From: Anaerolineales bacterium
GTDB taxonomy: Bacteria > Chloroflexota > Anaerolineae > Anaerolineales > Villigracilaceae
Assembly: GCA_030018695.1 (NCBI GenBank)
Contig: JASEHI010000001.1
Coordinates: forward strand, 60,391 to 124,390
Length of the DNA: 64,000 nt
Direction: 5' to 3'
The translations under genes were made by a program, and so were the position numbers. Position 1 is the stretch's first letter. Every line of letters starts with the position of its first letter. The notes below the pieces were generated by a model that saw only the letters and a list, made by a program, of their open reading frames with translations, was not told where the DNA came from and searched no databases. Shown one piece after another: positions 1 through 64,000 of this stretch.

Positions 1-43
1 GTCCGCGACTTTGAGAAAGCCATATATTGAGCAGTTTCCCCGC

Positions 44-71
44 TTGCTTCTTTGCTTAAAAATGATACAAT
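44..71 (+). promoter_or_regulatory. Putative sigma70-type promoter
   Basis: A TTGCTT hexamer and a TACAAT hexamer are separated by 16 bp and lie just before the first ORF. The -10 ends only about 9 bp before the ATG at 81, so the first gene would be almost leaderless. The bases 1-30 could be the 3' end of a preceding gene (reading VRDFEKAIY then stop), but this is too short to assign. Confidence 0.4.
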
Positions 72-80
72 CATTACAGA

Positions 81-278
81 ATGGACGCTGAAACGCTGCG
101 CCTCCTGCTGGCGGGTTTCCTGGTCGCCATGTACATCCTGGCGATCCTATACCTGCGGCGCAGGAATTTGACACTCGGCGAGTATGCCTTCTGGGGGCTG
201 TTCGCGCTGTTCATCCCGGCGCTGGGACCGTTTCTGGTCATCATCAGCCGGCCCGGAAATATCAGGAGGTCAAGATGA
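81..278 (+). CDS. Small two-helix membrane protein, PLDc_N-like
   Basis: This 65-residue protein has two hydrophobic segments (about residues 7-24 and 35-54) joined by a basic loop with LRRRN. This layout resembles the short N-terminal membrane module of phospholipase D-like proteins, and a clearer relative is at 14067-14273. No catalytic residues are present and no function can be assigned. Its stop codon overlaps the hicB start (ATGA), so it is probably co-transcribed with the downstream toxin-antitoxin pair, whose ribosome binding site lies inside its last codons. Confidence 0.6.
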   Translation: MDAETLRLLLAGFLVAMYILAILYLRRRNLTLGEYAFWGLFALFIPALGPFLVIISRPGNIRRSR

Positions 279-481
279 AATTGATCGTGAGCCTCGACCG
301 CGATGAAGACGGCGTCTGGATTGCAGAATGTCCGTCAATTCCCGGCTGTGTCAGCCAAGGTTCGACTAGAGAAGAAGCATTAGAAAACATCAAAGAAGCT
401 ATCCAGCTTTGCCTTGAAGTTCGCTCAGAACAAGGTCTTCCCCTGACCATTGAAACTCGCCAGGTGGAGGTATACGCCTGA
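275..481 (+). CDS. hicB: HicB-family antitoxin, short form
   Basis: A 68-residue protein with the partial RNase H-fold of HicB antitoxins: it starts MKLIVSLDRDEDGVWIAECP, continues with IPGCVSQGSTREEALENIKEAI and ends without a DNA-binding domain. The family neutralises HicA by masking its double-stranded RNA-binding surface. The start is supported by AGGAGGTCAAG just upstream. The stop overlaps the hicA start (TGATG), the usual coupling of these modules; here antitoxin precedes toxin. With no RHH or HTH tail it may be a weak autoregulator on its own. Confidence 0.85.
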   Translation: MKLIVSLDRDEDGVWIAECPSIPGCVSQGSTREEALENIKEAIQLCLEVRSEQGLPLTIETRQVEVYA

Positions 482-708
482 TGCCCACGCTTCCCCGACT
501 GAGCGGTCGGGAAACCGTACGAGCCTTTGAATCTCTTGGTTGGAAGGTGGTCAGGCAAAAAGGGAGCCACATCATCCTGATCAAAGTTGGGCATATTGCA
601 ACATTGTCCGTACCCAATCATAAAGAAGTTGCCAGGGGCACTCTGCGCAGCCTGATCCGTTCAGCAGGACTAACCGTATCAGAGTTCATAGACGTTCTGA
701 AAGATTAG
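481..708 (+). CDS. hicA: HicA-family mRNA interferase toxin
   Basis: A 75-residue dsRBD-like toxin. It has the typical HicA features: an LSGRETVRAFESLGWKVVRQKGSH stretch with the G-S-H catalytic histidine (residue 34), a hydrophobic strand (HIATLSVPNH) and the final helix LRSLIRSAGLTVSEFIDVL. The family cleaves mRNA independently of ribosomes. It is translationally coupled to hicB and complete, so the module is probably functional. TCAGGAGGT occurs both before hicB and before the gene after hicA, a short flanking repeat that may simply be two ribosome binding sites. Confidence 0.85.
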   Translation: MPTLPRLSGRETVRAFESLGWKVVRQKGSHIILIKVGHIATLSVPNHKEVARGTLRSLIRSAGLTVSEFIDVLKD

Positions 709-750
709 CCGTGAAAGTTGTTGCGATTTTATTCTTCAGGAGGTAAATTC

Positions 751-1236
751 ATGAAACAAGACCGTTTCCTGCTCGGGATTTTGATTTTCATCGGCTTGTT
801 GATTGTCGCCGCGCTGACGCTGTTTTTCGTCCGCCAGGATGCGCAGACCTACGGCGCGGAGGATACGCCGGAAGGCGTCATCCGCAACTACGCGCTGGCC
901 CTGCAAAACCGCGATTTCGAGCGCGCCTATGGCTACCTGGCCGAGAAGGACAATAGGCCCTCGCTCGATACCTTCCGCCAGGCTTTCCTCAGCCGCCAGC
1001 TCGACATTTCCAACGCGGCCATCCAGATCGGCAGCGTGGAGCTGACCGGCAGCGACCAGGCGATGGTGGATTTGACCGTCGTCTACGCCTCCAGCGATCC
1101 CTTCTCGACCGGCTGGAGCTCGAATGAAACGGCTACACTGGTCAGGCAGGAGGGCGGCTGGCGCATTTCCTATATGCCGTATCCCTACTGGGGTTGGGAT
1201 TGGTTCCAGCCGACGGCTGTACCGGTGAAGCCGTAG
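751..1236 (+). CDS. Membrane-anchored NTF2/DUF4878-like protein
   Basis: The start at 751 is chosen over the in-frame 718 because CAGGAGG sits 8 bp upstream. The 161-residue product has a signal anchor (about residues 7-27) and an outside domain beginning AEDTPEGVIRNYALALQNRDFERAYGYLAEKD, the pattern of NTF2-like DUF4878 lipoprotein-type domains. It ends WRISYMPYPYWGWDWFQPTAVPVKP. Function unknown. The same C-terminal block recurs as fragments at 1974-2004 and 2151-2268, showing that the gene was once duplicated in tandem. Confidence 0.65.
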   Translation: MKQDRFLLGILIFIGLLIVAALTLFFVRQDAQTYGAEDTPEGVIRNYALALQNRDFERAYGYLAEKDNRPSLDTFRQAFLSRQLDISNAAIQIGSVELTGSDQAMVDLTVVYASSDPFSTGWSSNETATLVRQEGGWRISYMPYPYWGWDWFQPTAVPVKP

Positions 1237-1245
1237 TCCGCCCGC

Positions 1246-1280
1246 TTGACACGACCCGATTTATGACTATAATATTAGTC
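1246..1280 (+). promoter_or_regulatory. Promoter with overlapping palindromic operator for RelE/Phd module
   Basis: TTGACA (1246-1251) and TATAAT (1268-1273) are separated by 16 bp, a near-consensus promoter. The perfect inverted repeat GACTA-TAATAT-TAGTC (1265-1280) covers the -10 and is a likely autoregulatory operator for the antitoxin. The toxin start codon follows within 2 bp of the operator. Confidence 0.7.
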
Positions 1281-1281
1281 A

Positions 1282-1605
1282 ATGTCACCGACAATACCAT
1301 TTACCCTGATTTTTGCGCCAGAGATACGCCAGCATTTGGCAAGAATAGAGCGCAAGCATCAGAGTTTGATCCGGCAGACAATCAGGGAACAACTTCGGTA
1401 TTCGCCAAGTGTACAAACCAAGAACCGGAAATTATTGGAACCGCCGGCGCCTTATCAAGCGACGTGGGAACTTCGCTTTGGCCCTGAAAACCGTTTCCGA
1501 GCCTTTTACGAAGTGGATACTCCCGAGCATAAGGTGTACATTTTGGCGGTCGGAGTGAAAGAAGGTAATCGGTTATTTATCGGTGACGAGGAGTACACAA
1601 AATGA
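1282..1605 (+). CDS. RelE/ParE-superfamily toxin
   Basis: A 107-residue protein with a RelE-like fold pattern: an N-terminal strand, IRQHLARIERKHQSLIRQTIREQL helices, then WELRFGPENRFRAFYEVDTPEHKVYILAVGVKEGNRL with the Arg-rich core strands typical of ribosome-dependent mRNA interferases. It is followed with a 4-bp overlap by a Phd-type antitoxin, so toxin precedes antitoxin as in RelE-like/Xre or HigBA orders. The start follows the promoter-operator almost directly, leaving little room for a ribosome binding site. It is carried on a cassette flanked by copies of the previous gene's 3' end. Confidence 0.8.
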   Translation: MSPTIPFTLIFAPEIRQHLARIERKHQSLIRQTIREQLRYSPSVQTKNRKLLEPPAPYQATWELRFGPENRFRAFYEVDTPEHKVYILAVGVKEGNRLFIGDEEYTK

Positions 1606-1964
1606 GAATTGCTTCTTTAGCAGATGTCAAAACACGTTTCAGCGCCTATGTGGATAATTGCAAAGCGGATGGGCCTGTCGTCATCACACGAAATGGCAAG
1701 GCTGTTGCAGTACTCATCGCGCCATTGAATGATGATGATCTGGAAAGTATCCTGTTGGCGCGCTCGGCGCGGTTCCAGTCAATGCTGGAAAGATCACGGC
1801 AGAGTATTCGGGCTGGGGAAGGTTTATCGGAAGAGGAATTCTGGAATACGGTGGAGGAAAATGCCAAACTCGAAAAACGCGCCAAGCGCGCCAGCGAAGT
1901 GAAGTTTGATAAAACTATGGCGCAAGTAGCCAAAATCGAGCCTCCAGAATATGACCGTTTGTAA
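1602..1964 (+). CDS. Phd/YefM-family antitoxin
   Basis: The N-terminus MRIASLADVKTRFSAYVDNCKADGPVVITRNGKAVAVLI is the Phd/YefM fold, which dimerises and binds operator DNA. The C-terminal half is charged and helical (EENAKLEKRAKRASEVKFDK), the usual disordered toxin-neutralising segment. At 120 residues it is longer than typical Phd (about 80). Its start overlaps the toxin stop codon (ATGA). It likely represses the promoter at 1246-1280 together with the toxin. Confidence 0.8.
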   Translation: MRIASLADVKTRFSAYVDNCKADGPVVITRNGKAVAVLIAPLNDDDLESILLARSARFQSMLERSRQSIRAGEGLSEEEFWNTVEENAKLEKRAKRASEVKFDKTMAQVAKIEPPEYDRL

Positions 1965-1973
1965 GGCCGAGGG

Positions 1974-2004
1974 CCAGCCGACGGCTGCGCCGGTGAAACC
2001 TTAA
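1974..2004 (+). repeat. Second copy of the 3' end of the gene at 751-1236
   Basis: Thirty-one bases match the end of the 751-1236 gene at 26 positions, reading QPTAAPVKP then stop against QPTAVPVKP. The RelE/Phd cassette (1237-1973) therefore sits between two copies of the same gene terminus. Confidence 0.7.
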
Positions 2005-2150
2005 ATGCAACCCGCCCCACTAGCCCGATCCATCACGTGTAGATGGGGGCAGGCGGCCACAGGCGGCCACTCTTCGCGGGGCGGGAGAAGTCTTACGACT
2101 TTTACGCTTATATAATAACGATTCTTGCCGCTTGTGTCAATCTTTTTATG

Positions 2151-2268
2151 AAAACAAACCTCACCAGCTTCGCTGGAAATGCAAAATGGCGCTTGGCACA
2201 TCATCAACATACCATACCCCTACTTGGGCTGGGACTGGTACCAACCGACGCCTCAGCCGGTCAAATGA
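2151..2268 (+). pseudogene. C-terminal remnant of a paralogue of the gene at 751-1236
   Basis: In one frame this reads LEMQNGAWHIINIPYPYLGW then DWYQPTPQPVK and stop, clearly related to the real C-terminus GGWRISYMPYPYWGWDWFQPTAVPVKP. There is an in-frame stop just upstream and no N-terminal half, so only about 39 codons survive. The remnant shows a former tandem pair that was broken up, possibly when the RelE/Phd cassette arrived. Confidence 0.65.
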
Positions 2269-2353
2269 TTTGGGTGCGTTTCAAATGAGACCTCATGCCC
2301 TGCGGGGCACCCTAAAGGATGAAAATACAGGCTATTTTCAAGTCAGTTAGACC

Positions 2354-2513
2354 AGAACGTCCCGCAGGCGTTGTCCTGAGCCTGCCGTCTCGCACCGGCG
2401 TGCCGCCGATGTTCGCGGCACGAACGGTGTCGAAGGGTTGGATTGAGCCAATGCCTGCCCTGAGCTTGTCGAAGGGTGACCGTCTTTCAAAACCTGCGGG
2501 ACGGTTGCTTCAA
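2354..2513. repeat. Mosaic repeat with inverted ends in the 2269-2726 non-coding stretch
   Basis: CGTCCCGCAGG near 2360 and CCTGCGGGACG near 2493 form inverted ends around a stretch holding CCTGAGCTTGTCGAAGGG-type words, a motif that recurs near genes elsewhere in the window. No credible ORF lies in 2269-2726. It resembles a MITE-like or REP mosaic, but no transposase is seen. Confidence 0.45.
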
Positions 2514-2608
2514 CTGAAATGAAATACACCCAAATACTTTGTGTCACTTCGTGTCCTTTGTGTTTAGAAATGAGTCGTGTGTTCTTCGTCTGAGCAGATA
2601 CCCGTAAC

Positions 2609-2648
2609 GCGGAATTCATTCCGCAACCAAAGGCGATATGAATATCGC
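2609..2648. repeat. Paired palindromes (hairpin doublet)
   Basis: GCGGAATTCATTCCGC (2609-2624) and GCGATATGAATATCGC (2633-2648) are two different palindromes 8 bp apart. Similar doublets with other sequences occur at 33302, 52132, 53560, 60530 and 63371. A degenerate copy of the CCGAGTAGG element follows at 2653-2671. Confidence 0.6.
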
Positions 2649-2726
2649 GCTACCGAGTAGGTGCTGCGCACAAAATCTTCGCGGTTGGCATAGTTTTTAC
2701 AGAGTTATACTATAAGGAGAGAAAAC

Positions 2727-4637
2727 ATGCGCACCATTCGCCGTCTCTACTTTTACGCCGTTGCCTTTATCAGCCTGGAGGTCGTGCTCTGGGGCTTGAT
2801 TGGCCTGCTGCGCACCACTTTTTCGCCGGATGCCATCGGCGGAGGCGCAGAGCGATTGGCGCAGGCCCTGGCGCTCATCCTGGTGGGGGTGCCGGTCTTC
2901 GGCCTGCACTGGTGGGTGGCCCAGCGCAATGCCCGCGCGGAGATGGACGAGCGCGCCTCCGGCCTGCGCGCCTTCTTCCTCTACGCCGTCTTGCTGGCGA
3001 CGCAGATCCCCATCGTCCAGAACTTCCTGGCCCTGCTCAACCGCTTCTTGCTGGAGGCCTTTGGCATGTCGTCCTACCAGGCCATGTTCGGCGGCTCCCA
3101 GACCTGGACGGATAATCTCATCGCCGCGCTGATGAACGGCCTGGCAGCGGCCTACTTCATCGTCGTCCTGCGCGCGGATTGGAAAGAGATCACGCCCAAA
3201 GAAACCTTCGCCGACATCCGCCGCATCTACCGTTACGTTTGGGTGATCTACACACTGGTGATGCTCATCGCCGGTGTTCAGCAATTGCTGCGCTTCGTGC
3301 TGGAAATCCCGCCCAGCGCCTTTGGCCCGCTGACGCGCGCCGCGTTCGTCAACGGCCTGACCCTCTTGCTGCTCGGCGCGCCGTTATGGTTCTTCGCCTG
3401 GAAGACGGTACAGGACTCGCTGGCCGAGCAGAGTGAACGCGAGTCGCTGCTGCGTTTGGGCATTCTCTACCTGCTGGCGCTGTCTGGCGTGATCACCGTG
3501 CTGACCTCGGGCGGGATCGTGTTCGACGTGTTCCTCCGGCGCATCCTCGGTGAAGCCATGACCTTGCCGGAACTCTTCCAACAAGTCGGCGGGCCGCTCT
3601 CCATCGGCATTCCAATGGCAGGGGTGTGGGCGTATTACGGCCACTGGCTGAACCGTTCGATGGCCGAAATCCCCGATGCGCCGCGCCGCGCCGGGATGCG
3701 CCGCCTGTACTACTACGTCCTCTCGGCCATCGGCCTGGGCGCAACCTTCATCGGCCTGGGGATACTGCTCTCGTTCGTTGTGGATACTTCCCTGGGTGAC
3801 GTACTCTGGGCCGAGACGCTGCGACCGCGCCTGGCCGGTTCACTCGCCACGCTCTTTGCCGGTCTACCGCTCTGGCTGCTGACCTGGCGTCCGCTGCAGG
3901 CCGAAGCCCTCGCTTCCGGCGATACGGGCGATCATGCGCGCCGTTCCATTGTGCGCAAGGTGTATCTCTACCTGGCCTTGTTTACCAGCGTCATCGGCGG
4001 GATGGCTATGGCGGGTATCCTGATCTTCACCCTGCTCAACCAACTGCTCGGCGGCTTCTCGCCGCAATTCTTGCAGGATCTGCTCAAGTCGCTGGAATTT
4101 CTCGTCCTGTTCGCGCTGATGGGCGGCTATCACGGGTATTGCTTGCGCCGCGATGGCCGCATGGCCGCCCACGCGCTGGCAGCCAGACATGCGCTCTTCC
4201 CCGCGCTGATCTTCGATGACGGCGATGGCACATTCGCCCAGGCGGTTCTCGCCGCGATCCAAAAGCAGACCCCGCGCCTGCCGGCCGCGGCCCAGTCCAT
4301 CTCCCAGCCGATCCCGGAGGAGGCGCTGGCTACGGTCAAGGCCGTCATCCTGCCGGCCGACCTGGCGCTCGACCCGCCCGAAGCGCTGCGGCTGTGGCTG
4401 CGCGACTTTAACGGAAGCAGGTTGATCGTCCCGCGCGCCGCGCAAGGCTGGGTGTGGGTTGGCGGCGCACAGGCGGATGTCAACCAGGCCGCGCTGGCGC
4501 TGCGTCAACTAGCCGAGGGACAGGAAGTCCGCCAGCGCGCGCCGGCCTCGGGTTGGATGGTCGCGGTGTATATCATCGCCGCGTTGTTCGGCCTGCAAGT
4601 CCTGTTCATGCTCATCGGCCTCGGCATGTCATTCTAG
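2727..4637 (+). CDS. Polytopic membrane protein with five DUF5671-like repeats
   Basis: A 636-residue integral membrane protein built of repeated units beginning with a basic-aromatic lead and two or three helices: LYFYAVAFISLEVVLWG, IYRYVWVIYTLVMLIAG, LGILYLLALSGVITVL, LYYYVLSAIGLGATFIG and VYLYLALFTSVIGGMAM. This spacing is the DUF5671 repeat seen in Chloroflexota. After the last unit comes a cytosolic-looking region (about residues 490-610, DGTFAQAVLAAIQKQTPRLP) and one final helix. No enzymatic motif is visible, and the function is unknown. The start at 2727 follows AAGGAGAG. It stands alone between repeat-rich DNA and dnaN. Confidence 0.7.
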   Translation: MRTIRRLYFYAVAFISLEVVLWGLIGLLRTTFSPDAIGGGAERLAQALALILVGVPVFGLHWWVAQRNARAEMDERASGLRAFFLYAVLLATQIPIVQNFLALLNRFLLEAFGMSSYQAMFGGSQTWTDNLIAALMNGLAAAYFIVVLRADWKEITPKETFADIRRIYRYVWVIYTLVMLIAGVQQLLRFVLEIPPSAFGPLTRAAFVNGLTLLLLGAPLWFFAWKTVQDSLAEQSERESLLRLGILYLLALSGVITVLTSGGIVFDVFLRRILGEAMTLPELFQQVGGPLSIGIPMAGVWAYYGHWLNRSMAEIPDAPRRAGMRRLYYYVLSAIGLGATFIGLGILLSFVVDTSLGDVLWAETLRPRLAGSLATLFAGLPLWLLTWRPLQAEALASGDTGDHARRSIVRKVYLYLALFTSVIGGMAMAGILIFTLLNQLLGGFSPQFLQDLLKSLEFLVLFALMGGYHGYCLRRDGRMAAHALAARHALFPALIFDDGDGTFAQAVLAAIQKQTPRLPAAAQSISQPIPEEALATVKAVILPADLALDPPEALRLWLRDFNGSRLIVPRAAQGWVWVGGAQADVNQAALALRQLAEGQEVRQRAPASGWMVAVYIIAALFGLQVLFMLIGLGMSF

Positions 4638-4703
4638 GTTGACTAGCCGCCTTTTCACTTTCGCCTTCTCAGGATATACTTTGTAGAGGAGAGGAACGAG
4701 ACA

Positions 4704-5906
4704 ATGAAAGTAACTGTCCTTCAAGAAAGCCTGGCTCATGGATTGAGCGTCGTTTCGCGAGCCGTGTCGCCGCGCACGACCCTGCCCGTCCTGGCAAATG
4801 TTTTGGTCGCAACCGATGAAGGCCGACTGCGCCTTTCGGCTACCAACCTGGAAATTGGCATCACCTGTTGGATCGGGGCCAAGATCGAGGAAGAAGGCTC
4901 GACCACCGTCCCGGCGCGCACCTTCGTTGACCTGGTCGCGACTCTGCCCGCCGAGCAGGTGAACTTCAGCCTGAACAGCGCCAACCAGACGCTCAACGTG
5001 CGCTGCGGGGCATCCAACACGGATATCAAGTGCATAGACGCCCAGGAATTCCCGCCGTTGCCGGTTCCGGAAATGGAAGGTGCGATGTCTCGACAGGGCT
5101 CGACACAAGTGTCTCGACAGGGCTCGACACAAGTGTCTCGACAGGGCTCGACAACCATCCAGATCAATGTGGCTGATTTCAAGGAGATGATCCAACAGGT
5201 GGTCTTTGCTGCCTCGGTGGACGAGGCGCGTCCGGTGCTGATGGGTGTGTTGATGACGGTGGATAAAGATACGATCTGCATGGCGGCCGCGGATGGCTTC
5301 CGGCTCTCGGTACGCAAGGCGACGCTTTCACAGCCCGCGCCGCAGCCGGTGACAGCTATCATCCCGGGGCGCTCCTTGAGCGAACTGGCGCGCGTCGCTG
5401 CGGATGGCAACGAGATGATCTCAATGGTGATGCCCAAAGGGCGCGGCCAGGTCATTTTCCACGTCAAGGATGTCGAACTGGTCTCACAGTTGATTGACGG
5501 CGCCTTCCCGGATTACCAGCAGATCATCCCGCGTTCGTATAAGTCGCGCACGCTGCTTTCCACGCAGGCGCTGCTCAAGGCCTGCAAGCAGGCCGAGATC
5601 TTCGCCCGCGAAGGCTCCAACGTAGCCCGGCTGAACATCAAGTCCAGCGGAGAACTGGAGCCTGGCACGGTCGAAATTTCCGCCCAGTCCGAAGAGACCG
5701 GCTCGAACGAGACCGTGGTCGCGGCGACCATCGAAGGGATCGGCCTGTTGATCGCCTTCAATGTTAAGTACATGCGCGAGGTATTGGAGGTGATCAAGAC
5801 CCCCAACGTGGCCTTGGAGACCTCCGCGGCGAACGCGCCCGGGGTGATCCGCCCGGTGGGAGATGACAACTTCCTGCACGTCATCATGCCGATGCACCTG
5901 GGTTGA
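4704..5906 (+). CDS. dnaN: DNA polymerase III sliding clamp (beta subunit)
   Basis: The 400-residue product has the three tandem clamp folds: MKVTVLQESLAHGLSVVSRAVSPRTTLPVLANVL at the start, the middle domain VDEARPVLMGVLMTV and the end HVIMPMHLG, the usual M-P-M/L-L C-terminus. It forms the ring that tethers the replicase to DNA. The start has AGGAGAGG upstream and a TATACT -10 at about 4676. It is about 25 residues longer than usual because a Ser/Arg/Gln-rich tandem repeat (residues about 128-150) sits in the linker between domains 1 and 2. dnaA is not adjacent, unlike in many bacteria. Confidence 0.95.
   Translation: MKVTVLQESLAHGLSVVSRAVSPRTTLPVLANVLVATDEGRLRLSATNLEIGITCWIGAKIEEEGSTTVPARTFVDLVATLPAEQVNFSLNSANQTLNVRCGASNTDIKCIDAQEFPPLPVPEMEGAMSRQGSTQVSRQGSTQVSRQGSTTIQINVADFKEMIQQVVFAASVDEARPVLMGVLMTVDKDTICMAAADGFRLSVRKATLSQPAPQPVTAIIPGRSLSELARVAADGNEMISMVMPKGRGQVIFHVKDVELVSQLIDGAFPDYQQIIPRSYKSRTLLSTQALLKACKQAEIFAREGSNVARLNIKSSGELEPGTVEISAQSEETGSNETVVAATIEGIGLLIAFNVKYMREVLEVIKTPNVALETSAANAPGVIRPVGDDNFLHVIMPMHLG
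5086..5153 (+). repeat. 24-bp tandem repeat inside dnaN
   Basis: The 24-bp unit TGTCTCGACAGGGCTCGACA plus CAAG is present 2.8 times at 5086, 5110 and 5134. It is translated as SRQGSTQV repeats. The unit contains CTCGACAGGGCTCGAC, related to the REP-like words found between genes, and keeps the dnaN frame. Confidence 0.9.
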
Positions 5907-5942
5907 AAGTTAGCAAGTTGAAGGTTGCAGGTTTGAAGGTTG

Positions 5943-5976
5943 AGCGTCAGGGTGTAGAATCACTCTGACGCTTTTC
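5943..5976 (+). terminator. Rho-independent terminator after dnaN
   Basis: AGCGTCAGGGTG and CACTCTGACGCT form a stem with a six-base loop followed by TTTTCT. It is preceded by a GGTTGAAGG word repeat directly after the dnaN stop. Confidence 0.75.
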
Positions 5977-6044
5977 TAAATGGCATGCCCGCTGCATACT
6001 GCCTCTGCCTTCCGCCTTCTGCTCACCGCCTCCTGCCATCCGAA

Positions 6045-8363
6045 ATGACTCTACCCACGCCATCCACTGACCGAGTCCTGAACATCTATCTGGCGCTCAA
6101 CCAGTATCCGATCCTAAGCCCGCGCGTCCGCGCCCGCATGAGGCAGGAGTTGTTCGCGCGCGGCATCATCTCACTTGAAGTATTTGAAATAGAAGTACGC
6201 GAGAAAGCCATCCACTCCCAAGAGCGGGAGGGCTTGCACGACCCATACAGCGAAGAGGCATTCGATATCTGGGAAGCGCGCCTTTCGCGCATCCGCGATT
6301 CGCTGACCGACTTTTATTTCGCCTACAACCTGCCCTACGAGGAGTTCGAGCGCATCGTCAAGGAGATTGTCGGCGAACGCGGCGAGCCGCCGGACACGGT
6401 CACCTTCAACCCCGAACTCGCCCCACAGGATATGCTCTTCCAGCAGGCCGAGCTGCTCGAAGGGTTGCCTCTGGAAAAACGCAAGCCGCTCGAGGCGCGC
6501 CTGCAGGAGATCAAGGTTGTGCTGATCCGCACCATGATCAGCGATCAACTGGCCTATTTGAACATCGCCCGCAAATGGTTCACGGTAGATGACCTGAAAG
6601 ACATCCGCCGCCGTAAGATCGGTTACGGCAAGATCGGCGGCAAGTCGGCTGGGATGCTGCTGGCTTATCGCATCCTGAACGAGGTGGCCCCGCCCGAGGT
6701 GCGCACCGCGATCCGCACGCCGGTCTCATACTTCCTGGCATCCGATATGTTCTATACCTTCATGGCCGCCAATGGCCTGATCCACTGGGCAGACCAGAAG
6801 TACAAGCCCGAAGCGCAGATGCGCCTCGAGTACGCGCAGATTGTTCAGGAATTTGTCCACGGAGAGTTCCCAAAAGACATCCTGGAACGCTTGAGCGCCA
6901 TCCTGAACGAAGCTGGCGACCAGCCGCTCATCGTCCGCTCGTCGAGCCTTTTGGAAGACAATTTCGGCACTTCTTTCGCCGGCAAATACGATAGCTTTTT
7001 TTGCCCAAACCAGGGCACACCCAAAGAAAATCTCAACGCCCTCGCCGAGGCCATCGCCCGCGTCTACGCCTCCTGCATGAACCCCAATGCCTTACTTTAC
7101 CGGCACAACAAAGGCCTGCTGGACTACGACGAGCGTATCGCCGTTCTGATTCAATTCGTCCAGGGAGAACAATACGGACGTTACTTCCTGCCCCACGCGG
7201 CAGGTGTGGCCTTCAGCCGCAACCTGTACCGCTGGTCGCCGCAGATCCGCAAGGAGGACGGGTTTGTGCGCCTGGTCTGGGGTCTGGGTACCCGCGCCGT
7301 AGACCAGGTCGGAGATGACCACCCGCGCCTGGTTGCGCTCAGCCACCCGCAGCTTCATCCGGCCTCGGCCACAAAAATGATTCGCCGCTATTCTCAGGAA
7401 TATGTGGACTTGATTGACTTGCAAGATAACCAGGTCAAAACTCTGGCGGTTGGCGAAGTCCTCCAACCGCGTTATCCGGCCCTGCGCTACATTGCTCAAG
7501 TAGATGAGGGCGACTACCTGGCCGCCATCCGCACCAGCCTGGTTGAGGTGGACAAGCTGGTCCTCACCTTCGATGAACTCCTGCGCCGCACGCCTTTCGC
7601 CGAATATATGCGCCGAATCGTCAAGCTGCTCGAAGAACACTACCACTCCCCGGTGGATATCGAATTCACTCTGCAAATCATTGACCCGCAATCTGCCAGG
7701 CCGTCAATCCGCATCTCGCTCCTGCAGTGCCGCCCACAAAGCCAGATGGAAGATGAAGAGGCCAGAATACCGGAGAAGCTCCCACCCGAGAACATCATCT
7801 TCTCCAGCCGCCGCATGGTGCCGCATGGCACGGTGGACGGCATTCGCTACGTGCTGTTCGTCTCGCCCGAAGATTACTTCAACCTGACCTCCCAGGCCGA
7901 ACGCAGCAAACTGGAACGCGCCATCGGCGCGATCAACGCTGCCCTGAAAGGCGAGACCTTCATCTGCGTTGGGCCAGGACGCTGGGGGACTTCCACACCC
8001 GACATGGGGATACATATCAATTACGGGGATATTTACAACACGCGCGCCTTGATCGAGCTGACCGGACAGGGCATCGGGCCGGACCTGCAGCCGTCATTCG
8101 GCACCCATTTTTTCCAGGACTTGATGGAGTCTAGCATCTACCCCCTGGCCGTTTACCTGGACGACGAGGATGTCGTCTTTAATTCCAATTTCTTCTCTAA
8201 AACCCCGAACCGCCTGAACGACTGGCTGCCGGCGGATAAATCGCTGCGCGCCTGCCTGCGCATCATCGCAGTAGAAGACTACAAGCCTGGCCACCATCTG
8301 ACTTTGGTGATGAACAATGACGCCAGTCGGGCAATAGCCTTTCTGGAGCCGGATAAGAACTAG
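6045..8363 (+). CDS. PEP/pyruvate-binding (PPDK N-domain) protein without mobile or PEP domains
   Basis: The start at 6045 (MTLPTPSTDRVLNIYLALNQ) is preferred; the upstream in-frame codons from 5985 translate a low-complexity word repeat. The 772-residue protein carries the ATP-grasp N-domain of pyruvate phosphate dikinase and PEP synthase: IGGKSAGMLLAYRIL (about residue 197) and RSSSLLEDNFGTSFAGKYDSF (about 297). The C-terminal third has its own conserved stretch, FICVGPGRWGTSTPDMGIHI. The phosphohistidine mobile domain and the PEP barrel are absent, so it cannot perform the full PEP synthase cycle by itself. It may be a regulator or phosphotransfer protein; the substrate is unknown. Confidence 0.75.
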   Translation: MTLPTPSTDRVLNIYLALNQYPILSPRVRARMRQELFARGIISLEVFEIEVREKAIHSQEREGLHDPYSEEAFDIWEARLSRIRDSLTDFYFAYNLPYEEFERIVKEIVGERGEPPDTVTFNPELAPQDMLFQQAELLEGLPLEKRKPLEARLQEIKVVLIRTMISDQLAYLNIARKWFTVDDLKDIRRRKIGYGKIGGKSAGMLLAYRILNEVAPPEVRTAIRTPVSYFLASDMFYTFMAANGLIHWADQKYKPEAQMRLEYAQIVQEFVHGEFPKDILERLSAILNEAGDQPLIVRSSSLLEDNFGTSFAGKYDSFFCPNQGTPKENLNALAEAIARVYASCMNPNALLYRHNKGLLDYDERIAVLIQFVQGEQYGRYFLPHAAGVAFSRNLYRWSPQIRKEDGFVRLVWGLGTRAVDQVGDDHPRLVALSHPQLHPASATKMIRRYSQEYVDLIDLQDNQVKTLAVGEVLQPRYPALRYIAQVDEGDYLAAIRTSLVEVDKLVLTFDELLRRTPFAEYMRRIVKLLEEHYHSPVDIEFTLQIIDPQSARPSIRISLLQCRPQSQMEDEEARIPEKLPPENIIFSSRRMVPHGTVDGIRYVLFVSPEDYFNLTSQAERSKLERAIGAINAALKGETFICVGPGRWGTSTPDMGIHINYGDIYNTRALIELTGQGIGPDLQPSFGTHFFQDLMESSIYPLAVYLDDEDVVFNSNFFSKTPNRLNDWLPADKSLRACLRIIAVEDYKPGHHLTLVMNNDASRAIAFLEPDKN

Positions 8364-8419
8364 AACAAGTGTTCTACTTCTTCTTGCCGAGTAGGCCTTC
8401 GGCGAGCACACAGTAAAGC

Positions 8420-8449
8420 AAAAGGACTGGCATTTTGCCAGCCCTTTTT
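8420..8449. terminator. Bidirectional terminator between convergent genes
   Basis: AAAAGGACTGGC-ATTTT-GCCAGCCCTTTTT has A and T tracts on both sides and serves the converging genes ending at 8363 and 8464. A short CCGAGTAGGCCTTCGGCGAGC repeat (8387-8408) lies just before it. Confidence 0.75.
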
Positions 8450-8463
8450 GATGATGAGGTTAC

Positions 8464-9258
8464 TTATGGCGCAATTCTCGCCTCGTCCGCTTTCGGCTGC
8501 ATGGCCAGGCGCATGGCAAACAAGATGATCAGGCTTACAACAGCAAAGCCGGCAATGACAACTTCCACCCCTGCCGCTCCCAGAGTGGGCAAAAGATGAG
8601 TTGCTGTCCCATTCACCAGCGCATGCCAGAGTATGGCCAGCCAGAACCAGAGCGGCTGCTTGAGAGTCACACTGCGCAGCACCATGACCGAGAGCGTGAT
8701 TTGCATGGCCATCGCGAAGATGCGTTCGACGAAACCAAGCACCGACAGGTACACCGGCGCAGACCAAAAGTCCGTTACCTGTTGCTGCAAGGCAGCTGCC
8801 TGATCAGCCGGAAGTTGAAGGACGGCAACATCCACACCGCGCAGAGACAACATAGTGAAGAACGCCAGGGCGGCGAGGATGCCCAGGAAAATAGCCTCGA
8901 TGCCTCCGTGACCCGCGCCGACCATCAGGCCTTCATTCCAGGTACGCGTTTTCTTGAGCACGAACTTGAAGAGGATGTAACGGGCAGTCTCTTCGAAGAT
9001 GCCGGCCAGCAGGCCAAGCACCACGGCATTGAAAAGCCTCGTCCAGGCCTCGGCAGGTGCGGGCAGCACACCGGCATTGAACAGCGCGGTCAGCCCCGAC
9101 AACACGGGAACGTGAACCACCTGTGCAGCGATGAAGGTCAATGCGCCTGCCAGAAAGAGTCTCCACGAGAGTTTGAAGCGGCGCGACAGGTAAATCCCCA
9201 GCAGGATGGGCAAAAGGATCATCCCCAGAAAATTGATGGCATAGGTAACGGCTAACAT
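8464..9258 (-). CDS. YhfC-family glutamic-type intramembrane protease
   Basis: A 264-residue protein with about eight membrane helices. The diagnostic motif GLLAGIFEETARYILFKFVL holds the EExxR signature (about residues 96-100), followed by a GAGHGGIEAIFLG helix with a conserved His and Glu. This is the YhfC/DUF2324 branch of the CPBP-like intramembrane protease clan. Substrates are unknown. The gene lies just downstream of the ABC exporter pair on the same strand, and ATAAGGAGAAACT gives a good ribosome binding site. Confidence 0.7.
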   Translation of the reverse strand: MLAVTYAINFLGMILLPILLGIYLSRRFKLSWRLFLAGALTFIAAQVVHVPVLSGLTALFNAGVLPAPAEAWTRLFNAVVLGLLAGIFEETARYILFKFVLKKTRTWNEGLMVGAGHGGIEAIFLGILAALAFFTMLSLRGVDVAVLQLPADQAAALQQQVTDFWSAPVYLSVLGFVERIFAMAMQITLSVMVLRSVTLKQPLWFWLAILWHALVNGTATHLLPTLGAAGVEVVIAGFAVVSLIILFAMRLAMQPKADEARIAP

Positions 9259-9295
9259 AGTTTCTCCTTATTTTTGGCAACATGCCACAAACGTA

Positions 9296-10489
9296 TCATG
9301 TTCGGAACAGTACCTGCTCGCGATGGAACTGCCAGACGGCAAAAACAAGCCCGATGGCCGCGTACACTAGAGAGGAAGCCAGCACGACGCCAAATTCCAG
9401 CCCGCCAGCCGTGCCGAGGAAGAGATCGCGCAGGATCAGGTTGGAGCCAAAGATCGGGATGGCATAGGTTGGCAGGCCGGGAGTGAAATCGGGGATCAGC
9501 ATCACGGCCATCGCCGGAATGAGCACCACGAATTGCAGCGGCACGATGTAGTTCTGCGCCTCTTTGAAACTGCGGGCGAAGAGGCACACCGCGATCTCCA
9601 GCGCGCCGAACATCAGCGCGATGGGAAACGCGGCCAGCAGCACGAGAAGCGCCGTCTGCATAGAGACCGTATACGTCACTGCTCCATCCGCTGCCCCCAT
9701 TTCGGGCGTGGCGATCATGAAGGCGACCATCATGCTGGCGAGCGCCAGGATGATGGCGGCCAGCGAGGTGGTGATGACCGCCAGCAGTTTGCCGCTCACC
9801 ACCTGCACCCGCCCGGAGGGGGTCACCAGCAGCGGTTCGAGCGTCAGGCGTTCCTTTTCGCCGGCGGTCACGTCAATGGCGGTGTACATACCGCCCACCA
9901 GCCCCCACAAGATGGTGAACATGGGCAGCATCATGGCGAGGTACTTGCCGCCCATCTGCTGGGACGTGGCGAGGTTTTGGTACTCGGTCTCGAACGGCGC
10001 GAGCAGGGTCACGTCCACGCCGCGCGCCGCCATCCGCTGGGCGACGATGCCCTGGGCATATATCATCAGTAACGTCTCCACCCGCGTCATTTGCACGTCG
10101 GCGGTCATTTTGCTCTGGTCGGAAAGGACGACAATCTGGCCGGGCTGCTTTTCCTGAGCCAGGTCTGCTTCGAAGTTCTCAGGGATACGCAGCCCGACGA
10201 GCGCCTTTTTTTCGCGCAGGAGTGGTTCGATATCGTCGCTCTCGATGACCCCGATGGTCGGATCGGAACGCAGGAAGGCCATCAGCCCCGGCGCATGCTC
10301 GCCGCCGGAAACCGCCACTGTGATCACCGCGCTCTCCTGCTTTTCGAACTGATCGATCATCAGTTTCTGCGGCAGGATGACAAAGAGCGGCATGATCAGC
10401 ACTGGCCCAAGCACCATCGCCCAGAGTGTGCGGCGGTCGCGCAACGAATCCAGCATCTCCTTGAGCCAGACGATGAACACGGTTTTCAT
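9296..10489 (-). CDS. ABC-2 type permease, NatB-like
   Basis: A 397-residue permease with one N-terminal helix (about residues 22-40), a large extracytoplasmic domain (about 50-190) and five or six C-terminal helices. TAGEKERLTLEPLLVTP between the first core helices is the conserved coupling segment of NatB/YhaP-type ABC-2 permeases. Its start overlaps the stop of the ATPase gene at 10486 (ATGA), so the two form a bicistron. NatAB-type systems export Na+ or small amphiphiles; the substrate here is not evident. Confidence 0.8.
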   Translation of the reverse strand: MKTVFIVWLKEMLDSLRDRRTLWAMVLGPVLIMPLFVILPQKLMIDQFEKQESAVITVAVSGGEHAPGLMAFLRSDPTIGVIESDDIEPLLREKKALVGLRIPENFEADLAQEKQPGQIVVLSDQSKMTADVQMTRVETLLMIYAQGIVAQRMAARGVDVTLLAPFETEYQNLATSQQMGGKYLAMMLPMFTILWGLVGGMYTAIDVTAGEKERLTLEPLLVTPSGRVQVVSGKLLAVITTSLAAIILALASMMVAFMIATPEMGAADGAVTYTVSMQTALLVLLAAFPIALMFGALEIAVCLFARSFKEAQNYIVPLQFVVLIPAMAVMLIPDFTPGLPTYAIPIFGSNLILRDLFLGTAGGLEFGVVLASSLVYAAIGLVFAVWQFHREQVLFRT

Positions 10490-11223
10490 GATTTAATCTC
10501 CTCGGCCTCAACGCCCACCAGTTGGACAAAGGCCTCTTCCAGCGTGGCCTGGCCGCTCTGCCGCCGCAGTTCTTCCGGCGCGCCGGCGGCCACGATCTGC
10601 CCGCGGTGGATGATGGCAATACGGTCGCACAGGCGCTCGGCCTCGTCGAGGATGTGGGTGGAAAAAAGCACGCAGCGGCCCTCATCCCGAAAGCGGCGGA
10701 TCAGATCGCGCACGCCGCGCACGCTCATCACGTCCAGCCCGGCGGTGGGTTCGTCGAGCAGCATGGTCTTGGGATTATGGATCAGGGCGCGCCCCAGGGC
10801 GACCTTCTGCTTCATGCCTTTCGAAAACGGATCGCAGCGGCGGTTAGCGTATTCGCCCATTTCCAGCAGGGCGATCAGTTCTGTGATGCGCCGTTCCAGC
10901 GGGGCTTCGGCCATACCATAAAGTCGCCCGAAGTAGCGCAGGTGTTCGCGGGCGGTCAGGCGGCCATAGAGGCCCCAGTTCTCGGGCAGCACGCCAATGG
11001 CAGCGCGCACTTTTTCCGGCGCGCGCCGCAGGTCATGCCCGTCCACAGCAGCAGTCCCGGAAGTGGGGCGCAGGATGGTGGCGAGCATGCGCAGGATGGT
11101 GGTCTTGCCCGCGCCGTTCGGCCCGAGCAACCCCATCACCTCGCCGTCGTGCGCCGCGAACGAGACGCCGTTCACCGCGCGCAGCGCGCCGAAGTGTTTG
11201 GTCAGGTTATCAACTGCGATCAT
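10486..11223 (-). CDS. ABC transporter ATP-binding subunit, NatA-like
   Basis: A 245-residue ATPase with Walker A GLLGPNGAGKTTILRML, a signature motif in FSKGMKQKVALGRAL and Walker B TMLLDEPTAGLD followed by the H-loop FSTHIL. It energises the membrane partner encoded immediately downstream with a 4-bp overlap. The N-terminal phrase MIAVDNLTKHFGALRAVNGVSF is typical of the NatA/drug-exporter subfamily. GGAGAAAAAAATG supplies the start; this ribosome site lies right after the stop of the broken PIN gene, so transcription probably runs through from upstream. Confidence 0.85.
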   Translation of the reverse strand: MIAVDNLTKHFGALRAVNGVSFAAHDGEVMGLLGPNGAGKTTILRMLATILRPTSGTAAVDGHDLRRAPEKVRAAIGVLPENWGLYGRLTAREHLRYFGRLYGMAEAPLERRITELIALLEMGEYANRRCDPFSKGMKQKVALGRALIHNPKTMLLDEPTAGLDVMSVRGVRDLIRRFRDEGRCVLFSTHILDEAERLCDRIAIIHRGQIVAAGAPEELRRQSGQATLEEAFVQLVGVEAEEIKS

Positions 11224-11232
11224 TTTTTTCTC

Positions 11233-11676
11233 CTAAGAAGAATCCTCCCGCAACAACGCTCGAAATCCCGCCTGTTTAAAATGCTCATCCGTGGTCAACG
11301 CTTCGGTAATCCCGCGCTCTTGCATGACAACGAATGAGACACAATCGGTCAGTCCTCATTCCTTATCAGGACGCTCTCGATAGAGTTTGACAGCTCTCGC
11401 ATACAGGTCTTCTGACAGTGGAACAATCTTTACGTTGTGGTCTGCTTCCAGTGCGTTCAACAACTTTACCGCCGCTTGACGATAGCGTTGTTTCGCCAAA
11501 GCATTCCCAAGTTCCAACAAGACTGCACGCGTTGTTACCAAGCGTGTCTTCGCAGCTTCTAACTCGTTGGCAAGGCGAACTGCTCGTTCGTGGAAGGAGT
11601 CGCTTGACGAAGACAAGGCGATTGAGTACGACGAGTCAAGAAACACCTCAGTTCTCACCGGCCAGTGCTCCACCAT
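11233..11676 (-). pseudogene. PIN-domain (VapC-like) toxin gene with an in-frame TGA
   Basis: The N-terminal part reads EVFLDSSYSIALSSSSDSFHERA with the first acidic residue of the PIN fold, and continues to LYRERPDKE, where TGA stops translation. The same frame resumes as GLTDCVSFVVMQERGITEALTTDEHF, the conserved T-D-C and D-E-H block of PIN nucleases, and ends normally at 11233. The expected residue at the stop is Trp (DKEWGLTDC is the family pattern), so a single TGG to TGA change inactivates it. It overlaps the antitoxin-like gene upstream by 29 bp. Confidence 0.75.
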
Positions 11677-11881
11677 ACAGGTACTCTTCCAAGTTGGCTG
11701 ACCAATCTGGGGGGCCTTCTAAGTCGAGTGAGCGTGCTATCTGTAAGAACGATGTCTCTTGTTCTACAGCAGGCGGTATGGTTTCGATAACAATCAACAC
11801 GCGAGTGTTTGGTTCAAGTACGATTGGCTCAGCAGGACGGAACACCGCGCCGTCAAATAATGCTTCAATTGTTCTAGCCAT
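11648..11881 (-). CDS. AF2212-like (DUF104) antitoxin
   Basis: The start at 11881 is chosen because GGAGG lies 8 bp upstream; the longer ORF from 12067 has no site. The 77-residue protein begins MARTIEALFDGAVFRPAEPIVLEPNTRVLIVIE, the short beta-rich DUF104 domain found as the partner of PIN toxins. It is followed by an acidic tail. With its toxin disrupted by a nonsense codon, it may now be an orphan antitoxin. Confidence 0.7.
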   Translation of the reverse strand: MARTIEALFDGAVFRPAEPIVLEPNTRVLIVIETIPPAVEQETSFLQIARSLDLEGPPDWSANLEEYLYGGALAGEN

Positions 11882-12008
11882 TGTTTTTCCTCCAACACTA
11901 AAAGTGCTTTCAGCATTCCATGCCATGCAGAGTATAGCACGGATATGCGCCTTATGCGCAGGGCGCTCATAGGCTTCCTCGCGCCCGCCTAACCACCGAA
12001 ACACCGGC

Positions 12009-12227
12009 TTACCCCGGCCAGCTGTGCCGACGGCGTACCTCGGCAGAAAGTGATCGCTTGGCAACAACGGTGATTTTATTACTGTTTGTGATGGTGTAGG
12101 TACCGACCACTTCCCAGCCTTCCAGGCCCAATTCGTTTAACGTGGCCTCCAGTTCATCTTCCTTCGGCCCGCGCCACATGTTACCCAGGCTGAAAACAGT
12201 GTATTCCCATTTATTTGTATCTGCCAT
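12009..12227 (-). CDS. DUF4177 domain-containing protein
   Basis: A 72-residue protein with KWEYTVFSLGNMWRGPKEDELEATLNELGLEGWEVVGTYTITNSNKITVVAKR, matching the pattern of DUF4177: aromatic first strand, LNELGxEGWEVV and a C-terminal strand. The domain is widespread with no established function. AAGGAGCG precedes the ATG. It is upstream of the antitoxin/PIN pair on the same strand, separated by 127 bp, and directly downstream of a parS-like site. Confidence 0.65.
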   Translation of the reverse strand: MADTNKWEYTVFSLGNMWRGPKEDELEATLNELGLEGWEVVGTYTITNSNKITVVAKRSLSAEVRRRHSWPG

Positions 12228-12250
12228 ATAACGCTCCTTCGCAGTCTACA

Positions 12251-12266
12251 TGTTTCACGTGAAACG
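12251..12266. promoter_or_regulatory. parS-like centromere site 1
   Basis: TGTTTCACGTGAAACG matches the bacterial parS consensus (TGTTNCACGTGNAACA) at every position except the last. ParB binds and spreads from such sites, usually near oriC. It lies between the DUF4177 gene and the ABC permease gene. Confidence 0.8.
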
Positions 12267-12289
12267 AGGCGTAAAACGTAATGTCACGC

Positions 12290-12333
12290 TTTGCGTTTTA
12301 CGTTTTACGTTTTACGTTTTACGTTTTACCCTT
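12290..12333. repeat. CGTTTTA heptamer tandem repeat
   Basis: GCGTTTTACGTTTTACGTTTTACG and continuing: about five copies of a 7-bp unit between two parS-like sites. The reverse complement word ACGTAAAACG reappears inside tmk at about 28006-28025. Confidence 0.75.
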
Positions 12334-12363
12334 ATTTTGAGATTATCAATTTTGAAGGCAATT

Positions 12364-12379
12364 CGTTTCACGTGAAACG
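12364..12379. promoter_or_regulatory. parS-like centromere site 2
   Basis: CGTTTCACGTGAAACG is a perfect 16-bp palindrome with an intact GTTTCACGTGAAAC core. It abuts the stop codon of the permease gene at 12380. Confidence 0.8.
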
Positions 12380-13141
12380 TTACATTTCCTGTTTACGAAA
12401 AACCAACCCGGCGGCCAACAGCGCCGCGAAAATCAATCCCACGCTGACCCAGAGCGCCGGCCAGGCGGCTTCTCCGCTGCCCAAGGTCATGGCTGCGCCC
12501 CAGCCGAACAACCTGCCAGGGGAATAGTCGCTGATGCGGGGCAGCGAGCCGATGCCGCCAATCAGGATGAGCGCGGCAAAGGATAGTCCGGCAGTGGCTG
12601 CCTGTGTCCGCGCCAGTGTGCTGCACAACAAGGTAACCGCGATATAAACCAGAAAAACCAGCAGCATCAAGCCATTGAGCGCCAGGAACGTTCCCCACGG
12701 CAGCGCCTCGAACAGCAGCAGCGTGTAGTACCAGCACCCCAGCGCAGCCAGTATCAGGCTGGCGGCGAAAGTCAGCGCCTGAGCTGTGAATTTCGCCAGC
12801 AAAAACGTTCCACGTGAAACCGGACGCGTCAAGATCAACGCCGCGGTGCCGCGTTCTTTCTCCTGGGCGACCATGCCCATCGTCATCAGCAAGGCCAGCA
12901 GGATGCCGAACTGGCTCATATTCTTGACGTATTGCGTCACTGCATCCGCCAGCGTCGGCGCGGGGATGATAGACGCCAGTTCGGGCGGCATGTTGGGGAT
13001 GGTTTTCAAGATTTCAGGCGTGAACTTTGCCAAGAGCGGAGAACTTAAGCCAAAAGCAACCAGCACCGCCGCGACGATCAGAAATCTAAAGGTGCGCCAT
13101 TGTTCGAGCAATTCTTTGCGCAAGACGATGACGAAATTCAT
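12380..13141 (-). CDS. ABC-2 type permease
   Basis: A 253-residue permease with six predicted membrane helices and the ABC-2 coupling segment AQEKERGTAALILTRPVSRGTFLLAKF (about residues 92-118). MNFVIVLRKELLEQWRTFRFLIVA at the start is typical of the family. The gene overlaps the upstream ATPase gene (13138) by 4 bp and is the last member of the operon headed by the GntR regulator at 15757. A parS-like site (12806-12821) lies inside the codons for RGTF. The substrate is unknown. Confidence 0.8.
   Translation of the reverse strand: MNFVIVLRKELLEQWRTFRFLIVAAVLVAFGLSSPLLAKFTPEILKTIPNMPPELASIIPAPTLADAVTQYVKNMSQFGILLALLMTMGMVAQEKERGTAALILTRPVSRGTFLLAKFTAQALTFAASLILAALGCWYYTLLLFEALPWGTFLALNGLMLLVFLVYIAVTLLCSTLARTQAATAGLSFAALILIGGIGSLPRISDYSPGRLFGWGAAMTLGSGEAAWPALWVSVGLIFAALLAAGLVFRKQEM
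12806..12821. promoter_or_regulatory. parS-like centromere site 3, intragenic
   Basis: CGTTCCACGTGAAACC keeps the 14-bp core GTTNCACGTGNAAC intact. It is embedded in the coding sequence of the ABC permease, as some parS sites are in other bacteria. Three sites within 571 bp make chance unlikely. Confidence 0.75.
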
Positions 13142-14070
13142 GACACACCTTCCTTCACCAGTTGCAGAAAAACATCCTCCAGCGCCGGCTTGACCTCCGC
13201 GTAGCGCGTCAGCTCCAGTTTGGCCTGCACCGCCGAAGCCAGCAATTCGCGGCGGGCAAAGGCCACATCCTTGACCGTGACCCGCGCCGTCTCACCTTCC
13301 AGACTGACGGCTGTCACCCAATCCGCCTGACGCAGTGAATCAGCCCAGCGGCGCAGTGATTCGCTTTCGATGGCCTCCAACTCGAACACCGGCACGGCGT
13401 ACTGCGCCAGCAGCGCCTCGCGCGGCGACTGGACGACCAGTTTTCCATGATTGATGATGCCAACCACGTCACAGATACGCCCTACATCGGCCAGGATGTG
13501 CGTGGACATGAACACGGTACAACGGCCGCGCAGGCTGTCAATCAGTTCGAGCACGTCCTTGCGCCCGGCAGGATCCAAGGCGCTGACCGGCTCATCCAGG
13601 AACAGCACAGACGGGCGGTGAATGAGCGCCGCGCCCAATCCCAGCCGCTGCCGCATACCGCGCGAGAATCCGCCGATGCGCCGTTTTCGAGTCTCATATA
13701 ATCCGACCTGTTCAAGCAGTTCGCGGATATGCGCCTTGCGCTCGGTGGTGGCAATGCCGTACAAGCGGCCAAGATAATCGAGGAATTCCAGCGGCGTCAT
13801 CCAGGGATAAAAGGCCGGTTCCTCGGGCAGATGACCAATGGTGCGGGATAAAGCGCGTCCGTCGGCAGCGAGGTCAATTCCAGCAACCCTGGCCCGGCCG
13901 GCGGTCGGGCGCGCCAGGCCGGTCAGGATGCGGATGGCCGTCGTCTTACCGGCCCCGTTCGGGCCGAGGAAGCCGAAGACCACGCCCGGTTCGACGGTCA
14001 GGTCCAGTCCGTCGAGGGCGCGCACCGTGCCGTAGACTTTCGTCAGCGATTCGATCTGGATGGCAGTCAT
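13138..14070 (-). CDS. ABC transporter ATP-binding subunit
   Basis: A 310-residue ATPase with Walker A GFLGPNGAGKTTAIRIL, signature GGFSRGMRQRLGLGAAL and Walker B VLFLDEPVSALDPAG. A C-terminal domain of about 90 residues (FELEAIESESLRRWADSLRQ) resembles the extension of BcrA/CcmA-type exporter ATPases. Start and stop overlap both neighbours by 4 bp: the PLDc_N-like gene upstream and the permease downstream. This tight packing with a YtrA-type regulator suggests export of an antimicrobial or envelope-stress response, but this is inferred from context. Confidence 0.85.
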   Translation of the reverse strand: MTAIQIESLTKVYGTVRALDGLDLTVEPGVVFGFLGPNGAGKTTAIRILTGLARPTAGRARVAGIDLAADGRALSRTIGHLPEEPAFYPWMTPLEFLDYLGRLYGIATTERKAHIRELLEQVGLYETRKRRIGGFSRGMRQRLGLGAALIHRPSVLFLDEPVSALDPAGRKDVLELIDSLRGRCTVFMSTHILADVGRICDVVGIINHGKLVVQSPREALLAQYAVPVFELEAIESESLRRWADSLRQADWVTAVSLEGETARVTVKDVAFARRELLASAVQAKLELTRYAEVKPALEDVFLQLVKEGVS

Positions 14071-14273
14071 TCTTCAATCTCTTCTTCCCGGCCGGCAACG
14101 AAATACACGATCGGGCCGATGAAGTTGACGAGAACGATTACCACCGCCCAGAGCCATTTGGCGCTTTTCGTGCGCGGGCGGCGGATCAAATCGGCCAGCG
14201 CGGCGATCATCAGCGCCAGCTGGATGATAATCACTGGCACAAGCAGGGGGATATATTCGCGAATGTTTTCCAT
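14067..14273 (-). CDS. PLDc N-terminal domain membrane protein
   Basis: A 68-residue protein with two helices: LLVPVIIIQLALMIAALADLIRRPRTKS and WLWAVVIVLVNFIGPIVYFVAGREEE. This is the phospholipase D-nuclease N-terminal (PLDc_N) module, common as a stand-alone small protein next to ABC-2 exporters in Gram-positive bacteria and Chloroflexota. It contains no catalytic HKD motif. A 4-bp overlap couples it to the ABC ATPase downstream, which suggests a role in assembling or sensing for that exporter. Confidence 0.75.
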   Translation of the reverse strand: MENIREYIPLLVPVIIIQLALMIAALADLIRRPRTKSAKWLWAVVIVLVNFIGPIVYFVAGREEEIEE

Positions 14274-14274
14274 T

Positions 14275-14331
14275 TGCTATTTGCCCTTTGCTATTTGCTA
14301 TTTGCTATTTGCTATTTGCCATTTGCTGATA
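14275..14331. repeat. TTTGCTA heptamer tandem repeat
   Basis: A run of TTTGCTATTTGCTATTTG-type words fills the gap between the slipin stop and the PLDc_N start codon. It is one of several low-complexity word repeats between genes here. Confidence 0.75.
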
Positions 14332-15282
14332 TTATTTCTTCTCTTTCGGCAAATTCTGCTGCGCCAGCGCGGCCATGCCGCTGATGCCGCCCAGGTTCAT
14401 CGTGTCCACCGCGCTGCTGGGGACGATGATCAGCGCGCCCTTCTCTTTCAGACCCTCGAAGAGCATGTTCATCGCCCGCAGGTGCAGGGCGGTGGGATTA
14501 TCCACGTAGGCTTTGGATGCCTCGGCAAAACTATCGGCGATTTGCATCTCGGATTCGCCCAGGATGACGCGCGCCTGGCGCTCGCGCTCGGCTTGCGCCT
14601 GGCGGGACATGGCGTCCTCGAGATCCTGCGGGATGACGATATCGCGGATCTCGACCGACTGCACGGCCACGCCCCACGGGGTGGTGCGCTCGTCAATCAC
14701 CATCTGTAGTTCCTTGTCAATCGCGCTGCGCCCGACGAGAATATCCGCCAGCATCATGCGCCCGATGATGTCGCGCAATGCGGTCTGCGCCGCCCAGTCC
14801 ACCGCAGCGCGGTAGTTCTCGACTTCCAGAGCGGCCTTTTCGGCATCCCAGACCATCCAGAACAGCACCGCGTCCACGTCCACCGGGACGGTATCCTTCG
14901 TCAGCGTCTTTTGAGCGGCAAAGGGCGTGACCATCACTCGGTGATCAATCCAGGTCGGGGTGGTTTCGACGATAGGAATGATCCAGAACGGTCCCGGCCC
15001 GGCCAGTTTGTGGAATTTGCCCAGCCGCAGGACGATGGCCTTTTCCCACTGCGAGGCTACCTTCAATGCAAACAGGAGGTAGATGCCAATCAGGGTCAGG
15101 CCGATGGTGGTGAGGCCGGTGATATTGTCCGCCACGCCATTTTCAGGCATGAGGATGGCGCTCAAAATGGCCGCCAGCATGAAAATTCCGAACAACGCCC
15201 CGGCGACGCCCGGAATGTGCGGATTGGGTTGTTGGCTTTTCTGGCGGGTGGATTGTTCTTTAGACATGGTTGTCGGGCTCAT
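14332..15282 (-). CDS. SPFH/band-7 (slipin) family membrane protein
   Basis: The start at 15282 is chosen because AAAAAAGGAG precedes it; the ORF could run to 15333. The 316-residue product has two N-terminal helices (about residues 30-85) and then the SPFH domain: EKAIVLRLGKFHKLAGPGPFWIIPIVETTPTWIDHRV, followed by the QAQAERERQARVILGESEMQIA coiled-coil. Slipins form oligomeric membrane microdomains and are often paired with proteases; no NfeD or ClpP-type partner is adjacent here. It is transcribed with the GntR regulator upstream and the exporter genes downstream. Confidence 0.85.
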   Translation of the reverse strand: MSPTTMSKEQSTRQKSQQPNPHIPGVAGALFGIFMLAAILSAILMPENGVADNITGLTTIGLTLIGIYLLFALKVASQWEKAIVLRLGKFHKLAGPGPFWIIPIVETTPTWIDHRVMVTPFAAQKTLTKDTVPVDVDAVLFWMVWDAEKAALEVENYRAAVDWAAQTALRDIIGRMMLADILVGRSAIDKELQMVIDERTTPWGVAVQSVEIRDIVIPQDLEDAMSRQAQAERERQARVILGESEMQIADSFAEASKAYVDNPTALHLRAMNMLFEGLKEKGALIIVPSSAVDTMNLGGISGMAALAQQNLPKEKK

Positions 15283-15307
15283 TTCATTCTCCTTTTTTGG
15301 GTGCAGG

Positions 15308-15757
15308 TTAATGATCTGGATTTGAATTGTCATCCATGACAGGCTGCCAGTCAGCCGCCTGGTCTTGCCGAGTAGGCGCTGCGCGCAGGAGTTTGGTCAA
15401 CTCTTCCGGCGAGACGCCCAGACGGGCTGCGTCGGTCAGATAGCGCTGGGTGAGGGCTTCCACGGCCTCATGCCGGATGTTCTCGATCATCTCCGGCGGC
15501 GGCATCTCCAGGATGTACGTGCCGCGCCCCTGCTGGGTCGAGATGACGCCCGCTTCGTCCAGAATGCGGTAGGCGCGGGCGATGGTGTTAAAGTTGACGC
15601 GCAATTCCAAAGCCAGGGCGCGGACGGTGGGGAGCTGGTCGCCCGGCTTGAGTTTCCCGGCGGCAAATTGCTGTTTGATCTGCTCGATGATTTGCAGGTA
15701 GATTGGCACGCCGGAGCGCAGGTCAAGGTGGATGGTTTCGCCGAAATTCTTGTTCAT
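15308..15757 (-). CDS. YtrA-subfamily GntR transcriptional regulator
   Basis: A 149-residue regulator with the winged-helix DNA-binding domain: GVPIYLQIIEQIKQQFAAGKLKPGDQLPTVRALALELRVNFNTIARAYRILDEAGVI. It has only a short C-terminal helical tail, as in YtrA regulators that control adjacent ABC exporter operons. It heads a minus-strand operon of slipin, PLDc_N, ABC ATPase and permease, and probably represses its own promoter. Part of the C-terminus (LLRAAPTRQDQ) is encoded by a copy of the CCGAGTAGGCG repeat element. Confidence 0.85.
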   Translation of the reverse strand: MNKNFGETIHLDLRSGVPIYLQIIEQIKQQFAAGKLKPGDQLPTVRALALELRVNFNTIARAYRILDEAGVISTQQGRGTYILEMPPPEMIENIRHEAVEALTQRYLTDAARLGVSPEELTKLLRAAPTRQDQAADWQPVMDDNSNPDH

Positions 15758-15815
15758 AGGAATTGTATCATTGTATGATTGTACTAATTGTATGCCGATG
15801 TTACGACTTTGTCAA
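15758..15815 (-). promoter_or_regulatory. Promoter and iterated operator of the YtrA-type operon
   Basis: On the minus strand TTGACA (15810-15815) and TACAAT (15787-15792) are separated by 17 bp. Downstream of the -10 come further TACAAT words (about 15778, 15769, 15761) at roughly 8-9-bp spacing, a likely autoregulatory site for the GntR protein encoded just after. Confidence 0.7.
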
Positions 15816-15907
15816 GTCCTTTAGTTATTGTGACATTCGTCACTTTTTTTTATTTTTGCCTGATGTATGCTGTATATACAACAATCCATATTTTGGAGGC
15901 GCTCAAA

Positions 15908-16603
15908 ATGACACGTCTCAAATTCCCGCAAATCACAATAGAGAATTTGACTTCAACGCTGACCCTTCTGATTTTAAGTGTACAGGTGATTTTGCTTGTG
16001 TTACTTTCAACCAGAATCGGGAGACTCGAAAAAATATTCGCCAACCTGGCTGGAGGAAATGTTCCTCCACCAATACCTGTTGTCGTTGAACGCACTCCAG
16101 ATGAGCGCGGACAGGTAATCGGGCCAGATAACGCTGAGGTTACAATCGTTGAGTTTTCTGATTTTGAGTGCCCCTATTGCGCTGACGCTGTGCCGGTCAT
16201 AAAAGAAATTCTCGAAAAATACCCATCTCAGGTCCGCTTTGTATATCGACATTTTCCTCTGACGGATATTCACTCTAATGCGTTTCGCGCCGCAGAGGCA
16301 GCCGAAGGCGCCGGCGAACAGGGGAAGTTTTGGGAGATGCACGACAAACTGTTTGCCAATCAAACCGCATTGGACATAGAAAATTTACGCCAATACGCCG
16401 CTGAAATAAATTTGGATCTGGCACTGTTTGCCGTCTGTCTGGAAAGCGGCCGCGCCAGGGCTGCAATCGAGCTAGATCTCGCCGATGGGGAAAAATATGG
16501 GGTGAACAGCACCCCAACTTTCTTTGTCAATAACATGATGGTAATAGGCGACTCTGAATTAGATGATGCAGTAGAAAATGTTCTGAGCAAATCTAATGAG
16601 TAG
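15908..16603 (+). CDS. DsbA-like membrane-anchored thiol oxidoreductase
   Basis: The start at 15908 follows TTGGAGGCG. The 231-residue protein has a signal anchor (about residues 13-33), a short linker and a DsbA/DSBA-like thioredoxin fold: GPDNAEVTIVEFSDFECPYCADAVPVIKEIL with the CPYC active site, and VNSTPTFFV holding the cis-proline loop. It acts outside the membrane to form or exchange disulfides. The very next gene, 33 bp downstream, encodes a secreted protein with 17 mature cysteines, a plausible substrate. The region is visibly AT-richer than its surroundings. Confidence 0.85.
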   Translation: MTRLKFPQITIENLTSTLTLLILSVQVILLVLLSTRIGRLEKIFANLAGGNVPPPIPVVVERTPDERGQVIGPDNAEVTIVEFSDFECPYCADAVPVIKEILEKYPSQVRFVYRHFPLTDIHSNAFRAAEAAEGAGEQGKFWEMHDKLFANQTALDIENLRQYAAEINLDLALFAVCLESGRARAAIELDLADGEKYGVNSTPTFFVNNMMVIGDSELDDAVENVLSKSNE

Positions 16604-16636
16604 TTTTGATTTCCTGTTTGTGAAAGGAGTACCACT

Positions 16637-17020
16637 ATGAGAACACTTCGCATTTTAGTTGGCTGTCTATTGCTGGCCGTCACAGTTGTCAATACTGTTT
16701 ATGTGTATGCCCAAGGGGAAGATTCCTTTGGCTGTGGAGGAGATATTCAAACAATCTCCATAGACGAGGTACCTGGCTGTAAAGTACCTTGTGACTCTCG
16801 CTCAATGTGCCGTCAGTATGCATACCACTACCGTACGCCGTGCGGTCGGGATTGTAGTAATGAAGAACAACAATTAAAGCATTATTGTGTAAGATGTTGC
16901 TATCCCAAGCAGTGTAGATGCGGCAATTGGGATTGCTGGCCCATTGGATGTGTCTACAATGAAAACTGTCCCTCTTATTATCTACCGGATGTTTGTGGCA
17001 GTTGCAGCGGAGGTTGTTGA
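16637..17020 (+). CDS. Secreted cysteine-rich protein
   Basis: A 127-residue protein with a signal peptide (MRTLRILVGCLLLAVTVVNTVYVYAQ, cleavage probably near YAQ-GED). The mature part of about 100 residues contains 17 cysteines, often in pairs (HYCVRCCYPKQCRCGNWDCW) and ends CGSCSGGC, with many Tyr and Trp. No known family is recognised. It could be a disulfide-rich surface or metal-binding protein, a small toxin or a structural peptide. A strong AAAGGAG site precedes the start. The DsbA-like gene upstream and the solute-binding lipoprotein 15 bp downstream suggest one transcript. Confidence 0.75.
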   Translation: MRTLRILVGCLLLAVTVVNTVYVYAQGEDSFGCGGDIQTISIDEVPGCKVPCDSRSMCRQYAYHYRTPCGRDCSNEEQQLKHYCVRCCYPKQCRCGNWDCWPIGCVYNENCPSYYLPDVCGSCSGGC

Positions 17021-17035
17021 GAGGAGAGCCAGTAC

Positions 17036-18922
17036 ATGGATAAGCAGAGTTCAATTTCCTCCCCGCACAAGTCACTGCCCAATGCGCTTTTGTTCATTTT
17101 GGCCGTATTGTTCAGCAGCCTGTGGCTTGCCAGTTGCCAACCGGCAACAAGCGGTTTCGGAAATCCTCATCCACTGCTTGGCGATGTGCGCGTCCGACGG
17201 GGAATAGCCTACTGCACCAACCGCGCTGCGCTGTTTCATGCGGTCTATCCATGGGTGGACAATAGCGAGCCGTTCGTCATGGATGCTCTGCTCCCAACCG
17301 TGCACCTGCTTTACCAGCAGCTCGGATCCGACTTTTCCCGTTACCCCTTTGATCCCGAACGCGGCCAAGCCTTGTTTGAAGAGGCCGGCTGGAAACTGAT
17401 TGAAGGTGCTACCTATCGTACCAACGTACAGGGGCAGGAAATGACTCTCACCTTGATTACAACACTGTCCCAATTCAGGCAAACATGGACAACCGCCTTC
17501 GCGGAGCAAATGGCGGCTTGCGGACTGAGGGTGGAGCGGGTGCATGTACCAGCAGAGGAATTCTTTGCCGAGGGGGGCATTCTGAGCCAGCGCGAATTTG
17601 ACCTGGCGGCGCTTGCCACTCGGCATAGCCAGAGCAACGGCAGCGAACTGAGCGAATACCGTTGTGACCGCATCCCTACCGCCGAAAACAACTGGCAGGG
17701 GGATAATTTTTCCGGCTGGTGCAATCCCAAATTCGACCTTGCCCTTCAGCATGTCCAAAATACCCTGCTTAACAAGGATTATCTGGCAGCATATCGCATT
17801 CTCCAACGTGAATACTCCGATGAACTGCCCGGCCTTCCCCTGTTCTCGCGAGTGGAGACTTGTGTAACGCAGCCGAACCTTATGAACTTTGTCCCCACAG
17901 ATATTTTCACCTGGAACGCCGCACAATGGACAATCCCGGGCAGGGACGTTATCGTGATCGGCAGTAAATCAGAACCCGTTTCGCTGTATGAACCGGGCGC
18001 ATTCATTGCTGACCTAATTCGGGCAATGGTATTTGGCACTGATGTTGTGCGGCGGGATTTTCTATTCCAACCAGTCATGCTCAAGCATTTGCCAAGCGTT
18101 GAAAACGGTGAGGTTCTCATCAACACCATTGAGGTCCGCGCGGGCACAACAGTAGTGGATGCCCATGGAACACTTGTTGAAGTCAACTCAGGCACACGCA
18201 TCCAAAACGCAAAAGGGGAAGAAGTAGAATATACGGGAGGCACTGTCGAGATGCGTCAACTCACGGTGACCTATGAATTCGTGGATGGCCTGATGTGGTC
18301 CGATGGCGTTCCAGTTTCGCGCCGCGACTATGCGCTGGCTTATCGCCTACTCTGTGAATTCTATCAAAGCCAACGCGAGGTATATCCTATTCCCCTCCCT
18401 CGTGATTATATTGAGAAAGTGGATTTCAGCAGCGATACCTCGTATCAGGTGACTTGGAAACCCGGCTACCAAGGCTGGATTGCGAATTACCCCGGCCCTG
18501 CTTATTTTGAACCACCCATTGGAAGACTGCCAGCGCATTACACACTCGAGGATGGGCGGAAGCTGGCAGAGATTTCAACCTCAGAATGGATTTGGCTTAT
18601 GCAGGAGGTAAAGACTCCACCAGCAGCGGGGCCATATTCAATCGCTCGCTGGGAATCCGGCAAAGAGATAGTTTTCACGGCCAATCCGTTTTACTATCAA
18701 GGCCCCCCGGCTACATCCACCATCGTCATTCGCTTTATTCCACAGAATGAGACCGCCAACCATTTCCTGCGGGGGGAAGTGGATGTGTTGTGCTCGGACT
18801 CGCTCATGCCTGAACACATTGAGATGTTGCTGCCCATGCAGGAAGCCGGAACGGCGCTTTTGTATTTCTACCCATCGCCAATCTATGAGTATCTCGCCTT
18901 CCACCTGTGGGAGGTAAGGTAA
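17036..18922 (+). CDS. Circularly permuted family-5 solute-binding lipoprotein
   Basis: A lipoprotein signal ends in LASC (Cys at about residue 34). The mature protein starts with what is normally the C-terminal half of SBP family 5: LLGDVRVRRGIAYCTNRAAL, YPFDPERGQALFEEAGW and the usual end LPGLPLFSR. The normal N-terminal half then follows: GRDVIVIGSKSEPVSLYEPG, EFVDGLMWSDGVPVSRRDYA and PSPIYEYLAFHL, where the chain stops. Aligning with the neighbour at 19234 shows that all segments are present but in swapped order. It probably binds a peptide or other solute outside the membrane. No permease genes are adjacent. Confidence 0.75.
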   Translation: MDKQSSISSPHKSLPNALLFILAVLFSSLWLASCQPATSGFGNPHPLLGDVRVRRGIAYCTNRAALFHAVYPWVDNSEPFVMDALLPTVHLLYQQLGSDFSRYPFDPERGQALFEEAGWKLIEGATYRTNVQGQEMTLTLITTLSQFRQTWTTAFAEQMAACGLRVERVHVPAEEFFAEGGILSQREFDLAALATRHSQSNGSELSEYRCDRIPTAENNWQGDNFSGWCNPKFDLALQHVQNTLLNKDYLAAYRILQREYSDELPGLPLFSRVETCVTQPNLMNFVPTDIFTWNAAQWTIPGRDVIVIGSKSEPVSLYEPGAFIADLIRAMVFGTDVVRRDFLFQPVMLKHLPSVENGEVLINTIEVRAGTTVVDAHGTLVEVNSGTRIQNAKGEEVEYTGGTVEMRQLTVTYEFVDGLMWSDGVPVSRRDYALAYRLLCEFYQSQREVYPIPLPRDYIEKVDFSSDTSYQVTWKPGYQGWIANYPGPAYFEPPIGRLPAHYTLEDGRKLAEISTSEWIWLMQEVKTPPAAGPYSIARWESGKEIVFTANPFYYQGPPATSTIVIRFIPQNETANHFLRGEVDVLCSDSLMPEHIEMLLPMQEAGTALLYFYPSPIYEYLAFHLWEVR

Positions 18923-18925
18923 GAT

Positions 18926-19108
18926 GTGAATAAGCCCGACTTTTCGTTCACAACCAGAATCAGCCATTACAAATGCTGTCTGAATTATTGCCAATGGGGA
19001 TGCAACAAATGCAGGAAAAACGCGTACCCTTACAATATTTGCTACTGCTCCCACGAGGATCTTGTTTCCTGCGGAGGTGGACAGTGCGGTCGTTTTCCAC
19101 AGCCCTGA
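18926..19108 (+). CDS. Possible small cysteine-rich peptide
   Basis: A GTG-started ORF of 60 codons begins 4 bases after the stop of the permuted lipoprotein gene, with GGAGG 12 bp upstream. The product holds nine cysteines (HYKCCLNYCQWGCNKC and later ICYC, SCGGGQC) and no signal peptide. It resembles the composition of the 16637 protein but cannot be aligned with confidence. It may also be a chance frame in a decaying region; the 18923-19233 gap holds nothing else that is convincing. Confidence 0.3.
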   Translation: MNKPDFSFTTRISHYKCCLNYCQWGCNKCRKNAYPYNICYCSHEDLVSCGGGQCGRFPQP

Positions 19109-19233
19109 TAGCAGATGTATAATTTCAGAGGTTGACCAATGTGGTGTTGTGGTGCTGCCAGTGGCCTGATGAGCCTTTCCCATTGATCCTTTCGAAAGCC
19201 GCTCACATGTGAACCGGCAATGAGGTGCTTGCG

Positions 19234-22089
19234 ATGGGCTTTCTCCAGCGAAAGTGCGCTCTCTCATGGGTGGCTATTGCGCTGCTATTTGCGGCCACCA
19301 ATGGTTGTACTACTGGCGCGCCATCTAACCCATCTTCAGTGGCAACAAAATCAATACCAGAGGCGACCGCTACGCTGCCGGCCTTTTCGACACCTGTTCC
19401 AGGCAGCCCGGGTAGCGCCGAAAATCCTATCATTATAGGCGCTGAATATGCCGGTGCTTACGACCCCGCGCTGCTGGATCGCTGGCAGGAATGGGCCGAA
19501 AGATTAGAGAATGCGACCGGCCTGAGTTTCGTCGTCGAACCGGGCCCGCCAACCGAACTGGAACTGTTGGAGGCCATGCGCACGGGGGAAATCGGCTTGG
19601 CTTTTCTTACCCCCCTCGCCTATGCCTTTGGACACGAGCGAGGCTGGGTGAAACCGGCTGCTAACGCAGTAGCTACCTGGAACGGGCAGGATGCCAGGCG
19701 CATTATGTTCATCGCCCGCACAGGTACCGGCCTCCATCCAGGCGAGCCGCCTCAAGTCTTCGAGCAATTAAAAGATAAGCGCCCTTGCTATCGGAAACTT
19801 TATCCGCAACTGCCCAGTCTGGCTCCACTTGAGGAATATATCCTCCCTTCTGGCTTATTGGCACTCAATTCGGTCACGACTGGCGCTCCGGTATTTGTTG
19901 GGGGCAGCGATGGCTTTGGCAATGTAGAAGTTGGCGTTTTCTCCAAGGGCTGTGACTTTGCGGCCGTGGATGCATTGCCTCCAGAGCAATTTAGAAACAA
20001 TCTGCCGGAAGGATTATCCGACTTTTCCCGCTGGGCGCAGGAGATGCAGATTCTCTATACTACTCCTCCCATCAATCCATTGGGTGTGATAGCCCTCTCT
20101 TCCACCTTGCCCCAATCGGTACAAGCCCAGATTGCTCATGCCATTGTCTCAATCCCCGGCTTGGATACAGAAATAAAGGAAGTAGATTTTAATGAGTCCC
20201 TGTACAATGAATTCGAGCGTATCGTTGCAGCCTCCGGCGTAGACATCCATAAATATCTCCGTGTATCATGGTGGGCACCGGAAGCGGCAATTTCAGCTGA
20301 TAACCAGTGGGTGGCTCCTCCAAAAGATACGTTGGTAGCAGATGTCCCCATACAGGGAGGCGCGCCCTTTCTCCCTTTCTGGATTTATCAATCTTTGAAC
20401 AGCTTGGTGATTCCCGCAATCTACGCTGAATTGGCCCGACTCGATGCCGGTGGTAATTATTTCCCCTACCTGGCGGCCGACCTCCCCACCCTGCAGAACG
20501 GCTTGGCGCGCTTCACCGGCGCTGGCGAAGACGAGCAGTTCGTGGTCGAGTTTCGTCTGCGCCCCGGCTTGACCTGGCAGGACGGGCAGCCGCTCACGGC
20601 CGATGACCTGGTCTTCTCCTGGAACCTGGTGATGGATCCTGCCTGGCAAGGCTCACACTGGGGGCAGGCCGGCGGGTACGCCCCCGAAATCTATGTGGCT
20701 TCAGTCGAAGCTCCTGGGCCCGACCGCGTCATTTACCGCTTCATGAGCCAGCTCCAGGCGCGCGAAGCCGCCCAGACCGGCGGCAGGTTGGGTATCCCAT
20801 CGTATGCTGCCAGTCTGGCCGGGCAGTCCGGCCCGGTGGTGACTCTGGATTATATGGATGTAGGCCGAAATGTTTTTCCCAAGCATCTCCTGGAAAATAC
20901 CACGCCCCAAAGAATTGCCTCCAGTGAATTTGCCCGCCGCCCGGTGTACGCCGGGGCCTACCGGCTGGTGGAAGGTGGGGAAATGGACAAACCGGTCGTC
21001 CTGGAGGCTTTCGACGATTTCGCTTTGGGGAGACCCCCGATCAAGCGGGTGGTGTTTGGCGCGCAATACTACTCCCCACAGGCTTCTCCCTATTGGCAGA
21101 CCCCCGACATTCTGGCGCAAGCGCTGCCAGCCGGCGCCATCCAGGCTCAATTGGGCTTGCCAGCGGCAAGATTTCGCGAAGGAGAGGATGCGAGCGGGTA
21201 TGATGTACTGACCGCCGACGCGCTGGCGAATGTCAACTGGGTATCCAGAGGATCCTGGGAAGTTCTGGATTTCAACCTCGACAATCCCCACCTGGCCGAT
21301 TTAAGAGTGCGCCAGGCCATCGCCCATGCGATTGACCGGCAGGCGATCATAGACCAGATCCTGCTTGGTCACGGAGAGCAAATGAGAAGTTACCTGCCTG
21401 CCTGGCATCCGCTCTACGCGGGGGACGCAATGCTGCCCGATTATGCCTATGATCCGGGCCAGGCCCGCGCCCTTCTTGAAGCAGCCGGATACGATCTCAG
21501 CCAATATCCTGCCGTGCATCCCAGCCGCGGCGCGCTGACATTGCAGTTGGCTTCCATGGACGTGTACGTTTATCCGCGTCCGCCCATCGCGGCCATGATT
21601 CAGGAGCAGCTTGCCGGGGTGGGCATCCAGGTTGAAGTGGAGTTCTATACCTGGCCCGAATTCGAGGGAGATGATTGTTCGGCCATCCGAAACGGGCGCA
21701 AGTTCGATTTGGGGCTGGCCGCTTGGATGGGTATGGATCTTTATCCCCTCGGGTGGGTGGAGCAGGTAACGGCGATTGCAAGCATCCCCACGGCGAAGAA
21801 CGGCTGCCCCTATGAAAAATCCAACTGGTCGGGTTGGCGCAACCCTGAGGCTGAAACCCTTCGGGTCCAGTTGCATGATGGCCTGCTCGCTCTCGAACGT
21901 CCGGATGAATACCTTGAACTATGGGCCGAGCACCAACGCCTGTGGGCAACCGATTTGCCCAGCCTGCCACTGTTCAGTATGGAGCGCCCGGTGGTGACAG
22001 CGCCGCAACTGCTGGGCGTGCGGCCCAGTCCCTTTGCTTTCGCTGGCGTGGAGGATACGTGGAATATCTTCGCGTGGGTGCTGAAATGA
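19234..22089 (+). CDS. Fusion lipoprotein: PhnD-like domain plus family-5 solute-binding domain
   Basis: The ATG at 19234 is preferred (GAGGTG upstream); a GTG at 19225 is possible. The signal ends in a lipobox-like ATNGC. Residues about 70-345 look like a phosphonate/phosphite-type binding protein (ELLEAMRTGEIGLAFLTPLAYAFGHERGW and later GLLALNSVTTGAPVFVGGSD). From about 370 to the end is a complete SBP family-5 domain in normal order (RLRPGLTWQDGQPLTADDLVFSW, WEVLDFNLDNPHLADLRVRQAI, LPSLPLFSME). Two ligand-binding domains in one lipoprotein are unusual. The pair with the permuted gene upstream suggests related origin. No transporter subunits are adjacent. Confidence 0.75.
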   Translation: MGFLQRKCALSWVAIALLFAATNGCTTGAPSNPSSVATKSIPEATATLPAFSTPVPGSPGSAENPIIIGAEYAGAYDPALLDRWQEWAERLENATGLSFVVEPGPPTELELLEAMRTGEIGLAFLTPLAYAFGHERGWVKPAANAVATWNGQDARRIMFIARTGTGLHPGEPPQVFEQLKDKRPCYRKLYPQLPSLAPLEEYILPSGLLALNSVTTGAPVFVGGSDGFGNVEVGVFSKGCDFAAVDALPPEQFRNNLPEGLSDFSRWAQEMQILYTTPPINPLGVIALSSTLPQSVQAQIAHAIVSIPGLDTEIKEVDFNESLYNEFERIVAASGVDIHKYLRVSWWAPEAAISADNQWVAPPKDTLVADVPIQGGAPFLPFWIYQSLNSLVIPAIYAELARLDAGGNYFPYLAADLPTLQNGLARFTGAGEDEQFVVEFRLRPGLTWQDGQPLTADDLVFSWNLVMDPAWQGSHWGQAGGYAPEIYVASVEAPGPDRVIYRFMSQLQAREAAQTGGRLGIPSYAASLAGQSGPVVTLDYMDVGRNVFPKHLLENTTPQRIASSEFARRPVYAGAYRLVEGGEMDKPVVLEAFDDFALGRPPIKRVVFGAQYYSPQASPYWQTPDILAQALPAGAIQAQLGLPAARFREGEDASGYDVLTADALANVNWVSRGSWEVLDFNLDNPHLADLRVRQAIAHAIDRQAIIDQILLGHGEQMRSYLPAWHPLYAGDAMLPDYAYDPGQARALLEAAGYDLSQYPAVHPSRGALTLQLASMDVYVYPRPPIAAMIQEQLAGVGIQVEVEFYTWPEFEGDDCSAIRNGRKFDLGLAAWMGMDLYPLGWVEQVTAIASIPTAKNGCPYEKSNWSGWRNPEAETLRVQLHDGLLALERPDEYLELWAEHQRLWATDLPSLPLFSMERPVVTAPQLLGVRPSPFAFAGVEDTWNIFAWVLK

Positions 22090-22171
22090 GCAGCCGCGCC
22101 CAGGTTGCCACCGTCAATGGAAGATGCAGGATGGTGGGCTAGCGTAAAGAACATCCCGATGTCCGAAAGCA

Positions 22172-22207
22172 GAAAAAAGGCGCTTCACTCGAAGCGTCTT
22201 TTTTTTG
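22172..22207 (+). terminator. Terminator after the fusion lipoprotein gene
   Basis: AAAAAAGGCGCTTC-ACTC-GAAGCGTCTTTTTTTT is a stable stem followed by eight T. It separates the lipoprotein island from pdxS; its A-tract would also allow function on the other strand. Confidence 0.85.
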
Positions 22208-22263
22208 CCTGGCTGGCGTGGTAGAATCTAATCAGAAGTTTACATATTCAGGAGATAAGTTTT

Positions 22264-23151
22264 ATGGAACAACAAACTGGTACTTTCGCCGTCAAAAAAG
22301 GATTGGCGCAAATGCTCAAAGGCGGCGTCATCATGGACGTGGTCACGCCCGAACACGCCAAAATCGCCGAAGAGGCCGGCGCGTGCGCGGTAATGGCTTT
22401 GGAACGCGTCCCGGCCGATATCCGCGCCCAGGGCGGCGTGGCGCGCATGTCGGACCCGGAACTGATCCTAAGAATCATGGACACGGTCAGCATCCCGGTG
22501 ATGGCAAAATGCCGCATCGGGCATTTCGTCGAGGCGCAGATTCTCGAATCGCTCGGTGTGGACTACATTGACGAATCCGAGGTGCTGACCCCCGCCGATG
22601 AAGAGCATCACATTTTGAAGCACAACTTCAAGGTCCCGTTCGTCTGCGGCTGCCGCAACCTGGGCGAGGCGCTGCGGCGCATTGGCGAGGGCGCGGCGAT
22701 GATGCGCACCAAGGGCGAGGCCGGCACCGGCGACGTGGTCGAGGCCGTGCGTCATGCGCGCGCCGTGCTGGGCGAAATCCGCCGCCTGCAGACGATGGCC
22801 GATGAAGAACTGATGGCCTACGCCAAAGGAATCGGCGCGCCGTATGAACTGGTCAAAGAGACGAAAGAAATGGGCCGCATGCCGGTGGTCAACTTTGCCG
22901 CCGGAGGTATCGCCACACCCGCCGACGCGGCGCTGATGATGCAACTCGGCGTGGACGGCGTCTTCGTCGGCTCGGGTATCTTCAAATCTGGCGACCCGGC
23001 GCGGCGCGCCGCCGCCATCGTCAAGGCCACCACCCACTTCCGCGACGCCTCCATCCTGGCCGAAGTCAGCAAAAACCTCGGCGAGCCGATGGTCGGGCGC
23101 AATGTCTCCACCATGCCGGAGATCGAGAGAATCGCCGGGCGAGGCTGGTAA
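22264..23151 (+). CDS. pdxS: Pyridoxal 5'-phosphate synthase lyase subunit
   Basis: A 295-residue PdxS/SNZ protein that joins ribose 5-phosphate, glyceraldehyde 3-phosphate and ammonia to PLP. Landmarks: [54 protein letters not shown] with the catalytic Lys region, [19 protein letters not shown] and [27 protein letters not shown]. Full length for the family. Its glutaminase partner pdxT follows at 23565, but the two are unusually separated by about 410 bp containing a decayed toxin gene and its partner. CAGGAGAT precedes the ATG. Confidence 0.95.
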
Positions 23152-23166
23152 CGTGAGGTTCCCTTG

Positions 23167-23342
23167 CGTAGCATCTGGAAAATCCGCTAGCTATCGGGCA
23201 AACAAAAGCTGGCCGGTATCTCCGGGTTATTTACATACCCGACTCGGAGGCTGGCAGCGTCTTCGTGATAACCGCGTATGAGCTGCGTGGAAAAGCTCTC
23301 GCCGCGTACCGGCGGCGCAAACACAGGAGAAGAAAAGAATGA
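23167..23342 (+). pseudogene. 5'-truncated BrnT/DUF4258-like toxin gene
   Basis: In one frame the sequence reads HLENPLAIGQTKAGRYLRVI, then YIPDSEAGSVFVITAYELRGKALAAYRRR and stops at 23342 overlapping the next start (ATGA). FVITAYELxGKxLxAYRRR is the typical C-terminal end of RelE-like DUF4258/BrnT toxins. No N-terminal half or start codon is present, so only the last half remains. Its partner gene at 23339 is intact. Confidence 0.6.
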
Positions 23343-23548
23343 AAAACAATCGTTTCCCACCAGGATGGGATGAGGCGCGAGTTAAGCGAGTCCTGGCTCA
23401 CTATGAGACTCAATCCGAGGATGATGCTGCTGTCGAGGACGAAAAAGCATTCAAAGGCAAAACACGCACCGTCATTGAAGTTCCAATCGAACTAATGCCG
23501 GTTATCCGCGAGATCATCGCACAATACGAGGCCGTTGGACGCGCCTGA
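23339..23548 (+). CDS. Small acidic antitoxin-like protein
   Basis: A 69-residue protein, MKNNRFPPGWDEARVKRVLAHYETQSEDDAAVEDEKAF and ending VIEVPIELMPVIREIIAQYEA. This small family is frequently seen directly after BrnT/DUF4258-like toxin genes, which is also the case here (ATGA overlap with the remnant upstream). It is therefore likely the orphaned antitoxin of a decayed module. The biochemical role is not established. Confidence 0.55.
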   Translation: MKNNRFPPGWDEARVKRVLAHYETQSEDDAAVEDEKAFKGKTRTVIEVPIELMPVIREIIAQYEAVGRA

Positions 23549-23564
23549 TGCCCAAAAAGCACCT

Positions 23565-24155
23565 ATGAAAATCGGAGTCCTTGCAATTCAAGGCGATTTC
23601 GCAGAACACATCGCCATGCTCAAGCGCCTGGGCATCGAGACCACCGAAGTGCGCCTGCCCGCGCATCTCGAAGGATTGAGCGGCCTGATCATCCCCGGCG
23701 GCGAATCGACCACCATCGGTAAACTGGCCGCGGACTTCGGCATGATGGAGCCATTGCGTGAATTTGGGAAAAGTCATGCCATCTGGGGCACCTGCGCCGG
23801 GGCGATCTTCCTCTCGAAGGACGCCCGCCGCGCCCAGCCCTTGCTTGGCCTGATGGACATCATCATCCAGCGCAACGCCTTTGGCCGTCAGGTGGCTTCC
23901 TTCGAGGCGGATCTCGACATTCCCGAACTCGGCTCAGGCGGCGCGTACCATGCCGTCTTCATCCGCGCTCCCATCATCGAATCCGTGCAGGGCGATGCCA
24001 GGATTCTTTCAGCCCTTCCCGATGGCCGCATCGTTGCCGCGCTGCAAGGAAAACTGCTCGCCACCTCGTTCCACCCGGAACTGACACAGGACACGCGCTT
24101 TCACGAGTTCTTTCTTGCGGTGGCAGGTTGGCAGGTTGACATGTTGGCAGGTTGA
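23565..24155 (+). CDS. pdxT: Pyridoxal 5'-phosphate synthase glutaminase subunit
   Basis: The start is MKIGVLAIQGDFAEH at 23565; the longer ORF from 23535 is a shadow. The 196-residue class I glutaminase has LIIPGGESTTIGKLAAD, the nucleophile in WGTCAGAIFLSKDA and the His-Glu pair in ATSFHPELTQD. It delivers ammonia to PdxS. The last residues (VAGWQVDMLAG) are encoded by a GGCAGGTTGACATGTT word repeat that also supplies the stop codon, so the natural C-terminus has been replaced or extended. Confidence 0.95.
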   Translation: MKIGVLAIQGDFAEHIAMLKRLGIETTEVRLPAHLEGLSGLIIPGGESTTIGKLAADFGMMEPLREFGKSHAIWGTCAGAIFLSKDARRAQPLLGLMDIIIQRNAFGRQVASFEADLDIPELGSGGAYHAVFIRAPIIESVQGDARILSALPDGRIVAALQGKLLATSFHPELTQDTRFHEFFLAVAGWQVDMLAG

Positions 24156-24190
24156 CATGTTGGCAAGTTGGCAGGTTGGCAGGTTGCATC
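24118..24190. repeat. GTTGGCAG / GTTGACAT word repeat at the pdxT end
   Basis: About eight imperfect copies of an 8-11 bp word (TTGGCAGGTTGACATG) span the last pdxT codons and the following gap. The same words recur at 5909-5940, 45363-45425 and 63580-63630. Confidence 0.8.
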
Positions 24191-24262
24191 CAACCAGAAT
24201 CCATGCGAACCCGTAAACCCGAAAACATGCTAACTTGAAAACGTGCAAACCTGAAAACGCCA

Positions 24263-25198
24263 ATGACGATAAGATCACTCGACCTCCTCGACCTGCCCTC
24301 CCTCGCCCGCTACAGTCGAGACGTGCTACCCCTCGACAGCGCGCGGATGTTGACGCGCGGCAATCCGCTCGGCGCGGCGGCACTGCTTTCGTACCTGAAC
24401 CCGCGCCGCCATATCTACACCGCCGTCAGCACGGATGGCGCCGTCTCCTTCATTGGGCAGGTTGCCCAGCAATACGGCGAGACCTTTGCCCGGCTCTCTT
24501 TTCTGGCTCCCAGCGCGGCGCTCGACGGGGGCGAGATCGCCCTGCTCGACCATCTCGCCGCGCAAGCCGGAGAGTGGGGCGCGCTGCACTTGCTGGCCGA
24601 AGTGGACGAGCAGTGCATGGTTTTTAAGTCGCTGCGTAAATCCGGTTTCTCGATGTACGCCTGGCAGAGGGTCTGGAAATTGGCCGAACTGCCTCCCCAT
24701 CAAAATGTCCCCGCCTGGCAGGAAACTGTTTCGAGCGACCTCATTGCCATCCAAAGCATGCACAGCCAGATCGTCCCGGCCCTGATCCATCCGGTGGATT
24801 CTGCCCCGCGCAAACCAGGCGGCTTGGTTTGCAAAACGAAGGGTGAGATGAAAGCCTACATCAGCCTGGATAGCGGCCCGGCGGGGATCTGGCTGCAACC
24901 GCTGGTGCACCCTGATTCGGATTGCGTGCCGGAAAAATTCTCAGCCCTGCTGGATGATATCCCGCTGCGCGCCGGACGCCCGGTTTATGTCTGTGTGCGC
25001 TCGTACCAGGCCTGGTTGGAATCGGCGCTCGAAGGCTTGGGCGCGGAAGCCGGCCCGCGTCAGGCTGTGATGGTCAAGCGGCTGGCAAAAATGCAGAAGG
25101 TCGAGGAAAAAATCTCGGTCATGGAAAAAGCCCTCAAGCCCGCCGCGCCGATTGCAAGTTTGAAGGAAATGTTGTATAGTGGCAAAGAGAAGAAATGA
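24263..25198 (+). CDS. GNAT-like hypothetical protein
   Basis: A 311-residue soluble protein. The N-terminal third (MTIRSLDLLDLPSLARYSRD, then ARLSFLAPSAALDGGEIALLDHLAAQAGEWGALHLLAEVDE) looks like a GNAT acyltransferase fold, including a strand-helix layout and CMVFKSLRKSGFSMYAWQRVW like the end of such a domain. The C-terminal half may be a second degenerate copy. The acetyl-CoA pyrophosphate loop is not clear, so enzymatic activity is uncertain. No function is assigned by its neighbours. Confidence 0.55.
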   Translation: MTIRSLDLLDLPSLARYSRDVLPLDSARMLTRGNPLGAAALLSYLNPRRHIYTAVSTDGAVSFIGQVAQQYGETFARLSFLAPSAALDGGEIALLDHLAAQAGEWGALHLLAEVDEQCMVFKSLRKSGFSMYAWQRVWKLAELPPHQNVPAWQETVSSDLIAIQSMHSQIVPALIHPVDSAPRKPGGLVCKTKGEMKAYISLDSGPAGIWLQPLVHPDSDCVPEKFSALLDDIPLRAGRPVYVCVRSYQAWLESALEGLGAEAGPRQAVMVKRLAKMQKVEEKISVMEKALKPAAPIASLKEMLYSGKEKK

Positions 25199-25248
25199 GA
25201 AACGGTGATCCAGATAGAAAGTCATTTTCGTGTGACAGGCGTGATACA

Positions 25249-25464
25249 ATGAATGAGATGAGTCCTAAAATTTTTATACGCAGAGGCAAAATCCAGGAAA
25301 TGGACAGGTCTTTCGACCTGGAATTCTGGCAGGCGCAGTCGCCCAAATGCCGCTTCGACGCTGTCTGGGAATTGATCGCCTTCGCCGCACAGGTTAAGGG
25401 GAGAGATGTTCGTCAACTCCGACTTCAGCGATCTGTTGAGAATTTTCAACGCCAACCGCGTTAA
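25249..25464 (+). CDS. Small partner protein of nucleotidyltransferase
   Basis: A 71-residue protein (start ATG 25249 or 25258): MNEMSPKIFIRRGKIQEMDRSFDLEFWQAQSPKCRFDAVWELIAFAAQVKG and ending LRLQRSVENFQRQPR. The FDLEFWQAQSPxxRFxAxWE segment is typical of short proteins encoded just before DUF6036-type nucleotidyltransferases. The 59-bp overlap with the next gene suggests coupled expression. By analogy it could be the antitoxin of a nucleotidyltransferase module, but this is inference. Confidence 0.55.
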   Translation: MNEMSPKIFIRRGKIQEMDRSFDLEFWQAQSPKCRFDAVWELIAFAAQVKGRDVRQLRLQRSVENFQRQPR

Positions 25465-25864
25465 GTACTTGGTGATCGGCGGTTATGCAGTTGTCCAGTA
25501 TGCAGAGCCGCGCTACACCAAAGACCTTGACATGTGGATCAGCACAGATATTGCCAATGCCGAGGCAGTCTACAAATCTCTGCGTGAATTTGGCGCGCCT
25601 CTGGAAGGGCTGACCGCCAAAGACTTTTCCGAAGAAGGCTACTTCTTCCAAATGGGGATTCCGCCTGTCCGTGTGGATATCATAATGGGCATCCCCGGAG
25701 CGAACTTCGATGAATCCTGGCAGAGACGAAACGGAGTGGATTTTGACGGCCTGGAGGTGTGTTTCATCTCCAAACAGGATTTGATCGCCGCAAAGCGCGC
25801 CGCCGGACGCCCACAGGATTTGATTGACGCAGACTTGCTCTCAAAGACGGATACTGAATACTGA
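25406..25864 (+). CDS. DUF6036-type nucleotidyltransferase
   Basis: A 152-residue protein of the polymerase-beta nucleotidyltransferase superfamily. VKYLVIGGYAVVQYAEPRYTKDLDMWI carries the GG and the D-x-D metal-binding motif (TKDLDMW), and PPVRVDIIMGI has the third acidic residue. KQDLIAAKRAAGRPQDLIDADLL is the usual end. Such proteins occur in AbiEii-like and related TA modules that modify tRNA or proteins. The final residues SKTDTEY derive from a TACTGA word repeat. Confidence 0.75.
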   Translation: MFVNSDFSDLLRIFNANRVKYLVIGGYAVVQYAEPRYTKDLDMWISTDIANAEAVYKSLREFGAPLEGLTAKDFSEEGYFFQMGIPPVRVDIIMGIPGANFDESWQRRNGVDFDGLEVCFISKQDLIAAKRAAGRPQDLIDADLLSKTDTEY

Positions 25865-25892
25865 TCACTGTTTACTGAAAACTGGTTTTTAT

Positions 25893-27491
<1,599 letters not shown>

Positions 27492-27584
27492 ATTCACCGC
27501 GAAGACGCGACGAACGCGAAGATTATTTGTTTTCTCTTCGCGCCCTTCGCTTCTTCGCGGTTAAGAGATGACGGGCGGGAAATT

Positions 27585-28193
27585 ATGTTCATCACCCTCG
27601 AGGGCCCCGAAGGCTCCGGCAAGACCTCGCACCTGAAACCCCTAGCCGAATGGCTCGCGGGACAGGGCTACCGCGTCCACACGGCGCGCGAGCCGGGCGG
27701 CACATCCATCAGCGAACAAATCCGCGCCGTGATCCACGATTTGAAGAATACCGAGATGCACCCGCGCGCCGAGACCCTGCTCTACCAGGCGGCGCGGGCG
27801 CAGATTGTGGAGCAGGTCATCCGCCCGAAACTGGCCGAGGGCTTCATTGTGCTCTGCGACCGCTACGCCGATTCGACGCTGGCCTACCAGGGCTACGGCC
27901 ACCAGCAGGATTTGGAGCAGGTGCGCGCCCTCATCCGCTATGCCACCGGCGGGTTGATTCCCGATTTGACGATTTTGCTGGATGTGGATGTGGAAGTGGG
28001 GTTAAAACGTAAAACGAAAAACGTAAGCGAGTGGAACCGCCTGGATGCGTATACGCTCGAATTCCATCAGCGGGTACGCACTGGATACCTGGAGATGGCG
28101 AAGCAGGAGCCGGGGAGGTGGGCGGTGGTGGCTGCGAGTCAAGGGTGGGAGGATGTGCAGGCAGACCTCCGCGCCAGGATTCTAAGCGTTTAG
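27585..28193 (+). CDS. tmk: Thymidylate kinase
   Basis: A 202-residue dTMP kinase: P-loop FITLEGPEGSGKTSHLKPLAEWL, DRx-type motif in VLCDRYADSTLAYQGYG, and the lid region WNRLDAYTLEFHQRVRTGYLEM. It phosphorylates dTMP to dTDP. A short basic stretch, LKRKTKNVSE, is encoded by AAAACGTAAAACGAAAAACG, the same word as the tandem repeat at 12290, placed in the lid loop. A spacer with CGCGAAGACGCGACGAACG-type words separates it from the R3H ATPase gene. Confidence 0.93.
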   Translation: MFITLEGPEGSGKTSHLKPLAEWLAGQGYRVHTAREPGGTSISEQIRAVIHDLKNTEMHPRAETLLYQAARAQIVEQVIRPKLAEGFIVLCDRYADSTLAYQGYGHQQDLEQVRALIRYATGGLIPDLTILLDVDVEVGLKRKTKNVSEWNRLDAYTLEFHQRVRTGYLEMAKQEPGRWAVVAASQGWEDVQADLRARILSV

Positions 28194-28229
28194 AGGTTGA
28201 GAGCGTACCCCGAATACGTGAGAAGCATC

Positions 28230-28258
28230 TTGCGCACAGGTGAGGATTGTTGTATATT
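28230..28258 (+). promoter_or_regulatory. Promoter of mazEF module 1
   Basis: TTGCGC (28230-28235) and TATATT (28253-28258) are separated by 17 bp, placed 37 bp before the antitoxin start. Confidence 0.55.
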
Positions 28259-28295
28259 AAGTTCACCCTGACCAACAACAGGTAAACAGGTGCCT

Positions 28296-28532
28296 ATGAC
28301 CACAGAGATTTTTATACCCCATCCCCTCACCAGGGCAGCAGAACGGCTGGCGCGGCGGTTGGGCATTTCATTGAACGAGTTATACACGGCTGCGCTCAAT
28401 GCCTACGTCACCGAGCATCAAGAAGGCGAAGTGACCGAAATGCTCAACCAGCTCTACGATGCAGAAACATCTGCCATGGAACCAGCAATGATCCAACTCC
28501 AGGTAAATGCCTTGGGCGGTGAAACTTGGTAA
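28296..28532 (+). CDS. MazE-like RHH antitoxin
   Basis: A 78-residue protein (ATG 28296, or GTG 28290). MTTEIFIPHPLTRAAERLARRLGISLNELYTAALNAYVTEH is a ribbon-helix-helix DNA-binding domain. The C-terminus is acidic with a hydrophobic tail (LQVNALGGETW), the usual MazF-binding segment. It overlaps the toxin gene by 7 bp. It presumably represses the promoter at 28230-28258. Confidence 0.75.
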   Translation: MTTEIFIPHPLTRAAERLARRLGISLNELYTAALNAYVTEHQEGEVTEMLNQLYDAETSAMEPAMIQLQVNALGGETW

Positions 28533-28870
28533 TCCGGCGCGGGGAAATATGGTGGGCATCACTGCCCGACCCGGCTGGATCTGAGCCTGGCTATCGCAGG
28601 CCGGTGCTGATCATCCAATCCGACGACTTTAACCGCAGCCGGATTGCGACGATTATCGCGGCTGTTATCACATCGAATATCCGCCTGGCACAAGCGCCCG
28701 GTAATGTATTGTTGCCAGCCAAATCTTCCGGTTTGCTGAAAGATTCCGTGATCAATGTCTCGCAGGTTGTCACCATTGACAAATCTTTCTTGACCGAACG
28801 AGTCGGAGCAATCTCCTCTCATTTGCTCGAGCAGGTTGAAGAAGGATTGCGTCTGTCGTTATCGCTTTAG
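28526..28870 (+). CDS. MazF/PemK-type mRNA interferase 1
   Basis: A 114-residue toxin starting with TTG at 28526: VIRRGEIWWASLPDPAGSEPGYRRPVLIIQSDDFNRS, including the G-x-E-x-RP pattern and the conserved Arg of the active site. VINVSQVVTIDKSFLTERVGAIS is the MazF beta-strand with Ser/Thr. It cleaves RNA at specific short sequences. Full length; the module appears intact. A second, distinct MazEF pair is at 61397-62007. Confidence 0.88.
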   Translation: MVIRRGEIWWASLPDPAGSEPGYRRPVLIIQSDDFNRSRIATIIAAVITSNIRLAQAPGNVLLPAKSSGLLKDSVINVSQVVTIDKSFLTERVGAISSHLLEQVEEGLRLSLSL

Positions 28871-28881
28871 GTCATGCAGCT

Positions 28882-29742
28882 GTGAACAAAAGCGGCATCT
28901 TGAAGACTGTGGGCATTATCCTTCTGGTAATCGCTGCCTTCGCCGGCGGCTTTACCCTACGCGGCTTGATGTTGAAAACAACGCCCGTGCCAGAGGTTGA
29001 GGCGACCGCGACGCCCTATGCAACCGTGACGCCAGCCGGGCCGACCGCGACGCCGACAATGGATGCCTCCGGCTGCGTGGCCCAGACCAGCGAGGCAAAA
29101 TTCTTCTGCGACACGGTTCTTGCGACAGAGTCGGAACTCTACCAGTCTGCCCTTGACATTGGCGGGGTGAATGTCCCGCAAACACTCGCAGGCATAGTTG
29201 ACGCCCACCCGGAGGTCTTTTCCGAACTCGGCGCGAAGAACGAGACGTATGCAAGGTCAATGCTGCATATCGGGGTGGGCGTGCAGGACGCGGCGACGTA
29301 TGAAACACACGATTTTTTTACTGATCCATCTAAAGCAACATCGCAGCCGGTTGAAGGCGTTGGCATAACTGATTTTTCTCTTCTCGGTGGGCCGGAGTTC
29401 CTTGACGCTGCGACAAAGGGATATGCGTACTGGTTTTTTGACAATACCAATACAAGGAACTTTTTTTGGGGCTCTGGAATCTGAAAACACAACCGCTTTC
29501 ATTTTGTCTTTGACCCGTCCGACCCAAAGAACCCCGCGGGTTTTGAATGGAAGCCAGGCATGGTTGATCCGATTGCAGCCAAATCCATCGGGCTGAACAT
29601 ACCAGATAAAGGGATGCAGTACATCCCGACAGATGACGTGGAAAGATATCTGACCCAGCGGGCGATACCAAACGTGATTTTCACTAACAACTTTTGCCCT
29701 CCATACTCAGACAACGAAACGTTCCGACCCAAAGCATGGTAA
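28882..29742 (+). pseudogene. Membrane-anchored protein gene interrupted by one in-frame TGA
   Basis: The first ORF (28882-29484, 200 residues) has a signal anchor (ILKTVGIILLVIAAFAGGFTLRGL), a Thr/Pro linker (TATPYATVTPAGPTATPT) and a domain ending YWFFDNTNTRNFFWGSGI. A TGA follows. The same frame continues without another stop to 29742: KHNRFHFVFDPSDPKNPAGFEWKPGMVDP and NVIFTNNFCPPYSDNETFRPKAW. The two parts clearly form one protein of about 286 residues. Either a nonsense mutation or a sequencing error separates them; function unknown. Confidence 0.65.
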
Positions 29743-29745
29743 CGA

Positions 29746-29776
29746 AAACGCGTGAGCCTCGCACCCACGCGCTTTA
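29746..29776 (+). terminator. Terminator-like hairpin, left copy
   Basis: AAAACGCGTGAGCCTCGCACCCACGCGCTTT contains CGCGTG and CACGCG arms followed by CTTTATTT. An almost identical copy lies after higA (30450-30479), so the HigBA module is bracketed by two copies. Confidence 0.65.
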
Positions 29777-29782
29777 TTTCGC

Positions 29783-29811
29783 TTGAAATAGCATACGTTC
29801 CGTGTTATCAT
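29783..29811 (+). promoter_or_regulatory. Promoter of higBA
   Basis: TTGAAA (29783-29788) and TATCAT (29806-29811) are 17 bp apart, directly upstream of the toxin start at 29818. Confidence 0.65.
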
Positions 29812-29817
29812 ATATCC

Positions 29818-30126
29818 ATGATACAGTCCCTCAAGAATACTGGCACAGAAGACATATTCAACGGCGTCAACAGCGCCGCCGCGCGAAGGACGTGTCCCGA
29901 AAATCTATGGAGAATTGCTGCCCGCAAACTCGACCAACTCGACTCGGTCACAGCATTGCAAGAGTTACGAATCCCGCCCGGAAATCAGCTCGAAGCTCTG
30001 TCCGGTGACCGGAAAGGTCAGCACAGTGTTCGTGTCAATGCTCAATATCGCATCTGTTTCACGTGGACAGAGCAAGGCCCCGGCCAGGCAGAAATTGTAG
30101 ACTACCACCAGGAGAACCAATCATGA
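29818..30126 (+). CDS. higB: HigB-type RelE-superfamily toxin
   Basis: The start MIQSLKNTGTEDIFNGVNSAAARRTCPENLW at 29818 matches HigB length and fits the promoter; the ORF to 29752 is too long. The 102-residue toxin has KLDQLDSVTALQELRIPPGNQLEALSGDRKGQHSVRVNAQYRICFTW and EIVDYH, the complete HigB core with its catalytic His/Arg residues. It degrades translated mRNA on the ribosome. Toxin precedes antitoxin with an ATGA overlap, as usual for HigBA. Confidence 0.93.
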   Translation: MIQSLKNTGTEDIFNGVNSAAARRTCPENLWRIAARKLDQLDSVTALQELRIPPGNQLEALSGDRKGQHSVRVNAQYRICFTWTEQGPGQAEIVDYHQENQS

Positions 30127-30443
30127 TCCGCGTGCCAACCTCCCGCACCCCCACTCACCCCGGCGAAATGTTGCTCGAGGAGTTCCTCGTCCCGATGGGC
30201 ATCACCCAGCGCGAACTGGCGGATGCCATCCATGTTCCGTATCAGCGCGTCAACGACCTTGTCAATGGGCGTCGGGGCGTTACGACCAGCACCGCACTGC
30301 GCCTGTCAAAATACTTTGGTACCTCGCCTGATTTTTGGATGAACCTGCAACTACGTTGGGATTTGTATTTCGCGCAGCAGGGCGAGTCGCCCATCCTGGA
30401 AACGATTCAACCGCGCGTGCCCGCCACATCAATAGCCGCGTAG
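30123..30443 (+). CDS. higA: HigA-type HTH antitoxin
   Basis: A 106-residue Xre-family protein starting at 30123: RTPTHPGEMLLEEFLVPMGITQRELADAIHVPYQRVNDLVNGRRGVTTSTALRLSKYFGTSPDFWMNLQLRWDL, the complete HigA helix-turn-helix and dimerisation signature. It neutralises HigB and represses the promoter at 29783-29811. Overlaps higB by 4 bp. Complete and probably active. Confidence 0.93.
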   Translation: MIRVPTSRTPTHPGEMLLEEFLVPMGITQRELADAIHVPYQRVNDLVNGRRGVTTSTALRLSKYFGTSPDFWMNLQLRWDLYFAQQGESPILETIQPRVPATSIAA

Positions 30444-30449
30444 AAGGAT

Positions 30450-30479
30450 AAAACGCGTGAGCCTCGCCGCCCACGCGTT
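30450..30479 (+). repeat. Terminator-like hairpin, right copy
   Basis: AAAACGCGTGAGCCTCGCCG followed by CCCACGCGTT, almost identical to 29746-29776. The two copies flank higBA in direct orientation. Confidence 0.7.
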
Positions 30480-30483
30480 CCTC

Positions 30484-30533
30484 TCTCACCGATCACTGTT
30501 CACTCATCACTCATCACTCATCACTCATCACTC
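30484..30533. repeat. ACTCATC heptamer tandem repeat
   Basis: GATCACTGTTCACTCATCAC and further ACTCATC units. On the minus strand it provides the stop codon of the FmdB-like gene. Confidence 0.75.
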
Positions 30534-30938
30534 AAACCCCATCCCCATATCCGCGCCGCCCATACCTTCGCCCCCTAAATCAGGGATTTCCTTCTCGATC
30601 TCCTCCGGGCTTTGACCCTTCTCCAGGCGGTCTATCACTTCATCAAACTCAGGCGGCATTTCCTCGCCCAATTCTTTCCCCATTTTTCGCATCATGCGTC
30701 CCATCGCCTGCGGATCGTTCTCCAGCCCGGCCAGCGCGGAGGGATCGGAGAAGTCGCCGGCCAGATCGTCCATGCGGCTCTCCTCGGATTTAGCCACGCG
30801 CACGCGCGGCACGCGCCGGCGGACGTGGTCGCTCAGACAGTGGGAACAGGCGACGGGTCGCGCGCCGTATTCGCTGTAGGAAAGGTAAATCTCAAAGCGT
30901 TTGTGACAGTCGAGGCAGATATAATCATATATTGGCAT
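30528..30938 (-). CDS. FmdB-family zinc ribbon regulatory protein
   Basis: A 136-residue protein beginning MPIYDYICLDCHKRFEIYLSYSEYGARPVACSHCLSDHVRRRVPRV, the FmdB zinc ribbon with two Cys-x2-Cys pairs. Unlike the 60-80 residue norm, it has a long acidic/Met-rich tail (NDPQAMGRMMRKMGKELGEEMPPEFDEVIDRLEKGQSPEEIE) ending GGADMGMGFE, a form common in Chloroflexota. Proposed roles include transcription or ribosome-associated functions, not established. Its stop lies in the ACTCATC repeat. Confidence 0.8.
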   Translation of the reverse strand: MPIYDYICLDCHKRFEIYLSYSEYGARPVACSHCLSDHVRRRVPRVRVAKSEESRMDDLAGDFSDPSALAGLENDPQAMGRMMRKMGKELGEEMPPEFDEVIDRLEKGQSPEEIEKEIPDLGGEGMGGADMGMGFE

Positions 30939-31083
30939 ACCCCTATTTTAACGCGAATGGCGCGAATGAGCAAATTTCGCGAATGCTTTTAAAAATTGAA
31001 TTCGCGACATTCGCCTATTCGTGACACATCGTACTCGGAGAGTATTCGCGTTACTCTTTTCCCGTTTCGGGTACAATTGAGAG

Positions 31084-31707
31084 ATGACTTCCGACCCCGA
31101 TTTCAACCTCTTCCATCCCCAGCCGCTGCTGATCGTGCTCTCCGGGCCATCCGGCGCGGGCAAGGACACCGTGCTGCAACGCATGAAGGAGCGCAATATG
31201 CCCTTCCACTTTGTCATCACGGCCACCACCCGCCCAAAGCGCGAGAACGAGGTGCACGGCAAGGATTACTTCTTCGTCTCGAAAGACGAGTTCGCCCGCA
31301 TGATCGAAGCCGACGAATTGCTCGAATACGCCATCGTCTATAATGATTACAAGGGCATCCCCAAGCAGCAGGTGCGTGAGGCGCTCGCCTCGGGCCAAGA
31401 CGTGGTCATGCGCATTGATGTGCAAGGCGCGGCCACCATTCGCAAGCTGGCGCCGGAGGCCCTGCTCATTTTCCTGACCACCACGAGCGAGGAGGAAATG
31501 GTCAGCCGGTTGAAAGCGCGCAAATCCGAGAACTCCGCGGGGCTGGCTTTGCGCATCGCCACCGCCCGCCAGGAATTAAAACGCATTGACGAATTCGATT
31601 ACGTCATCGTCAACTCGGATTTTCGCCTGGATGAGGCGGTGGACACGCTGGCTGCCATTATCCAGGCCGAGCATCACCGCGTCAAGCCGCGCAAGGTGAG
31701 TTTGTAA
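31084..31707 (+). CDS. gmk: Guanylate kinase
   Basis: A 207-residue GMP kinase: P-loop LIVLSGPSGAGKDTVLQRMKER, FVITATTRPKRENEVHGKDYFFVSKDEF with the GMP-binding residues, and LDVD-like VVMRIDVQGAATIRKLAPEALLIFL. C-terminal RIATARQELKRIDEFDYVIVN is the usual conserved end. It converts GMP to GDP. The preceding 145 bp is rich in GCGAATG words and shows no ORF. A clear ribosome binding site is not visible. Confidence 0.95.
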   Translation: MTSDPDFNLFHPQPLLIVLSGPSGAGKDTVLQRMKERNMPFHFVITATTRPKRENEVHGKDYFFVSKDEFARMIEADELLEYAIVYNDYKGIPKQQVREALASGQDVVMRIDVQGAATIRKLAPEALLIFLTTTSEEEMVSRLKARKSENSAGLALRIATARQELKRIDEFDYVIVNSDFRLDEAVDTLAAIIQAEHHRVKPRKVSL

Positions 31708-31740
31708 AAGACTTTAACACAAAGGCCACAAAGGAGAACT

Positions 31741-32565
31741 GTGAGTCAATATCCAACCCCAGCGCCATATTCACAACCACCCCAATCCCAGGTTGTGCGC
31801 GTCAATATGCCCAACGTCAAGCCGTATGCTACTTACACCCTGATTGGCCTGACCGTTTTCATCTACCTGCTGCAATTGCTCGGCCCATTCGTGACCAGCA
31901 GCCAATTCCTGTCCGCCCTCGGTATTCATCCCTCTGGATTCCCCTCCCAGGGTTTTGACATCGTTCAGGCTTTCGGCCTCAAATATGGCCCCTGGATCCG
32001 GGCCGGCCAAATCTGGCGGCTCATTACCCCGGTCTTCCTGCACGGTTCGATCCTCCACATCGCTTTCAATATGTACGCCCTGTTCAACTTTGGTCGGGGC
32101 ATCGAAGCGCGCTTCGGACATTTGCGTTTCCTGGCGCTCTATTTTCTAAGCGCATTCGCCGGGAACGTACTCTCGTTCGTGCTGACCCCGGCCGCCTCGC
32201 TGGGCGCCTCGACCGCGGTCTTCGGCCTGTTGGCGGCGGAAGGTACCTTTCTTTTCCAAAATCGCGAGCTGCTGCGTGAGCAGTTCCGTCGCATCATTAC
32301 CAGTATTCTCTACATGGCAGCCATCAACCTGATTTTCGGCTTCACCATTTCCGGCATTGACAACTGGGGACACATCGGCGGCCTGCTGGGCGGCGTGCTC
32401 TTCACCTGGTTCGGCGGCCCGCGCTGGAAGGTGGAGGGTTTCTTCCCGTCCTTGCATGTAGTGGACGAGCGCGATGGTCACGGGCTGCTCGCCGGGACGA
32501 CTGCCGTGCTGCTGTTCTTCATCCCGCTGGCGGCCCTGGGCTGGATCTGGCCGGTGGGCAAGTGA
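31741..32565 (+). CDS. Rhomboid-family intramembrane serine protease
   Basis: GTG start with AAAGGAG upstream. The 274-residue protein has six or seven helices. Catalytic motifs: HGSILHIAFNMYALFNFGRGIEARFG (loop 1), the GxSxxxF motif LGASTAVFGLLAAEG (Ser at about residue 160) and the His in IDNWGHIGGLLGGVLFTWF. The short Pro/Gln-rich N-terminus lies outside the fold. It cleaves single-pass membrane proteins within the bilayer. Overlaps the ydcF-like gene (GTGA) downstream. Confidence 0.9.
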   Translation: MSQYPTPAPYSQPPQSQVVRVNMPNVKPYATYTLIGLTVFIYLLQLLGPFVTSSQFLSALGIHPSGFPSQGFDIVQAFGLKYGPWIRAGQIWRLITPVFLHGSILHIAFNMYALFNFGRGIEARFGHLRFLALYFLSAFAGNVLSFVLTPAASLGASTAVFGLLAAEGTFLFQNRELLREQFRRIITSILYMAAINLIFGFTISGIDNWGHIGGLLGGVLFTWFGGPRWKVEGFFPSLHVVDERDGHGLLAGTTAVLLFFIPLAALGWIWPVGK

Positions 32566-33242
32566 CCACCTGGGTGGTGAAGGTGACCAAAAACATAAAT
32601 CCGTCCGGCAAACAAGGCTTGCTGCGCAGCCTGCTGACAGCAAGCGTTGTCATTCTTCTGCTCATCGGACTTTCCTACACCCTTCGCTCGCAAATCCTTA
32701 CCGGCGCGGCCGACTTCCTGATCGTTGAGGATCGCCTCCAAACGGCGGATATGATCTTCGTGCTGAACGGGGATCACGACACACGTCCGTTTCGAGCCAG
32801 CGAACTGTATCAGCAGGGACTCGCCCCGCTCATCGTCATCGCCCGGGCCGAGAGCCTGCCGGCTGAAAAACTTGGCCTGGCGCCCAACGACACGGATATT
32901 TCCATCGGTGTGATGAAGGAACTGGGCGTGCCGCCCGAAAAGATCGTCGTTCTCCCCATCGAAGGAGGCACAACCAGCACTTTCGACGAGGCGATTGCGC
33001 TGCGCCAATATATTGAATCCCAGAACATTCGGAACATCATTCTCCTCACATCCGCCTTTCACACCCGCCGCGCAAAGTGGATCTTCGACAAAGAACTTGC
33101 CGGGCTGCCGGTCAGGCTCGAGGTCGCGGCTGTGCCACACTACGACTTTAACGAGACCAATTGGTGGCAAAGCGAGGATGGATTGATCACGATGAACAAT
33201 GAGTACATAAAGTTGGCCTATTATTTCGTGAAATACCGGTGA
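32562..33242 (+). CDS. YdcF/DUF218-family protein
   Basis: A 226-residue protein with one N-terminal helix (about residues 22-42) and an outside DUF218 domain: TADMIFVLNGDHDTRPFRASELYQQGLAPLIVIARAE, the acidic loop EGGTTSTFDEAIALRQYIESQNIRNIILLTSAFHTRRAKWIFD with conserved Thr-Glu/Asp and the S-x-H-x-R motif. The family includes SanA and ElyC, linked with envelope barrier functions. Coupled to the rhomboid gene by a 4-bp overlap. Confidence 0.85.
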   Translation: MTTWVVKVTKNINPSGKQGLLRSLLTASVVILLLIGLSYTLRSQILTGAADFLIVEDRLQTADMIFVLNGDHDTRPFRASELYQQGLAPLIVIARAESLPAEKLGLAPNDTDISIGVMKELGVPPEKIVVLPIEGGTTSTFDEAIALRQYIESQNIRNIILLTSAFHTRRAKWIFDKELAGLPVRLEVAAVPHYDFNETNWWQSEDGLITMNNEYIKLAYYFVKYR

Positions 33243-33301
33243 GGTGGTGATAATTGAAAAGTCGCCATGAACTACGTTCACCACCAAGCATGAAAAAGGA
33301 A

Positions 33302-33356
33302 TCCAACGTCTCCTGACGTTGGAGGTTGCAGGAACGCCGAAGTCGGGAGACTTCGG
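33302..33356. repeat. Paired palindromes before acs
   Basis: TCCAACGTCTCCTGACGTTGGA (33302-33323) and CCGAAGTCGGGAGACTTCGG (33337-33356) are two unrelated hairpins 13 bp apart, same design as at 2609 and 60530. Confidence 0.65.
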
Positions 33357-33447
33357 ACTCCGTGCGCTATTTTCATACCAGATACCCGTATCTCTTCATT
33401 AACAAAAGGCGTTCTATCAATAAATACCACCCGCCAGGAGGAATCAG

Positions 33448-35352
33448 ATGAGCACTGCGAATATGCCTGAAATGGAAGGCGAAGTTTACTTTCCCTCACA
33501 ACAGGTAATCGAGCAAGCCTATGTCAAAGACTGGGATGCGCTCGCCAAACGCGCCAGCGCCGACCTGTCCGGTTTTTGGGAAGAACAGGCCGAGGAACTG
33601 GAATGGTTCCAGAAATGGGACACAGTGCTGGATGATTCGGACAAACCTTTCTTCAAGTGGTTTGTCGGGGGCAAGGTCAACATCACCCACAACTGCATTG
33701 ACCGCCATCTAAAGACCTTCCGCAAGAACAAACTGGCGCTTTTCTGGGAAAGCGAAGATGGCAAGCTGGAGCGCACATTTTCCTACTTTGCCGTCAACCG
33801 CGAAGTCAACCGCATGGCCAACATCATCAAGGCCATGGGCGTGCAGAAGAGCGACCGGGTCACCATCTACATGGGGCGCATCCCGGAGATTATTTTCGCC
33901 ATGCTGGCCTGCGCCAAGATCGGCGCCGTCCACTCGGTGGTCTTTGGCGGCTTCTCGGTGGACGCCCTGCAGGGGCGCATCGAGGACAGCCAATCCAAAC
34001 TGGTCATCACCTGCGACGGCAGCTACCAGAACGGCAAGGTCGTCGAACTCAAGCGCACAGTGGATGCCGCCCTCAAAGGCTGCGCCAGCGTTGAAAACGT
34101 TGTCGTGGTCAAGCGCACTGGTCACGAGGTGCCGATGGAAGCCGGGCGCGACCACTGGTATCATGACATGTGCGCCCTGCCCATCGCCAATGGCAAGTGC
34201 GCCACCGAAGTGATGGACGCGGAGGACCCGCTCTACATCCTTTACACCTCCGGCTCGACCGGCAAACCGAAGGCCATTGTTCACACGCATGGCGGCTATA
34301 TGGTCGGCGTTTACACCACCCTGAAATACGTCTTCGACCTGAAGGACGACGACCGCTGGTGGTGCGCCGCGGATCCGGGTTGGGTTACAGGACACTCTTA
34401 CATCGTCTACGGGCCGATGCTCAACGGCGCGACCTCGTTCATGTTCGAGGGCGGCCCGGCTTACCCCTATCCCAATCGCTGGTGGCAGTGCATCGAACGT
34501 TTTGGGATCACGGTCTTCTACACCGCCCCAACCGCCATCCGCGGCCTGATGCGCTTCGGCGAGGCCTGGCCGAACAAGCACGACCTCTCCTCCCTGCGCC
34601 TGTTGGGTTCGGTCGGCGAACCAATCAACCCCGAGGCCTGGAAGTGGTACTACCGCGTCATCGGCAAAGAACGATGCCCGATCATGGATACCTGGTGGCA
34701 GACCGAGACCGGCATGTTCATGATCACCCCAACTCCGAGCGTGCCACTCAAGCCCGGCTCCGCGACGCGTCCGTTCTTTGGACAGGAAGCTGAAATCTTG
34801 AACGAAGAAGGCCAACCTCTCCCGGACGGCGAAGAAGGCTATCTGGTGCTCAAGAATCCCTGGCCGGCCATGCTGCGCACCATCTATGGCGACCCTGAGC
34901 GTTACGTCACGCAGTATTGGAGCAAGTACCCCGGCAAGTACCTGACCGGCGACTCGGCCAAGCGCGATAAAGATGGCTACTTCTGGATCATCGGCCGCGT
35001 GGACGACGTAATCAAGGTCTCCGGGCATCGCCTGGGCACGGCGGAGGTCGAATCGGCCCTGGTCAGCCACCCGGCGGTAGCCGAGGCGGCCGCCATCGGT
35101 TTGCCGCATGATATCAAAGGGCAAGGTATCCACGTTTTCTGTCTGCTGCGGATGGGATTCAGCGCCTCACCCGAACTGGCCGAGGAGCTGCGCCAGCACG
35201 TCGCCACCCACCTGGGCCCTATAGCCCGCCCGGAGGAAGTCAAAATCGTGGAACAGCTTCCCAAGACCCGTTCCGGCAAGATCATGCGCCGGGTGCTCAA
35301 GGCGCGCGCTCAGGGTCTGCCGGAAGGCGACATCTCGACATTGGATGAGTAA
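33448..35352 (+). CDS. acs: Acetyl-CoA synthetase (AMP-forming)
   Basis: A 634-residue adenylating enzyme that makes acetyl-CoA from acetate, ATP and CoA. Landmarks: the N-terminal WFVGGKVNITHNCIDRHL, the P-loop-like LYILYTSGSTGKPKAIVHTHGGYMV (about residue 265), DTWWQTETGMFMITPTPSVPLKPGSA (acetate pocket), the hinge YFWIIGRVDDVIKVSGHRLGTAEVE and the acetylatable lysine in PKTRSGKIMRRVLKA. Length is as expected. Start at 33448 has CAGGAGGAAT. It stands alone, preceded by a hairpin doublet and followed by repeat-rich DNA. Confidence 0.96.
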   Translation: MSTANMPEMEGEVYFPSQQVIEQAYVKDWDALAKRASADLSGFWEEQAEELEWFQKWDTVLDDSDKPFFKWFVGGKVNITHNCIDRHLKTFRKNKLALFWESEDGKLERTFSYFAVNREVNRMANIIKAMGVQKSDRVTIYMGRIPEIIFAMLACAKIGAVHSVVFGGFSVDALQGRIEDSQSKLVITCDGSYQNGKVVELKRTVDAALKGCASVENVVVVKRTGHEVPMEAGRDHWYHDMCALPIANGKCATEVMDAEDPLYILYTSGSTGKPKAIVHTHGGYMVGVYTTLKYVFDLKDDDRWWCAADPGWVTGHSYIVYGPMLNGATSFMFEGGPAYPYPNRWWQCIERFGITVFYTAPTAIRGLMRFGEAWPNKHDLSSLRLLGSVGEPINPEAWKWYYRVIGKERCPIMDTWWQTETGMFMITPTPSVPLKPGSATRPFFGQEAEILNEEGQPLPDGEEGYLVLKNPWPAMLRTIYGDPERYVTQYWSKYPGKYLTGDSAKRDKDGYFWIIGRVDDVIKVSGHRLGTAEVESALVSHPAVAEAAAIGLPHDIKGQGIHVFCLLRMGFSASPELAEELRQHVATHLGPIARPEEVKIVEQLPKTRSGKIMRRVLKARAQGLPEGDISTLDE

Positions 35353-35645
35353 GAGAACGCTGCATCGAATGCCACGAATTGACCGAAATTTTTAGCCTGC
35401 ACTGGCAGCAGGCCAGGGAGAAATTCGCGGAAATTCGATGCAAAAACAGAGCTGTTCAATGGGAAAGAAACAAAAAATATCTGTCATTGCGAGGGCGGTG
35501 TTCTTCCGCCCGAAGCAATCTCATGGCAGGGGAGGGGATTGCTTCATCGCCGCTATGCGCCCCTTCGAGGTGCAAGCGGCTGCTCGCAACGAGACAAAGC
35601 GAACGCCCCTCAGGGCAGGCCTCGCCGCCGAGACGTGTTCTACCT
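35353..35645. repeat. Repeat-rich non-coding stretch between acs and the rib operon
   Basis: No gene is visible. It contains GTCATTGCGAGGGCGGTG and ATTGCTTC-type words (35482-35550), part of the GAAGCAATC/GATTGCTTC REP-like family found in many bacterial genomes. It would form long hairpins and may act as a terminator for the two converging transcripts. Confidence 0.5.
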
Positions 35646-36119
35646 TCAGGGCCGTGGTAGTGCTTGCAAGAGATTTGCCATCTCGATGGCGCTCGCGGCC
35701 GCCGCAAAGCCCTTGTTCCCTGCCTTGGTGCCGGCCCGCTCGATGGCCTGTTCAATGGTGTCAGTGGTGAGCACGCCGAAAATGGTCGGCACGCCGGTGC
35801 TCAACCCCACAGCGGCCACTCCCTTGGCGGTCTCGGCGGCCACGTAGTCGAAGTGGGGGGTAGCGCCCCGGATGATGGCCCCCAGGCAAACGATGGCGTG
35901 GTAGCGGCCACTTTCGGCCAGCCGCTTGGCCACGAGGGGGATTTCTAGGGAGCCCGGCACCCACGTCACGTCCACACCTTCATCGGCCACTCCGTGCCGC
36001 CGCATGGCGTCGCGGGCCCCCTCCAGCAGTTTCCCGGAGATGAACTCGTTGAAACGGGAGACGACCACGGCGAAGCGGAGTCCCTCTCCAATCAGTCGGC
36101 CTTCGAATGTCTGTCCCAT
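35646..36119 (-). CDS. ribH: 6,7-dimethyl-8-ribityllumazine synthase
   Basis: A 157-residue lumazine synthase: [81 protein letters not shown] with the catalytic His, and [28 protein letters not shown]. It condenses the ribityl pyrimidine with dihydroxybutanone phosphate. It is the last gene of the ribD-ribE-ribBA-ribH operon. ACGGAGGAAAAACT precedes the start, 25 bp after ribBA. Confidence 0.95.
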
Positions 36120-36144
36120 AGTTTTTCCTCCGTGTTACGGTTTT

Positions 36145-37356
36145 CTATTCGACTTCCAGCAGGTGTCCCAACTTCTCCCGCTTGGTTCGCAGGTAGGCGC
36201 GGTTCTCCGGCGTAGGAGGCACGAGCAGGGGGATGCACTCTACCACCCGCATCCCGTACCCCTCCAGTCCCACCACCTTGCGTGGGTTGTTGGTCAACAG
36301 GCGTAACTCCTCTACCCCCAGGTCAGCCAGGATCTGGGCGCCGGTGCCATAGTCCCGCAGGTCAGGGAGAAAGCCCAGCCGCTCGTTAGCCTCCACGGTG
36401 TCCAATCCCTGCTCTTGTAAGGCGTAGGCCCGCAGTTTGTTGCACAGGCCGATGCCCCGTCCCTCCTGGCGCATATAAAGGATGACTCCGCGCCCCTCGG
36501 CGCCGATGATCGCCATGGCCTTCTCCAATTGGGGGCCACAGTCGCAGCGCAGGGAGCCAAAGACCTCGCCGGTGAGGCACTCGGAGTGAGCGCGGACCAG
36601 CACCGGGCGGTCGCCGTCCACATCGCCTATCACCAGGGCCAGGTGGTGGAGTCCCGTGACAGTGTCTTCATAGGCCAAAACGGTGAACTCTCCGTGGCGG
36701 GTCGGCAGGCGGGCCTTGGCCATGCAGTGCACCAGCCTTTCGTGCCGCCAGCGGTAGGCAATCAAGTCGGCGATGGTGATGATTTTCAGATCGTGGGTCG
36801 TGGCGAAGGCTTCCAGTTGTGGCAGCCGGGCCATGCTGCCGTCCTCGGCCATAATCTCGCAGATGACACCGGCCGGGGACAACCCGGCCAGGCGGGCCAG
36901 GTCTATTGCCGCTTCGGTATGCCCGGCGCGTATCAACACCCCACCCTCGCGCGCCCGCAAGGGGAAGACGTGGCCCGGTATCGTCAGGTCCTCCGACTTT
37001 GTGGGCGGATCGGCCAGCGCCCGCACGGTGATAGCCCGATCGTAGGCCGAGATGCCGGTCGTGGTCCCGTGACGTGCATCCACCGAGACGGTGAAGGCCG
37101 TCTCGAAGCGCGAGGTGTTCGCATTGGAGGGCGTCATCATCGGGATACGCAACGCCTCCAGCCGCTCGGCGGGCAGAGCGACGCAGACCAACCCGCGCCC
37201 GTGAAGCGTCATAAAGTTGATTGCTTCCGCCGTGACTTTATCGGCCGCCAGCACCAGGTCGCCTTCGTTCTCGCGGTCCTCGTCGTCCACCACGATGATC
37301 ATACGCCCGGCCTGCAGGTCCTCTAAAGCCTCCGGAATTGCTGCCAGTGCCATCAT
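36145..37356 (-). CDS. ribBA: Bifunctional DHBP synthase / GTP cyclohydrolase II
   Basis: A 403-residue fusion. The first half is 3,4-dihydroxy-2-butanone-4-phosphate synthase: [23 protein letters not shown], and the substrate segment [20 protein letters not shown]. The second half is GTP cyclohydrolase II: zinc Cys cluster in [23 protein letters not shown] and [29 protein letters not shown]. It supplies both precursors for RibH and RibD. Two adjacent ATG codons follow GGAGG; the second (37353) has slightly better spacing. Confidence 0.95.
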
Positions 37357-37365
37357 GCCTCCTTT

Positions 37366-37974
37366 TTAGGGTCTTTTAATATAATCCCTTGCCATGAGAA
37401 ATCGCTCCACGTACTTGCCCAAGATGTCCACCTCGAGGTTCACCCGGCTGCCTACCCGGTAATTGCCGGCAATGGTGCGGGCCAGGGTATAGGGGATGAA
37501 GGAGATGGTGAAGCCATCCGCCGACCGATCCACCACCGTCAGGCTCATCCCATCCACGGCGATGAAGCCCTTGGACGCCACGTAGCGCATCACCGCAGGC
37601 GGGGCGGCGAAAGTGGCGATGACCGTCTCCCCTGCGGGCCTCAGAACTCGCACGCTGCCGACCTCGTCCACATGCCCCTGCACGAAGTGGCCGCCCATGC
37701 GCGCTCCCAGCGCCAGGCCGCGCTCCAAGTTGACCGGGCTGCCCGGCCGCAGCCCGCCCAGGTTGGTGCGTCGCAGGGTCTCCGGCGACAGGTCTGCGGC
37801 GAAGTGGTCGGCTGCCACCTTCGTCACCGTCAGACAGGCGCCGTTGACGGAGATGCTATCGCCGACGTGCGTTCCTTCCAGCACCTGCCGGGTGGCTACT
37901 TCCAATACCGCCGATTCGCCTCGCCGCTCCAGGCGACTGACCTTGCCCTTCTCCTCCACAATGCCGCTAAACAT
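37366..37974 (-). CDS. ribE: Riboflavin synthase alpha chain
   Basis: A 202-residue enzyme with two lumazine-binding repeats, starting MFSGIVEEKGKVSRLERRG; VGDSISVNGACLTVTKVAADHFAADLSPETLRRTNLGGL and the second ASKGFIAVDGMSLTVVDRSADGFTISFIPYTLARTIAG. It dismutates two lumazine molecules into riboflavin. The start ATG follows the ribD stop directly (TAGATG), indicating coupled translation. Confidence 0.95.
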   Translation of the reverse strand: MFSGIVEEKGKVSRLERRGESAVLEVATRQVLEGTHVGDSISVNGACLTVTKVAADHFAADLSPETLRRTNLGGLRPGSPVNLERGLALGARMGGHFVQGHVDEVGSVRVLRPAGETVIATFAAPPAVMRYVASKGFIAVDGMSLTVVDRSADGFTISFIPYTLARTIAGNYRVGSRVNLEVDILGKYVERFLMARDYIKRP

Positions 37975-39081
37975 CTAGGCCGCCTCCCGAATGGGGTATC
38001 CGCTGATCAAGACGTCAGGTCCCAGTTGGCGAACGCGGACGCGCTCCAGCCGCCATGCTTCGGCGATGCAGGCCACGCCTGCCCCTCCAACGGGTGTCGG
38101 GGCGTCGCGCCCGCCGATGATCAGGGGGGCGAGGAAGGCCAGGGCTTTATCCACCAGTCCGTGGGCGAAGAAACTGCCCAAGACCGTCCCGCCGCCCTCC
38201 ACCAGCAGGCTGGTGACTTGCCGCTGCCCTAGCGTTGCCAGCAGCGCTGTGAGGCTGACACGTCCATCGTCGGCGGGCAGCACCAGCACCTCGACGCCGC
38301 CAGCCATCAGCGCCTGGTGGCGCTCTGCCGGCATGACCTCCGTGGCTGCGATCACCGTCCGGCCGGGCAGGGCCGCATCGAGCACACGGGCCGTGGGCGG
38401 GATACGTCCCGTGCTATCGAGGATGACGCGCAGCGGGTGGCGCACGTCCGCCCTCTCCAGCCGCGCCGTGAGCAGCGGATCGTCGGTGATGACGGTCTCC
38501 ACGCCCACCAGGATGGCATCCACCTGATTGCGCAACCGGTGGACGTAGTGGCGAGCCACCGGACCGGTGATCCAACGCGCGTCGCCGGTGCGGGTGGCGA
38601 TCTTGCCGTCCAGGCTCATAGCGAACTTGGCGATGACGAAGGGGCGGCCGGTGGTGATCCAATGGGCAAAGACTTCGTTCAGGGCTCGGGCTTCGGCTCC
38701 CCGTTCGCCGACTATGGTACGTATGCCGGCCGCTTCCAGTTCGGCCCGCCCGCGACCCGCAACGAGCGGGTTGGGGTCGAACATGGCCAGGTGGACCTCG
38801 GCGACGCCGGCGGCGATGAGGGCCTGGGTACAAGGCGGTGTCCGTCCATGGTAACAGCAGGGTTCCAGGTTGACGTAGAGGGTGGCGCCGCGGGCCTGCT
38901 CGCCGGCCTGCCGCAGGGCGAATATCTCGGCGTGGGGCTCACCGGCGCAGGGATGAAACCCTTCGCCCACGATTCGACTGTCTTTGACCAGCACTGCCCC
39001 TACCATTGGGTTGGGACTGGTGCGCCCCCGGCCGCGTTCGGCCAGGCGCAAAGCGCGTTTCATGAGATCTTGCTGTCCCAT
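37975..39081 (-). CDS. ribD: Bifunctional riboflavin deaminase/reductase
   Basis: A 368-residue fusion. The deaminase half has the zinc site PHAEIFALRQAG and the P-C-x-x-C-like EPCCYHGRTPPCTQALIAAGV. The reductase half starts near residue 150: RPFVIAKFAMSLDGKIATRTGDARWITG, with VDAILVGVETVITDDPLLTARL and SLLVEGGGTVLGSFF. It performs the second and third steps of the pathway. First gene of the rib operon, directly downstream of the FMN riboswitch; GGAGCAGGTCA gives a modest ribosome site. Confidence 0.95.
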   Translation of the reverse strand: MGQQDLMKRALRLAERGRGRTSPNPMVGAVLVKDSRIVGEGFHPCAGEPHAEIFALRQAGEQARGATLYVNLEPCCYHGRTPPCTQALIAAGVAEVHLAMFDPNPLVAGRGRAELEAAGIRTIVGERGAEARALNEVFAHWITTGRPFVIAKFAMSLDGKIATRTGDARWITGPVARHYVHRLRNQVDAILVGVETVITDDPLLTARLERADVRHPLRVILDSTGRIPPTARVLDAALPGRTVIAATEVMPAERHQALMAGGVEVLVLPADDGRVSLTALLATLGQRQVTSLLVEGGGTVLGSFFAHGLVDKALAFLAPLIIGGRDAPTPVGGAGVACIAEAWRLERVRVRQLGPDVLISGYPIREAA

Positions 39082-39150
39082 TGACCTGCTCCAAAGGGAA
39101 CGCCCCGTGGGGCATTGTGCTCACACACGGGGCAAGAAGACGCAGCATGA

Positions 39151-39183
39151 CGAAAACCCCGAAGACCGTGTGGCCTTCGGGGC
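39151..39183 (-). terminator. Riboswitch-linked intrinsic terminator
   Basis: On the minus strand GCCCCGAAGG-CCACACGG-TCTTCGGGG is followed by TTTTCGTC. Its first arm is complementary to CCTTCGGGGC at the 5' end of the FMN aptamer, giving a plausible alternative pairing for FMN-dependent termination before ribD. Confidence 0.7.
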
Positions 39184-39225
39184 GTGAATCATCGCATCCT
39201 GCGCTGCAGGACGCGGCTGTGCCAC

Positions 39226-39427
39226 TCACCTTCTTTCATCCGGACTGTAACCGTCGGCCCCGGAGTTCACTTGCACCGCACTGCGTTTGGTGCAGTGCAG
39301 GTGTCACCGGATCATGCCTGAGATTCTTCGCTACTCCTTCGCTGCGCTCAGGACATGGCTCAGAATGACATACAGGCTCGCGGGCTTTACCGCCGATCGG
39401 GAATTTCACCCTGCCCCGAAGGTCTAT
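39226..39427 (-). ncRNA. FMN riboswitch (RFN element) of the rib operon
   Basis: Read on the minus strand: ACCTTCGGGGCAGGGTGAAA then TTCCCGATCGGCGGTAAAGC, CCGCGAGC, GATCCGGTG, CCGACGGTTACAGTCCGGAT and GAAAGAAGGT, the conserved RFN blocks in order, with ACCTTC/GAAGGT as P1. FMN binding should switch off ribD-ribE-ribBA-ribH. Between CCCGCGAGC and GATCCGGTG lies an enlarged arm of about 60 nt (39315-39375) made of a genome repeat, TCATTCTGAGCCATGTCCTG and AGCGAAGAATCT. A second enlarged arm holds CTGCACTGC/GCAGTGCGG. Confidence 0.92.
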
Positions 39428-39485
39428 ATTCAATTGTACGAAATTATATCCCGCTCACGAAAACGTGTCAAACCTCTCTTGATGG

Positions 39486-39677
39486 TTACGCCTTGAGGAT
39501 GCACTCCACCGGGCAAACGGCGATGCACTGGGGCGCGTCGTAGTGACCGACACACTCCACGCAGGTGGCGGCATCAATGACGTAGAGAACGCCGTCACCT
39601 TCGCTGATCGAATCGGTCGGGCATTCCGGCACGCACGCGCCACATGCGATGCACTCTTCGGTGATTTTCATTGCCAT
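39486..39677 (-). CDS. 2[4Fe-4S] ferredoxin
   Basis: A 63-residue electron carrier with two iron-sulfur motifs: CIACGACVPECPTDSI (C-x2-C-x2-C-x3-CP) and CVECVGHYDAPQCIAVCPVECI, in which the spacing C-x2-C-x8-C marks the Allochromatium-type ferredoxins with unequal cluster potentials. AGGAGAAACAAACT precedes the start. It is not near an obvious oxidoreductase; partners are unknown. Confidence 0.92.
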   Translation of the reverse strand: MAMKITEECIACGACVPECPTDSISEGDGVLYVIDAATCVECVGHYDAPQCIAVCPVECILKA

Positions 39678-39774
39678 AGTTTGTTTCTCCTGATATTGAT
39701 TAAAGTTAACCTTAAAATTACTTTATAGGCGCATGGGTGTCAAATGACAAATGTCTTGGGTTTGACCGCTTTTG

Positions 39775-40269
39775 TCATAGCGATTTTTCCAGGCGCAGAG
39801 TCTCCCGGCGAGCCAGCCAGAGCGGTATTATACCGAAAATGCCAAAGGCTATGTCCGCCAGTCCCCACAAGGGCGGGATGCCGCGCACTGCCCCGAAGAC
39901 CAGCGCCCAGGGAATGATCAGGACACAGGCAATCATCCCGTACTCGATGATCCAGCGGTTGCGCACCGGGTCCTTGATGGCTCCCAGGAACGAGATGGCG
40001 ATGACAATGTGGCCGAACGCCAGCCAGTCTGTGCCGTATGCCAGAAAGGGATACTGCCCGTACCCGTTCTGGACACCAGCGTTGACACGCCCGATCCACT
40101 CACCCAGCCCAGGCATCCGCGCTCCAAGCGCGGACCCAGGACCTGCCAGCCGGTCTAGCAGGCCGAGTTCCCACCGGAGCGGGATGGCCGTCAACCCGCT
40201 GGCGGCCAGAGCGAGCATAAAGAAAATCAAAATGGTTCGGACAAGACGCAGACGGTTCTTGTTGATCAT
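39775..40269 (-). CDS. Four-helix membrane protein of unknown function
   Basis: The start at 40269 is used because GAGGAGGTCGTT lies directly upstream; the ORF to 40440 is a shadow. The 164-residue protein has an N-terminal helix (LVRTILIFFMLALAASGLTAI), an outside segment with WIGRVNAGVQNGYGQYPFLAYGTDWLAFGH, and three more helices ending in a basic tail. The GYGQYPFLAYGTDWLAFGH phrase suggests conservation, but no known family is recognised with confidence. Confidence 0.65.
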   Translation of the reverse strand: MINKNRLRLVRTILIFFMLALAASGLTAIPLRWELGLLDRLAGPGSALGARMPGLGEWIGRVNAGVQNGYGQYPFLAYGTDWLAFGHIVIAISFLGAIKDPVRNRWIIEYGMIACVLIIPWALVFGAVRGIPPLWGLADIAFGIFGIIPLWLARRETLRLEKSL

Positions 40270-40378
40270 AACGACCTCCTCGCCTTGAAACATAACAAAC
40301 CGGAGGTTGCATTTGCTATCATTCCTCCTCCAGTCGCTCTCCGCGCTTGCAGTGGCTAAGCCCCTGCAGAAACAATCT

Positions 40379-41881
40379 CTAGATTTTGTACAACTCGTCG
40401 TACTTGGCGCGCAGGTAAGCGATATACGGCTGGATGGCAATCTCAGAGCCGGTCACCCGTTTCACCAATTCCGGCGCGGTGTACTTGCGCCCGTGAGTAT
40501 AGATGTTCTCTTTCAGCCATGTATGCAGCCTGTCGAACTTGCCCTGCTTCATCTCTGCCGGGATTTCGGGATGCGCCTCGAGCGCCGCGGCATAGAACTG
40601 CGCCCCGAGCAGGTTGCCCAGCGTGTAACCCTGGAACATGCCGCCAACGATGCCGCCGAACCAGTGAACGTCCTGCAAACAGCCATCCTTGTCGTCCGGG
40701 GCGCGCAGGCCAAAATCCGCCTCGAAGCGTTCGTGCCAGGCTGCGGGCAAATCCTTCACCGCCAGTGTGCCTTCCAGCATTTGCAGCTCAAAGTCGAAGC
40801 GCAGCATGACGTGCAGGTTATAGGTCACTTCGTCGGCGTCCGTGCGGATGAGTGAACGTTGGACTTTGTTGATCGCGCGGTAGAAGGTCTCCAGCGAGAC
40901 GTTCTTCAGGTGTGGGAAGGTCTTTTGCAAATCAGGATAGAAATACTCCCAGAAGCCGCGGCTGCGCCCGACCAGGTTCTCCCAGGTGCGGGATTGGGAT
41001 TCGTGGACGCCGGCCGAGGTCCCGGAAGCGAGCGGAGTCCCCTCGTAAGCCGGGTTGACGCCCTGCTCGTACATGGCGTGTCCGGCCTCGTGGATCATGC
41101 TGAACAGGCAGTCGCCCAGGTCATTTTCCTGGACGCGCGTCGTGATGCGCACGTCGTTGACCGAGAAACTGGTCGTGAAGGGGTGATGGGTTTTGTCGTC
41201 CCGCCCGCGTTCGTAATCAAAGCCCAGGCGTTTGACGACCTGGCACGAGAAGGCGATCTGCCCCTCTTCGGGGAAAGTCTGTTTCAGGCAGGCGTCGTCC
41301 GCCGCGGGCTGGGAGGTGATCGCCTGCACAATGGGCACCAGGTTCTCGCGCAGTTGCGCAAATAACGCCCGCACCGAGGCGGCTTTCATGCCGTAATCGG
41401 CCATGTCTATCAGCGGGTCGGCGATGTGTGCGTAGCCGGGGAAGTAATTGGCAAATTCGCGACTCAGCTCGAGGGTCTTTTCGAGATGCGGGCGGACCTT
41501 GGCAAAGTCATCCGCCGGGCGCGCCTGCGTCCAGGCCTGGTAGGACGCGGCCTGATGCGCAGAGAGGCGCGCGACGAATTCTGGTGGCACCTTGGTGGCG
41601 CGTTCGTAGTCACGCCGCGTGACGCGGATCAGGCTGGCGTCGTCCGAATCGTAGGGCAGGCTCTCGGCGTATTTCTGCAAATCATCCAACAGTTTGCCGA
41701 CCGCCGGGTCAATGATTTTTTCCTGCGACATCTGCGCCAGCATGGCCATCTGGCGACCGCGCGCCGCCGCCCCGCCCGGCGGCATGTAGGTGGACTGGTC
41801 CCAGCCGAGCAGCATGCCGATGTGGTCGAGGTCGTAGATTTCTTGCAGGCGTTGTTTGAGTTCTTGCAGTTTTTGTTCCAT
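40379..41881 (-). CDS. M32 family metallocarboxypeptidase (Taq-type)
   Basis: A 500-residue zinc carboxypeptidase. The zinc site is MIHEAGHAMYEQGV (HExxH at about residue 265) with the downstream Glu in SGTSAGVHESQSRTWENLVGRS. IDNIADPLIDMADYG-like and DVRITTRVQENDLGDCLFSMIHE match the family. The protein removes C-terminal residues in the cytosol. Normal length (about 500). The upstream leader from 41882 has CTTGCGGGTG-type REP words but no clear promoter. Confidence 0.93.
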   Translation of the reverse strand: MEQKLQELKQRLQEIYDLDHIGMLLGWDQSTYMPPGGAAARGRQMAMLAQMSQEKIIDPAVGKLLDDLQKYAESLPYDSDDASLIRVTRRDYERATKVPPEFVARLSAHQAASYQAWTQARPADDFAKVRPHLEKTLELSREFANYFPGYAHIADPLIDMADYGMKAASVRALFAQLRENLVPIVQAITSQPAADDACLKQTFPEEGQIAFSCQVVKRLGFDYERGRDDKTHHPFTTSFSVNDVRITTRVQENDLGDCLFSMIHEAGHAMYEQGVNPAYEGTPLASGTSAGVHESQSRTWENLVGRSRGFWEYFYPDLQKTFPHLKNVSLETFYRAINKVQRSLIRTDADEVTYNLHVMLRFDFELQMLEGTLAVKDLPAAWHERFEADFGLRAPDDKDGCLQDVHWFGGIVGGMFQGYTLGNLLGAQFYAAALEAHPEIPAEMKQGKFDRLHTWLKENIYTHGRKYTAPELVKRVTGSEIAIQPYIAYLRAKYDELYKI

Positions 41882-42193
41882 GAGGGCTCCCTTGACCGTG
41901 TCTTTGCGAGCACCCGCGTTCTTTGCGGGGGCGTGGCAATCTCAACTCACATCTAATCCTATCTTTATAAGTCGTCACGACTATTTTACATCCAAAACCA
42001 AAAGGCGGGATCGAATCGGTCGCAAAGAACGCTCCCTCAGGGTGACAATTTGAGTAGGTTTTATTGAACCTTGCGCTGTAATACTAGCGTGATTTACGCT
42101 AGTTTACAAGCGAAAACCAGCTATTTAGATGGTTTGCTCGCGAAATAGATTCAAGACCATCCCTTCAATTCAAGACCTTCGCCAAAATCTGGC

Positions 42194-42221
42194 GTTGGAC
42201 AATTCTATAGAATTGTCCAAC
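42194..42221. repeat. 28-bp perfect palindrome after valS
   Basis: GTTGGACAATTCTA joined to TAGAATTGTCCAAC is a perfect palindrome without a loop, 3 bp after the valS stop codon. No T-run follows on either strand. The rest of 41882-42193 holds no gene; it has another hairpin, CTAGCGTGATTTACGCTAG (about 42087-42105). Confidence 0.8.
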
Positions 42222-42224
42222 AAG

Positions 42225-45017
42225 TTACCGCTTAAACTGTCCCTTCAACTTCTCGGCGGTTTCCTTGAACGCGGACAGTTTCTCGCGTTCCTTCGCGACC
42301 ACGGGTGCGGGGGCTTTGTCCGCGAAGTCACTGGAGAGCAGTTTCTCCAGCCGCGCGACGTGCGACTCGACCTCAGCCAGTTCGCGTGTCAGGCGCTCGC
42401 GCTCGACGGACTCGTCTACCATGCCCGCCAGCGGCAGGTGGATTTCCACCGCGCCGATGACGAGGGCAATGCTGTTCTTCGGCTTCGCCGGAAGAGAGTC
42501 GAGAATAGAGAGTAGAGAATAGTCGAGGCCGGCCAGCGCGGCGATGACATTGGACTGCTCCTTGAGCAGATCCGTCTTCGCCCCGCCGGCGATGGTGGCC
42601 GGGATGCGCTTCGCCGGGCTGACCTTCTTCTCGGCGCGGGCATTGCGGATGGCGCGGACAATATCCTGAACGAGCGTGAAATCGGCAATTTTGTCTTCTT
42701 CCCAGCCTTCCGCTTCGCGCGGCTCGGGCCAGGGGGCAATGATGAGGGCGTCGGGCCAGTCTTGCGCAAGAGTTGCGAGTTGCGACCCTTCGACTGCGCT
42801 CTGGGCAAGGTTGCGAGTTGCGGTACGCAGATGTCCCCAGAGTTCCTCGGTCACAAACGGCGTGAAGGGATGCAGCAGCCGCAGGCACATATCCTGCACG
42901 CGCGCCAGCGTCACTATTGTCTGCTCTCTACTCTCTGCTCCCTGCATCTGCAATTTCGCCACCTCCACGTACCAGTCGGCGAACTCGCTCCAGAAGAAAT
43001 CGTAGATCTGCCGCCCGGCCTCGCCGTATTGGAAGGTCTGGAACAGGCGCTCGACCTCACGGATGAGGGCTTGCAGGCGCGCCCAGATCCAACTGTCCGC
43101 CAAAGTCCAGACCGTGGACGGTTGACCGTAGACAGCGCCTTCACCGTTCACCGTCTTCGATCCACCGTCCACTGTCCACTGTCCACTGTCTGCCAGCGAA
43201 GTGAGGGCCGCGATCACAAACCGCCCCACATTCCACATCTTGTTGGCGAAGTTGCGGTTGGCCTCCACCTTTTTGATATCCATGTTCACATCGTTGCCGG
43301 GGGTGGAACCCACCAGCAGGGTGAAGCGCAGCGCGTCGGTGCCGAAATCGTCCATAACCGGCAGCGGGTCGATCACGTTGCCCTTGCTTTTGGACATCTT
43401 CTGCCCGTTTTCGTCGCGGATCAGGCCATGCAGATAAATGGTGTGGAACGGTATCTGTCCGGTGAACTCCAGCCCCATCATGATCATACGCGCCACCCAG
43501 AAGAACAGGATATCGTAGCCGGTCTCCATGATGGCGGTCGGGTAGAAATACTTGTAATCCGGCGTCTCGTCTGGCCAGCCAAGGGTGGAGAAAGGCCACA
43601 ACCCGGAGGAGAACCAGGTATCCAGCACGTCCGGGTCCTGCTCGATTCTGGCCGAGTCGCAGTGGGCGCATTTCAGCGGGTCCTGGCGGGCGCAGGTCTC
43701 TTTGCCGCATTCGGCGCAGTACCAGACCGGGATGCGGTGTCCCCACCACAACTGGCGCGAGATGCACCAGTCCTTGATATTGTCGAGCCAGTTGTAATAT
43801 ATTTTCTCGAAGCGTTCCGGAACGATGCGAATGCGCCCGTCCTTGACCGCGGCCAGCGCGGCCTCGGCCAGCGGCGCGATCTTGACGAACCACTGCGTGG
43901 AGATCATCGGCTCGACGATCTCGCCGCCGCGCTCGGAGCGTGGGATGGTCGTGCGGTAAGGTTCGGTCTTGATGACCAGCCCGGCGGCCGCCATATCCGC
44001 CCATAAGTTTTTGCGGCACTCGAACCTGTCCTGACCCTGGTACGGGCCGCCGCTTGCGGTGACGCGCGCCGCCTCGTCCAATACAGATAGGATCGGCAGG
44101 TTGTGCCGTTGGGCGATGGCGTAGTCGTTCGGGTCGTGGCCGGGCGTGACCTTGAGCGCGCCCGTGCCGAACTCGCGGCTGACGTAATCATCGGCGATGA
44201 CCAGTATCTCGCGCCCCAGCCTCGGCACGATGACTTTCCTGCCGATATACTTTTTGTAGCGCTCGTCTTCGGGATGCACCGCCACCGCCGTATCGCCGAG
44301 GATCGTCTCCGGGCGGATGGTGGCGACAGGGATGTAGCCTTCCGAAGGTTCGGAACCTTCGGAAGGTTTGAGCATGTATTTGAAATAATACAGCGTCACA
44401 TCCTCTTCGCTGTACTCCACTTCGAGGTCGGAGACCGCCGTCTTCAACCCCGGCGACCAGTTGACCAGCCTCGGGCCGCGATAGATGAGTCCCTTCTCGT
44501 ACAGGCGCACGAAGGCTTCGCGCACAGCGCGCGACAGGCCATCATCCAGCGTGAATCGCTCGCGCTCCCAGTCGCAGGAGGCGCCCAGGCGGCGGATCTG
44601 GTTGCCGATGATGCTGTGATACTTCACTTTCCACGTCCAGGCGCGCTGGATGAATTTCTCGCGCCCCAGTTCCTCGCGGGTCACCTCCTCGACGCGCAGC
44701 AGATCCTTCTCCACCTGCAACTGGGTGGCGATGCCGGCGTGATCGCTGCCGGGCAGCCACAGCGCGGGGATGCCCTTCATGCGGTGGTAGCGGATCATCA
44801 GGTCTTCCATGCTGACGAACATGGCGTGGCCGAGGTGTAATTCGCCGGTGACATTGGGAGGAGGTATCGAAATGACGAAGGGCTTTTTGGCTGGGTCGAA
44901 ATCCGCCCGCTGCGGGTCGTTGGACGGCTTGAAGTAGCCTCCTTTTTCCCACATCTCGTAGATGCGCGGCTCGGTGGATTTGAAGTCGTATGCTTTGGGA
45001 AGATCATATTGGGTCAT
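42225..45017 (-). CDS. valS: Valyl-tRNA synthetase
   Basis: A 930-residue class I synthetase. Signature motifs: PPPNVTGELHLGHA (HIGH motif, about residue 52), ATIRPETILGDTAVAVHPED in the editing domain, QKMSKSKGNVIDPL (KMSKS motif, about residue 545) and the C-terminal coiled-coil RLTRELAEVESHVARLEKLLSSDFADKAPAPVV. A zinc-type segment CAECGKETCARQDPLKCAHC lies in the catalytic domain. At least five stretches are encoded by genome repeats (about residues 217-226, 607-636, 689-702, 734-747, 831-841), lengthening surface loops. It is controlled by the T-box leader at 45526-45908. Confidence 0.97.
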   Translation of the reverse strand: MTQYDLPKAYDFKSTEPRIYEMWEKGGYFKPSNDPQRADFDPAKKPFVISIPPPNVTGELHLGHAMFVSMEDLMIRYHRMKGIPALWLPGSDHAGIATQLQVEKDLLRVEEVTREELGREKFIQRAWTWKVKYHSIIGNQIRRLGASCDWERERFTLDDGLSRAVREAFVRLYEKGLIYRGPRLVNWSPGLKTAVSDLEVEYSEEDVTLYYFKYMLKPSEGSEPSEGYIPVATIRPETILGDTAVAVHPEDERYKKYIGRKVIVPRLGREILVIADDYVSREFGTGALKVTPGHDPNDYAIAQRHNLPILSVLDEAARVTASGGPYQGQDRFECRKNLWADMAAAGLVIKTEPYRTTIPRSERGGEIVEPMISTQWFVKIAPLAEAALAAVKDGRIRIVPERFEKIYYNWLDNIKDWCISRQLWWGHRIPVWYCAECGKETCARQDPLKCAHCDSARIEQDPDVLDTWFSSGLWPFSTLGWPDETPDYKYFYPTAIMETGYDILFFWVARMIMMGLEFTGQIPFHTIYLHGLIRDENGQKMSKSKGNVIDPLPVMDDFGTDALRFTLLVGSTPGNDVNMDIKKVEANRNFANKMWNVGRFVIAALTSLADSGQWTVDGGSKTVNGEGAVYGQPSTVWTLADSWIWARLQALIREVERLFQTFQYGEAGRQIYDFFWSEFADWYVEVAKLQMQGAESREQTIVTLARVQDMCLRLLHPFTPFVTEELWGHLRTATRNLAQSAVEGSQLATLAQDWPDALIIAPWPEPREAEGWEEDKIADFTLVQDIVRAIRNARAEKKVSPAKRIPATIAGGAKTDLLKEQSNVIAALAGLDYSLLSILDSLPAKPKNSIALVIGAVEIHLPLAGMVDESVERERLTRELAEVESHVARLEKLLSSDFADKAPAPVVAKEREKLSAFKETAEKLKGQFKR
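44338..44366. repeat. Palindrome inserted in valS
   Basis: CCTTCCGAAGGTTC-G-GAACCTTCGGAAGG has perfect 14-bp arms around one base. It encodes KPSEGSEPSEG in a loop just before the editing-domain PVATIRPET motif. It would form a strong hairpin in the mRNA. Confidence 0.85.
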
Positions 45018-45062
45018 TTCTCGCTCCTTTTTTTCACCGCGGAGATCGCTGAGTCCGCAGAG

Positions 45063-45344
45063 TCATTCTTTTTTCTTCTCTGCGGTTGAGAATTCTGTTT
45101 CCTCACTCCGCCATCCCGGCACGAAATATTGGATTTGCTTGAATGGCTTGACCTGCTCGCCGACCGCCTCACGCATGATGTTCCCTGAAATGTGCATTAG
45201 CGTGTCGCTGTAATCGGCCACCTGAGGATACGCCCGCGCCGCCTCCCATACCTCGATCTGCCAGGTTCCCGGCGCGTGCTTGCGGATGTTATCCACGTGC
45301 CGGCGGCCGTAGTCGCTGTTGACGATTGCCAGTATCCTCATCAC
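45063..45344 (-). CDS. Hypothetical protein between T-box and valS, N-terminus DUF166-like
   Basis: A 93-residue ORF. The first 45 residues, MRILAIVNSDYGRRHVDNIRKHAPGTWQIEVWEAARAYPQVADYSD, resemble the N-terminus of DUF166-type proteins, which are normally about 200 residues. The remainder (LMHISGNIMREAVGEQVKPFKQIQYFVPGW) is not recognised, and the last residues (TEFSTAEKKKE) come from a TCTGCGG-type word repeat. It may be truncated or a chimera. It lies on the T-box-controlled transcript upstream of valS. Confidence 0.5.
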   Translation of the reverse strand: MMRILAIVNSDYGRRHVDNIRKHAPGTWQIEVWEAARAYPQVADYSDTLMHISGNIMREAVGEQVKPFKQIQYFVPGWRSEETEFSTAEKKKE

Positions 45345-45362
45345 GGTCTCCGTTTGCGCATT

Positions 45363-45517
45363 TCAAGTTGCACGTTGGAACGTTGGCAGGTTGGCACGTT
45401 GGAACGTTGGCAGGTTGGCACGTTGAGAATTCTTTCCGTCCACCGTCCACCGTCCACCGTTCATCGTCCACCGTCCACCGTCCATCGTCCACCGTCTATC
45501 GTCCGTCATCCACCGTC
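45363..45517. repeat. GTTGGCAC/GTTGGAAC and CCGTCCA word repeats
   Basis: Two blocks lie side by side: TTGGAACGTTGGCAGGTTGG-type units (45363-45425) and CCGTCCACCGTCCACCGTTC-type units (45438-45517). The second word is also found inside valS (43160-43195). Both sit between the T-box terminator and the small ORF. Confidence 0.85.
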
Positions 45518-45525
45518 AAAAACAA

Positions 45526-45908
45526 ATACGCCTCCGTCCATTATGAGGACGAAGGCGTTCCTTCGCGGTACCACCTCATTTCGCTTTTTTCACCTTCGTG
45601 CTACTTTGTGTCCTTTGTGGTGAAAAAAGCGCACTCCATGACCGGCCAACACCGGTCTGCGGCTGTAACGGGCGCACCCGTGCCGTTCTACTTTTGTTGG
45701 TAAATTGGTGATTGGTAAATTGGTTACCAGATTACCAACCTACCACTTACCAATTTACCGCTTCCCAATTTCTTCGGCATCCCACCGGACGACTTCGGCG
45801 GCGCTTCCCTGTGGAGACTTCCACCGTCGGTCTCGATACCTTCATACTCGACCTTCGTCTCCTTCTCTATCAGGTCACCGTCCGCTTACTCCTCCCGGCG
45901 ATATTGTT
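45526..45908 (-). ncRNA. T-box leader of valS
   Basis: On the minus strand the T-box sequence AGGTGGTACCGCG (45565-45577 region) has the UGGU that pairs with a tRNA ending ACCA, as tRNA-Val does. It is followed by the terminator GCCTTCGTCC-TCATAAT-GGACGGAGGC and TATTTGTTTTT. The 5' part contains AGGAGTAAGCGGACGGTGAC, typical of Stem I. Uncharged tRNA-Val should block the terminator. Two genome repeats sit inside: GGTAAATTGGTAAGTGGTAG with its inverted partner, and TTTCACCACAAAGGACACAA. I could not fix the specifier codon by eye. Confidence 0.85.
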
Positions 45909-45914
45909 GGGCTG

Positions 45915-45943
45915 ATTATACAGAGAGATGCGGGAGGAGTCAA
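45915..45943 (-). promoter_or_regulatory. Consensus promoter of the valS T-box transcript
   Basis: On the minus strand TTGACT (45938-45943) and TATAAT (45915-45920) are separated by 17 bp, nearly perfect sigma70 consensus. Confidence 0.85.
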
Positions 45944-46011
45944 GAAAAATATAGACCGGCGAGGGTCTCAGGACAACTATCTGCAATCTGCAATCAGCCA
46001 TTCGTTTTACT

Positions 46012-46491
46012 TCACGGGTGATTGTTGGGATTGTCGGCGGTCAACCCCTCGGCGGCGGCAGCCTGGAGGAGGATGGCATCGGAAGACACGAAAAGGAGAG
46101 GGCCTGCCCTGGCGGCTCGCAGGATTTTGTTGAACGATAAGGCCGATGCCAGATGGACAGCGTCGTAGCCTCGTAAGGGATACTGCTGTGTCAATTCGCT
46201 TGCTTTGAATATTATTTCATCGGTTAACGCCAGTGTCGTAAAATCCTGGCTGACGGCGGTCAAGAAATCCTGGTAGAGATTCTGTTGTGTATCCGGTGTA
46301 ATATTTCCTGTTCGCGCCCGCCGGCCAATAGCAGCGCAGGTTTCGACAATGGCAACTTTGGAAAAAGAGATCGTGTTTTTCCTCGAACCTGATGCATCAC
46401 ACTCTCTGACGATATATTCGACCCATCGGCTGCCGGTCTCGGAGACATACAGTTTGACGAGAGCGCTGGTATCAAGGTAATAGATGGTCAT
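46012..46491 (-). CDS. vapC: VapC-type PIN-domain ribonuclease
   Basis: A 159-residue PIN toxin: MTIYYLDTSALVKLYVSETGS has the first catalytic Asp, SKVAIVETCAAIGRRAR the Glu, and YPLRGYDAVHLASALSFN the third and fourth acidic sites (YDAVHLA). LLFVSSDAILLQAAAAEGL carries the last Asp. All key residues are present, so the toxin should be active. Coupled to the antitoxin by direct stop/start contact at 46491. Confidence 0.9.
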   Translation of the reverse strand: MTIYYLDTSALVKLYVSETGSRWVEYIVRECDASGSRKNTISFSKVAIVETCAAIGRRARTGNITPDTQQNLYQDFLTAVSQDFTTLALTDEIIFKASELTQQYPLRGYDAVHLASALSFNKILRAARAGPLLFVSSDAILLQAAAAEGLTADNPNNHP

Positions 46492-46820
46492 TAGCGTGGC
46501 TCCCGTTCTTCGATAATGGCTTCAGAGAGAGGCGGGACGCCACTCAATTTCTCGCGCCACTCTCGATAACTCAACTTGGGTGCACTTTCCGAGTATTTCT
46601 TCCACTCCGTGCCCTGTGGTTCCCATAACCCACTATCACGGAGCACTCGGATGACGCGCTCACGCTCGGTTTCAGGATAGGTTGTCTCTTCCGAGAGTCC
46701 GTGCTGTATTGTTTCTACCAGTACCGTGTTGAGTGAGCGCTCGGTGGTGCGCGCGCGTTGCCATAATTTCTCGTGCAATCCTGCCGGGATGCGTAGGGTG
46801 AGTTTAACAGTTGCTTGCAT
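46491..46820 (-). CDS. VapB-like RHH antitoxin
   Basis: A 109-residue protein: MQATVKLTLRIPAGLHEKLWQRARTTERSLNTVLVETIQHGL is a ribbon-helix-helix (Arc/HicB-type) fold, followed by a charged C-terminal region with DSGLWEPQGTEWKKY that may wrap the PIN toxin. AAGGAGGTCGAA precedes the start. It likely binds the ATGCCAC-TATG-GTGGCAT operator immediately upstream. Confidence 0.8.
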   Translation of the reverse strand: MQATVKLTLRIPAGLHEKLWQRARTTERSLNTVLVETIQHGLSEETTYPETERERVIRVLRDSGLWEPQGTEWKKYSESAPKLSYREWREKLSGVPPLSEAIIEEREPR

Positions 46821-46833
46821 TTCGACCTCCTTG

Positions 46834-46882
46834 ATGCCACTATGGTGGCATTCAGTTTATCATATCCCGCCAGCGATGTCAA
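46834..46882 (-). promoter_or_regulatory. Promoter and operator of vapBC
   Basis: On the minus strand TTGACA (46877-46882) and TAAACT (46854-46859) are separated by 17 bp. The perfect inverted repeat ATGCCAC-TATG-GTGGCAT (46834-46851) lies at the expected transcription start, a likely VapB operator. Confidence 0.8.
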
Positions 46883-46905
46883 ATCTCTAAAAAACATTCG
46901 CCATC

Positions 46906-47042
46906 TATCTTCATCCTTCATCTTTCATCTTTCATCCTTCCGCTTTCATCCTTCATCCCTTCGACTTCGCTCAGGGCAAGCCTTCAAAATATGGTATCCT
47001 TAACCCCATCAACTTTCCGTAGGGCGAAATTAATTTCGCCCT
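46906..47042. repeat. TTCATC word repeat, REP word and palindrome upstream of dNK
   Basis: CTTCATCTTTCATCTTTCAT words (46914-46960), then CCCTTCGACTTCGCTCAGGG (46964-46978) and the palindrome AGGGCGAAATTAATTTCGCC (47021-47042). No gene is present. Confidence 0.7.
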
Positions 47043-47060
47043 ACCCTACCGGGAGAACCC

Positions 47061-47702
47061 ATGTACATTGCCATCGAAGGAGTCATCGGAGTAGGGAAAA
47101 CCACCCTGGCGCGGCTGCTCCAGCCCGCCTTTGATTCCGAACTATTGCTCGAAGTCTTCGAGGAAAATCCCTTTCTCTCGGATTTCTATTCCGACCGCGC
47201 CCGCTACGCCTTCCAGACGCAGATCTTCTTCCTGCTCAGCCGCTACCACCAGCAGCGGCGGGGCGTGACGGCCATCCTCGCCGCGGGCAAATCCCTGCTC
47301 TCGGATTACACCTTCGCCAAAGACGCCCTGTTCGCCAGCATTAACTTGAAAGGCGATGAACTGGAAATGTACCACCGCGTCCACGCCGCGCTGGCCGAAA
47401 AAATCTCCCGTCCCGACCTGCTCGTCTATCTCAGAGCGGATACCGACGTGCTGATGCAGCGCATTGCCCTGCGCGACCGCACCTACGAGCGCAACATGGA
47501 ACGCGGCTACATTGACGAACTAAACCGGGCTTACGATGATTTCTTCTCCAAGCCGTATGACGATACGCCCGTGCTGGTGCTTGACTCTAATCCGCTGGAT
47601 TTTGTCCGTCACCCGGAGCATCTCAAACTAATCGAGAATCGCATCCGCCAGAGCCTCGGCCTGCCACCCTTCCAGGCCGAGCTACCCCTCGAGACGTCCT
47701 AA
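47061..47702 (+). CDS. Deoxynucleoside kinase 1
   Basis: A 213-residue kinase of the dAK/dGK family: P-loop MYIAIEGVIGVGKTTLARLLQ, LLLEVFEENPFLSDFYSD with the substrate-binding Glu, SDYTFAKDALFASINLKGDE (DR/DY-like motif) and RIALRDRTYERNMERGYIDELNRAYDDFF (lid). It salvages deoxynucleosides. A second, distinct member is at 52191-52856. Two neighbouring dNK genes are known in lactobacilli and may form a heterodimer; here they lie 4.5 kb apart and on opposite strands. Confidence 0.9.
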   Translation: MYIAIEGVIGVGKTTLARLLQPAFDSELLLEVFEENPFLSDFYSDRARYAFQTQIFFLLSRYHQQRRGVTAILAAGKSLLSDYTFAKDALFASINLKGDELEMYHRVHAALAEKISRPDLLVYLRADTDVLMQRIALRDRTYERNMERGYIDELNRAYDDFFSKPYDDTPVLVLDSNPLDFVRHPEHLKLIENRIRQSLGLPPFQAELPLETS

Positions 47703-47721
47703 AAGCCCTCCGAAAATTCTT

Positions 47722-47768
47722 TGCGCAGCACCCTTCGATAAACTCAGGGCAACGCCTACTCGGCAGGT
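47722..47768. repeat. Full-length TGCCGAGTAGGCG element
   Basis: Minus-strand sense: TGCCGAGTAGGCGTTGCCCT then GAGTTTATCGAAGGGTGCTG and CGCA. Shorter versions (TGCCGAGTAGGCGCTGCGC) occur at 2653, 8387 and 15365, the last inside a gene. The GGCAGGT at its edge provides the ribosome binding site for the next gene. Confidence 0.7.
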
Positions 47769-47774
47769 AACACC

Positions 47775-48770
47775 ATGCATCTGATGATTGAATCAATGAT
47801 CCTGATCGCCAAAGAGGCTGCCCTCCAGCGCGCCAAGTCCAACAGCGACATCCTCGCCGCCTACCTGACCGGCTCGTTGCTGGACAACGATCCCTTCCTG
47901 GGCGGAAGCGCGGATATTGACCTGGTCTTCGCCCACGCCCAAGAACCGACTGTCCGTCGCGAGATCCTCTCGCTCACACCTGAAATCCACCTGGATATCA
48001 AACATAACCCGCGCCGCGAGTACAACCCTCCGCGCGAATTGCGCCTCCATCCCTGGCTGGGGCCGGAAGCATATGACCCGCTGCTGATCTACGAGTCCGG
48101 GCACTTCTTCCAATTCCTCCAGGCCGGTTTACGGGACAAATTCCACGAACCGGTGAACACCCTCCTGCGCTCCCGCCGCAACGCCGAACATGCCCGCCAG
48201 ATGTGTAACGGGCTGCAAGTCCCCGCCGAGACTGGCCCAGCGCTCGTCCTGAAATACCTAAAAGCGGTCAACCACGCCGCCAACGCGGTCGCCATCTTGA
48301 ACGGCAAGCCATTGGCTGAACGTCGCCTCCTGTTACAATTCCCGGCGCGGGCTGAGGCGGCCGGGATCCCCGCTCTCAGCGCCGGCCTCCTCGCTCTGCT
48401 GGGCGCTCAGAATATGGATTTGTCATCCCTGGCCGGTTTCCTGCCCGAGTGGGAAAAAGACTTCCTGGAAGCGGCCGGCAGTCCCGGGGTCGAGGCGCGC
48501 ATCCACCCGGCGCGGCTGGGGTATTACAAAAAGGCGTTCGAGAGCTTATTGGGCGGCGAAAATCCACAAGCCCTCCTCTGGCCCTTTATCCACACCTGGA
48601 GCCTGGCCGTGGCCGTCCTCCCGCCAGAGAGCCTGACCGCTTGGAAATCCGCCTGTCAGCAATTGGGACTGGTTGGCGCTGCTTTCAAGGCACGCCTTCA
48701 GCAATTGGATCATTATCTGGACAGCATCGAAGAACTATTGGATAAGATGGCCGCGGCGAACGGGGTTTAA
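47775..48770 (+). CDS. Nucleotidyltransferase-fold protein of unknown function
   Basis: A 331-residue protein. SDILAAYLTGSLLDNDPFLGGSADIDLVFAHAQE contains the nucleotidyltransferase GS and D-x-D (SADIDLVF) motifs. LTPEIHLDIKHNPRREY follows with the third acidic residue. The helical remainder (HEPVNTLLRSRRNAEHARQMCNGL onward) resembles the C-terminal part of kanamycin-type nucleotidyltransferases but is not diagnostic. Its substrate is unknown. Start 47775 or 47784; it borders the candidate oriC. Confidence 0.6.
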   Translation: MHLMIESMILIAKEAALQRAKSNSDILAAYLTGSLLDNDPFLGGSADIDLVFAHAQEPTVRREILSLTPEIHLDIKHNPRREYNPPRELRLHPWLGPEAYDPLLIYESGHFFQFLQAGLRDKFHEPVNTLLRSRRNAEHARQMCNGLQVPAETGPALVLKYLKAVNHAANAVAILNGKPLAERRLLLQFPARAEAAGIPALSAGLLALLGAQNMDLSSLAGFLPEWEKDFLEAAGSPGVEARIHPARLGYYKKAFESLLGGENPQALLWPFIHTWSLAVAVLPPESLTAWKSACQQLGLVGAAFKARLQQLDHYLDSIEELLDKMAAANGV

Positions 48771-48790
48771 TTCGGGAAAGGCGTGTCCTT

Positions 48791-49192
48791 ATTCGGTGGA
48801 TAACTGGCAAAAAACTGTGGATAAACCCCGCAAACTGTGGATAAGTCGCTCAATTGTTCGAGTTATGCACCCCAAGATATGGGGGAGTGCAAATCCTGCG
48901 CCCAAAATGTGGTTCAGTTAAAAATGAGCCATAAATTTCGTCCCTTTTCTTACAATTTTCTCCACAGACAGTGAAACTCCTGAGTAATCAAAAACCCCCA
49001 CATATGGGACTGGTCAATGCCGCGAGGCTGCCCCTGTGCGGAAAGCGCTCTTTTCCACATTTCCACAACCCTTACTACGACTACTAATATTCATATCAAT
49101 AACATAAACTACTTGAATATTATCCGCAAATCTTGTACAATCATTTTAGAGACGACCCATTCATTCGACATTGTTCATCAAGGGAGATCACT
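48791..49192. other. Candidate replication origin (oriC)
   Basis: Three co-oriented DnaA-box sequences are spaced 20-21 bp apart: GGTGGATAA (48795), TGTGGATAA (48816) and TGTGGATAA (48836), the last two perfect. Further single-mismatch boxes in the opposite direction are TTCTCCACA (48958), TTTTCCACA (49051) and TTATCCGCA (49120). An AT-rich stretch (ACTAATATTCATATCAATAA, 49083-49120) could be the unwinding element. There is no ORF in these 420 bp. parS-like sites and dnaN in the same window fit an origin-proximal location. Confidence 0.6.
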
Positions 49193-49453
49193 ATGGATAT
49201 TATCAAGGTGGCTGCAACCTCCCGTACTTCTGCAGTAGCCGGGGCGATTGCGGGTGTAATCCGCGAGCATAAACGGGCAGAAGTGCAAGCGATTGGGGCC
49301 GGAGCAGTGAATCAAGCGGTCAAGGCTTTGGTGATCGCTACTGGCTACCTCAAGAATGACGGCATTGATGTGGTCTGTGTACCACAATTCGTGGATGTGG
49401 AGATCGAGGAGAAGGTACGCACGGCTATCAGGCTGGTCGTCGAGCCTCGCTAA
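49193..49453 (+). CDS. SpoVS-family Alba-like protein
   Basis: An 86-residue protein starting MDIIKVAATSRTSAVAGAIAGVIREHKRAEVQAIGAGAVNQAVKALVIATGYLKNDGIDVVCVPQFVDVEIEEKVRTAIRLVVEPR, the complete SpoVS fold (Alba-like nucleic-acid binding). In Bacillus it affects septation and sporulation; here no other sporulation gene is visible, as in Thermus and other Chloroflexota. The start has AGGGAGATCACT. It lies directly beside the candidate origin, which fits a possible chromosome or cell-division role, but that is inference. Confidence 0.92.
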   Translation: MDIIKVAATSRTSAVAGAIAGVIREHKRAEVQAIGAGAVNQAVKALVIATGYLKNDGIDVVCVPQFVDVEIEEKVRTAIRLVVEPR

Positions 49454-49509
49454 ATCTTACATTCGCTCCTTAGGAAATTCCCGCGCTAAGGGGGGACGAG
49501 GTTCCTTTC

Positions 49510-52125
49510 ATGTTGCATGACCGGCGTTATCGTGCATGGGCGATCGTTGGGCTGTTCCTGGTTGGGACTTGCTTAAGTATTGGGCGGCTGAACTTGAGGC
49601 CGGCTGAAGTCGTCCGCGCCGCGCCGCTGAAGCAGGCAGGCAGCCCGGCCAATCACCTGGTCATCAGCGAATTTCGCACGCGAGGGCCGAACGGGGGGAA
49701 CGATGAGTTCATCGAGATTTTCAACCCCACCGGCGATTCTATAGAAATCAGCGGTTGGATTATCAAGGGGTCAAGCAACACGGGCAACGTAAGCACACGG
49801 GCTACAATAAATTCAGGAATAACGCTTTTACCAGGTCAGCACTATCTACTAGCGCATTCCGGTTATAGCGGAGCGATCATTGCAGACCAATCCTACAGTG
49901 TTGGTATAACAAACGACGGAGGAATTGCTCTGCTCTTGCCAGACGGTATCACTCCTGTAGATCGGGTGGGGATGAGTAGCGGTTCAGCCTATAAAGAGGG
50001 AGAGACTCTTTTCCCCCTCCCTTCCGATACAAACCAGAGTTATGAGCGCAAACCCGGCGGGACGGCAGGCAGTTGCTACGACACCGATAACAACGTCTCC
50101 GATTTCGCCCTAATTTCCCCCAGCGAGCCGCAGAACATGGACAGTTCGCTGATGGTCTGCGCAGGCGCTGCCACGGCCACTCCCACCTCGACCAATACTG
50201 CTACACCCACCTCGACCAATACTGCTACACCCACGCCGACTAAGACCGCCACAGCCACGCCGTTTGCACCCCCTCACCTGGTCATCAGTGAATTCCGCAC
50301 GCGAGGGCCGAACGGGGGGAACGATGAGTTCATCGAGATTTTCAACCCCACCGGCGATTCTATAGAAATCAGCGGTTGGATTATCAAGGGGTCAAGCAAC
50401 ACGGGCAACGTAAGCACACGGGCTACAATAAATTCAGGAATAACGCTTTTACCAGGTCAGCACTATCTACTAGCGCATTCCGGTTATAGCGGAGCGATCA
50501 TTGCAGACCAATCCTACAGTGTTGGTATAACAAACGACGGAGGAATTGCTCTGCTCTTGCCAGACGGTATCACTCCTGTAGATCGGGTGGGGATGAGTAG
50601 CGGTTCAGCCTATAAAGAGGGAGAGACTCTTTTCCCCCTCCCTTCCGATACAAACCAGAGTTATGAGCGCAAACCCGGCGGGACGGCAGGCAGTTGCTAC
50701 GACACCGATAACAACGTCTCCGATTTCGCCCTAATTTCCCCCAGCGAGCCGCAGAACATGGACAGTTCGCTGACAGTCTGTGCAGGCGCTGCCACGGCCA
50801 CCCCCACCTCGACCAATACTGCTACGCTCACAGCGACCAATTCCACCACAGCCACGCCGACTAAGACCTATGCGCCAACTTCAACCCGAACCCCCACCCC
50901 GACGACTGTTCCGTCTCTCGCTGTGCTGATTAACGAGGTGGCCTGGGCGGGTACTCAAGCAGATTCCAACGATGAATGGATCGAACTCTACAACCCGGGC
51001 GCGCAGGCCATTAGCTTGACCGGCTGGAAACTGGTCGCCTTGGATGGCAGCCCGGAGATCATCCTCAGCGGGCAGATCGCGGCAGGCGGCTATTACCTGC
51101 TGGAACGCACCGATGACAACACCGTCTCGGATGTGCCTGCCAGTTTGATCTACGGCGGGGCGCTATCGAACGACGGCGAGGTGCTGAAACTGCTGGACCC
51201 CAATGAAAGCGTGGTGGATACCGCCAACCTGGACGGCGGCTCATGGCCGGCGGGCAGCGGCTCGCCCAATTACGCCAGCATGGAGCGGCGCGGCGTGCTG
51301 CCGGATAGTGCAACGGCCTGGATCACCAACACCGGCGCGGTCGCCAACGGGCGCGATGCCGCCGGAAACGCCATCAAAGGAACGCCGGGGCAGCCTAACT
51401 GGGCTTACTCGGTCACGCCCACCGTCATCAGCACCCCGACCCGCACGCCGACGCGAACTCCCACGCCGACGCGAACCCCCACTCCGACCAAGACACCAGT
51501 GCCAGGAAATATCGTCATCAACGAGTTCCTGCCGCGCCCGCGCAGCGATTGGAACGGCGACGGCCTGTCCAACGTTTACGACGAGTATATCGAGATCATG
51601 AACGTTGGGACTGAGGCGGTCAATCTGAAAAACTGGAAACTGGACGATGATCTCGGCGGCTCCAGCGCGTACACTTTGCCGGACATCACCTTAGAACCGC
51701 GCGCCATCACCCGTTTCTTCCGCTCCAATTCTGGCATACTCCTCGGCGACGGCGGCGATGCGGTGCGTTTGCTAAAGCCGGGCGGACAGACGGCGGATAT
51801 TTACACTTACCCGGTCGTGGAAAAGGCGGACATTGCCTGGTGTCGCCTGCCGGACGGGAACGGGGCCTGGACCTTTGCCTGCCGCCCGACCCCGGGCCGG
51901 CCCAACGCCCGGGCCGAATCCGGCTACCTCACCCCGACGCCGTCCAGCGGGACGGGAGGGCGGAACGCGCCGGCTGTTTGCCCGCTGGCCGATACCCTCC
52001 CGCAGGGTATCCTTCAGGCCGAATGTGGAGACGGGCGACCAGAGATATGGAATTGGGGTTTGTGGGGGGAAGGCGAAGAACGTTGGCTGGAAAACCGGTT
52101 CAAATGGGGGTTGTTTATCCAGTAA
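49510..52125 (+). CDS. Multi-LTD secreted surface protein with stalk repeats
   Basis: An 871-residue secreted protein. After a signal peptide (IVGLFLVGTCLSIGRLNL) come four lamin-tail domains, each with the INE/ISEF start and N-D-E-(F/W)-I-E-(I/L): HLVISEFRTRGPNGGNDEFIEIFNPTGD (twice, almost identical), AVLINEVAWAGTQADSNDEWIELYNPG and NIVINEFLPRPRSDWNGDGL. They are joined by Thr/Pro linkers (TPTSTNTATPTPTKTATATP). LTDs are often on extracellular nucleases or adhesins; no catalytic domain is present. It may be a cell-surface or matrix protein. Confidence 0.8.
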   Translation: MLHDRRYRAWAIVGLFLVGTCLSIGRLNLRPAEVVRAAPLKQAGSPANHLVISEFRTRGPNGGNDEFIEIFNPTGDSIEISGWIIKGSSNTGNVSTRATINSGITLLPGQHYLLAHSGYSGAIIADQSYSVGITNDGGIALLLPDGITPVDRVGMSSGSAYKEGETLFPLPSDTNQSYERKPGGTAGSCYDTDNNVSDFALISPSEPQNMDSSLMVCAGAATATPTSTNTATPTSTNTATPTPTKTATATPFAPPHLVISEFRTRGPNGGNDEFIEIFNPTGDSIEISGWIIKGSSNTGNVSTRATINSGITLLPGQHYLLAHSGYSGAIIADQSYSVGITNDGGIALLLPDGITPVDRVGMSSGSAYKEGETLFPLPSDTNQSYERKPGGTAGSCYDTDNNVSDFALISPSEPQNMDSSLTVCAGAATATPTSTNTATLTATNSTTATPTKTYAPTSTRTPTPTTVPSLAVLINEVAWAGTQADSNDEWIELYNPGAQAISLTGWKLVALDGSPEIILSGQIAAGGYYLLERTDDNTVSDVPASLIYGGALSNDGEVLKLLDPNESVVDTANLDGGSWPAGSGSPNYASMERRGVLPDSATAWITNTGAVANGRDAAGNAIKGTPGQPNWAYSVTPTVISTPTRTPTRTPTPTRTPTPTKTPVPGNIVINEFLPRPRSDWNGDGLSNVYDEYIEIMNVGTEAVNLKNWKLDDDLGGSSAYTLPDITLEPRAITRFFRSNSGILLGDGGDAVRLLKPGGQTADIYTYPVVEKADIAWCRLPDGNGAWTFACRPTPGRPNARAESGYLTPTPSSGTGGRNAPAVCPLADTLPQGILQAECGDGRPEIWNWGLWGEGEERWLENRFKWGLFIQ
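49654..50206 (+). repeat. LTD internal duplication, copy 1
   Basis: A 553-bp segment is repeated at 50275-50827 with an offset of 621 bp and only a handful of substitutions (for example AGCGAATTT against AGTGAATTC), including the third codon positions. This indicates a recent duplication or ongoing gene conversion. Confidence 0.9.
50275..50827 (+). repeat. LTD internal duplication, copy 2
   Basis: Near-identical partner of 49654-50206; differences cluster at both edges (GACAGTCTGT against GATGGTCTGC near the right edge). Confidence 0.9.
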
Positions 52126-52131
52126 AAAGTA

Positions 52132-52185
52132 GAGCGAAATTTATTTCGCTCCCAGTAAAGAAGAGAGCGAAATTAATTTCGCTCT
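52132..52185. repeat. Paired GAGCGAAAT palindromes
   Basis: GAGCGAAATTTATTTCGCTC (52132-52151) and AGAGCGAAATTAATTTCGCT (52164-52185). They lie between converging genes and could terminate both. A single copy of the second type is at 47021. Confidence 0.75.
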
Positions 52186-52190
52186 ACAGT

Positions 52191-52856
52191 TCAATCGGAA
52201 GCTGCGCGCGCCACTTCATCCGGGGCGAAGATGACCTCCTCCTTGCCGGTCAATTTCTCCTGAACTTTAACGGCGATCAGGCTCAAGTGGCCGGGGTGGG
52301 CGACGTAATCCACCTCGTCGGAGGGAACGGTCAGCACCGGGCAAAGGGTGAAGTTTTCTATCCAGGATTCGTACAGGTTGTTCAAGCTGGCCAGGTAATC
52401 GGTCGGGATGCTGCGCTCGTAATCCCGTCCACGCCGGGAGATGCGTTGAACCAGGGTAGGGACGGATGAGCGCAGGTAAATGACCAGGTCGGGCGGGGGA
52501 AGGAACTCGATCAGGGTGCGGTAGAGTTCCCGGTAGGTATCGTAATCGCGCTGGCGGATGTGCCCCTGCAAGAATAGGTTGTGAGCGAATATCTCGGCGT
52601 CCTCATAAACGGAGCGGTCTTGGATGACCGAGGACGGGTAAAGCGCCAATTGATGGTGGGCGCGCAGGCGATGGGTCAGGAAGAATATTTGCGAATGAAA
52701 AGCCCAGGCTTGCATGTCGCGGTAAAAGTCGGCCAGGTAGGGGTTCTCGGCGACCGGCTCGAAGAAAGGAGTCCAGCCCATTTTTTGGCACAACATCTCG
52801 ACCAACGTGGATTTGCCCACGCCGATATTCCCGGCAACGGCGACGAATTTTTTCAT
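52191..52856 (-). CDS. Deoxynucleoside kinase 2
   Basis: A 221-residue dNK: P-loop KFVAVAGNIGVGKSTLVEMLCQ, FFEPVAENPYLADFYRDM, the IQDRSVYEDAEIF motif (DRS) and the lid RISRRGRDYERSIPTDYLASLNNLYESWI. It belongs to the same family as the protein at 47061 but is clearly divergent, probably with a different nucleoside preference. It overlaps the DsbA-like gene at 52853 by 4 bp, an unrelated partner. Confidence 0.9.
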   Translation of the reverse strand: MKKFVAVAGNIGVGKSTLVEMLCQKMGWTPFFEPVAENPYLADFYRDMQAWAFHSQIFFLTHRLRAHHQLALYPSSVIQDRSVYEDAEIFAHNLFLQGHIRQRDYDTYRELYRTLIEFLPPPDLVIYLRSSVPTLVQRISRRGRDYERSIPTDYLASLNNLYESWIENFTLCPVLTVPSDEVDYVAHPGHLSLIAVKVQEKLTGKEEVIFAPDEVARAASD

Positions 52857-53545
52857 GGAATTTCCCCCGCCAGTTCCTTGTCAATGACCTGTTTGAACAC
52901 CTCGTAAGGTTGTGCGCCGACGATGGGGATGCCGTTGATGAAGAACGTCGGCGTCGAGCGGACACCCAGGTTCACCGCATAGTTGTAATCTGCCATCACT
53001 TCGGATTCATAGCGCCGGTCTGTCAGGCATTTGGCGAAGGCTTGCGTGTCCAGCCCGAGTTCGACTGCATATTGCTGGTAGCCAGCTGTGGTCAGATCGT
53101 ACTTCATGCTGAAGAGAGCCCTGTGGAAAGGCCAATAGGCGCCTTGCGCGCCGGCGCAATCAGCAGCTTCTGCGGCGGGGGCAGCGCCTGGATGGATGCT
53201 AATCAGCGGAAAATCACGGTAGACGAAGCGGACCTGGCCCGGATAGTTGGCCAGCAACCGGTCCAAGACCTCATCGTGCCACTTTTTGCAGTAGGAACAC
53301 TGATAATCGCTGAACTCGATGATCGTAATCGGGGCGTTATCTGGACCCAGGCTGGGATCGTCATCCACCGGCACGTCGTAGCGCCTGACTTGCGCGGTCG
53401 GTGTGGCAAGGGTGGCAGGCGCGGCGTCTGCAACAGATGTACGTCCCCAGATCAGGTAACCGGAGCCTATCCCGAGGACGAAAATCACGGGCAATAGTAA
53501 ACTGTAAATAAAGGGGCACTGAAAGAAGGGAGTGGAATTCTGCAT
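52853..53545 (-). CDS. DsbA-like thiol oxidoreductase 2
   Basis: A 230-residue protein with an N-terminal membrane anchor (FIYSLLLPVIFVLGIGSGYLIWG), a linker with VRRYDVPVDDDPSLGPDNAPITIIEFSDYQCSYCKKWHDEVL bearing the CSYC active site, and the cis-Pro loop VRSTPTFFINGIPIVG. Related in layout to the protein at 15908 but with a different active-site dipeptide (SY against PY). Located outside the membrane; probably part of general oxidative folding in this organism. Confidence 0.88.
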   Translation of the reverse strand: MQNSTPFFQCPFIYSLLLPVIFVLGIGSGYLIWGRTSVADAAPATLATPTAQVRRYDVPVDDDPSLGPDNAPITIIEFSDYQCSYCKKWHDEVLDRLLANYPGQVRFVYRDFPLISIHPGAAPAAEAADCAGAQGAYWPFHRALFSMKYDLTTAGYQQYAVELGLDTQAFAKCLTDRRYESEVMADYNYAVNLGVRSTPTFFINGIPIVGAQPYEVFKQVIDKELAGEIP

Positions 53546-53559
53546 GGCGGGATTATATC

Positions 53560-53592
53560 ATCCCCGGAGGGGATATCATCCCCGCAGGGGGT
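53560..53592. repeat. Paired ATCCCC palindromes
   Basis: ATCCCCGGAGGGGAT (53560-53574) and ATCCCCGCAGGGGGT (53578-53592), a compact hairpin doublet between plsY and the DsbA-like gene. Confidence 0.65.
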
Positions 53593-53593
53593 A

Positions 53594-54244
53594 TCATCTC
53601 TGTTTTTGTTCGCGATCCAGCCACAGCTCGCGGTACTCGCGGTTCCAGTCAATGGTAAAGCGAAAAGCGATCACCAGCCCCGTCGCCGCGGCAACCCAGA
53701 CGACCGGGCTGCCAAAGCCAAGCAGCCAGAAGGCTGGGGCGATCAACAAACCGGTCAGCACACTGGCGCGGGCGCTATGGCGGATGATCAGCACCAGCGC
53801 CACCAAAATGCCCAGACCGATGACGAAGGCAAGTGGATTGGCCGCCAGAATAGCCCCGCCCGCACTGGCATTGCCCATCCCGCCGCGGAAACCGGCGAAG
53901 ACCGGCCAGCAGTGCCCGACGACGACCAGCGCGGCGGTGAGGGGCGCGACCCAGGGCATGTAGGACAAAATTCCATTTTGTCCCCCTGCGTGCAATGCCA
54001 GCCAGGTGGGTAGAAAACCCTTGGCGATATCCAGAACTAAGACGAGCGCGCCCCAGCCGAACCCGGCCTGGCGGATGGTGTTGGTGGTCGTGGCGTGACC
54101 GGAGCCGGCGTCGCGCACATCCACGCCCTTCGCCAGGCGCGTGATCCAGACGGCGAAAGGCAGCGAGCCGCACAGGTAGCCGAGCATGCCGAAGCCGAGG
54201 GTGGTGAGCAGGGGGAGGAGCAATACGTTCAATTTACCGCCCAA
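53594..54244 (-). CDS. plsY: Glycerol-3-phosphate acyltransferase PlsY
   Basis: A 216-residue membrane enzyme that acylates glycerol 3-phosphate from acyl-phosphate. LGYLCGSLPFAVWITRLAKGVDVRDAGSGHATTTNTIRQAGFGWG holds motif 1 (with G-S-x-P and G-S-G-x-x-x-x-N-like), FLPTWLALHAGG the next loop, and VVGHCWPVFAGFRGGMGNASAGGAIL motif 2-like with G-H-x-(W/F)-P-x-F. The usual GGKGVAT is here GGMGNAS, a noteworthy change. The TTG at 54244 or an internal start may be used. Confidence 0.8.
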   Translation of the reverse strand: MGGKLNVLLLPLLTTLGFGMLGYLCGSLPFAVWITRLAKGVDVRDAGSGHATTTNTIRQAGFGWGALVLVLDIAKGFLPTWLALHAGGQNGILSYMPWVAPLTAALVVVGHCWPVFAGFRGGMGNASAGGAILAANPLAFVIGLGILVALVLIIRHSARASVLTGLLIAPAFWLLGFGSPVVWVAAATGLVIAFRFTIDWNREYRELWLDREQKQR

Positions 54245-54259
54245 GTTAGGCGCAGTTCT

Positions 54260-54619
54260 TCATCCAGAAGAATAACCGTAATCATCAAGAACGTTCTTCA
54301 ATTGATTGACAAGTTTTGGCAAATCCTCCTGTACTGTTCTCCATACCACAGGCAAGTTCACACCGAAGTACTCGTGAATGAGCTTGTCCCTCGTGCCTGC
54401 TACCTCTCGCCAGGGTATCTCTGGATAGGTGTCTCGCAAATCTTTGGGAATATTCTTTGTTGCTTCGCCAATGACTTCTATGGCCCGGATAACAGCATAG
54501 ATCGTTCTTTCATCCTCTGTAAATTCTTCAAAGCCCATTCCCTTTACAAACCGTAATGCCTTTTCTGCGTTCTCCAACATATCCCGAATGTAATCCAGGT
54601 GCACACGCTGATGGCTCAT
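54260..54619 (-). CDS. HepT-like (DUF86) toxin
   Basis: A 119-residue helical HEPN-domain protein. The active site [12 protein letters not shown] matches the R-x4-6-H motif of HEPN RNases. Upstream features [48 protein letters not shown] are typical of DUF86/HepT. It is paired by a 4-bp overlap with the MntA-like gene 54616. In known pairs the nucleotidyltransferase modifies the Tyr near the RxxxH motif to silence HepT; that Tyr (HEY) is present. Confidence 0.9.
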
Positions 54620-54930
54620 ATTGGCCGGGCCTCTTCCAAGATGAATTTTCCGATGAACGGTTTCAAACTATCCTTCATCACCAAATCCACTTTCATGCCC
54701 AAAGCGTCGCTCAATTGGTTTTCCAACGCCACGAAGCTGAACAGCGAGGGGATTTCGTCAAAGGTCACCAGCAAATCCAAGTCGCTATTTTCTTTTTCTT
54801 CCCCGCGCACAAATGAACCAAACACTTCCAGCGTGCGGACATGATGCTGCTCTCGCAGCGTTGGGAGCTGGTTCCTGATCTTTGCCAAAAGCTCGTCGAG
54901 ATTTCTGGATGGTTTGTTCATACCGCTCAT
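54616..54930 (-). CDS. MntA-like minimal nucleotidyltransferase antitoxin
   Basis: A protein of 101-104 residues (start 54930 or 54921). [29 protein letters not shown] contains GSFxRG and SDLDLLV, the complete minimal nucleotidyltransferase motif. [25 protein letters not shown] gives the third acidic residue and the end. It partners HepT at 54260 and is expected to AMPylate the toxin. Confidence 0.9.
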
Positions 54931-55197
54931 TATACAGCAAGTCGCCTCATGTTCCACAGATGAACCGTTGAGCGGCAAGGTTTAGGCAGCGGCGGGACTG
55001 GCAAGACGTGCCCGTTGCGGAACATCAGGTCATGTACCGATTTCTCGGTCACGACAATTACTGATGCGACTTCATGTCGCACACACTGAGGTTAATCGGT
55101 AGCCCGTTTTTCGAGTAAAACTCATGTTTTTGAGCCTATGACGAAACAGAACAAATCCTAAGAAAGTAAGAGGATTTCCTAAGATGGAGGGGGAGGG
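54931..55197. other. Gene-free stretch
   Basis: I see no ORF, recognisable RNA or clear repeat; it has short inverted words such as ATGCGACTTCATGTCGCAC (55069-55087) only. Confidence 0.4.
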
Positions 55198-55300
55198 TCA
55201 TGGGCTAGTAATATTACCCTGCGCATCGGTTTTAATTATCCATAAATCAACTCCGCCATATCCGTCAGCAGAGAGATACATTCCGCTGACTATGGCTTGG
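55198..55300 (-). pseudogene. C-terminal fragment of a W-I-K-T repeat-type protein
   Basis: On the minus strand one frame reads AIVSGMYLSADGYGGVDLWI and then IKTDAQGNITSP with a stop. DLWIIKTDAQGN is a typical motif of repetitive secreted beta-propeller-like proteins. No N-terminal part is present, and the fragment is joined to the truncated alkD-like ORF. It is probably a leftover of a deletion. Confidence 0.4.
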
Positions 55301-55721
55301 ACTTTTGACAAAATTTGACAAAAAATGAGAACTGCGGCAAACTGAGTGCATGAACGAAGCATCCCAATTGTCGCAGTTCTGGCAACAAGTTTACCAGAAC
55401 TTTAACAAACGAGCCGATGCTTCCAAGGATTTGGTGGATGCCCTGACCGAGCTCCTCGATTTCGGCCTCGCCCAGGCTTTGAAAGGCAGGCTTGTGCGCG
55501 GCAATGATTTCATAGGCCGTCCAGCGCTGGCCGAAGGTTTTGAAGAGTTCTCGCGCCACGCCCAGAACAAATTCCGGCGCGGCCTTTTTGAGCAGCTGCG
55601 AATATTTACGGCGGACGGCGCGTTCGTTGGGAGTATTCTGCAATGGCAGGGAGCGCAGTTCGGCGTCCATGGCAGTAGCGAGGTTTTTGGCATCCAATTC
55701 GGATTGTCCCATGCGGATCAC
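55290..55721 (-). pseudogene. 3'-truncated DNA alkylation repair (AlkD-like) gene
   Basis: The first about 100 residues look like the HEAT-repeat AlkD family: NERAVRRKYSQLLKKAAPEFVLGVARELFKTFGQRWTAYEIIAAHKPAFQSLGEAEIEELGQGI. After QILGSIGSF the family sequence ends and unrelated residues follow until a stop. Functional AlkD-like proteins have about 220 residues, so half of the fold and the DNA-binding core are missing. The truncation point falls next to the fragment at 55198-55300, consistent with a deletion fusing two genes. Confidence 0.6.
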
Positions 55722-55722
55722 C

Positions 55723-55917
55723 TCAACCGATGATCTCTTTCACCCGCCCAACCTCCCCGCTCAACAGACGTACCTTGATGCCGTGCGGGTGCGTCGCCGA
55801 GCTAGTCAGGATTTCCTTGACGATGCCTTCGGTCAGTTTGCCAGAAGGCTGGTCTTTCTTCAAGACGATGCGGACGCGGAGGCCGGGTTTGATGTTGGCG
55901 CGATTATTGCCATTCAT
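55723..55917 (-). CDS. YwbE-family protein
   Basis: A 64-residue protein, MNGNNRANIKPGLRVRIVLKKDQPSGKLTEGIVKEILTSSATHPHGIKVRLLSGEVGRVKEI, which matches the complete small YwbE family (DUF2196): V-x-I-V-L-K-x-D-Q-x-(S/T)-G, T-x-G-x-V-x-x-I-L-T and HPHGIKVRL. Function unknown. It is 1-2 bp from the alkD-like ORF downstream, so the two were probably co-expressed. Confidence 0.9.
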   Translation of the reverse strand: MNGNNRANIKPGLRVRIVLKKDQPSGKLTEGIVKEILTSSATHPHGIKVRLLSGEVGRVKEIIG

Positions 55918-55977
55918 AGGGGAGACCTTCGGTCAATTTCGTGACAGGGTTAGAGATCATGTCACGACAAATCAAGC

Positions 55978-56172
55978 CTATTCCCCTGAAAGCCGCCATA
56001 AGTCGCGCACCAAGAATGTCTGAAAATCACGTATCTGTTCGCTCAGACGTTCATTGGTGAGCATTTCTGGCCTGGGATCAACATATGCCAGATCGAAATA
56101 GTCAGTCAACGCGTTGAAAGCAGTTTTATCCTGTACATTGGCCTGCAGGTCAAGGAGTGTAGTTTCAGTCAT
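55978..56172 (-). CDS. Short hypothetical protein coupled to a DNA methyltransferase
   Basis: A 64-residue ORF, MTETTLLDLQANVQDKTAFNALTDYFDLAYVDPRPEMLTNERLSEQIRDFQTFLVRDLWRLSGE. It overlaps the methyltransferase stop by 4 bp (ATGA), which argues that it is real. Its size is far below that of restriction endonucleases. It could be an accessory or control protein, or the N-terminal remnant of a lost endonuclease. No family is recognised. Confidence 0.5.
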   Translation of the reverse strand: MTETTLLDLQANVQDKTAFNALTDYFDLAYVDPRPEMLTNERLSEQIRDFQTFLVRDLWRLSGE

Positions 56173-57191
56173 CGAATGGATTTCCTCCTGCGCTCATTTT
56201 CAAGATCGTATTGTATCCACTTTTCCACCGACCAGTTCTCCGCCAGTTCTATCCTTTCAGCGGCCCAATGGCAATACTCCGGTGATATATCACATCCTTT
56301 CCACTTCCGTTCAAGTTGTTCTGCAACAACCGCTGTTGTCCCGGAGCCTAAAAATGGGTCAATCACCATGTCTCCAGGATTTGAAGAAGCCAGCACGAAT
56401 TTTCGTAACAGTTCCTCGGGCTTTTGTGTGGGGTGGTTTGTTTTTTCGTGCATCCCATTACAGGTCGTTGGGATTTCGATTACATCCCTGGGCTTTGCAC
56501 CGGCCGGATTGGGCTGCCAGATTCTACCTTTGCTATTTTCCCCATTCCCATATTGACTGGTCTCCGCTTGAGGATGTTCGGGATACTTCAAAGTATGGTC
56601 TCCGTAGGAAATGCGCACATTGTCAATATTCATCGTAAACGATTTGCTTTTCCTGAAGTGTAGAATACTCTCGTGAGACCGCCCCCAATCCAAGCCAAGA
56701 TTGGCTTTGTTCTTATAATGCCAGACCAGCCACCTGCACCCCTTGAAGAATTTCGAGGCGGGGAGCTTTATGTCCGCGAGTATTTCCGAAAAACCACAGA
56801 TATATAGTGTGCCGGTCGGTTTGAGAATGCGCGCGGCTTCCTCTATCCATTTCAATGACCAATTAACATATTGCTCCTGTGACTCAAATTCATCCCATTC
56901 CGCCTTCTTGATGTTGTAAGGGGGGTCAGCAAAAATCAAATCCACCGACGATGCTTCTAGGGAGCGCAACCACTCTATCGCATCTCCCGTCCAAATTTTC
57001 CCATTGGGATGCGAATAAAAGAGTCTGGGTGAAAGAGACTCTGACCCTTCCGCAGCAAGTTCGTGAAAAGTGCCTTTAAGCATTGGTTGACCAAAGAAAG
57101 TAGGGATTTCTTTGGTGCGCACATATTCCGCGACTGGCTCTCGGATGTTTAGGCTGTGTAACTTTTCGGACCTCGACTGCTTTTTACTCAT
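56169..57191 (-). CDS. Type II DNA methyltransferase, beta class
   Basis: A 340-residue N6-adenine or N4-cytosine methyltransferase. Motif IV DPPYN (VDLIFADPPYNIKKAEWDEFES) comes before the target-recognition region and motif I (VIDPFLGSGTTAVVAEQLERKW), which defines the beta class. TNHPTQKPEELLRKFVLASS is motif X. An N-terminal stretch of about 70 residues precedes the catalytic core. No restriction endonuclease is found next to it, so it is an orphan or the endonuclease has been lost. The recognition sequence cannot be predicted. Confidence 0.9.
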   Translation of the reverse strand: MSKKQSRSEKLHSLNIREPVAEYVRTKEIPTFFGQPMLKGTFHELAAEGSESLSPRLFYSHPNGKIWTGDAIEWLRSLEASSVDLIFADPPYNIKKAEWDEFESQEQYVNWSLKWIEEAARILKPTGTLYICGFSEILADIKLPASKFFKGCRWLVWHYKNKANLGLDWGRSHESILHFRKSKSFTMNIDNVRISYGDHTLKYPEHPQAETSQYGNGENSKGRIWQPNPAGAKPRDVIEIPTTCNGMHEKTNHPTQKPEELLRKFVLASSNPGDMVIDPFLGSGTTAVVAEQLERKWKGCDISPEYCHWAAERIELAENWSVEKWIQYDLENERRRKSIR

Positions 57192-57339
57192 CGTGAGACT
57201 CTCTTACTGCACCGAGCGACTATCAAGATTATACGGCATTCTCACCTGTCTCGGACAATCACTTCAGCAAGGGCAAGCGGGCGGGGTCTCGATACGCCTG
57301 AAGAACACGGGCTACTCGACCACCGCCCTCGCGATGAAG
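57192..57339. other. Intergenic stretch with REP-like word
   Basis: No gene. It contains GGGTCTCGATACGCCTGAAG and GGGCTACTCGACCACCG, a common REP-like word pair related to the CTCGACAGG repeat seen in dnaN. Confidence 0.45.
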
Positions 57340-58743
57340 TTATGCCAACAATCCCTCCGCAAACTTCAAGAATTCCTGCACATCCTCGAAATTGCTGACC
57401 AGCCCCAGCGAAACCCGCACCGCGCCGGAGGCTTTGCCGTCAATGCACAGGCGGAAGTCGTCGTAGCTCAGGCGCTGGTCGTGGCCGGGACTGGAGAAGC
57501 AGGCAGCCAGTTCGGGCTTGGAGATGCCCAGGGCCACCTCGCCCGCGCCCGGGTTGCAGAAACAGCCCGTCCGCAGGGAGATGTTGTGCTGGTTGGCCTG
57601 TTGTTCGATGAAACGGTGGTCAATCGGGATCCCGTCCTTATCATAGAAGTTGACCGTCACCGCGCCGCCGCGCGCGCGGGTCATCACCGGCCCGTAGACG
57701 CGGGCAAGCGGCTCGCCGCTGCTGTGCCTCATCGCCGTCAGCTTATCCAGCAGCCAGCCGGTCAGACAGCGCACGCGCTCGTGGATTGTCTTGTATCCGA
57801 TGGATTCGAGGTGCTTCAGGCCGATCTCGATCGCCGGGATGTTGAGATAGTCGAGCGTGCCGTCCTCGAAGGCGGCGTGACCTTCGGCCAGGTAATATTT
57901 ATCGCCCTGCACCGAGGCGACCGTGATCGTCCCGCCCGCGAACCATGGACGGTGCAGCTTGGCGAGTTTATCGCGGCGCGCCAGCAGCGCGCCGATGCCG
58001 GTCGGGTAGCCGAACATTTTGTAGAACGAGACCGGCACGAAGTCCGGCTGGACAGCGCTCAAGTCGAGGCGGTTGGTGGGGACGAAGGCGGCCGTGTCCA
58101 GCAGCACGTCCCAGCCCCGGTCGTGGGCGCGCTCGATCCACTCCAGCGGGTGCTGCACGGCCGAGAAGTTGGATTGGGACGGGTAGGCGAACAGGTTGAA
58201 ACAGTCGCCCTCCGCGAGGTTGAGAAAAGAATCGAGTTGCCCCTCGTCCACGCGCATATCCGGCAGGGCGACCGGGATGTAGGTCACCTCGGCGCCTTTG
58301 GCGTGGGCGAATTCGCGGATGCCGTTGACCGAGTTGTGGTTGTCGAAGGTCAGCAGGTAGTGGCAGCCCTGCCCAAAGGGATAGGATTCCCCAACCAGCT
58401 TGAGCGCGCCGCTGGCGTTCTGGGTGAAGATGCACACATACTCATCCGGTGAGGCGTTGAAGAATTGCAGAACGTATTCGCGGGCGCTTTCGATCATACG
58501 TGTCACGGCCTGCGAGGTCGGGTTGGACGAGTGCGGGTTGCCGAAGACGTTCTCGTCGAGTAGCGTGTGATGCTGGCGGATCTGCGACTCGGCGTACAGC
58601 CCGCCACCGGTGTAATCGAGATAGATGTGGCCGAGGCGGTCGAGACGGCTGTATTCGCGCTGGCGCAGTTCGTCAATGTCGTGGGTGGTGTCGTAGATGG
58701 CATAGGATTGGACGAAGTCAGCGTAGGCGGGATCGAATGGCAT
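57340..58743 (-). CDS. Class V aminotransferase, molybdenum cofactor sulfurase-like
   Basis: The start at 58743 follows GAGGAGACAC; the ORF to 58959 is a shadow. The 467-residue PLP enzyme has YLDYTGGGLYAESQIRQHHTLLDENVFGNPHSSNPTSQAVT, typical of MOCOS N-domains, DVLLDTAAFVPTNRLDLSAVQPDFVPVSFYKMFGYPTGIGALLARRD with the PLP lysine (YKMFG) and RTGCFCNPGAGE with the active cysteine. Such enzymes mobilise sulfur from cysteine. There is no C-terminal MOSC domain and no molybdenum gene nearby, so the acceptor is unknown. Confidence 0.85.
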   Translation of the reverse strand: MPFDPAYADFVQSYAIYDTTHDIDELRQREYSRLDRLGHIYLDYTGGGLYAESQIRQHHTLLDENVFGNPHSSNPTSQAVTRMIESAREYVLQFFNASPDEYVCIFTQNASGALKLVGESYPFGQGCHYLLTFDNHNSVNGIREFAHAKGAEVTYIPVALPDMRVDEGQLDSFLNLAEGDCFNLFAYPSQSNFSAVQHPLEWIERAHDRGWDVLLDTAAFVPTNRLDLSAVQPDFVPVSFYKMFGYPTGIGALLARRDKLAKLHRPWFAGGTITVASVQGDKYYLAEGHAAFEDGTLDYLNIPAIEIGLKHLESIGYKTIHERVRCLTGWLLDKLTAMRHSSGEPLARVYGPVMTRARGGAVTVNFYDKDGIPIDHRFIEQQANQHNISLRTGCFCNPGAGEVALGISKPELAACFSSPGHDQRLSYDDFRLCIDGKASGAVRVSLGLVSNFEDVQEFLKFAEGLLA

Positions 58744-58804
58744 GGTGTCTCCTCGGTTTGTTGCTAATCCTTCGGCATCGAATAGCACGAATTTGTCGAA
58801 ATTT

Positions 58805-59614
58805 TCAGTAAGGCGGCCAGGGGATTTCGATCCCTTTTGTATAACCGTGCTTCTCGACGGCGTAGAGCCGGCCATGCGAAGGTTCGTCACAGCCGGGTTC
58901 ATCCGTAATTTTGGCCGTCGTAAGGTATGAGCCGAGCGGGGCAAAGTGGATCTGTCCATTTTGGCAGACCCAGGCTTCGATCAGGTAAGGGAACTGCTCA
59001 GAATCATCGCCTGCTCTCAGGGTGATCCCATTCCAGGAGATCGTAACCTCGCTCCCCTCACGCGCCGCGCTGACAAACGTCAGCGGGCCGTAGTAAGGCG
59101 ACTGGGGCAGCACCATGTCTTCCGGCTTGACAGGCGCGACGCTCATCAGGTCGCCCTTGATGTTCATCAGCTTTGCGTTGACCCAGCAGGGATTATTCCC
59201 GCCGATGGCGCGCACGTTGATCCAGGTGGCGGGTGCCCAGCCGCCGCCTTCGGTCTGGCTGAGGAGCTCCATGCGACCGATGATCTCCAGGTTGCTGCCC
59301 CCGACCAATCCATATTTGTAGAGATAGGGCGCGCCAGGCCCATAACGGCAACTGGCGTGCTCGACGATGACTTCGCCACGCAGGATGGCGTATGTCGGCG
59401 TGGGTGTGGCCGTGGGCGTCTCGGTAGGGGTTGGGGTGATCGTCGGTGTGGAAGAGGGAGTGAGGGTAGGCGTCTCGGCCGTTCGAGTCGCAGCGGCAGC
59501 CTGTGTTGCCGGTTGAGGGGTTTCCTTCGGTGCGCAAGAAGCGCTGAAGAGGATGAGCAACAAGGCAGTGACAAGAGTTCGATAGGGATTAACGGAATTG
59601 GTGTTTGCGGTCAT
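58805..59614 (-). CDS. Lipoprotein with SH3-like domain
   Basis: The start MTANTNSVNPYRTLVTALLLILFSASCAPKE (59614) gives a proper lipoprotein signal with LFSASC. The 269-residue protein has a Thr/Pro stalk (TPTLTPSSTPTITPTPTETP), then an SH3-like domain, ILRGEVIVEHASCRYGPGAPYLYKYGLVGGSNLEIIGRM with WAPATWINVRAIGGNNPCWVNA, and a C-terminal domain with two Cys. Such proteins are abundant at Chloroflexota surfaces and bind cell-wall or other ligands; the ligand is unknown. Confidence 0.75.
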   Translation of the reverse strand: MTANTNSVNPYRTLVTALLLILFSASCAPKETPQPATQAAAATRTAETPTLTPSSTPTITPTPTETPTATPTPTYAILRGEVIVEHASCRYGPGAPYLYKYGLVGGSNLEIIGRMELLSQTEGGGWAPATWINVRAIGGNNPCWVNAKLMNIKGDLMSVAPVKPEDMVLPQSPYYGPLTFVSAAREGSEVTISWNGITLRAGDDSEQFPYLIEAWVCQNGQIHFAPLGSYLTTAKITDEPGCDEPSHGRLYAVEKHGYTKGIEIPWPPY

Positions 59615-59679
59615 GAAGATTCTTTGGCTCAATCCGAGAGATTTGTCCGGTAGAGAAGGAGAAAAGACGAGATCAAGGA

Positions 59680-60549
59680 TCACAACGCGATCAATACAAT
59701 TGCCGCAAACGCCAAGGCAATCCCAATGGCCTGCATACGCAGGATACGTTCCCTCAACACCAGCCGCGCCAGGGCGACGGTCGAACCGGGATAGAGCGAG
59801 CCGAGCACGGCGGCCACGTCCATGCGGCCAATTTGCCCAGCGAGAATGTAAAAACTATTGCCTCCGATGTCAAGCACGCCGCTCAGGGCGACCAGCGGCC
59901 AAAGGGCGCGCTTTGGCCGCCAGGGCTGCTTTTTGACAAGGTCGTATACCAGCAGGCTTGTGATGGATGTCAACCGCGAGGCGACAATCGGCCATAGGAC
60001 GGACACGCGACTGGCCTGGTGCATGAAGACAAAAAACAGGCCGAAGGTCAGGCCAGCCGCCAACGGCAGAACCAGCTCTTTCAGGCGGATGGCGGCGCCG
60101 TCTTCGCCGCGTGAGATCAGCCAGATGGCCGCCAGCGCCAGCGCGAAACCGGGTAACGTCCACAGCTTCGGCAGTCCCTCCGTCCATGCACCGACCAGCA
60201 CCGGGAGGATGGCCGCTGAAAGAGCGGAGACTGGCGCGGCCACGCTCATCCGGCCATCCGCCAAGGCGCGGTACAGGATGGAGAGCCCGACTCCGCCGCA
60301 CAGCCCGGCCGCGCCACCCCAGAGCCAAATGGCTAGAGACGGCAGAGGCTCGCCGGTAAAGTTGACCAGCGCGAGCAACAACGCCAGTCCGGTAGCCTGC
60401 CCACCGATGACCACACCGTAAGCGCTGCTGTGCCTGGAGGCCAGCCCGCCGCTGAAATCTGCCGCGCCCCAGGTCAGAGCGGAGAGGAGTCCAAAGAAGA
60501 TGGAAATCAGGAATTCCTCATAATGGAGCGCAGACTTCAGTCTGCACAT
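59680..60549 (-). CDS. EamA/DMT-family transporter
   Basis: A 289-residue ten-helix transporter: ISIFFGLLSALTWGAADFSGGLASRHSSAYGVVIGGQ, then APVSALSAAILPVLVGAWTEG and GQIGRMDVAAVLGSLYPGSTVALARLVLRERILRMQAIGIALAFAAIVLIAL, the two EamA repeats. Exports or imports a small metabolite, not specified by sequence. The annotated first codons MCRLKSALHYEE are encoded by a palindrome of the hairpin doublet at 60530; the true start may be lower, close to LISIFFG. Confidence 0.8.
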   Translation of the reverse strand: MCRLKSALHYEEFLISIFFGLLSALTWGAADFSGGLASRHSSAYGVVIGGQATGLALLLALVNFTGEPLPSLAIWLWGGAAGLCGGVGLSILYRALADGRMSVAAPVSALSAAILPVLVGAWTEGLPKLWTLPGFALALAAIWLISRGEDGAAIRLKELVLPLAAGLTFGLFFVFMHQASRVSVLWPIVASRLTSITSLLVYDLVKKQPWRPKRALWPLVALSGVLDIGGNSFYILAGQIGRMDVAAVLGSLYPGSTVALARLVLRERILRMQAIGIALAFAAIVLIAL

Positions 60550-60568
60550 TTTGCGGACTGAGGTCCGC
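60530..60568. repeat. Paired palindromes at the DMT start
   Basis: GCAGACTTCAGTCTGC (60530-60545) and GCGGACTGAGGTCCGC (60553-60568) form two hairpins 7 bp apart. The first overlaps the N-terminal codons of the DMT transporter ORF. Confidence 0.75.
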
Positions 60569-60626
60569 GTTCCGGCTCTTCAGCATCTTCGCCATTTCCA
60601 GCACGCCTTCAGCGGCTTCACGTGGG

Positions 60627-61343
60627 CTAAAAGTCAAGGTCAAAATCTGCGTCGCCGGTGTAGCCGCACTGACCGACGCGCGGCGAATTGACGAGAGGCA
60701 AAAAAGCCTCATCGCCGCATTTGTGTTTCCGGGAACACTTTTTGCACAGCCAGCCCCCAGGCGCATAACTACAATATCCACACACAACGACTGCCGGTTT
60801 ACCGCACTCACTGCACGGGATGGCGGGAGGCTGATTGCGCGCCAGAATGCGGACACCTTTGTTCTGAATGGATCTTTCCCCTTCGGCCACGACTTTGCCA
60901 GCCAGCTCGGTGGTTGTGCCGAAGTCGTACTCGTGATCGAACTTCAGCCCAGGCTGCAGAACGGTGTACAACTTTGCGCTCATGCTTTTCGTGGGCATGG
61001 ATGGGCCGAAGAAATCCTTCCACATGGCATCCACCTGGCCAGTGTCCTCTTCGTAGCGGGTGTTGCCAATCGTGAACGCGCTCAGGTGTCCGCAGCATTC
61101 CAGCCAGATATCGCGCAAGAATTGGTCGAGTTCCGCCAGCTTCGCGGAGGCCGGTACTTCCAAATGAAGCCAGTATTCGGGCAGGTACTTTCCCCAGACG
61201 TTGATCCAGAACGTCTTTTGGGTTTTCCCACCCGCAGAGGCAGCCTGCTCTTGAAGGCATTTCTTGATGTGGCGGGAGATGACATTTTTTGCAAAGTCTT
61301 TCCCGCACAGATTGCAGGTTCCGGTGGACATTGGGCCTGTCAT
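60627..61343 (-). CDS. Plasmid pRiA4b ORF-3-like protein with zinc-binding ends
   Basis: A 238-residue protein. MTGPMSTGTCNLCGKDFAKNVISRHIKKC is an N-terminal zinc finger (C-x2-C and H-x3-C). The core (WLHLEVPASAKLAELDQFLRDIWLECCGHLSAFTIGN, then LKFDHEYDFGTTTELAGKVV) is the PRiA4_ORF3 domain. The end has a second zinc-rich part, CSECGKPAVVVCGYCSYAPGGWLCKKCSRKHKCG. The family often accompanies mobile elements but has no proven function. It lies 50 bp from a MazEF module transcribed in the same direction. Confidence 0.8.
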   Translation of the reverse strand: MTGPMSTGTCNLCGKDFAKNVISRHIKKCLQEQAASAGGKTQKTFWINVWGKYLPEYWLHLEVPASAKLAELDQFLRDIWLECCGHLSAFTIGNTRYEEDTGQVDAMWKDFFGPSMPTKSMSAKLYTVLQPGLKFDHEYDFGTTTELAGKVVAEGERSIQNKGVRILARNQPPAIPCSECGKPAVVVCGYCSYAPGGWLCKKCSRKHKCGDEAFLPLVNSPRVGQCGYTGDADFDLDF

Positions 61344-61396
61344 AGATTTGTATCCTTTCTTTTTGTTTCTTGAGGAGTTTGTTTTGGCGGCCTTGA

Positions 61397-61756
61397 CTAG
61401 CGCGGCGGTTCACGCGGCTCGGTAATCAACCTGAGGCCGTCTAGAATCTGGCGTACTCGCTTTTGGGATAACGTGCCAATGTATTCACGCAGCAGGTTTT
61501 TATCTACCGTGAAAAGCTGGGATACCACAGCCACGTTTTGTTTGGAGAGGCCGCCTTCCCCGATCTCGAGCGAAACGTTGCCAGGTACAGCCGAGCGTTG
61601 GGTGTTCGAGGTAAGACTACAAACGAGAACGGTATTGATGCTGCTATGGTTGAACATATTGTTCTGGAGGGCCACACCTGGACGGCTATAGCCAGGTCCT
61701 GACCCGCTCGGCTCCTCCAGATCAATCCAGTAGATGTCCCCTTGATTGATTACCAT
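61397..61756 (-). CDS. MazF/PemK-type mRNA interferase 2
   Basis: A 119-residue toxin: MVINQGDIYWIDLEEPSGSGPGYSRPGVALQNNMFNHSSINTVLVCSLTSN carries the G-x-I-Y-W start and the GxxRP segment (here SRP), and VAVVSQLFTVDKNLLREYIGTLS matches the Q-(x)-x-T/V-D strand. Complete. It overlaps the antitoxin by 7 bp. It is only distantly similar to the toxin at 28526. Confidence 0.88.
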   Translation of the reverse strand: MVINQGDIYWIDLEEPSGSGPGYSRPGVALQNNMFNHSSINTVLVCSLTSNTQRSAVPGNVSLEIGEGGLSKQNVAVVSQLFTVDKNLLREYIGTLSQKRVRQILDGLRLITEPREPPR

Positions 61757-62007
61757 TCGCCCTCCGCAATGCGGCGCTGTTGACGCCGGATTTGTTGGAG
61801 GTGTAATTGTTCAGCCTCGTCCGGCGGAACATCTTCATAGGCCTTGTTGATTTGATCGAACAAGCGCTTATCCTGATAGTCACGGATGAAATTTTCCAAA
61901 GCCAGCACAAATACGCGGCTTCGGGAGACCTTCAACTCGTGGGCAAGGTTTTCCACCTGTTCGAAGAGTGAACCCTGGAGAGAGATTGCCGTTTTTACAT
62001 TCGCCAT
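61750..62007 (-). CDS. MazE-like RHH antitoxin 2
   Basis: An 85-residue protein: MANVKTAISLQGSLFEQVENLAHELKVSRSRVFVLALENFIRDYQDKRLFDQINKAYED is a ribbon-helix-helix of the MazE9/CopG style, ending in a charged tail (DEAEQLHLQQIRRQQRRIAEGEW) for toxin binding. Its stop overlaps the toxin start. There is little room for a ribosome site: GGTATAACAAA precedes the ATG. Confidence 0.82.
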   Translation of the reverse strand: MANVKTAISLQGSLFEQVENLAHELKVSRSRVFVLALENFIRDYQDKRLFDQINKAYEDVPPDEAEQLHLQQIRRQQRRIAEGEW

Positions 62008-62011
62008 TTTG

Positions 62012-62060
62012 TTATACCTTTTTTGTAGTTTAGTATAACTTCACGCCCTCCCTTTGTCAA
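62012..62060 (-). promoter_or_regulatory. Promoter and inverted-repeat operator of mazEF 2
   Basis: On the minus strand TTGACA (62055-62060) and TATACT (62032-62037) are 17 bp apart. GTTATAC at the -10 and GTATAAC just before the start codon form an inverted repeat (arms about 62033-62039 and 62011-62017), a likely antitoxin operator. Confidence 0.75.
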
Positions 62061-62093
62061 CAATTTTCCAAAAAGACAAACCTGTACGACGCT

Positions 62094-62963
62094 CTAAATC
62101 TTCCCCGCGGCTCGCGCCCGCGCCAGCACATTCTGCGCCGCCTTGACCAGCGGCATGTCAATCATCTTGCCATCCAGCGCAAACGCGCCGGACCCTTTGG
62201 CCTGATGCTCCTCGAAGGCCTCCACCAACCGCCGCGCGTGGGCGATAGCATCGTCATCCGGCGTGAAAGCCTCCTGCGCCGGCTGGACTTGATTGGGATG
62301 GATGATCTGCTTGCCCGTGCAGCCCAGCCGCGCCCCGAACTCGGCCTCGCGGCGGACTTTCTCGATATCGTGAAAATCTATTGTCACCATGTCAATCGCC
62401 CCCAGGCCGTAGGCCGCCGCCGCGGTGACGGCAGCGCTGCGGGCGTAAAATACCTCCCAGGCCTCCGGTGTGCGTACTGCGCCGACGCTGGCGGCGAAAT
62501 CCTCCGCACCGAAGATGAGCGCGTCAAGCCGAGGGTGGGAGGCGATTTCTTTCAGATTGAGGATGGCTTTGGGGGTTTCCACTCCCACCAATATTCTGAT
62601 GGAGTTGAGCGGCCAGCCGTGTGCCAGTTCCGCGGCCTCGATGATTTCGCTCGCCCATTGGATTTGCTCCAGCGATTCGATTTTGGGAATAACGATGCCA
62701 TCCGGACGATAAGGCAGGACGGCCTCGATATCATCCTTTTCCAGCCCCGAGCCGACGGCGTTGATGCGCGCCAGTTTTTCAGATATGCCGAAGTCCAGTT
62801 CCTGCAAAGCGCGGGCGATGGTGGTGCGCGCCTCGGTTTTGCGATTCAAGGCCACGCCGTCTTCCATATCCATGCAGATACAGTCCACGCCGAAGGTGAG
62901 GGCTTTTTCGATCTTGTGCCGGTCGTCGCCGGGGGTGTAGAGCAGGGCGCGTCGGGAGGGCAT
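62094..62963 (-). CDS. CitE/HpcH-family aldolase-lyase
   Basis: Start at 62963 (MPSRRALLYTPGDDRHKIEKALTFGVDCICMDMEDGVAL). The 289-residue TIM-barrel enzyme has the metal-binding Glu/Asp in DMEDGVA, IPKIESLEQIQWASEIIE with the conserved K-x-E, the ILVGVETPKAILNLKEIA strand with Glu, and LIFGAEDFAASVGA. Family members cleave citryl-CoA, malyl-CoA or related acyl-CoA esters; the substrate here is open because there are no citrate lyase subunits nearby. A 40-bp copy of its 5' end lies at 63461-63500. Confidence 0.88.
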   Translation of the reverse strand: MPSRRALLYTPGDDRHKIEKALTFGVDCICMDMEDGVALNRKTEARTTIARALQELDFGISEKLARINAVGSGLEKDDIEAVLPYRPDGIVIPKIESLEQIQWASEIIEAAELAHGWPLNSIRILVGVETPKAILNLKEIASHPRLDALIFGAEDFAASVGAVRTPEAWEVFYARSAAVTAAAAYGLGAIDMVTIDFHDIEKVRREAEFGARLGCTGKQIIHPNQVQPAQEAFTPDDDAIAHARRLVEAFEEHQAKGSGAFALDGKMIDMPLVKAAQNVLARARAAGKI

Positions 62964-62976
62964 GGGATTCTCCGCG

Positions 62977-63342
62977 TTACCGCCATTCCGCAGGCCGGCG
63001 CAGGGTAAATCCATCGGGCTTGACCACTTCGTCTGGGAAAACGCTTTTCGAGAGTTTATCCCGCCCAATAAAATAAAATCCATGCGCTGTGCGTTGCAAG
63101 GCGACCGATGACCGTGCGGGAGGAAAAGCTACAACTACCTTAAAAACAGCCTGTCTCCGATGCCGCCCCTCTGGATAATTCACAATTGTTGTGAAATACT
63201 TTGTGCCAACCAGTTCTTGACCAGGTTTCATAAGATGTTGTGCCAGTAATTGGACATTGAGCCAATAAAACCATTTCCACTGCTTGTGTCGCAAGCCGTA
63301 GTAAAGGTTATAACCATCGATGTAAGCGATGACACGTTCCAC
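62977..63342 (-). CDS. NYN-domain protein with large internal deletion
   Basis: A GTG start at 63342 gives VERVIAYIDGYNLYYGLRHKQWKWFYWLNVQLLAQHLMKPGQELVGTKYFTTIV, the start of NYN nucleases (first Asp in YIDGYN). After HRRQAVFK the sequence jumps to VVVAFPPARSSVALQRTAHGFYFIGRDKLSKSVFPDEVVKPDGFTLRRPAEWR, which is the normal C-terminus. The middle of about 90-100 residues, including the D-x-D/N catalytic centre, is missing with the frame kept. It is 121 residues rather than about 215. Probably inactive as nuclease, or a dominant variant. Confidence 0.65.
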   Translation of the reverse strand: MERVIAYIDGYNLYYGLRHKQWKWFYWLNVQLLAQHLMKPGQELVGTKYFTTIVNYPEGRHRRQAVFKVVVAFPPARSSVALQRTAHGFYFIGRDKLSKSVFPDEVVKPDGFTLRRPAEWR

Positions 63343-63370
63343 GAGAAATTCCTTCCCTGTTAAGAGACGA

Positions 63371-63412
63371 CCCACCTTTCGGTGGGCGTCGGCCCGGAGA
63401 TGCTATCTCCGG
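63371..63412. repeat. Paired palindromes upstream of the NYN gene
   Basis: CCCACCTTTCGGTGGG (63371-63386) and CCGGAGATGCTATCTCCGG (63394-63412): another hairpin doublet. Confidence 0.7.
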
Positions 63413-63460
63413 GGGGTTGATTTGATTGTACTCCATTGCATGAAATTGTCAATCCTTTTT

Positions 63461-63500
63461 CGTCGCCGGGGGTGTAGAGCAGGGCGCGGCGGGAGGGCAT
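63461..63500 (-). repeat. Displaced copy of the CitE gene 5' end
   Basis: Matches 62924-62963 at 39 of 40 bases and reads MPSRRALLYTPGDE on the minus strand. The NYN cassette (62964-63460) lies exactly between the two copies. Beyond it, 63500-63633 holds only CACCACGAAG and GTTGAAGGTCG word repeats. Confidence 0.85.
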
Positions 63501-63633
63501 TTTTTTCACCACGAAGTACACCCTGGCCTAGTCCGCCAGGGCAGGCGAAGGGTCACGAAGGAAAAACCGAAAGGTTTTCGGTTGCAGGTTGAAGGTCGAG
63601 AGGTCGAAGGTCGAAAGTTGAAGGTCGCAGGGG

Positions 63634-64000
63634 TTACAGCCAGATGGTTTGTCTTGTACGGGCGGATTCCAGCAGGGCGAGGATGGTTGCCACATTGCCG
63701 CGGCTCTCGGCCAAGCTCACGCGCGAAGGCTTGCCGAGCAGGATGGCGTCAGCCATGTCTTCCACTTCGCCCAAGTATAACTCCTGGCCGGGAACGCGAA
63801 TGGTCTTCACCTTACCATTGCGAGTGAGCAGGATTTTTTCCCGTCGTCCGGGCTTGAAGGGCGTGGGGATGGTGAGGCTCCCCTCGCTGCCGACGATTTC
63901 CATCTGGGCGCGGAACGGAGCGCGAAAACCGCAATCGAACTGGGCGAGGATGTTCCCTGCAAATTGCATCTGGCCGGCAAGCACCTCGTCCACCCCGCTG
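63634..64000 (-). CDS. Gfo/Idh/MocA-family oxidoreductase, C-terminal part
   Basis: The gene runs off the right edge; only the last about 122 residues are in the window. AGNILAQFDCGFRAPFRAQMEIVGSEGSLTIPTPFKP is the typical C-terminal substrate domain of NAD(P)-dependent sugar or inositol dehydrogenases, followed by VEDMADAILLGKPSRVSLAESRGNVATILALLESARTRQTI. The Rossmann N-domain is outside the window. The substrate is unknown. Confidence 0.85.
   Translation of the reverse strand, partial: SGVDEVLAGQMQFAGNILAQFDCGFRAPFRAQMEIVGSEGSLTIPTPFKPGRREKILLTRNGKVKTIRVPGQELYLGEVEDMADAILLGKPSRVSLAESRGNVATILALLESARTRQTIWL

Follow-up and report, generated by a model that had tools for sequence, protein, structure and literature searches.

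Tandem copies of a dispersed palindromic element lie in frame in the sliding clamp gene of an Anaerolineales bacterium

The window analysed here, a stretch of 64,000 nucleotides from an Anaerolineales bacterium (Chloroflexota), lies on contig 104 of a metagenome-assembled genome (2.86 Mb, 192 contigs, about 94% complete) and contains dnaN (4704..5906, plus strand), which codes for a beta sliding clamp of 400 amino acids and is the single match for this gene in the genome. A Pfam profile search recovered the complete domain order of DnaN (PF00712, PF02767, and PF02768, each far above the cut-off), with domain 1 ending at residue 120 and domain 2 starting at residue 153. Tandem Repeats Finder reported an array at 5086-5153 (period 24, 2.8 copies, 100% matches, score 136), bearing out what a sequence-only reading of this DNA had described, namely a 24-bp unit present 2.8 times in the dnaN linker, and the Pfam limits agree with its placement between clamp domains 1 and 2. 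The insert as a whole comprises 72 bp (5085..5156, plus strand), i.e., the 24 codons 128-151 (MSRQGSTQVSRQGSTQVSRQGSTT) between EGA and IQIN, and consists of three element copies on the plus strand: A-TGTC-TCGACAGGGCTC-GACA-CAA (5085..5108), GTGTC-TCGACAGGGCTC-GACAC-AA with arms of 5 bp (5109..5132), and G-TGTC-TCGACAGGGCTC-GACA-ACC (5133..5156), which ends in GACAACC like the petB insert described below. DnaN residues 154-399 align to residues 130-366 of E. coli beta (1mmi), an alignment that places the 24-residue insert in the connector joining domains 1 and 2. Because no DnaN relatives were found when viral contigs were searched for an alignment, AlphaFold was run from the single sequence, and the model was uninformative (mean pLDDT 31).

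A tblastn search of 60 related genomes returned DnaN nearly always as two matches: the first covers query residues from 1 to about 128, the second those from about 152 to 400, and the intervening sequence is hardly aligned or not at all. The distance from the QEFPP motif to the FAA motif is 33 residues in the relatives that were fetched and 57 in the window, a difference of 24 residues or 72 bp; the addition is thus in frame, as had been proposed, although it amounts to 24 residues rather than about 23. EGA (or its equivalent) is joined directly to IQIN (or its equivalent) in every relative in which the linker was read, the same genus included. This comparison with DnaN of relatives, which the sequence-only reading had suggested, showed the insert to be absent, and no relative carried the same residues. 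Same-genus DnaN that is 93-94% identical over domains 2-3 lacks the insert, indicating that the insertion in dnaN is young. No single-copy intermediate was found among the relatives compared.

Searches of its own genome and of genome_contigs found no further occurrence of the exact dnaN 24-mer, and 151 other genomes of the taxonomic family lacked even a 21-base stretch of it (one mismatch allowed). Within the window, 10-mers of the unit did not recur and shared 9-mers were below chance (6 seen vs. about 12 expected under uniform composition). Neither plasmids nor phages gave a BLAST match to the insert, and Rfam returned a sub-threshold chance match alone, located outside the insert. A whole-genome BLAST with the unit produced weak matches, including GATGTCTCGACAAGCTCGACAACC in an ORF of 839 amino acids and ATGTCTCGATTTGGCTCGACAACC at the start of the cytochrome b gene, which have in common TCGA(C/T)-(2-3 nt)-GCTC between complementary arms. 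The resulting family pattern, X4-TCGAC(N2-3)GCTC-X4' with X4 and X4' complementary over exactly four bases, emerges only genome-wide and not from the window alone, and the dnaN unit TGTC-TCGACAGGGCTC-GACA obeys it in all three copies. A kinship of the unit with non-coding REP words, which had been suggested from the window, therefore holds genome-wide at the level of the family (TCGAC-NNN-GCTC and complementary arms), whereas the 16-mer then quoted is itself not shared.

The core TCGACAAGCTC occurs in 45 copies in the genome compared to 3 in a reversed control, and TCGACN{2,3}GCTC in 223 compared to 42. Arm positions 1-4 are complementary in 56-58 of 69 distinct copies (shuffle means: 24-36), and complementarity is at chance from position 5 outwards. 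Perfect arm pairs in the genome are of at least 13 types, with CCCT/AGGG and TGTC/GACA foremost; of 61 relatives, 28 carry the CCCT/AGGG subtype, which reaches its highest copy number (34) in this genome. Two apparently non-coding copies lie in the window, one with CCCT/AGGG arms (ACCCTTCGACAAGCTCAGGGCAG; 2455..2477, minus strand) and the other reading TCCCTTCGACTTCGCTCAGGGCAA (46956..46979, plus strand), and many copies are inside long ORFs, gene calls being ORFs plus a simple codon score. The 19-mer CCCTTCGACAAGCTCAGGG is also present on unrelated contigs in IMG/VR; among the matches listed, further copies on those contigs keep the four-base arm rule, with at least 22 arm types, and scrambled control cores gave none. 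Of 13 nested copies, 12 had an inner length of 26 or 27, which corresponds to a core of 2-3 nt plus 24 bp; several of the 13 are copies of one composite rather than independent events. BLAST of a nested composite against plasmids gave no match. Isolated 24-mers fold weakly, no better than shuffles, so that the case for hairpin formation comes from covariation and not from stability.

Insertions that keep the reading frame and whose lengths are multiples of 24 bp interrupt genes other than dnaN as well: petB and UDP-sugar dehydrogenase (+24 each), era (+48), and mutL (about +48). At petB (cytochrome b), TAACC|ATGTGG of the same genus becomes TAACC-ATGTCTCGATTTGGCTCGACAACC-ATGTGG, exactly 24 bp longer, and the second ATG might still serve as the start codon despite the insert. 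The UDP-sugar dehydrogenase has gained the 8 residues NPSTGSGQ, where 52 relatives keep the uninserted spacing of 32 and alignment to Cap5O leaves an 8-residue gap. A nested element pair adds 16 residues to Era in comparison to two congeners, and in MutL a nested pair is spanned by a PF01119 match of 69 residues to 53 profile positions. Formate dehydrogenase holds three elements, each within a segment that is unaligned or gapped against 7qv7. A copy with one mismatched arm base (42785..42808, plus strand) lies within valS (42228-45062, minus strand), where it falls in a segment that T. thermophilus ValRS lacks. The 839-amino acid ORF (L058) carries, besides GATGTCTCGACAAGCTCGACAACC, a 24-bp array of 4.5 copies, another case in which the family has been amplified in tandem within a reading frame; four tandem CCCT/AGGG-type elements of 24-bp period are seen at 1494-1600, and the other strand reads as repeated AALSLSKG. 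Peptides encoded by family DNA in unrelated proteins, in several frames, include NPSTGSGQ, PFDKLRA, LSLSKG, and MSRFGSTT.

Several further observations concern repeats in coding and apparently intergenic DNA. An FMN reductase/SCP2-like protein (L096, 595-1755) reads AGD-PSTGTGQA-LQAVIQF where the neighbouring paralogue has AGD-LQATVQF, an apparent 8-residue insert, and an Alanine-racemase-N (PF01168) protein (L071, 1411-2202) has CPELVEGS near its N terminus, from an element in the opposite orientation. A UDP-GlcNAc 2-epimerase-like ORF adjoining the UDP-sugar dehydrogenase (L105, 1-1065, minus strand) contains CHCEEPHSGDEAIPAHEGIASSGKERPPRNDT, which resembles a translated REP-type repeat of a different and longer kind. 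Within valS, the heptamer CACCGTC is present in 7 copies at 43142-43190, an apparently gapped region relative to T. thermophilus ValRS, and simple heptamer repeats may have expanded there in frame. Apparently intergenic tandem arrays with a 7-8-bp unit of varied sequence lie at 12286-12329, 14272-14327, 24121-24186, 30492-30534, 45370-45517, 46909-46958, and 63580-63631; this density of heptamer and octamer repeats across the window is unusual.

We consider it very probable that the dnaN array is an inserted short mobile palindrome of the dispersed family, amplified in tandem and tolerated in the linker. One element of about 24 bp would have entered the linker codons after the split from the sequenced congeners, and tandem duplication at the 24-bp period would have given rise to the three copies; the insert should loop out of the domain 1-2 connector, may be neutral, and would survive because it consists of whole codons, is free of stops in the frame used, and is placed in a linker. 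If replication slippage had instead generated a 24-bp repeat out of the local dnaN sequence and then lengthened it, independently of any mobile element, the complete identity and perfect periodicity of the copies and the uniqueness of the 24-mer in the genome would be accounted for; this appears unlikely, however, as the empty sites of relatives contain no precursor from which the unit could have arisen, and the unit in addition follows the core-plus-arm rule of the dispersed family and is identical to the petB insert at 21 of 24 positions.

An error of assembly is scarcely probable, even though the genome is fragmented into 192 contigs and short tandem repeats are prone to wrong copy number, since the insert is exactly in frame, the rest of the genome offers no exact source for its sequence, and inserts of the same size class in petB, era, and the UDP-sugar dehydrogenase are on contigs other than that of dnaN; the copy number of three could be misassembled even with a real insert. 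The sequence-only reading had regarded the repeat as domesticated into a linker, and SRQGSTQV repeats kept for altered clamp dynamics or partner binding would be in line with a location in the connector of an essential protein and with three unchanged copies. We saw no sign of selection or function and hold such a role to be very unlikely: the insert is absent from every relative examined, and peptides of the same family in unrelated proteins and in several frames point to tolerance and not to selection of the peptide. Confinement to one genome together with like inserts in unrelated proteins fits a tolerated invader.

With regard to how such a mobile palindrome might move, no target-site duplication of consistent length was found (none at dnaN and the UDP-sugar dehydrogenase; AACCATG on both sides at petB), nor was a RAYT-type transposase locus in the genome at about 94% completeness. 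The sole Y1_Tnp match in the genome is the C-terminal part of a 531-amino acid protein, and no family copies were present in the 3.4 kb around it. The exact four-base covariation implies a step at which each arm pairs with the other or serves as its template. Tentatively, the family may represent an undescribed and widespread class of mini-elements with a fixed core of 11-12 nt and variable complementary four-base arms, which would insert in modules of 24 bp (within the core of existing family copies as well), copy or pair four bases without recognition of a fixed terminus, operate without RAYT, and enter essential genes in frame repeatedly. Searches for the core in the open-access literature gave unrelated incidental matches only, and the element may have been described elsewhere.

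Among known systems, the family resembles the Rickettsia palindromic elements (RPEs) and intragenic CGTC REPs, which are short dispersed palindromes that interrupt housekeeping and replication/repair genes without loss of frame, at times more than once in the same gene. RPE-4 and RPE-6 of R. conorii are intragenic REPs, and a REP lies in DnaE (Di Nocera 2013, PMC3733652); intragenic GTAG and CGTC REPs occur in genes including DnaE, Uvr, and Rec genes, where loop or linker insertions may be neutral, and GTAG REPs are known in Chloroflexi (PMC3733652). In-frame insertion in conserved genes whose counterparts in relatives have empty sites, as in RPEs, is seen here in dnaN, petB, the UDP-sugar dehydrogenase, and Era. 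The element itself differs from RPEs (compared by description) and CGTC REPs in its TCGAC-N2-3-GCTC core, variable complementary 4-bp arms, insertion of about 24 bp, and Chloroflexota host. With GTAG REPs and their RAYT (REPtrons) it shares small, dispersed, occasionally intragenic palindromes, and its dispersal as a high-copy short palindrome is a trait of the REP superfamily; however, a GTAG tag within 8 nt outside an arm was found in 0 of 45 perfect-arm copies and a CGTC tag beside an arm once among 45, so that the family lacks the REP tags, and the single Y1_Tnp match has no flanking copies as a REPtron would. Coding minisatellites have in common with dnaN a perfect 24-bp tandem array and 8-residue peptide repeats, but in dnaN the unit belongs to a palindromic family that is dispersed, and relatives lack the array. 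We also considered a MITE, which does not fit arms of only 4 bp or the lack of a consistent duplication (dnaN, petB, UDP-sugar dehydrogenase), and no parent transposon was identified.

Palindromes inserted in frame within essential genes have been known chiefly from Rickettsia and some Proteobacteria. The family described here behaves in a similar manner with a different element, indicating the same insertion habit, with empty sites in congeners, in an uncultured Chloroflexota lineage. Its covarying four-base arms and 24-bp size offer a handle on how miniature repeats move and on why proteins tolerate them, and peptides such as NPSTGSGQ, FDKLRA, or LSLSKG in annotated proteins can be translated repeat DNA.
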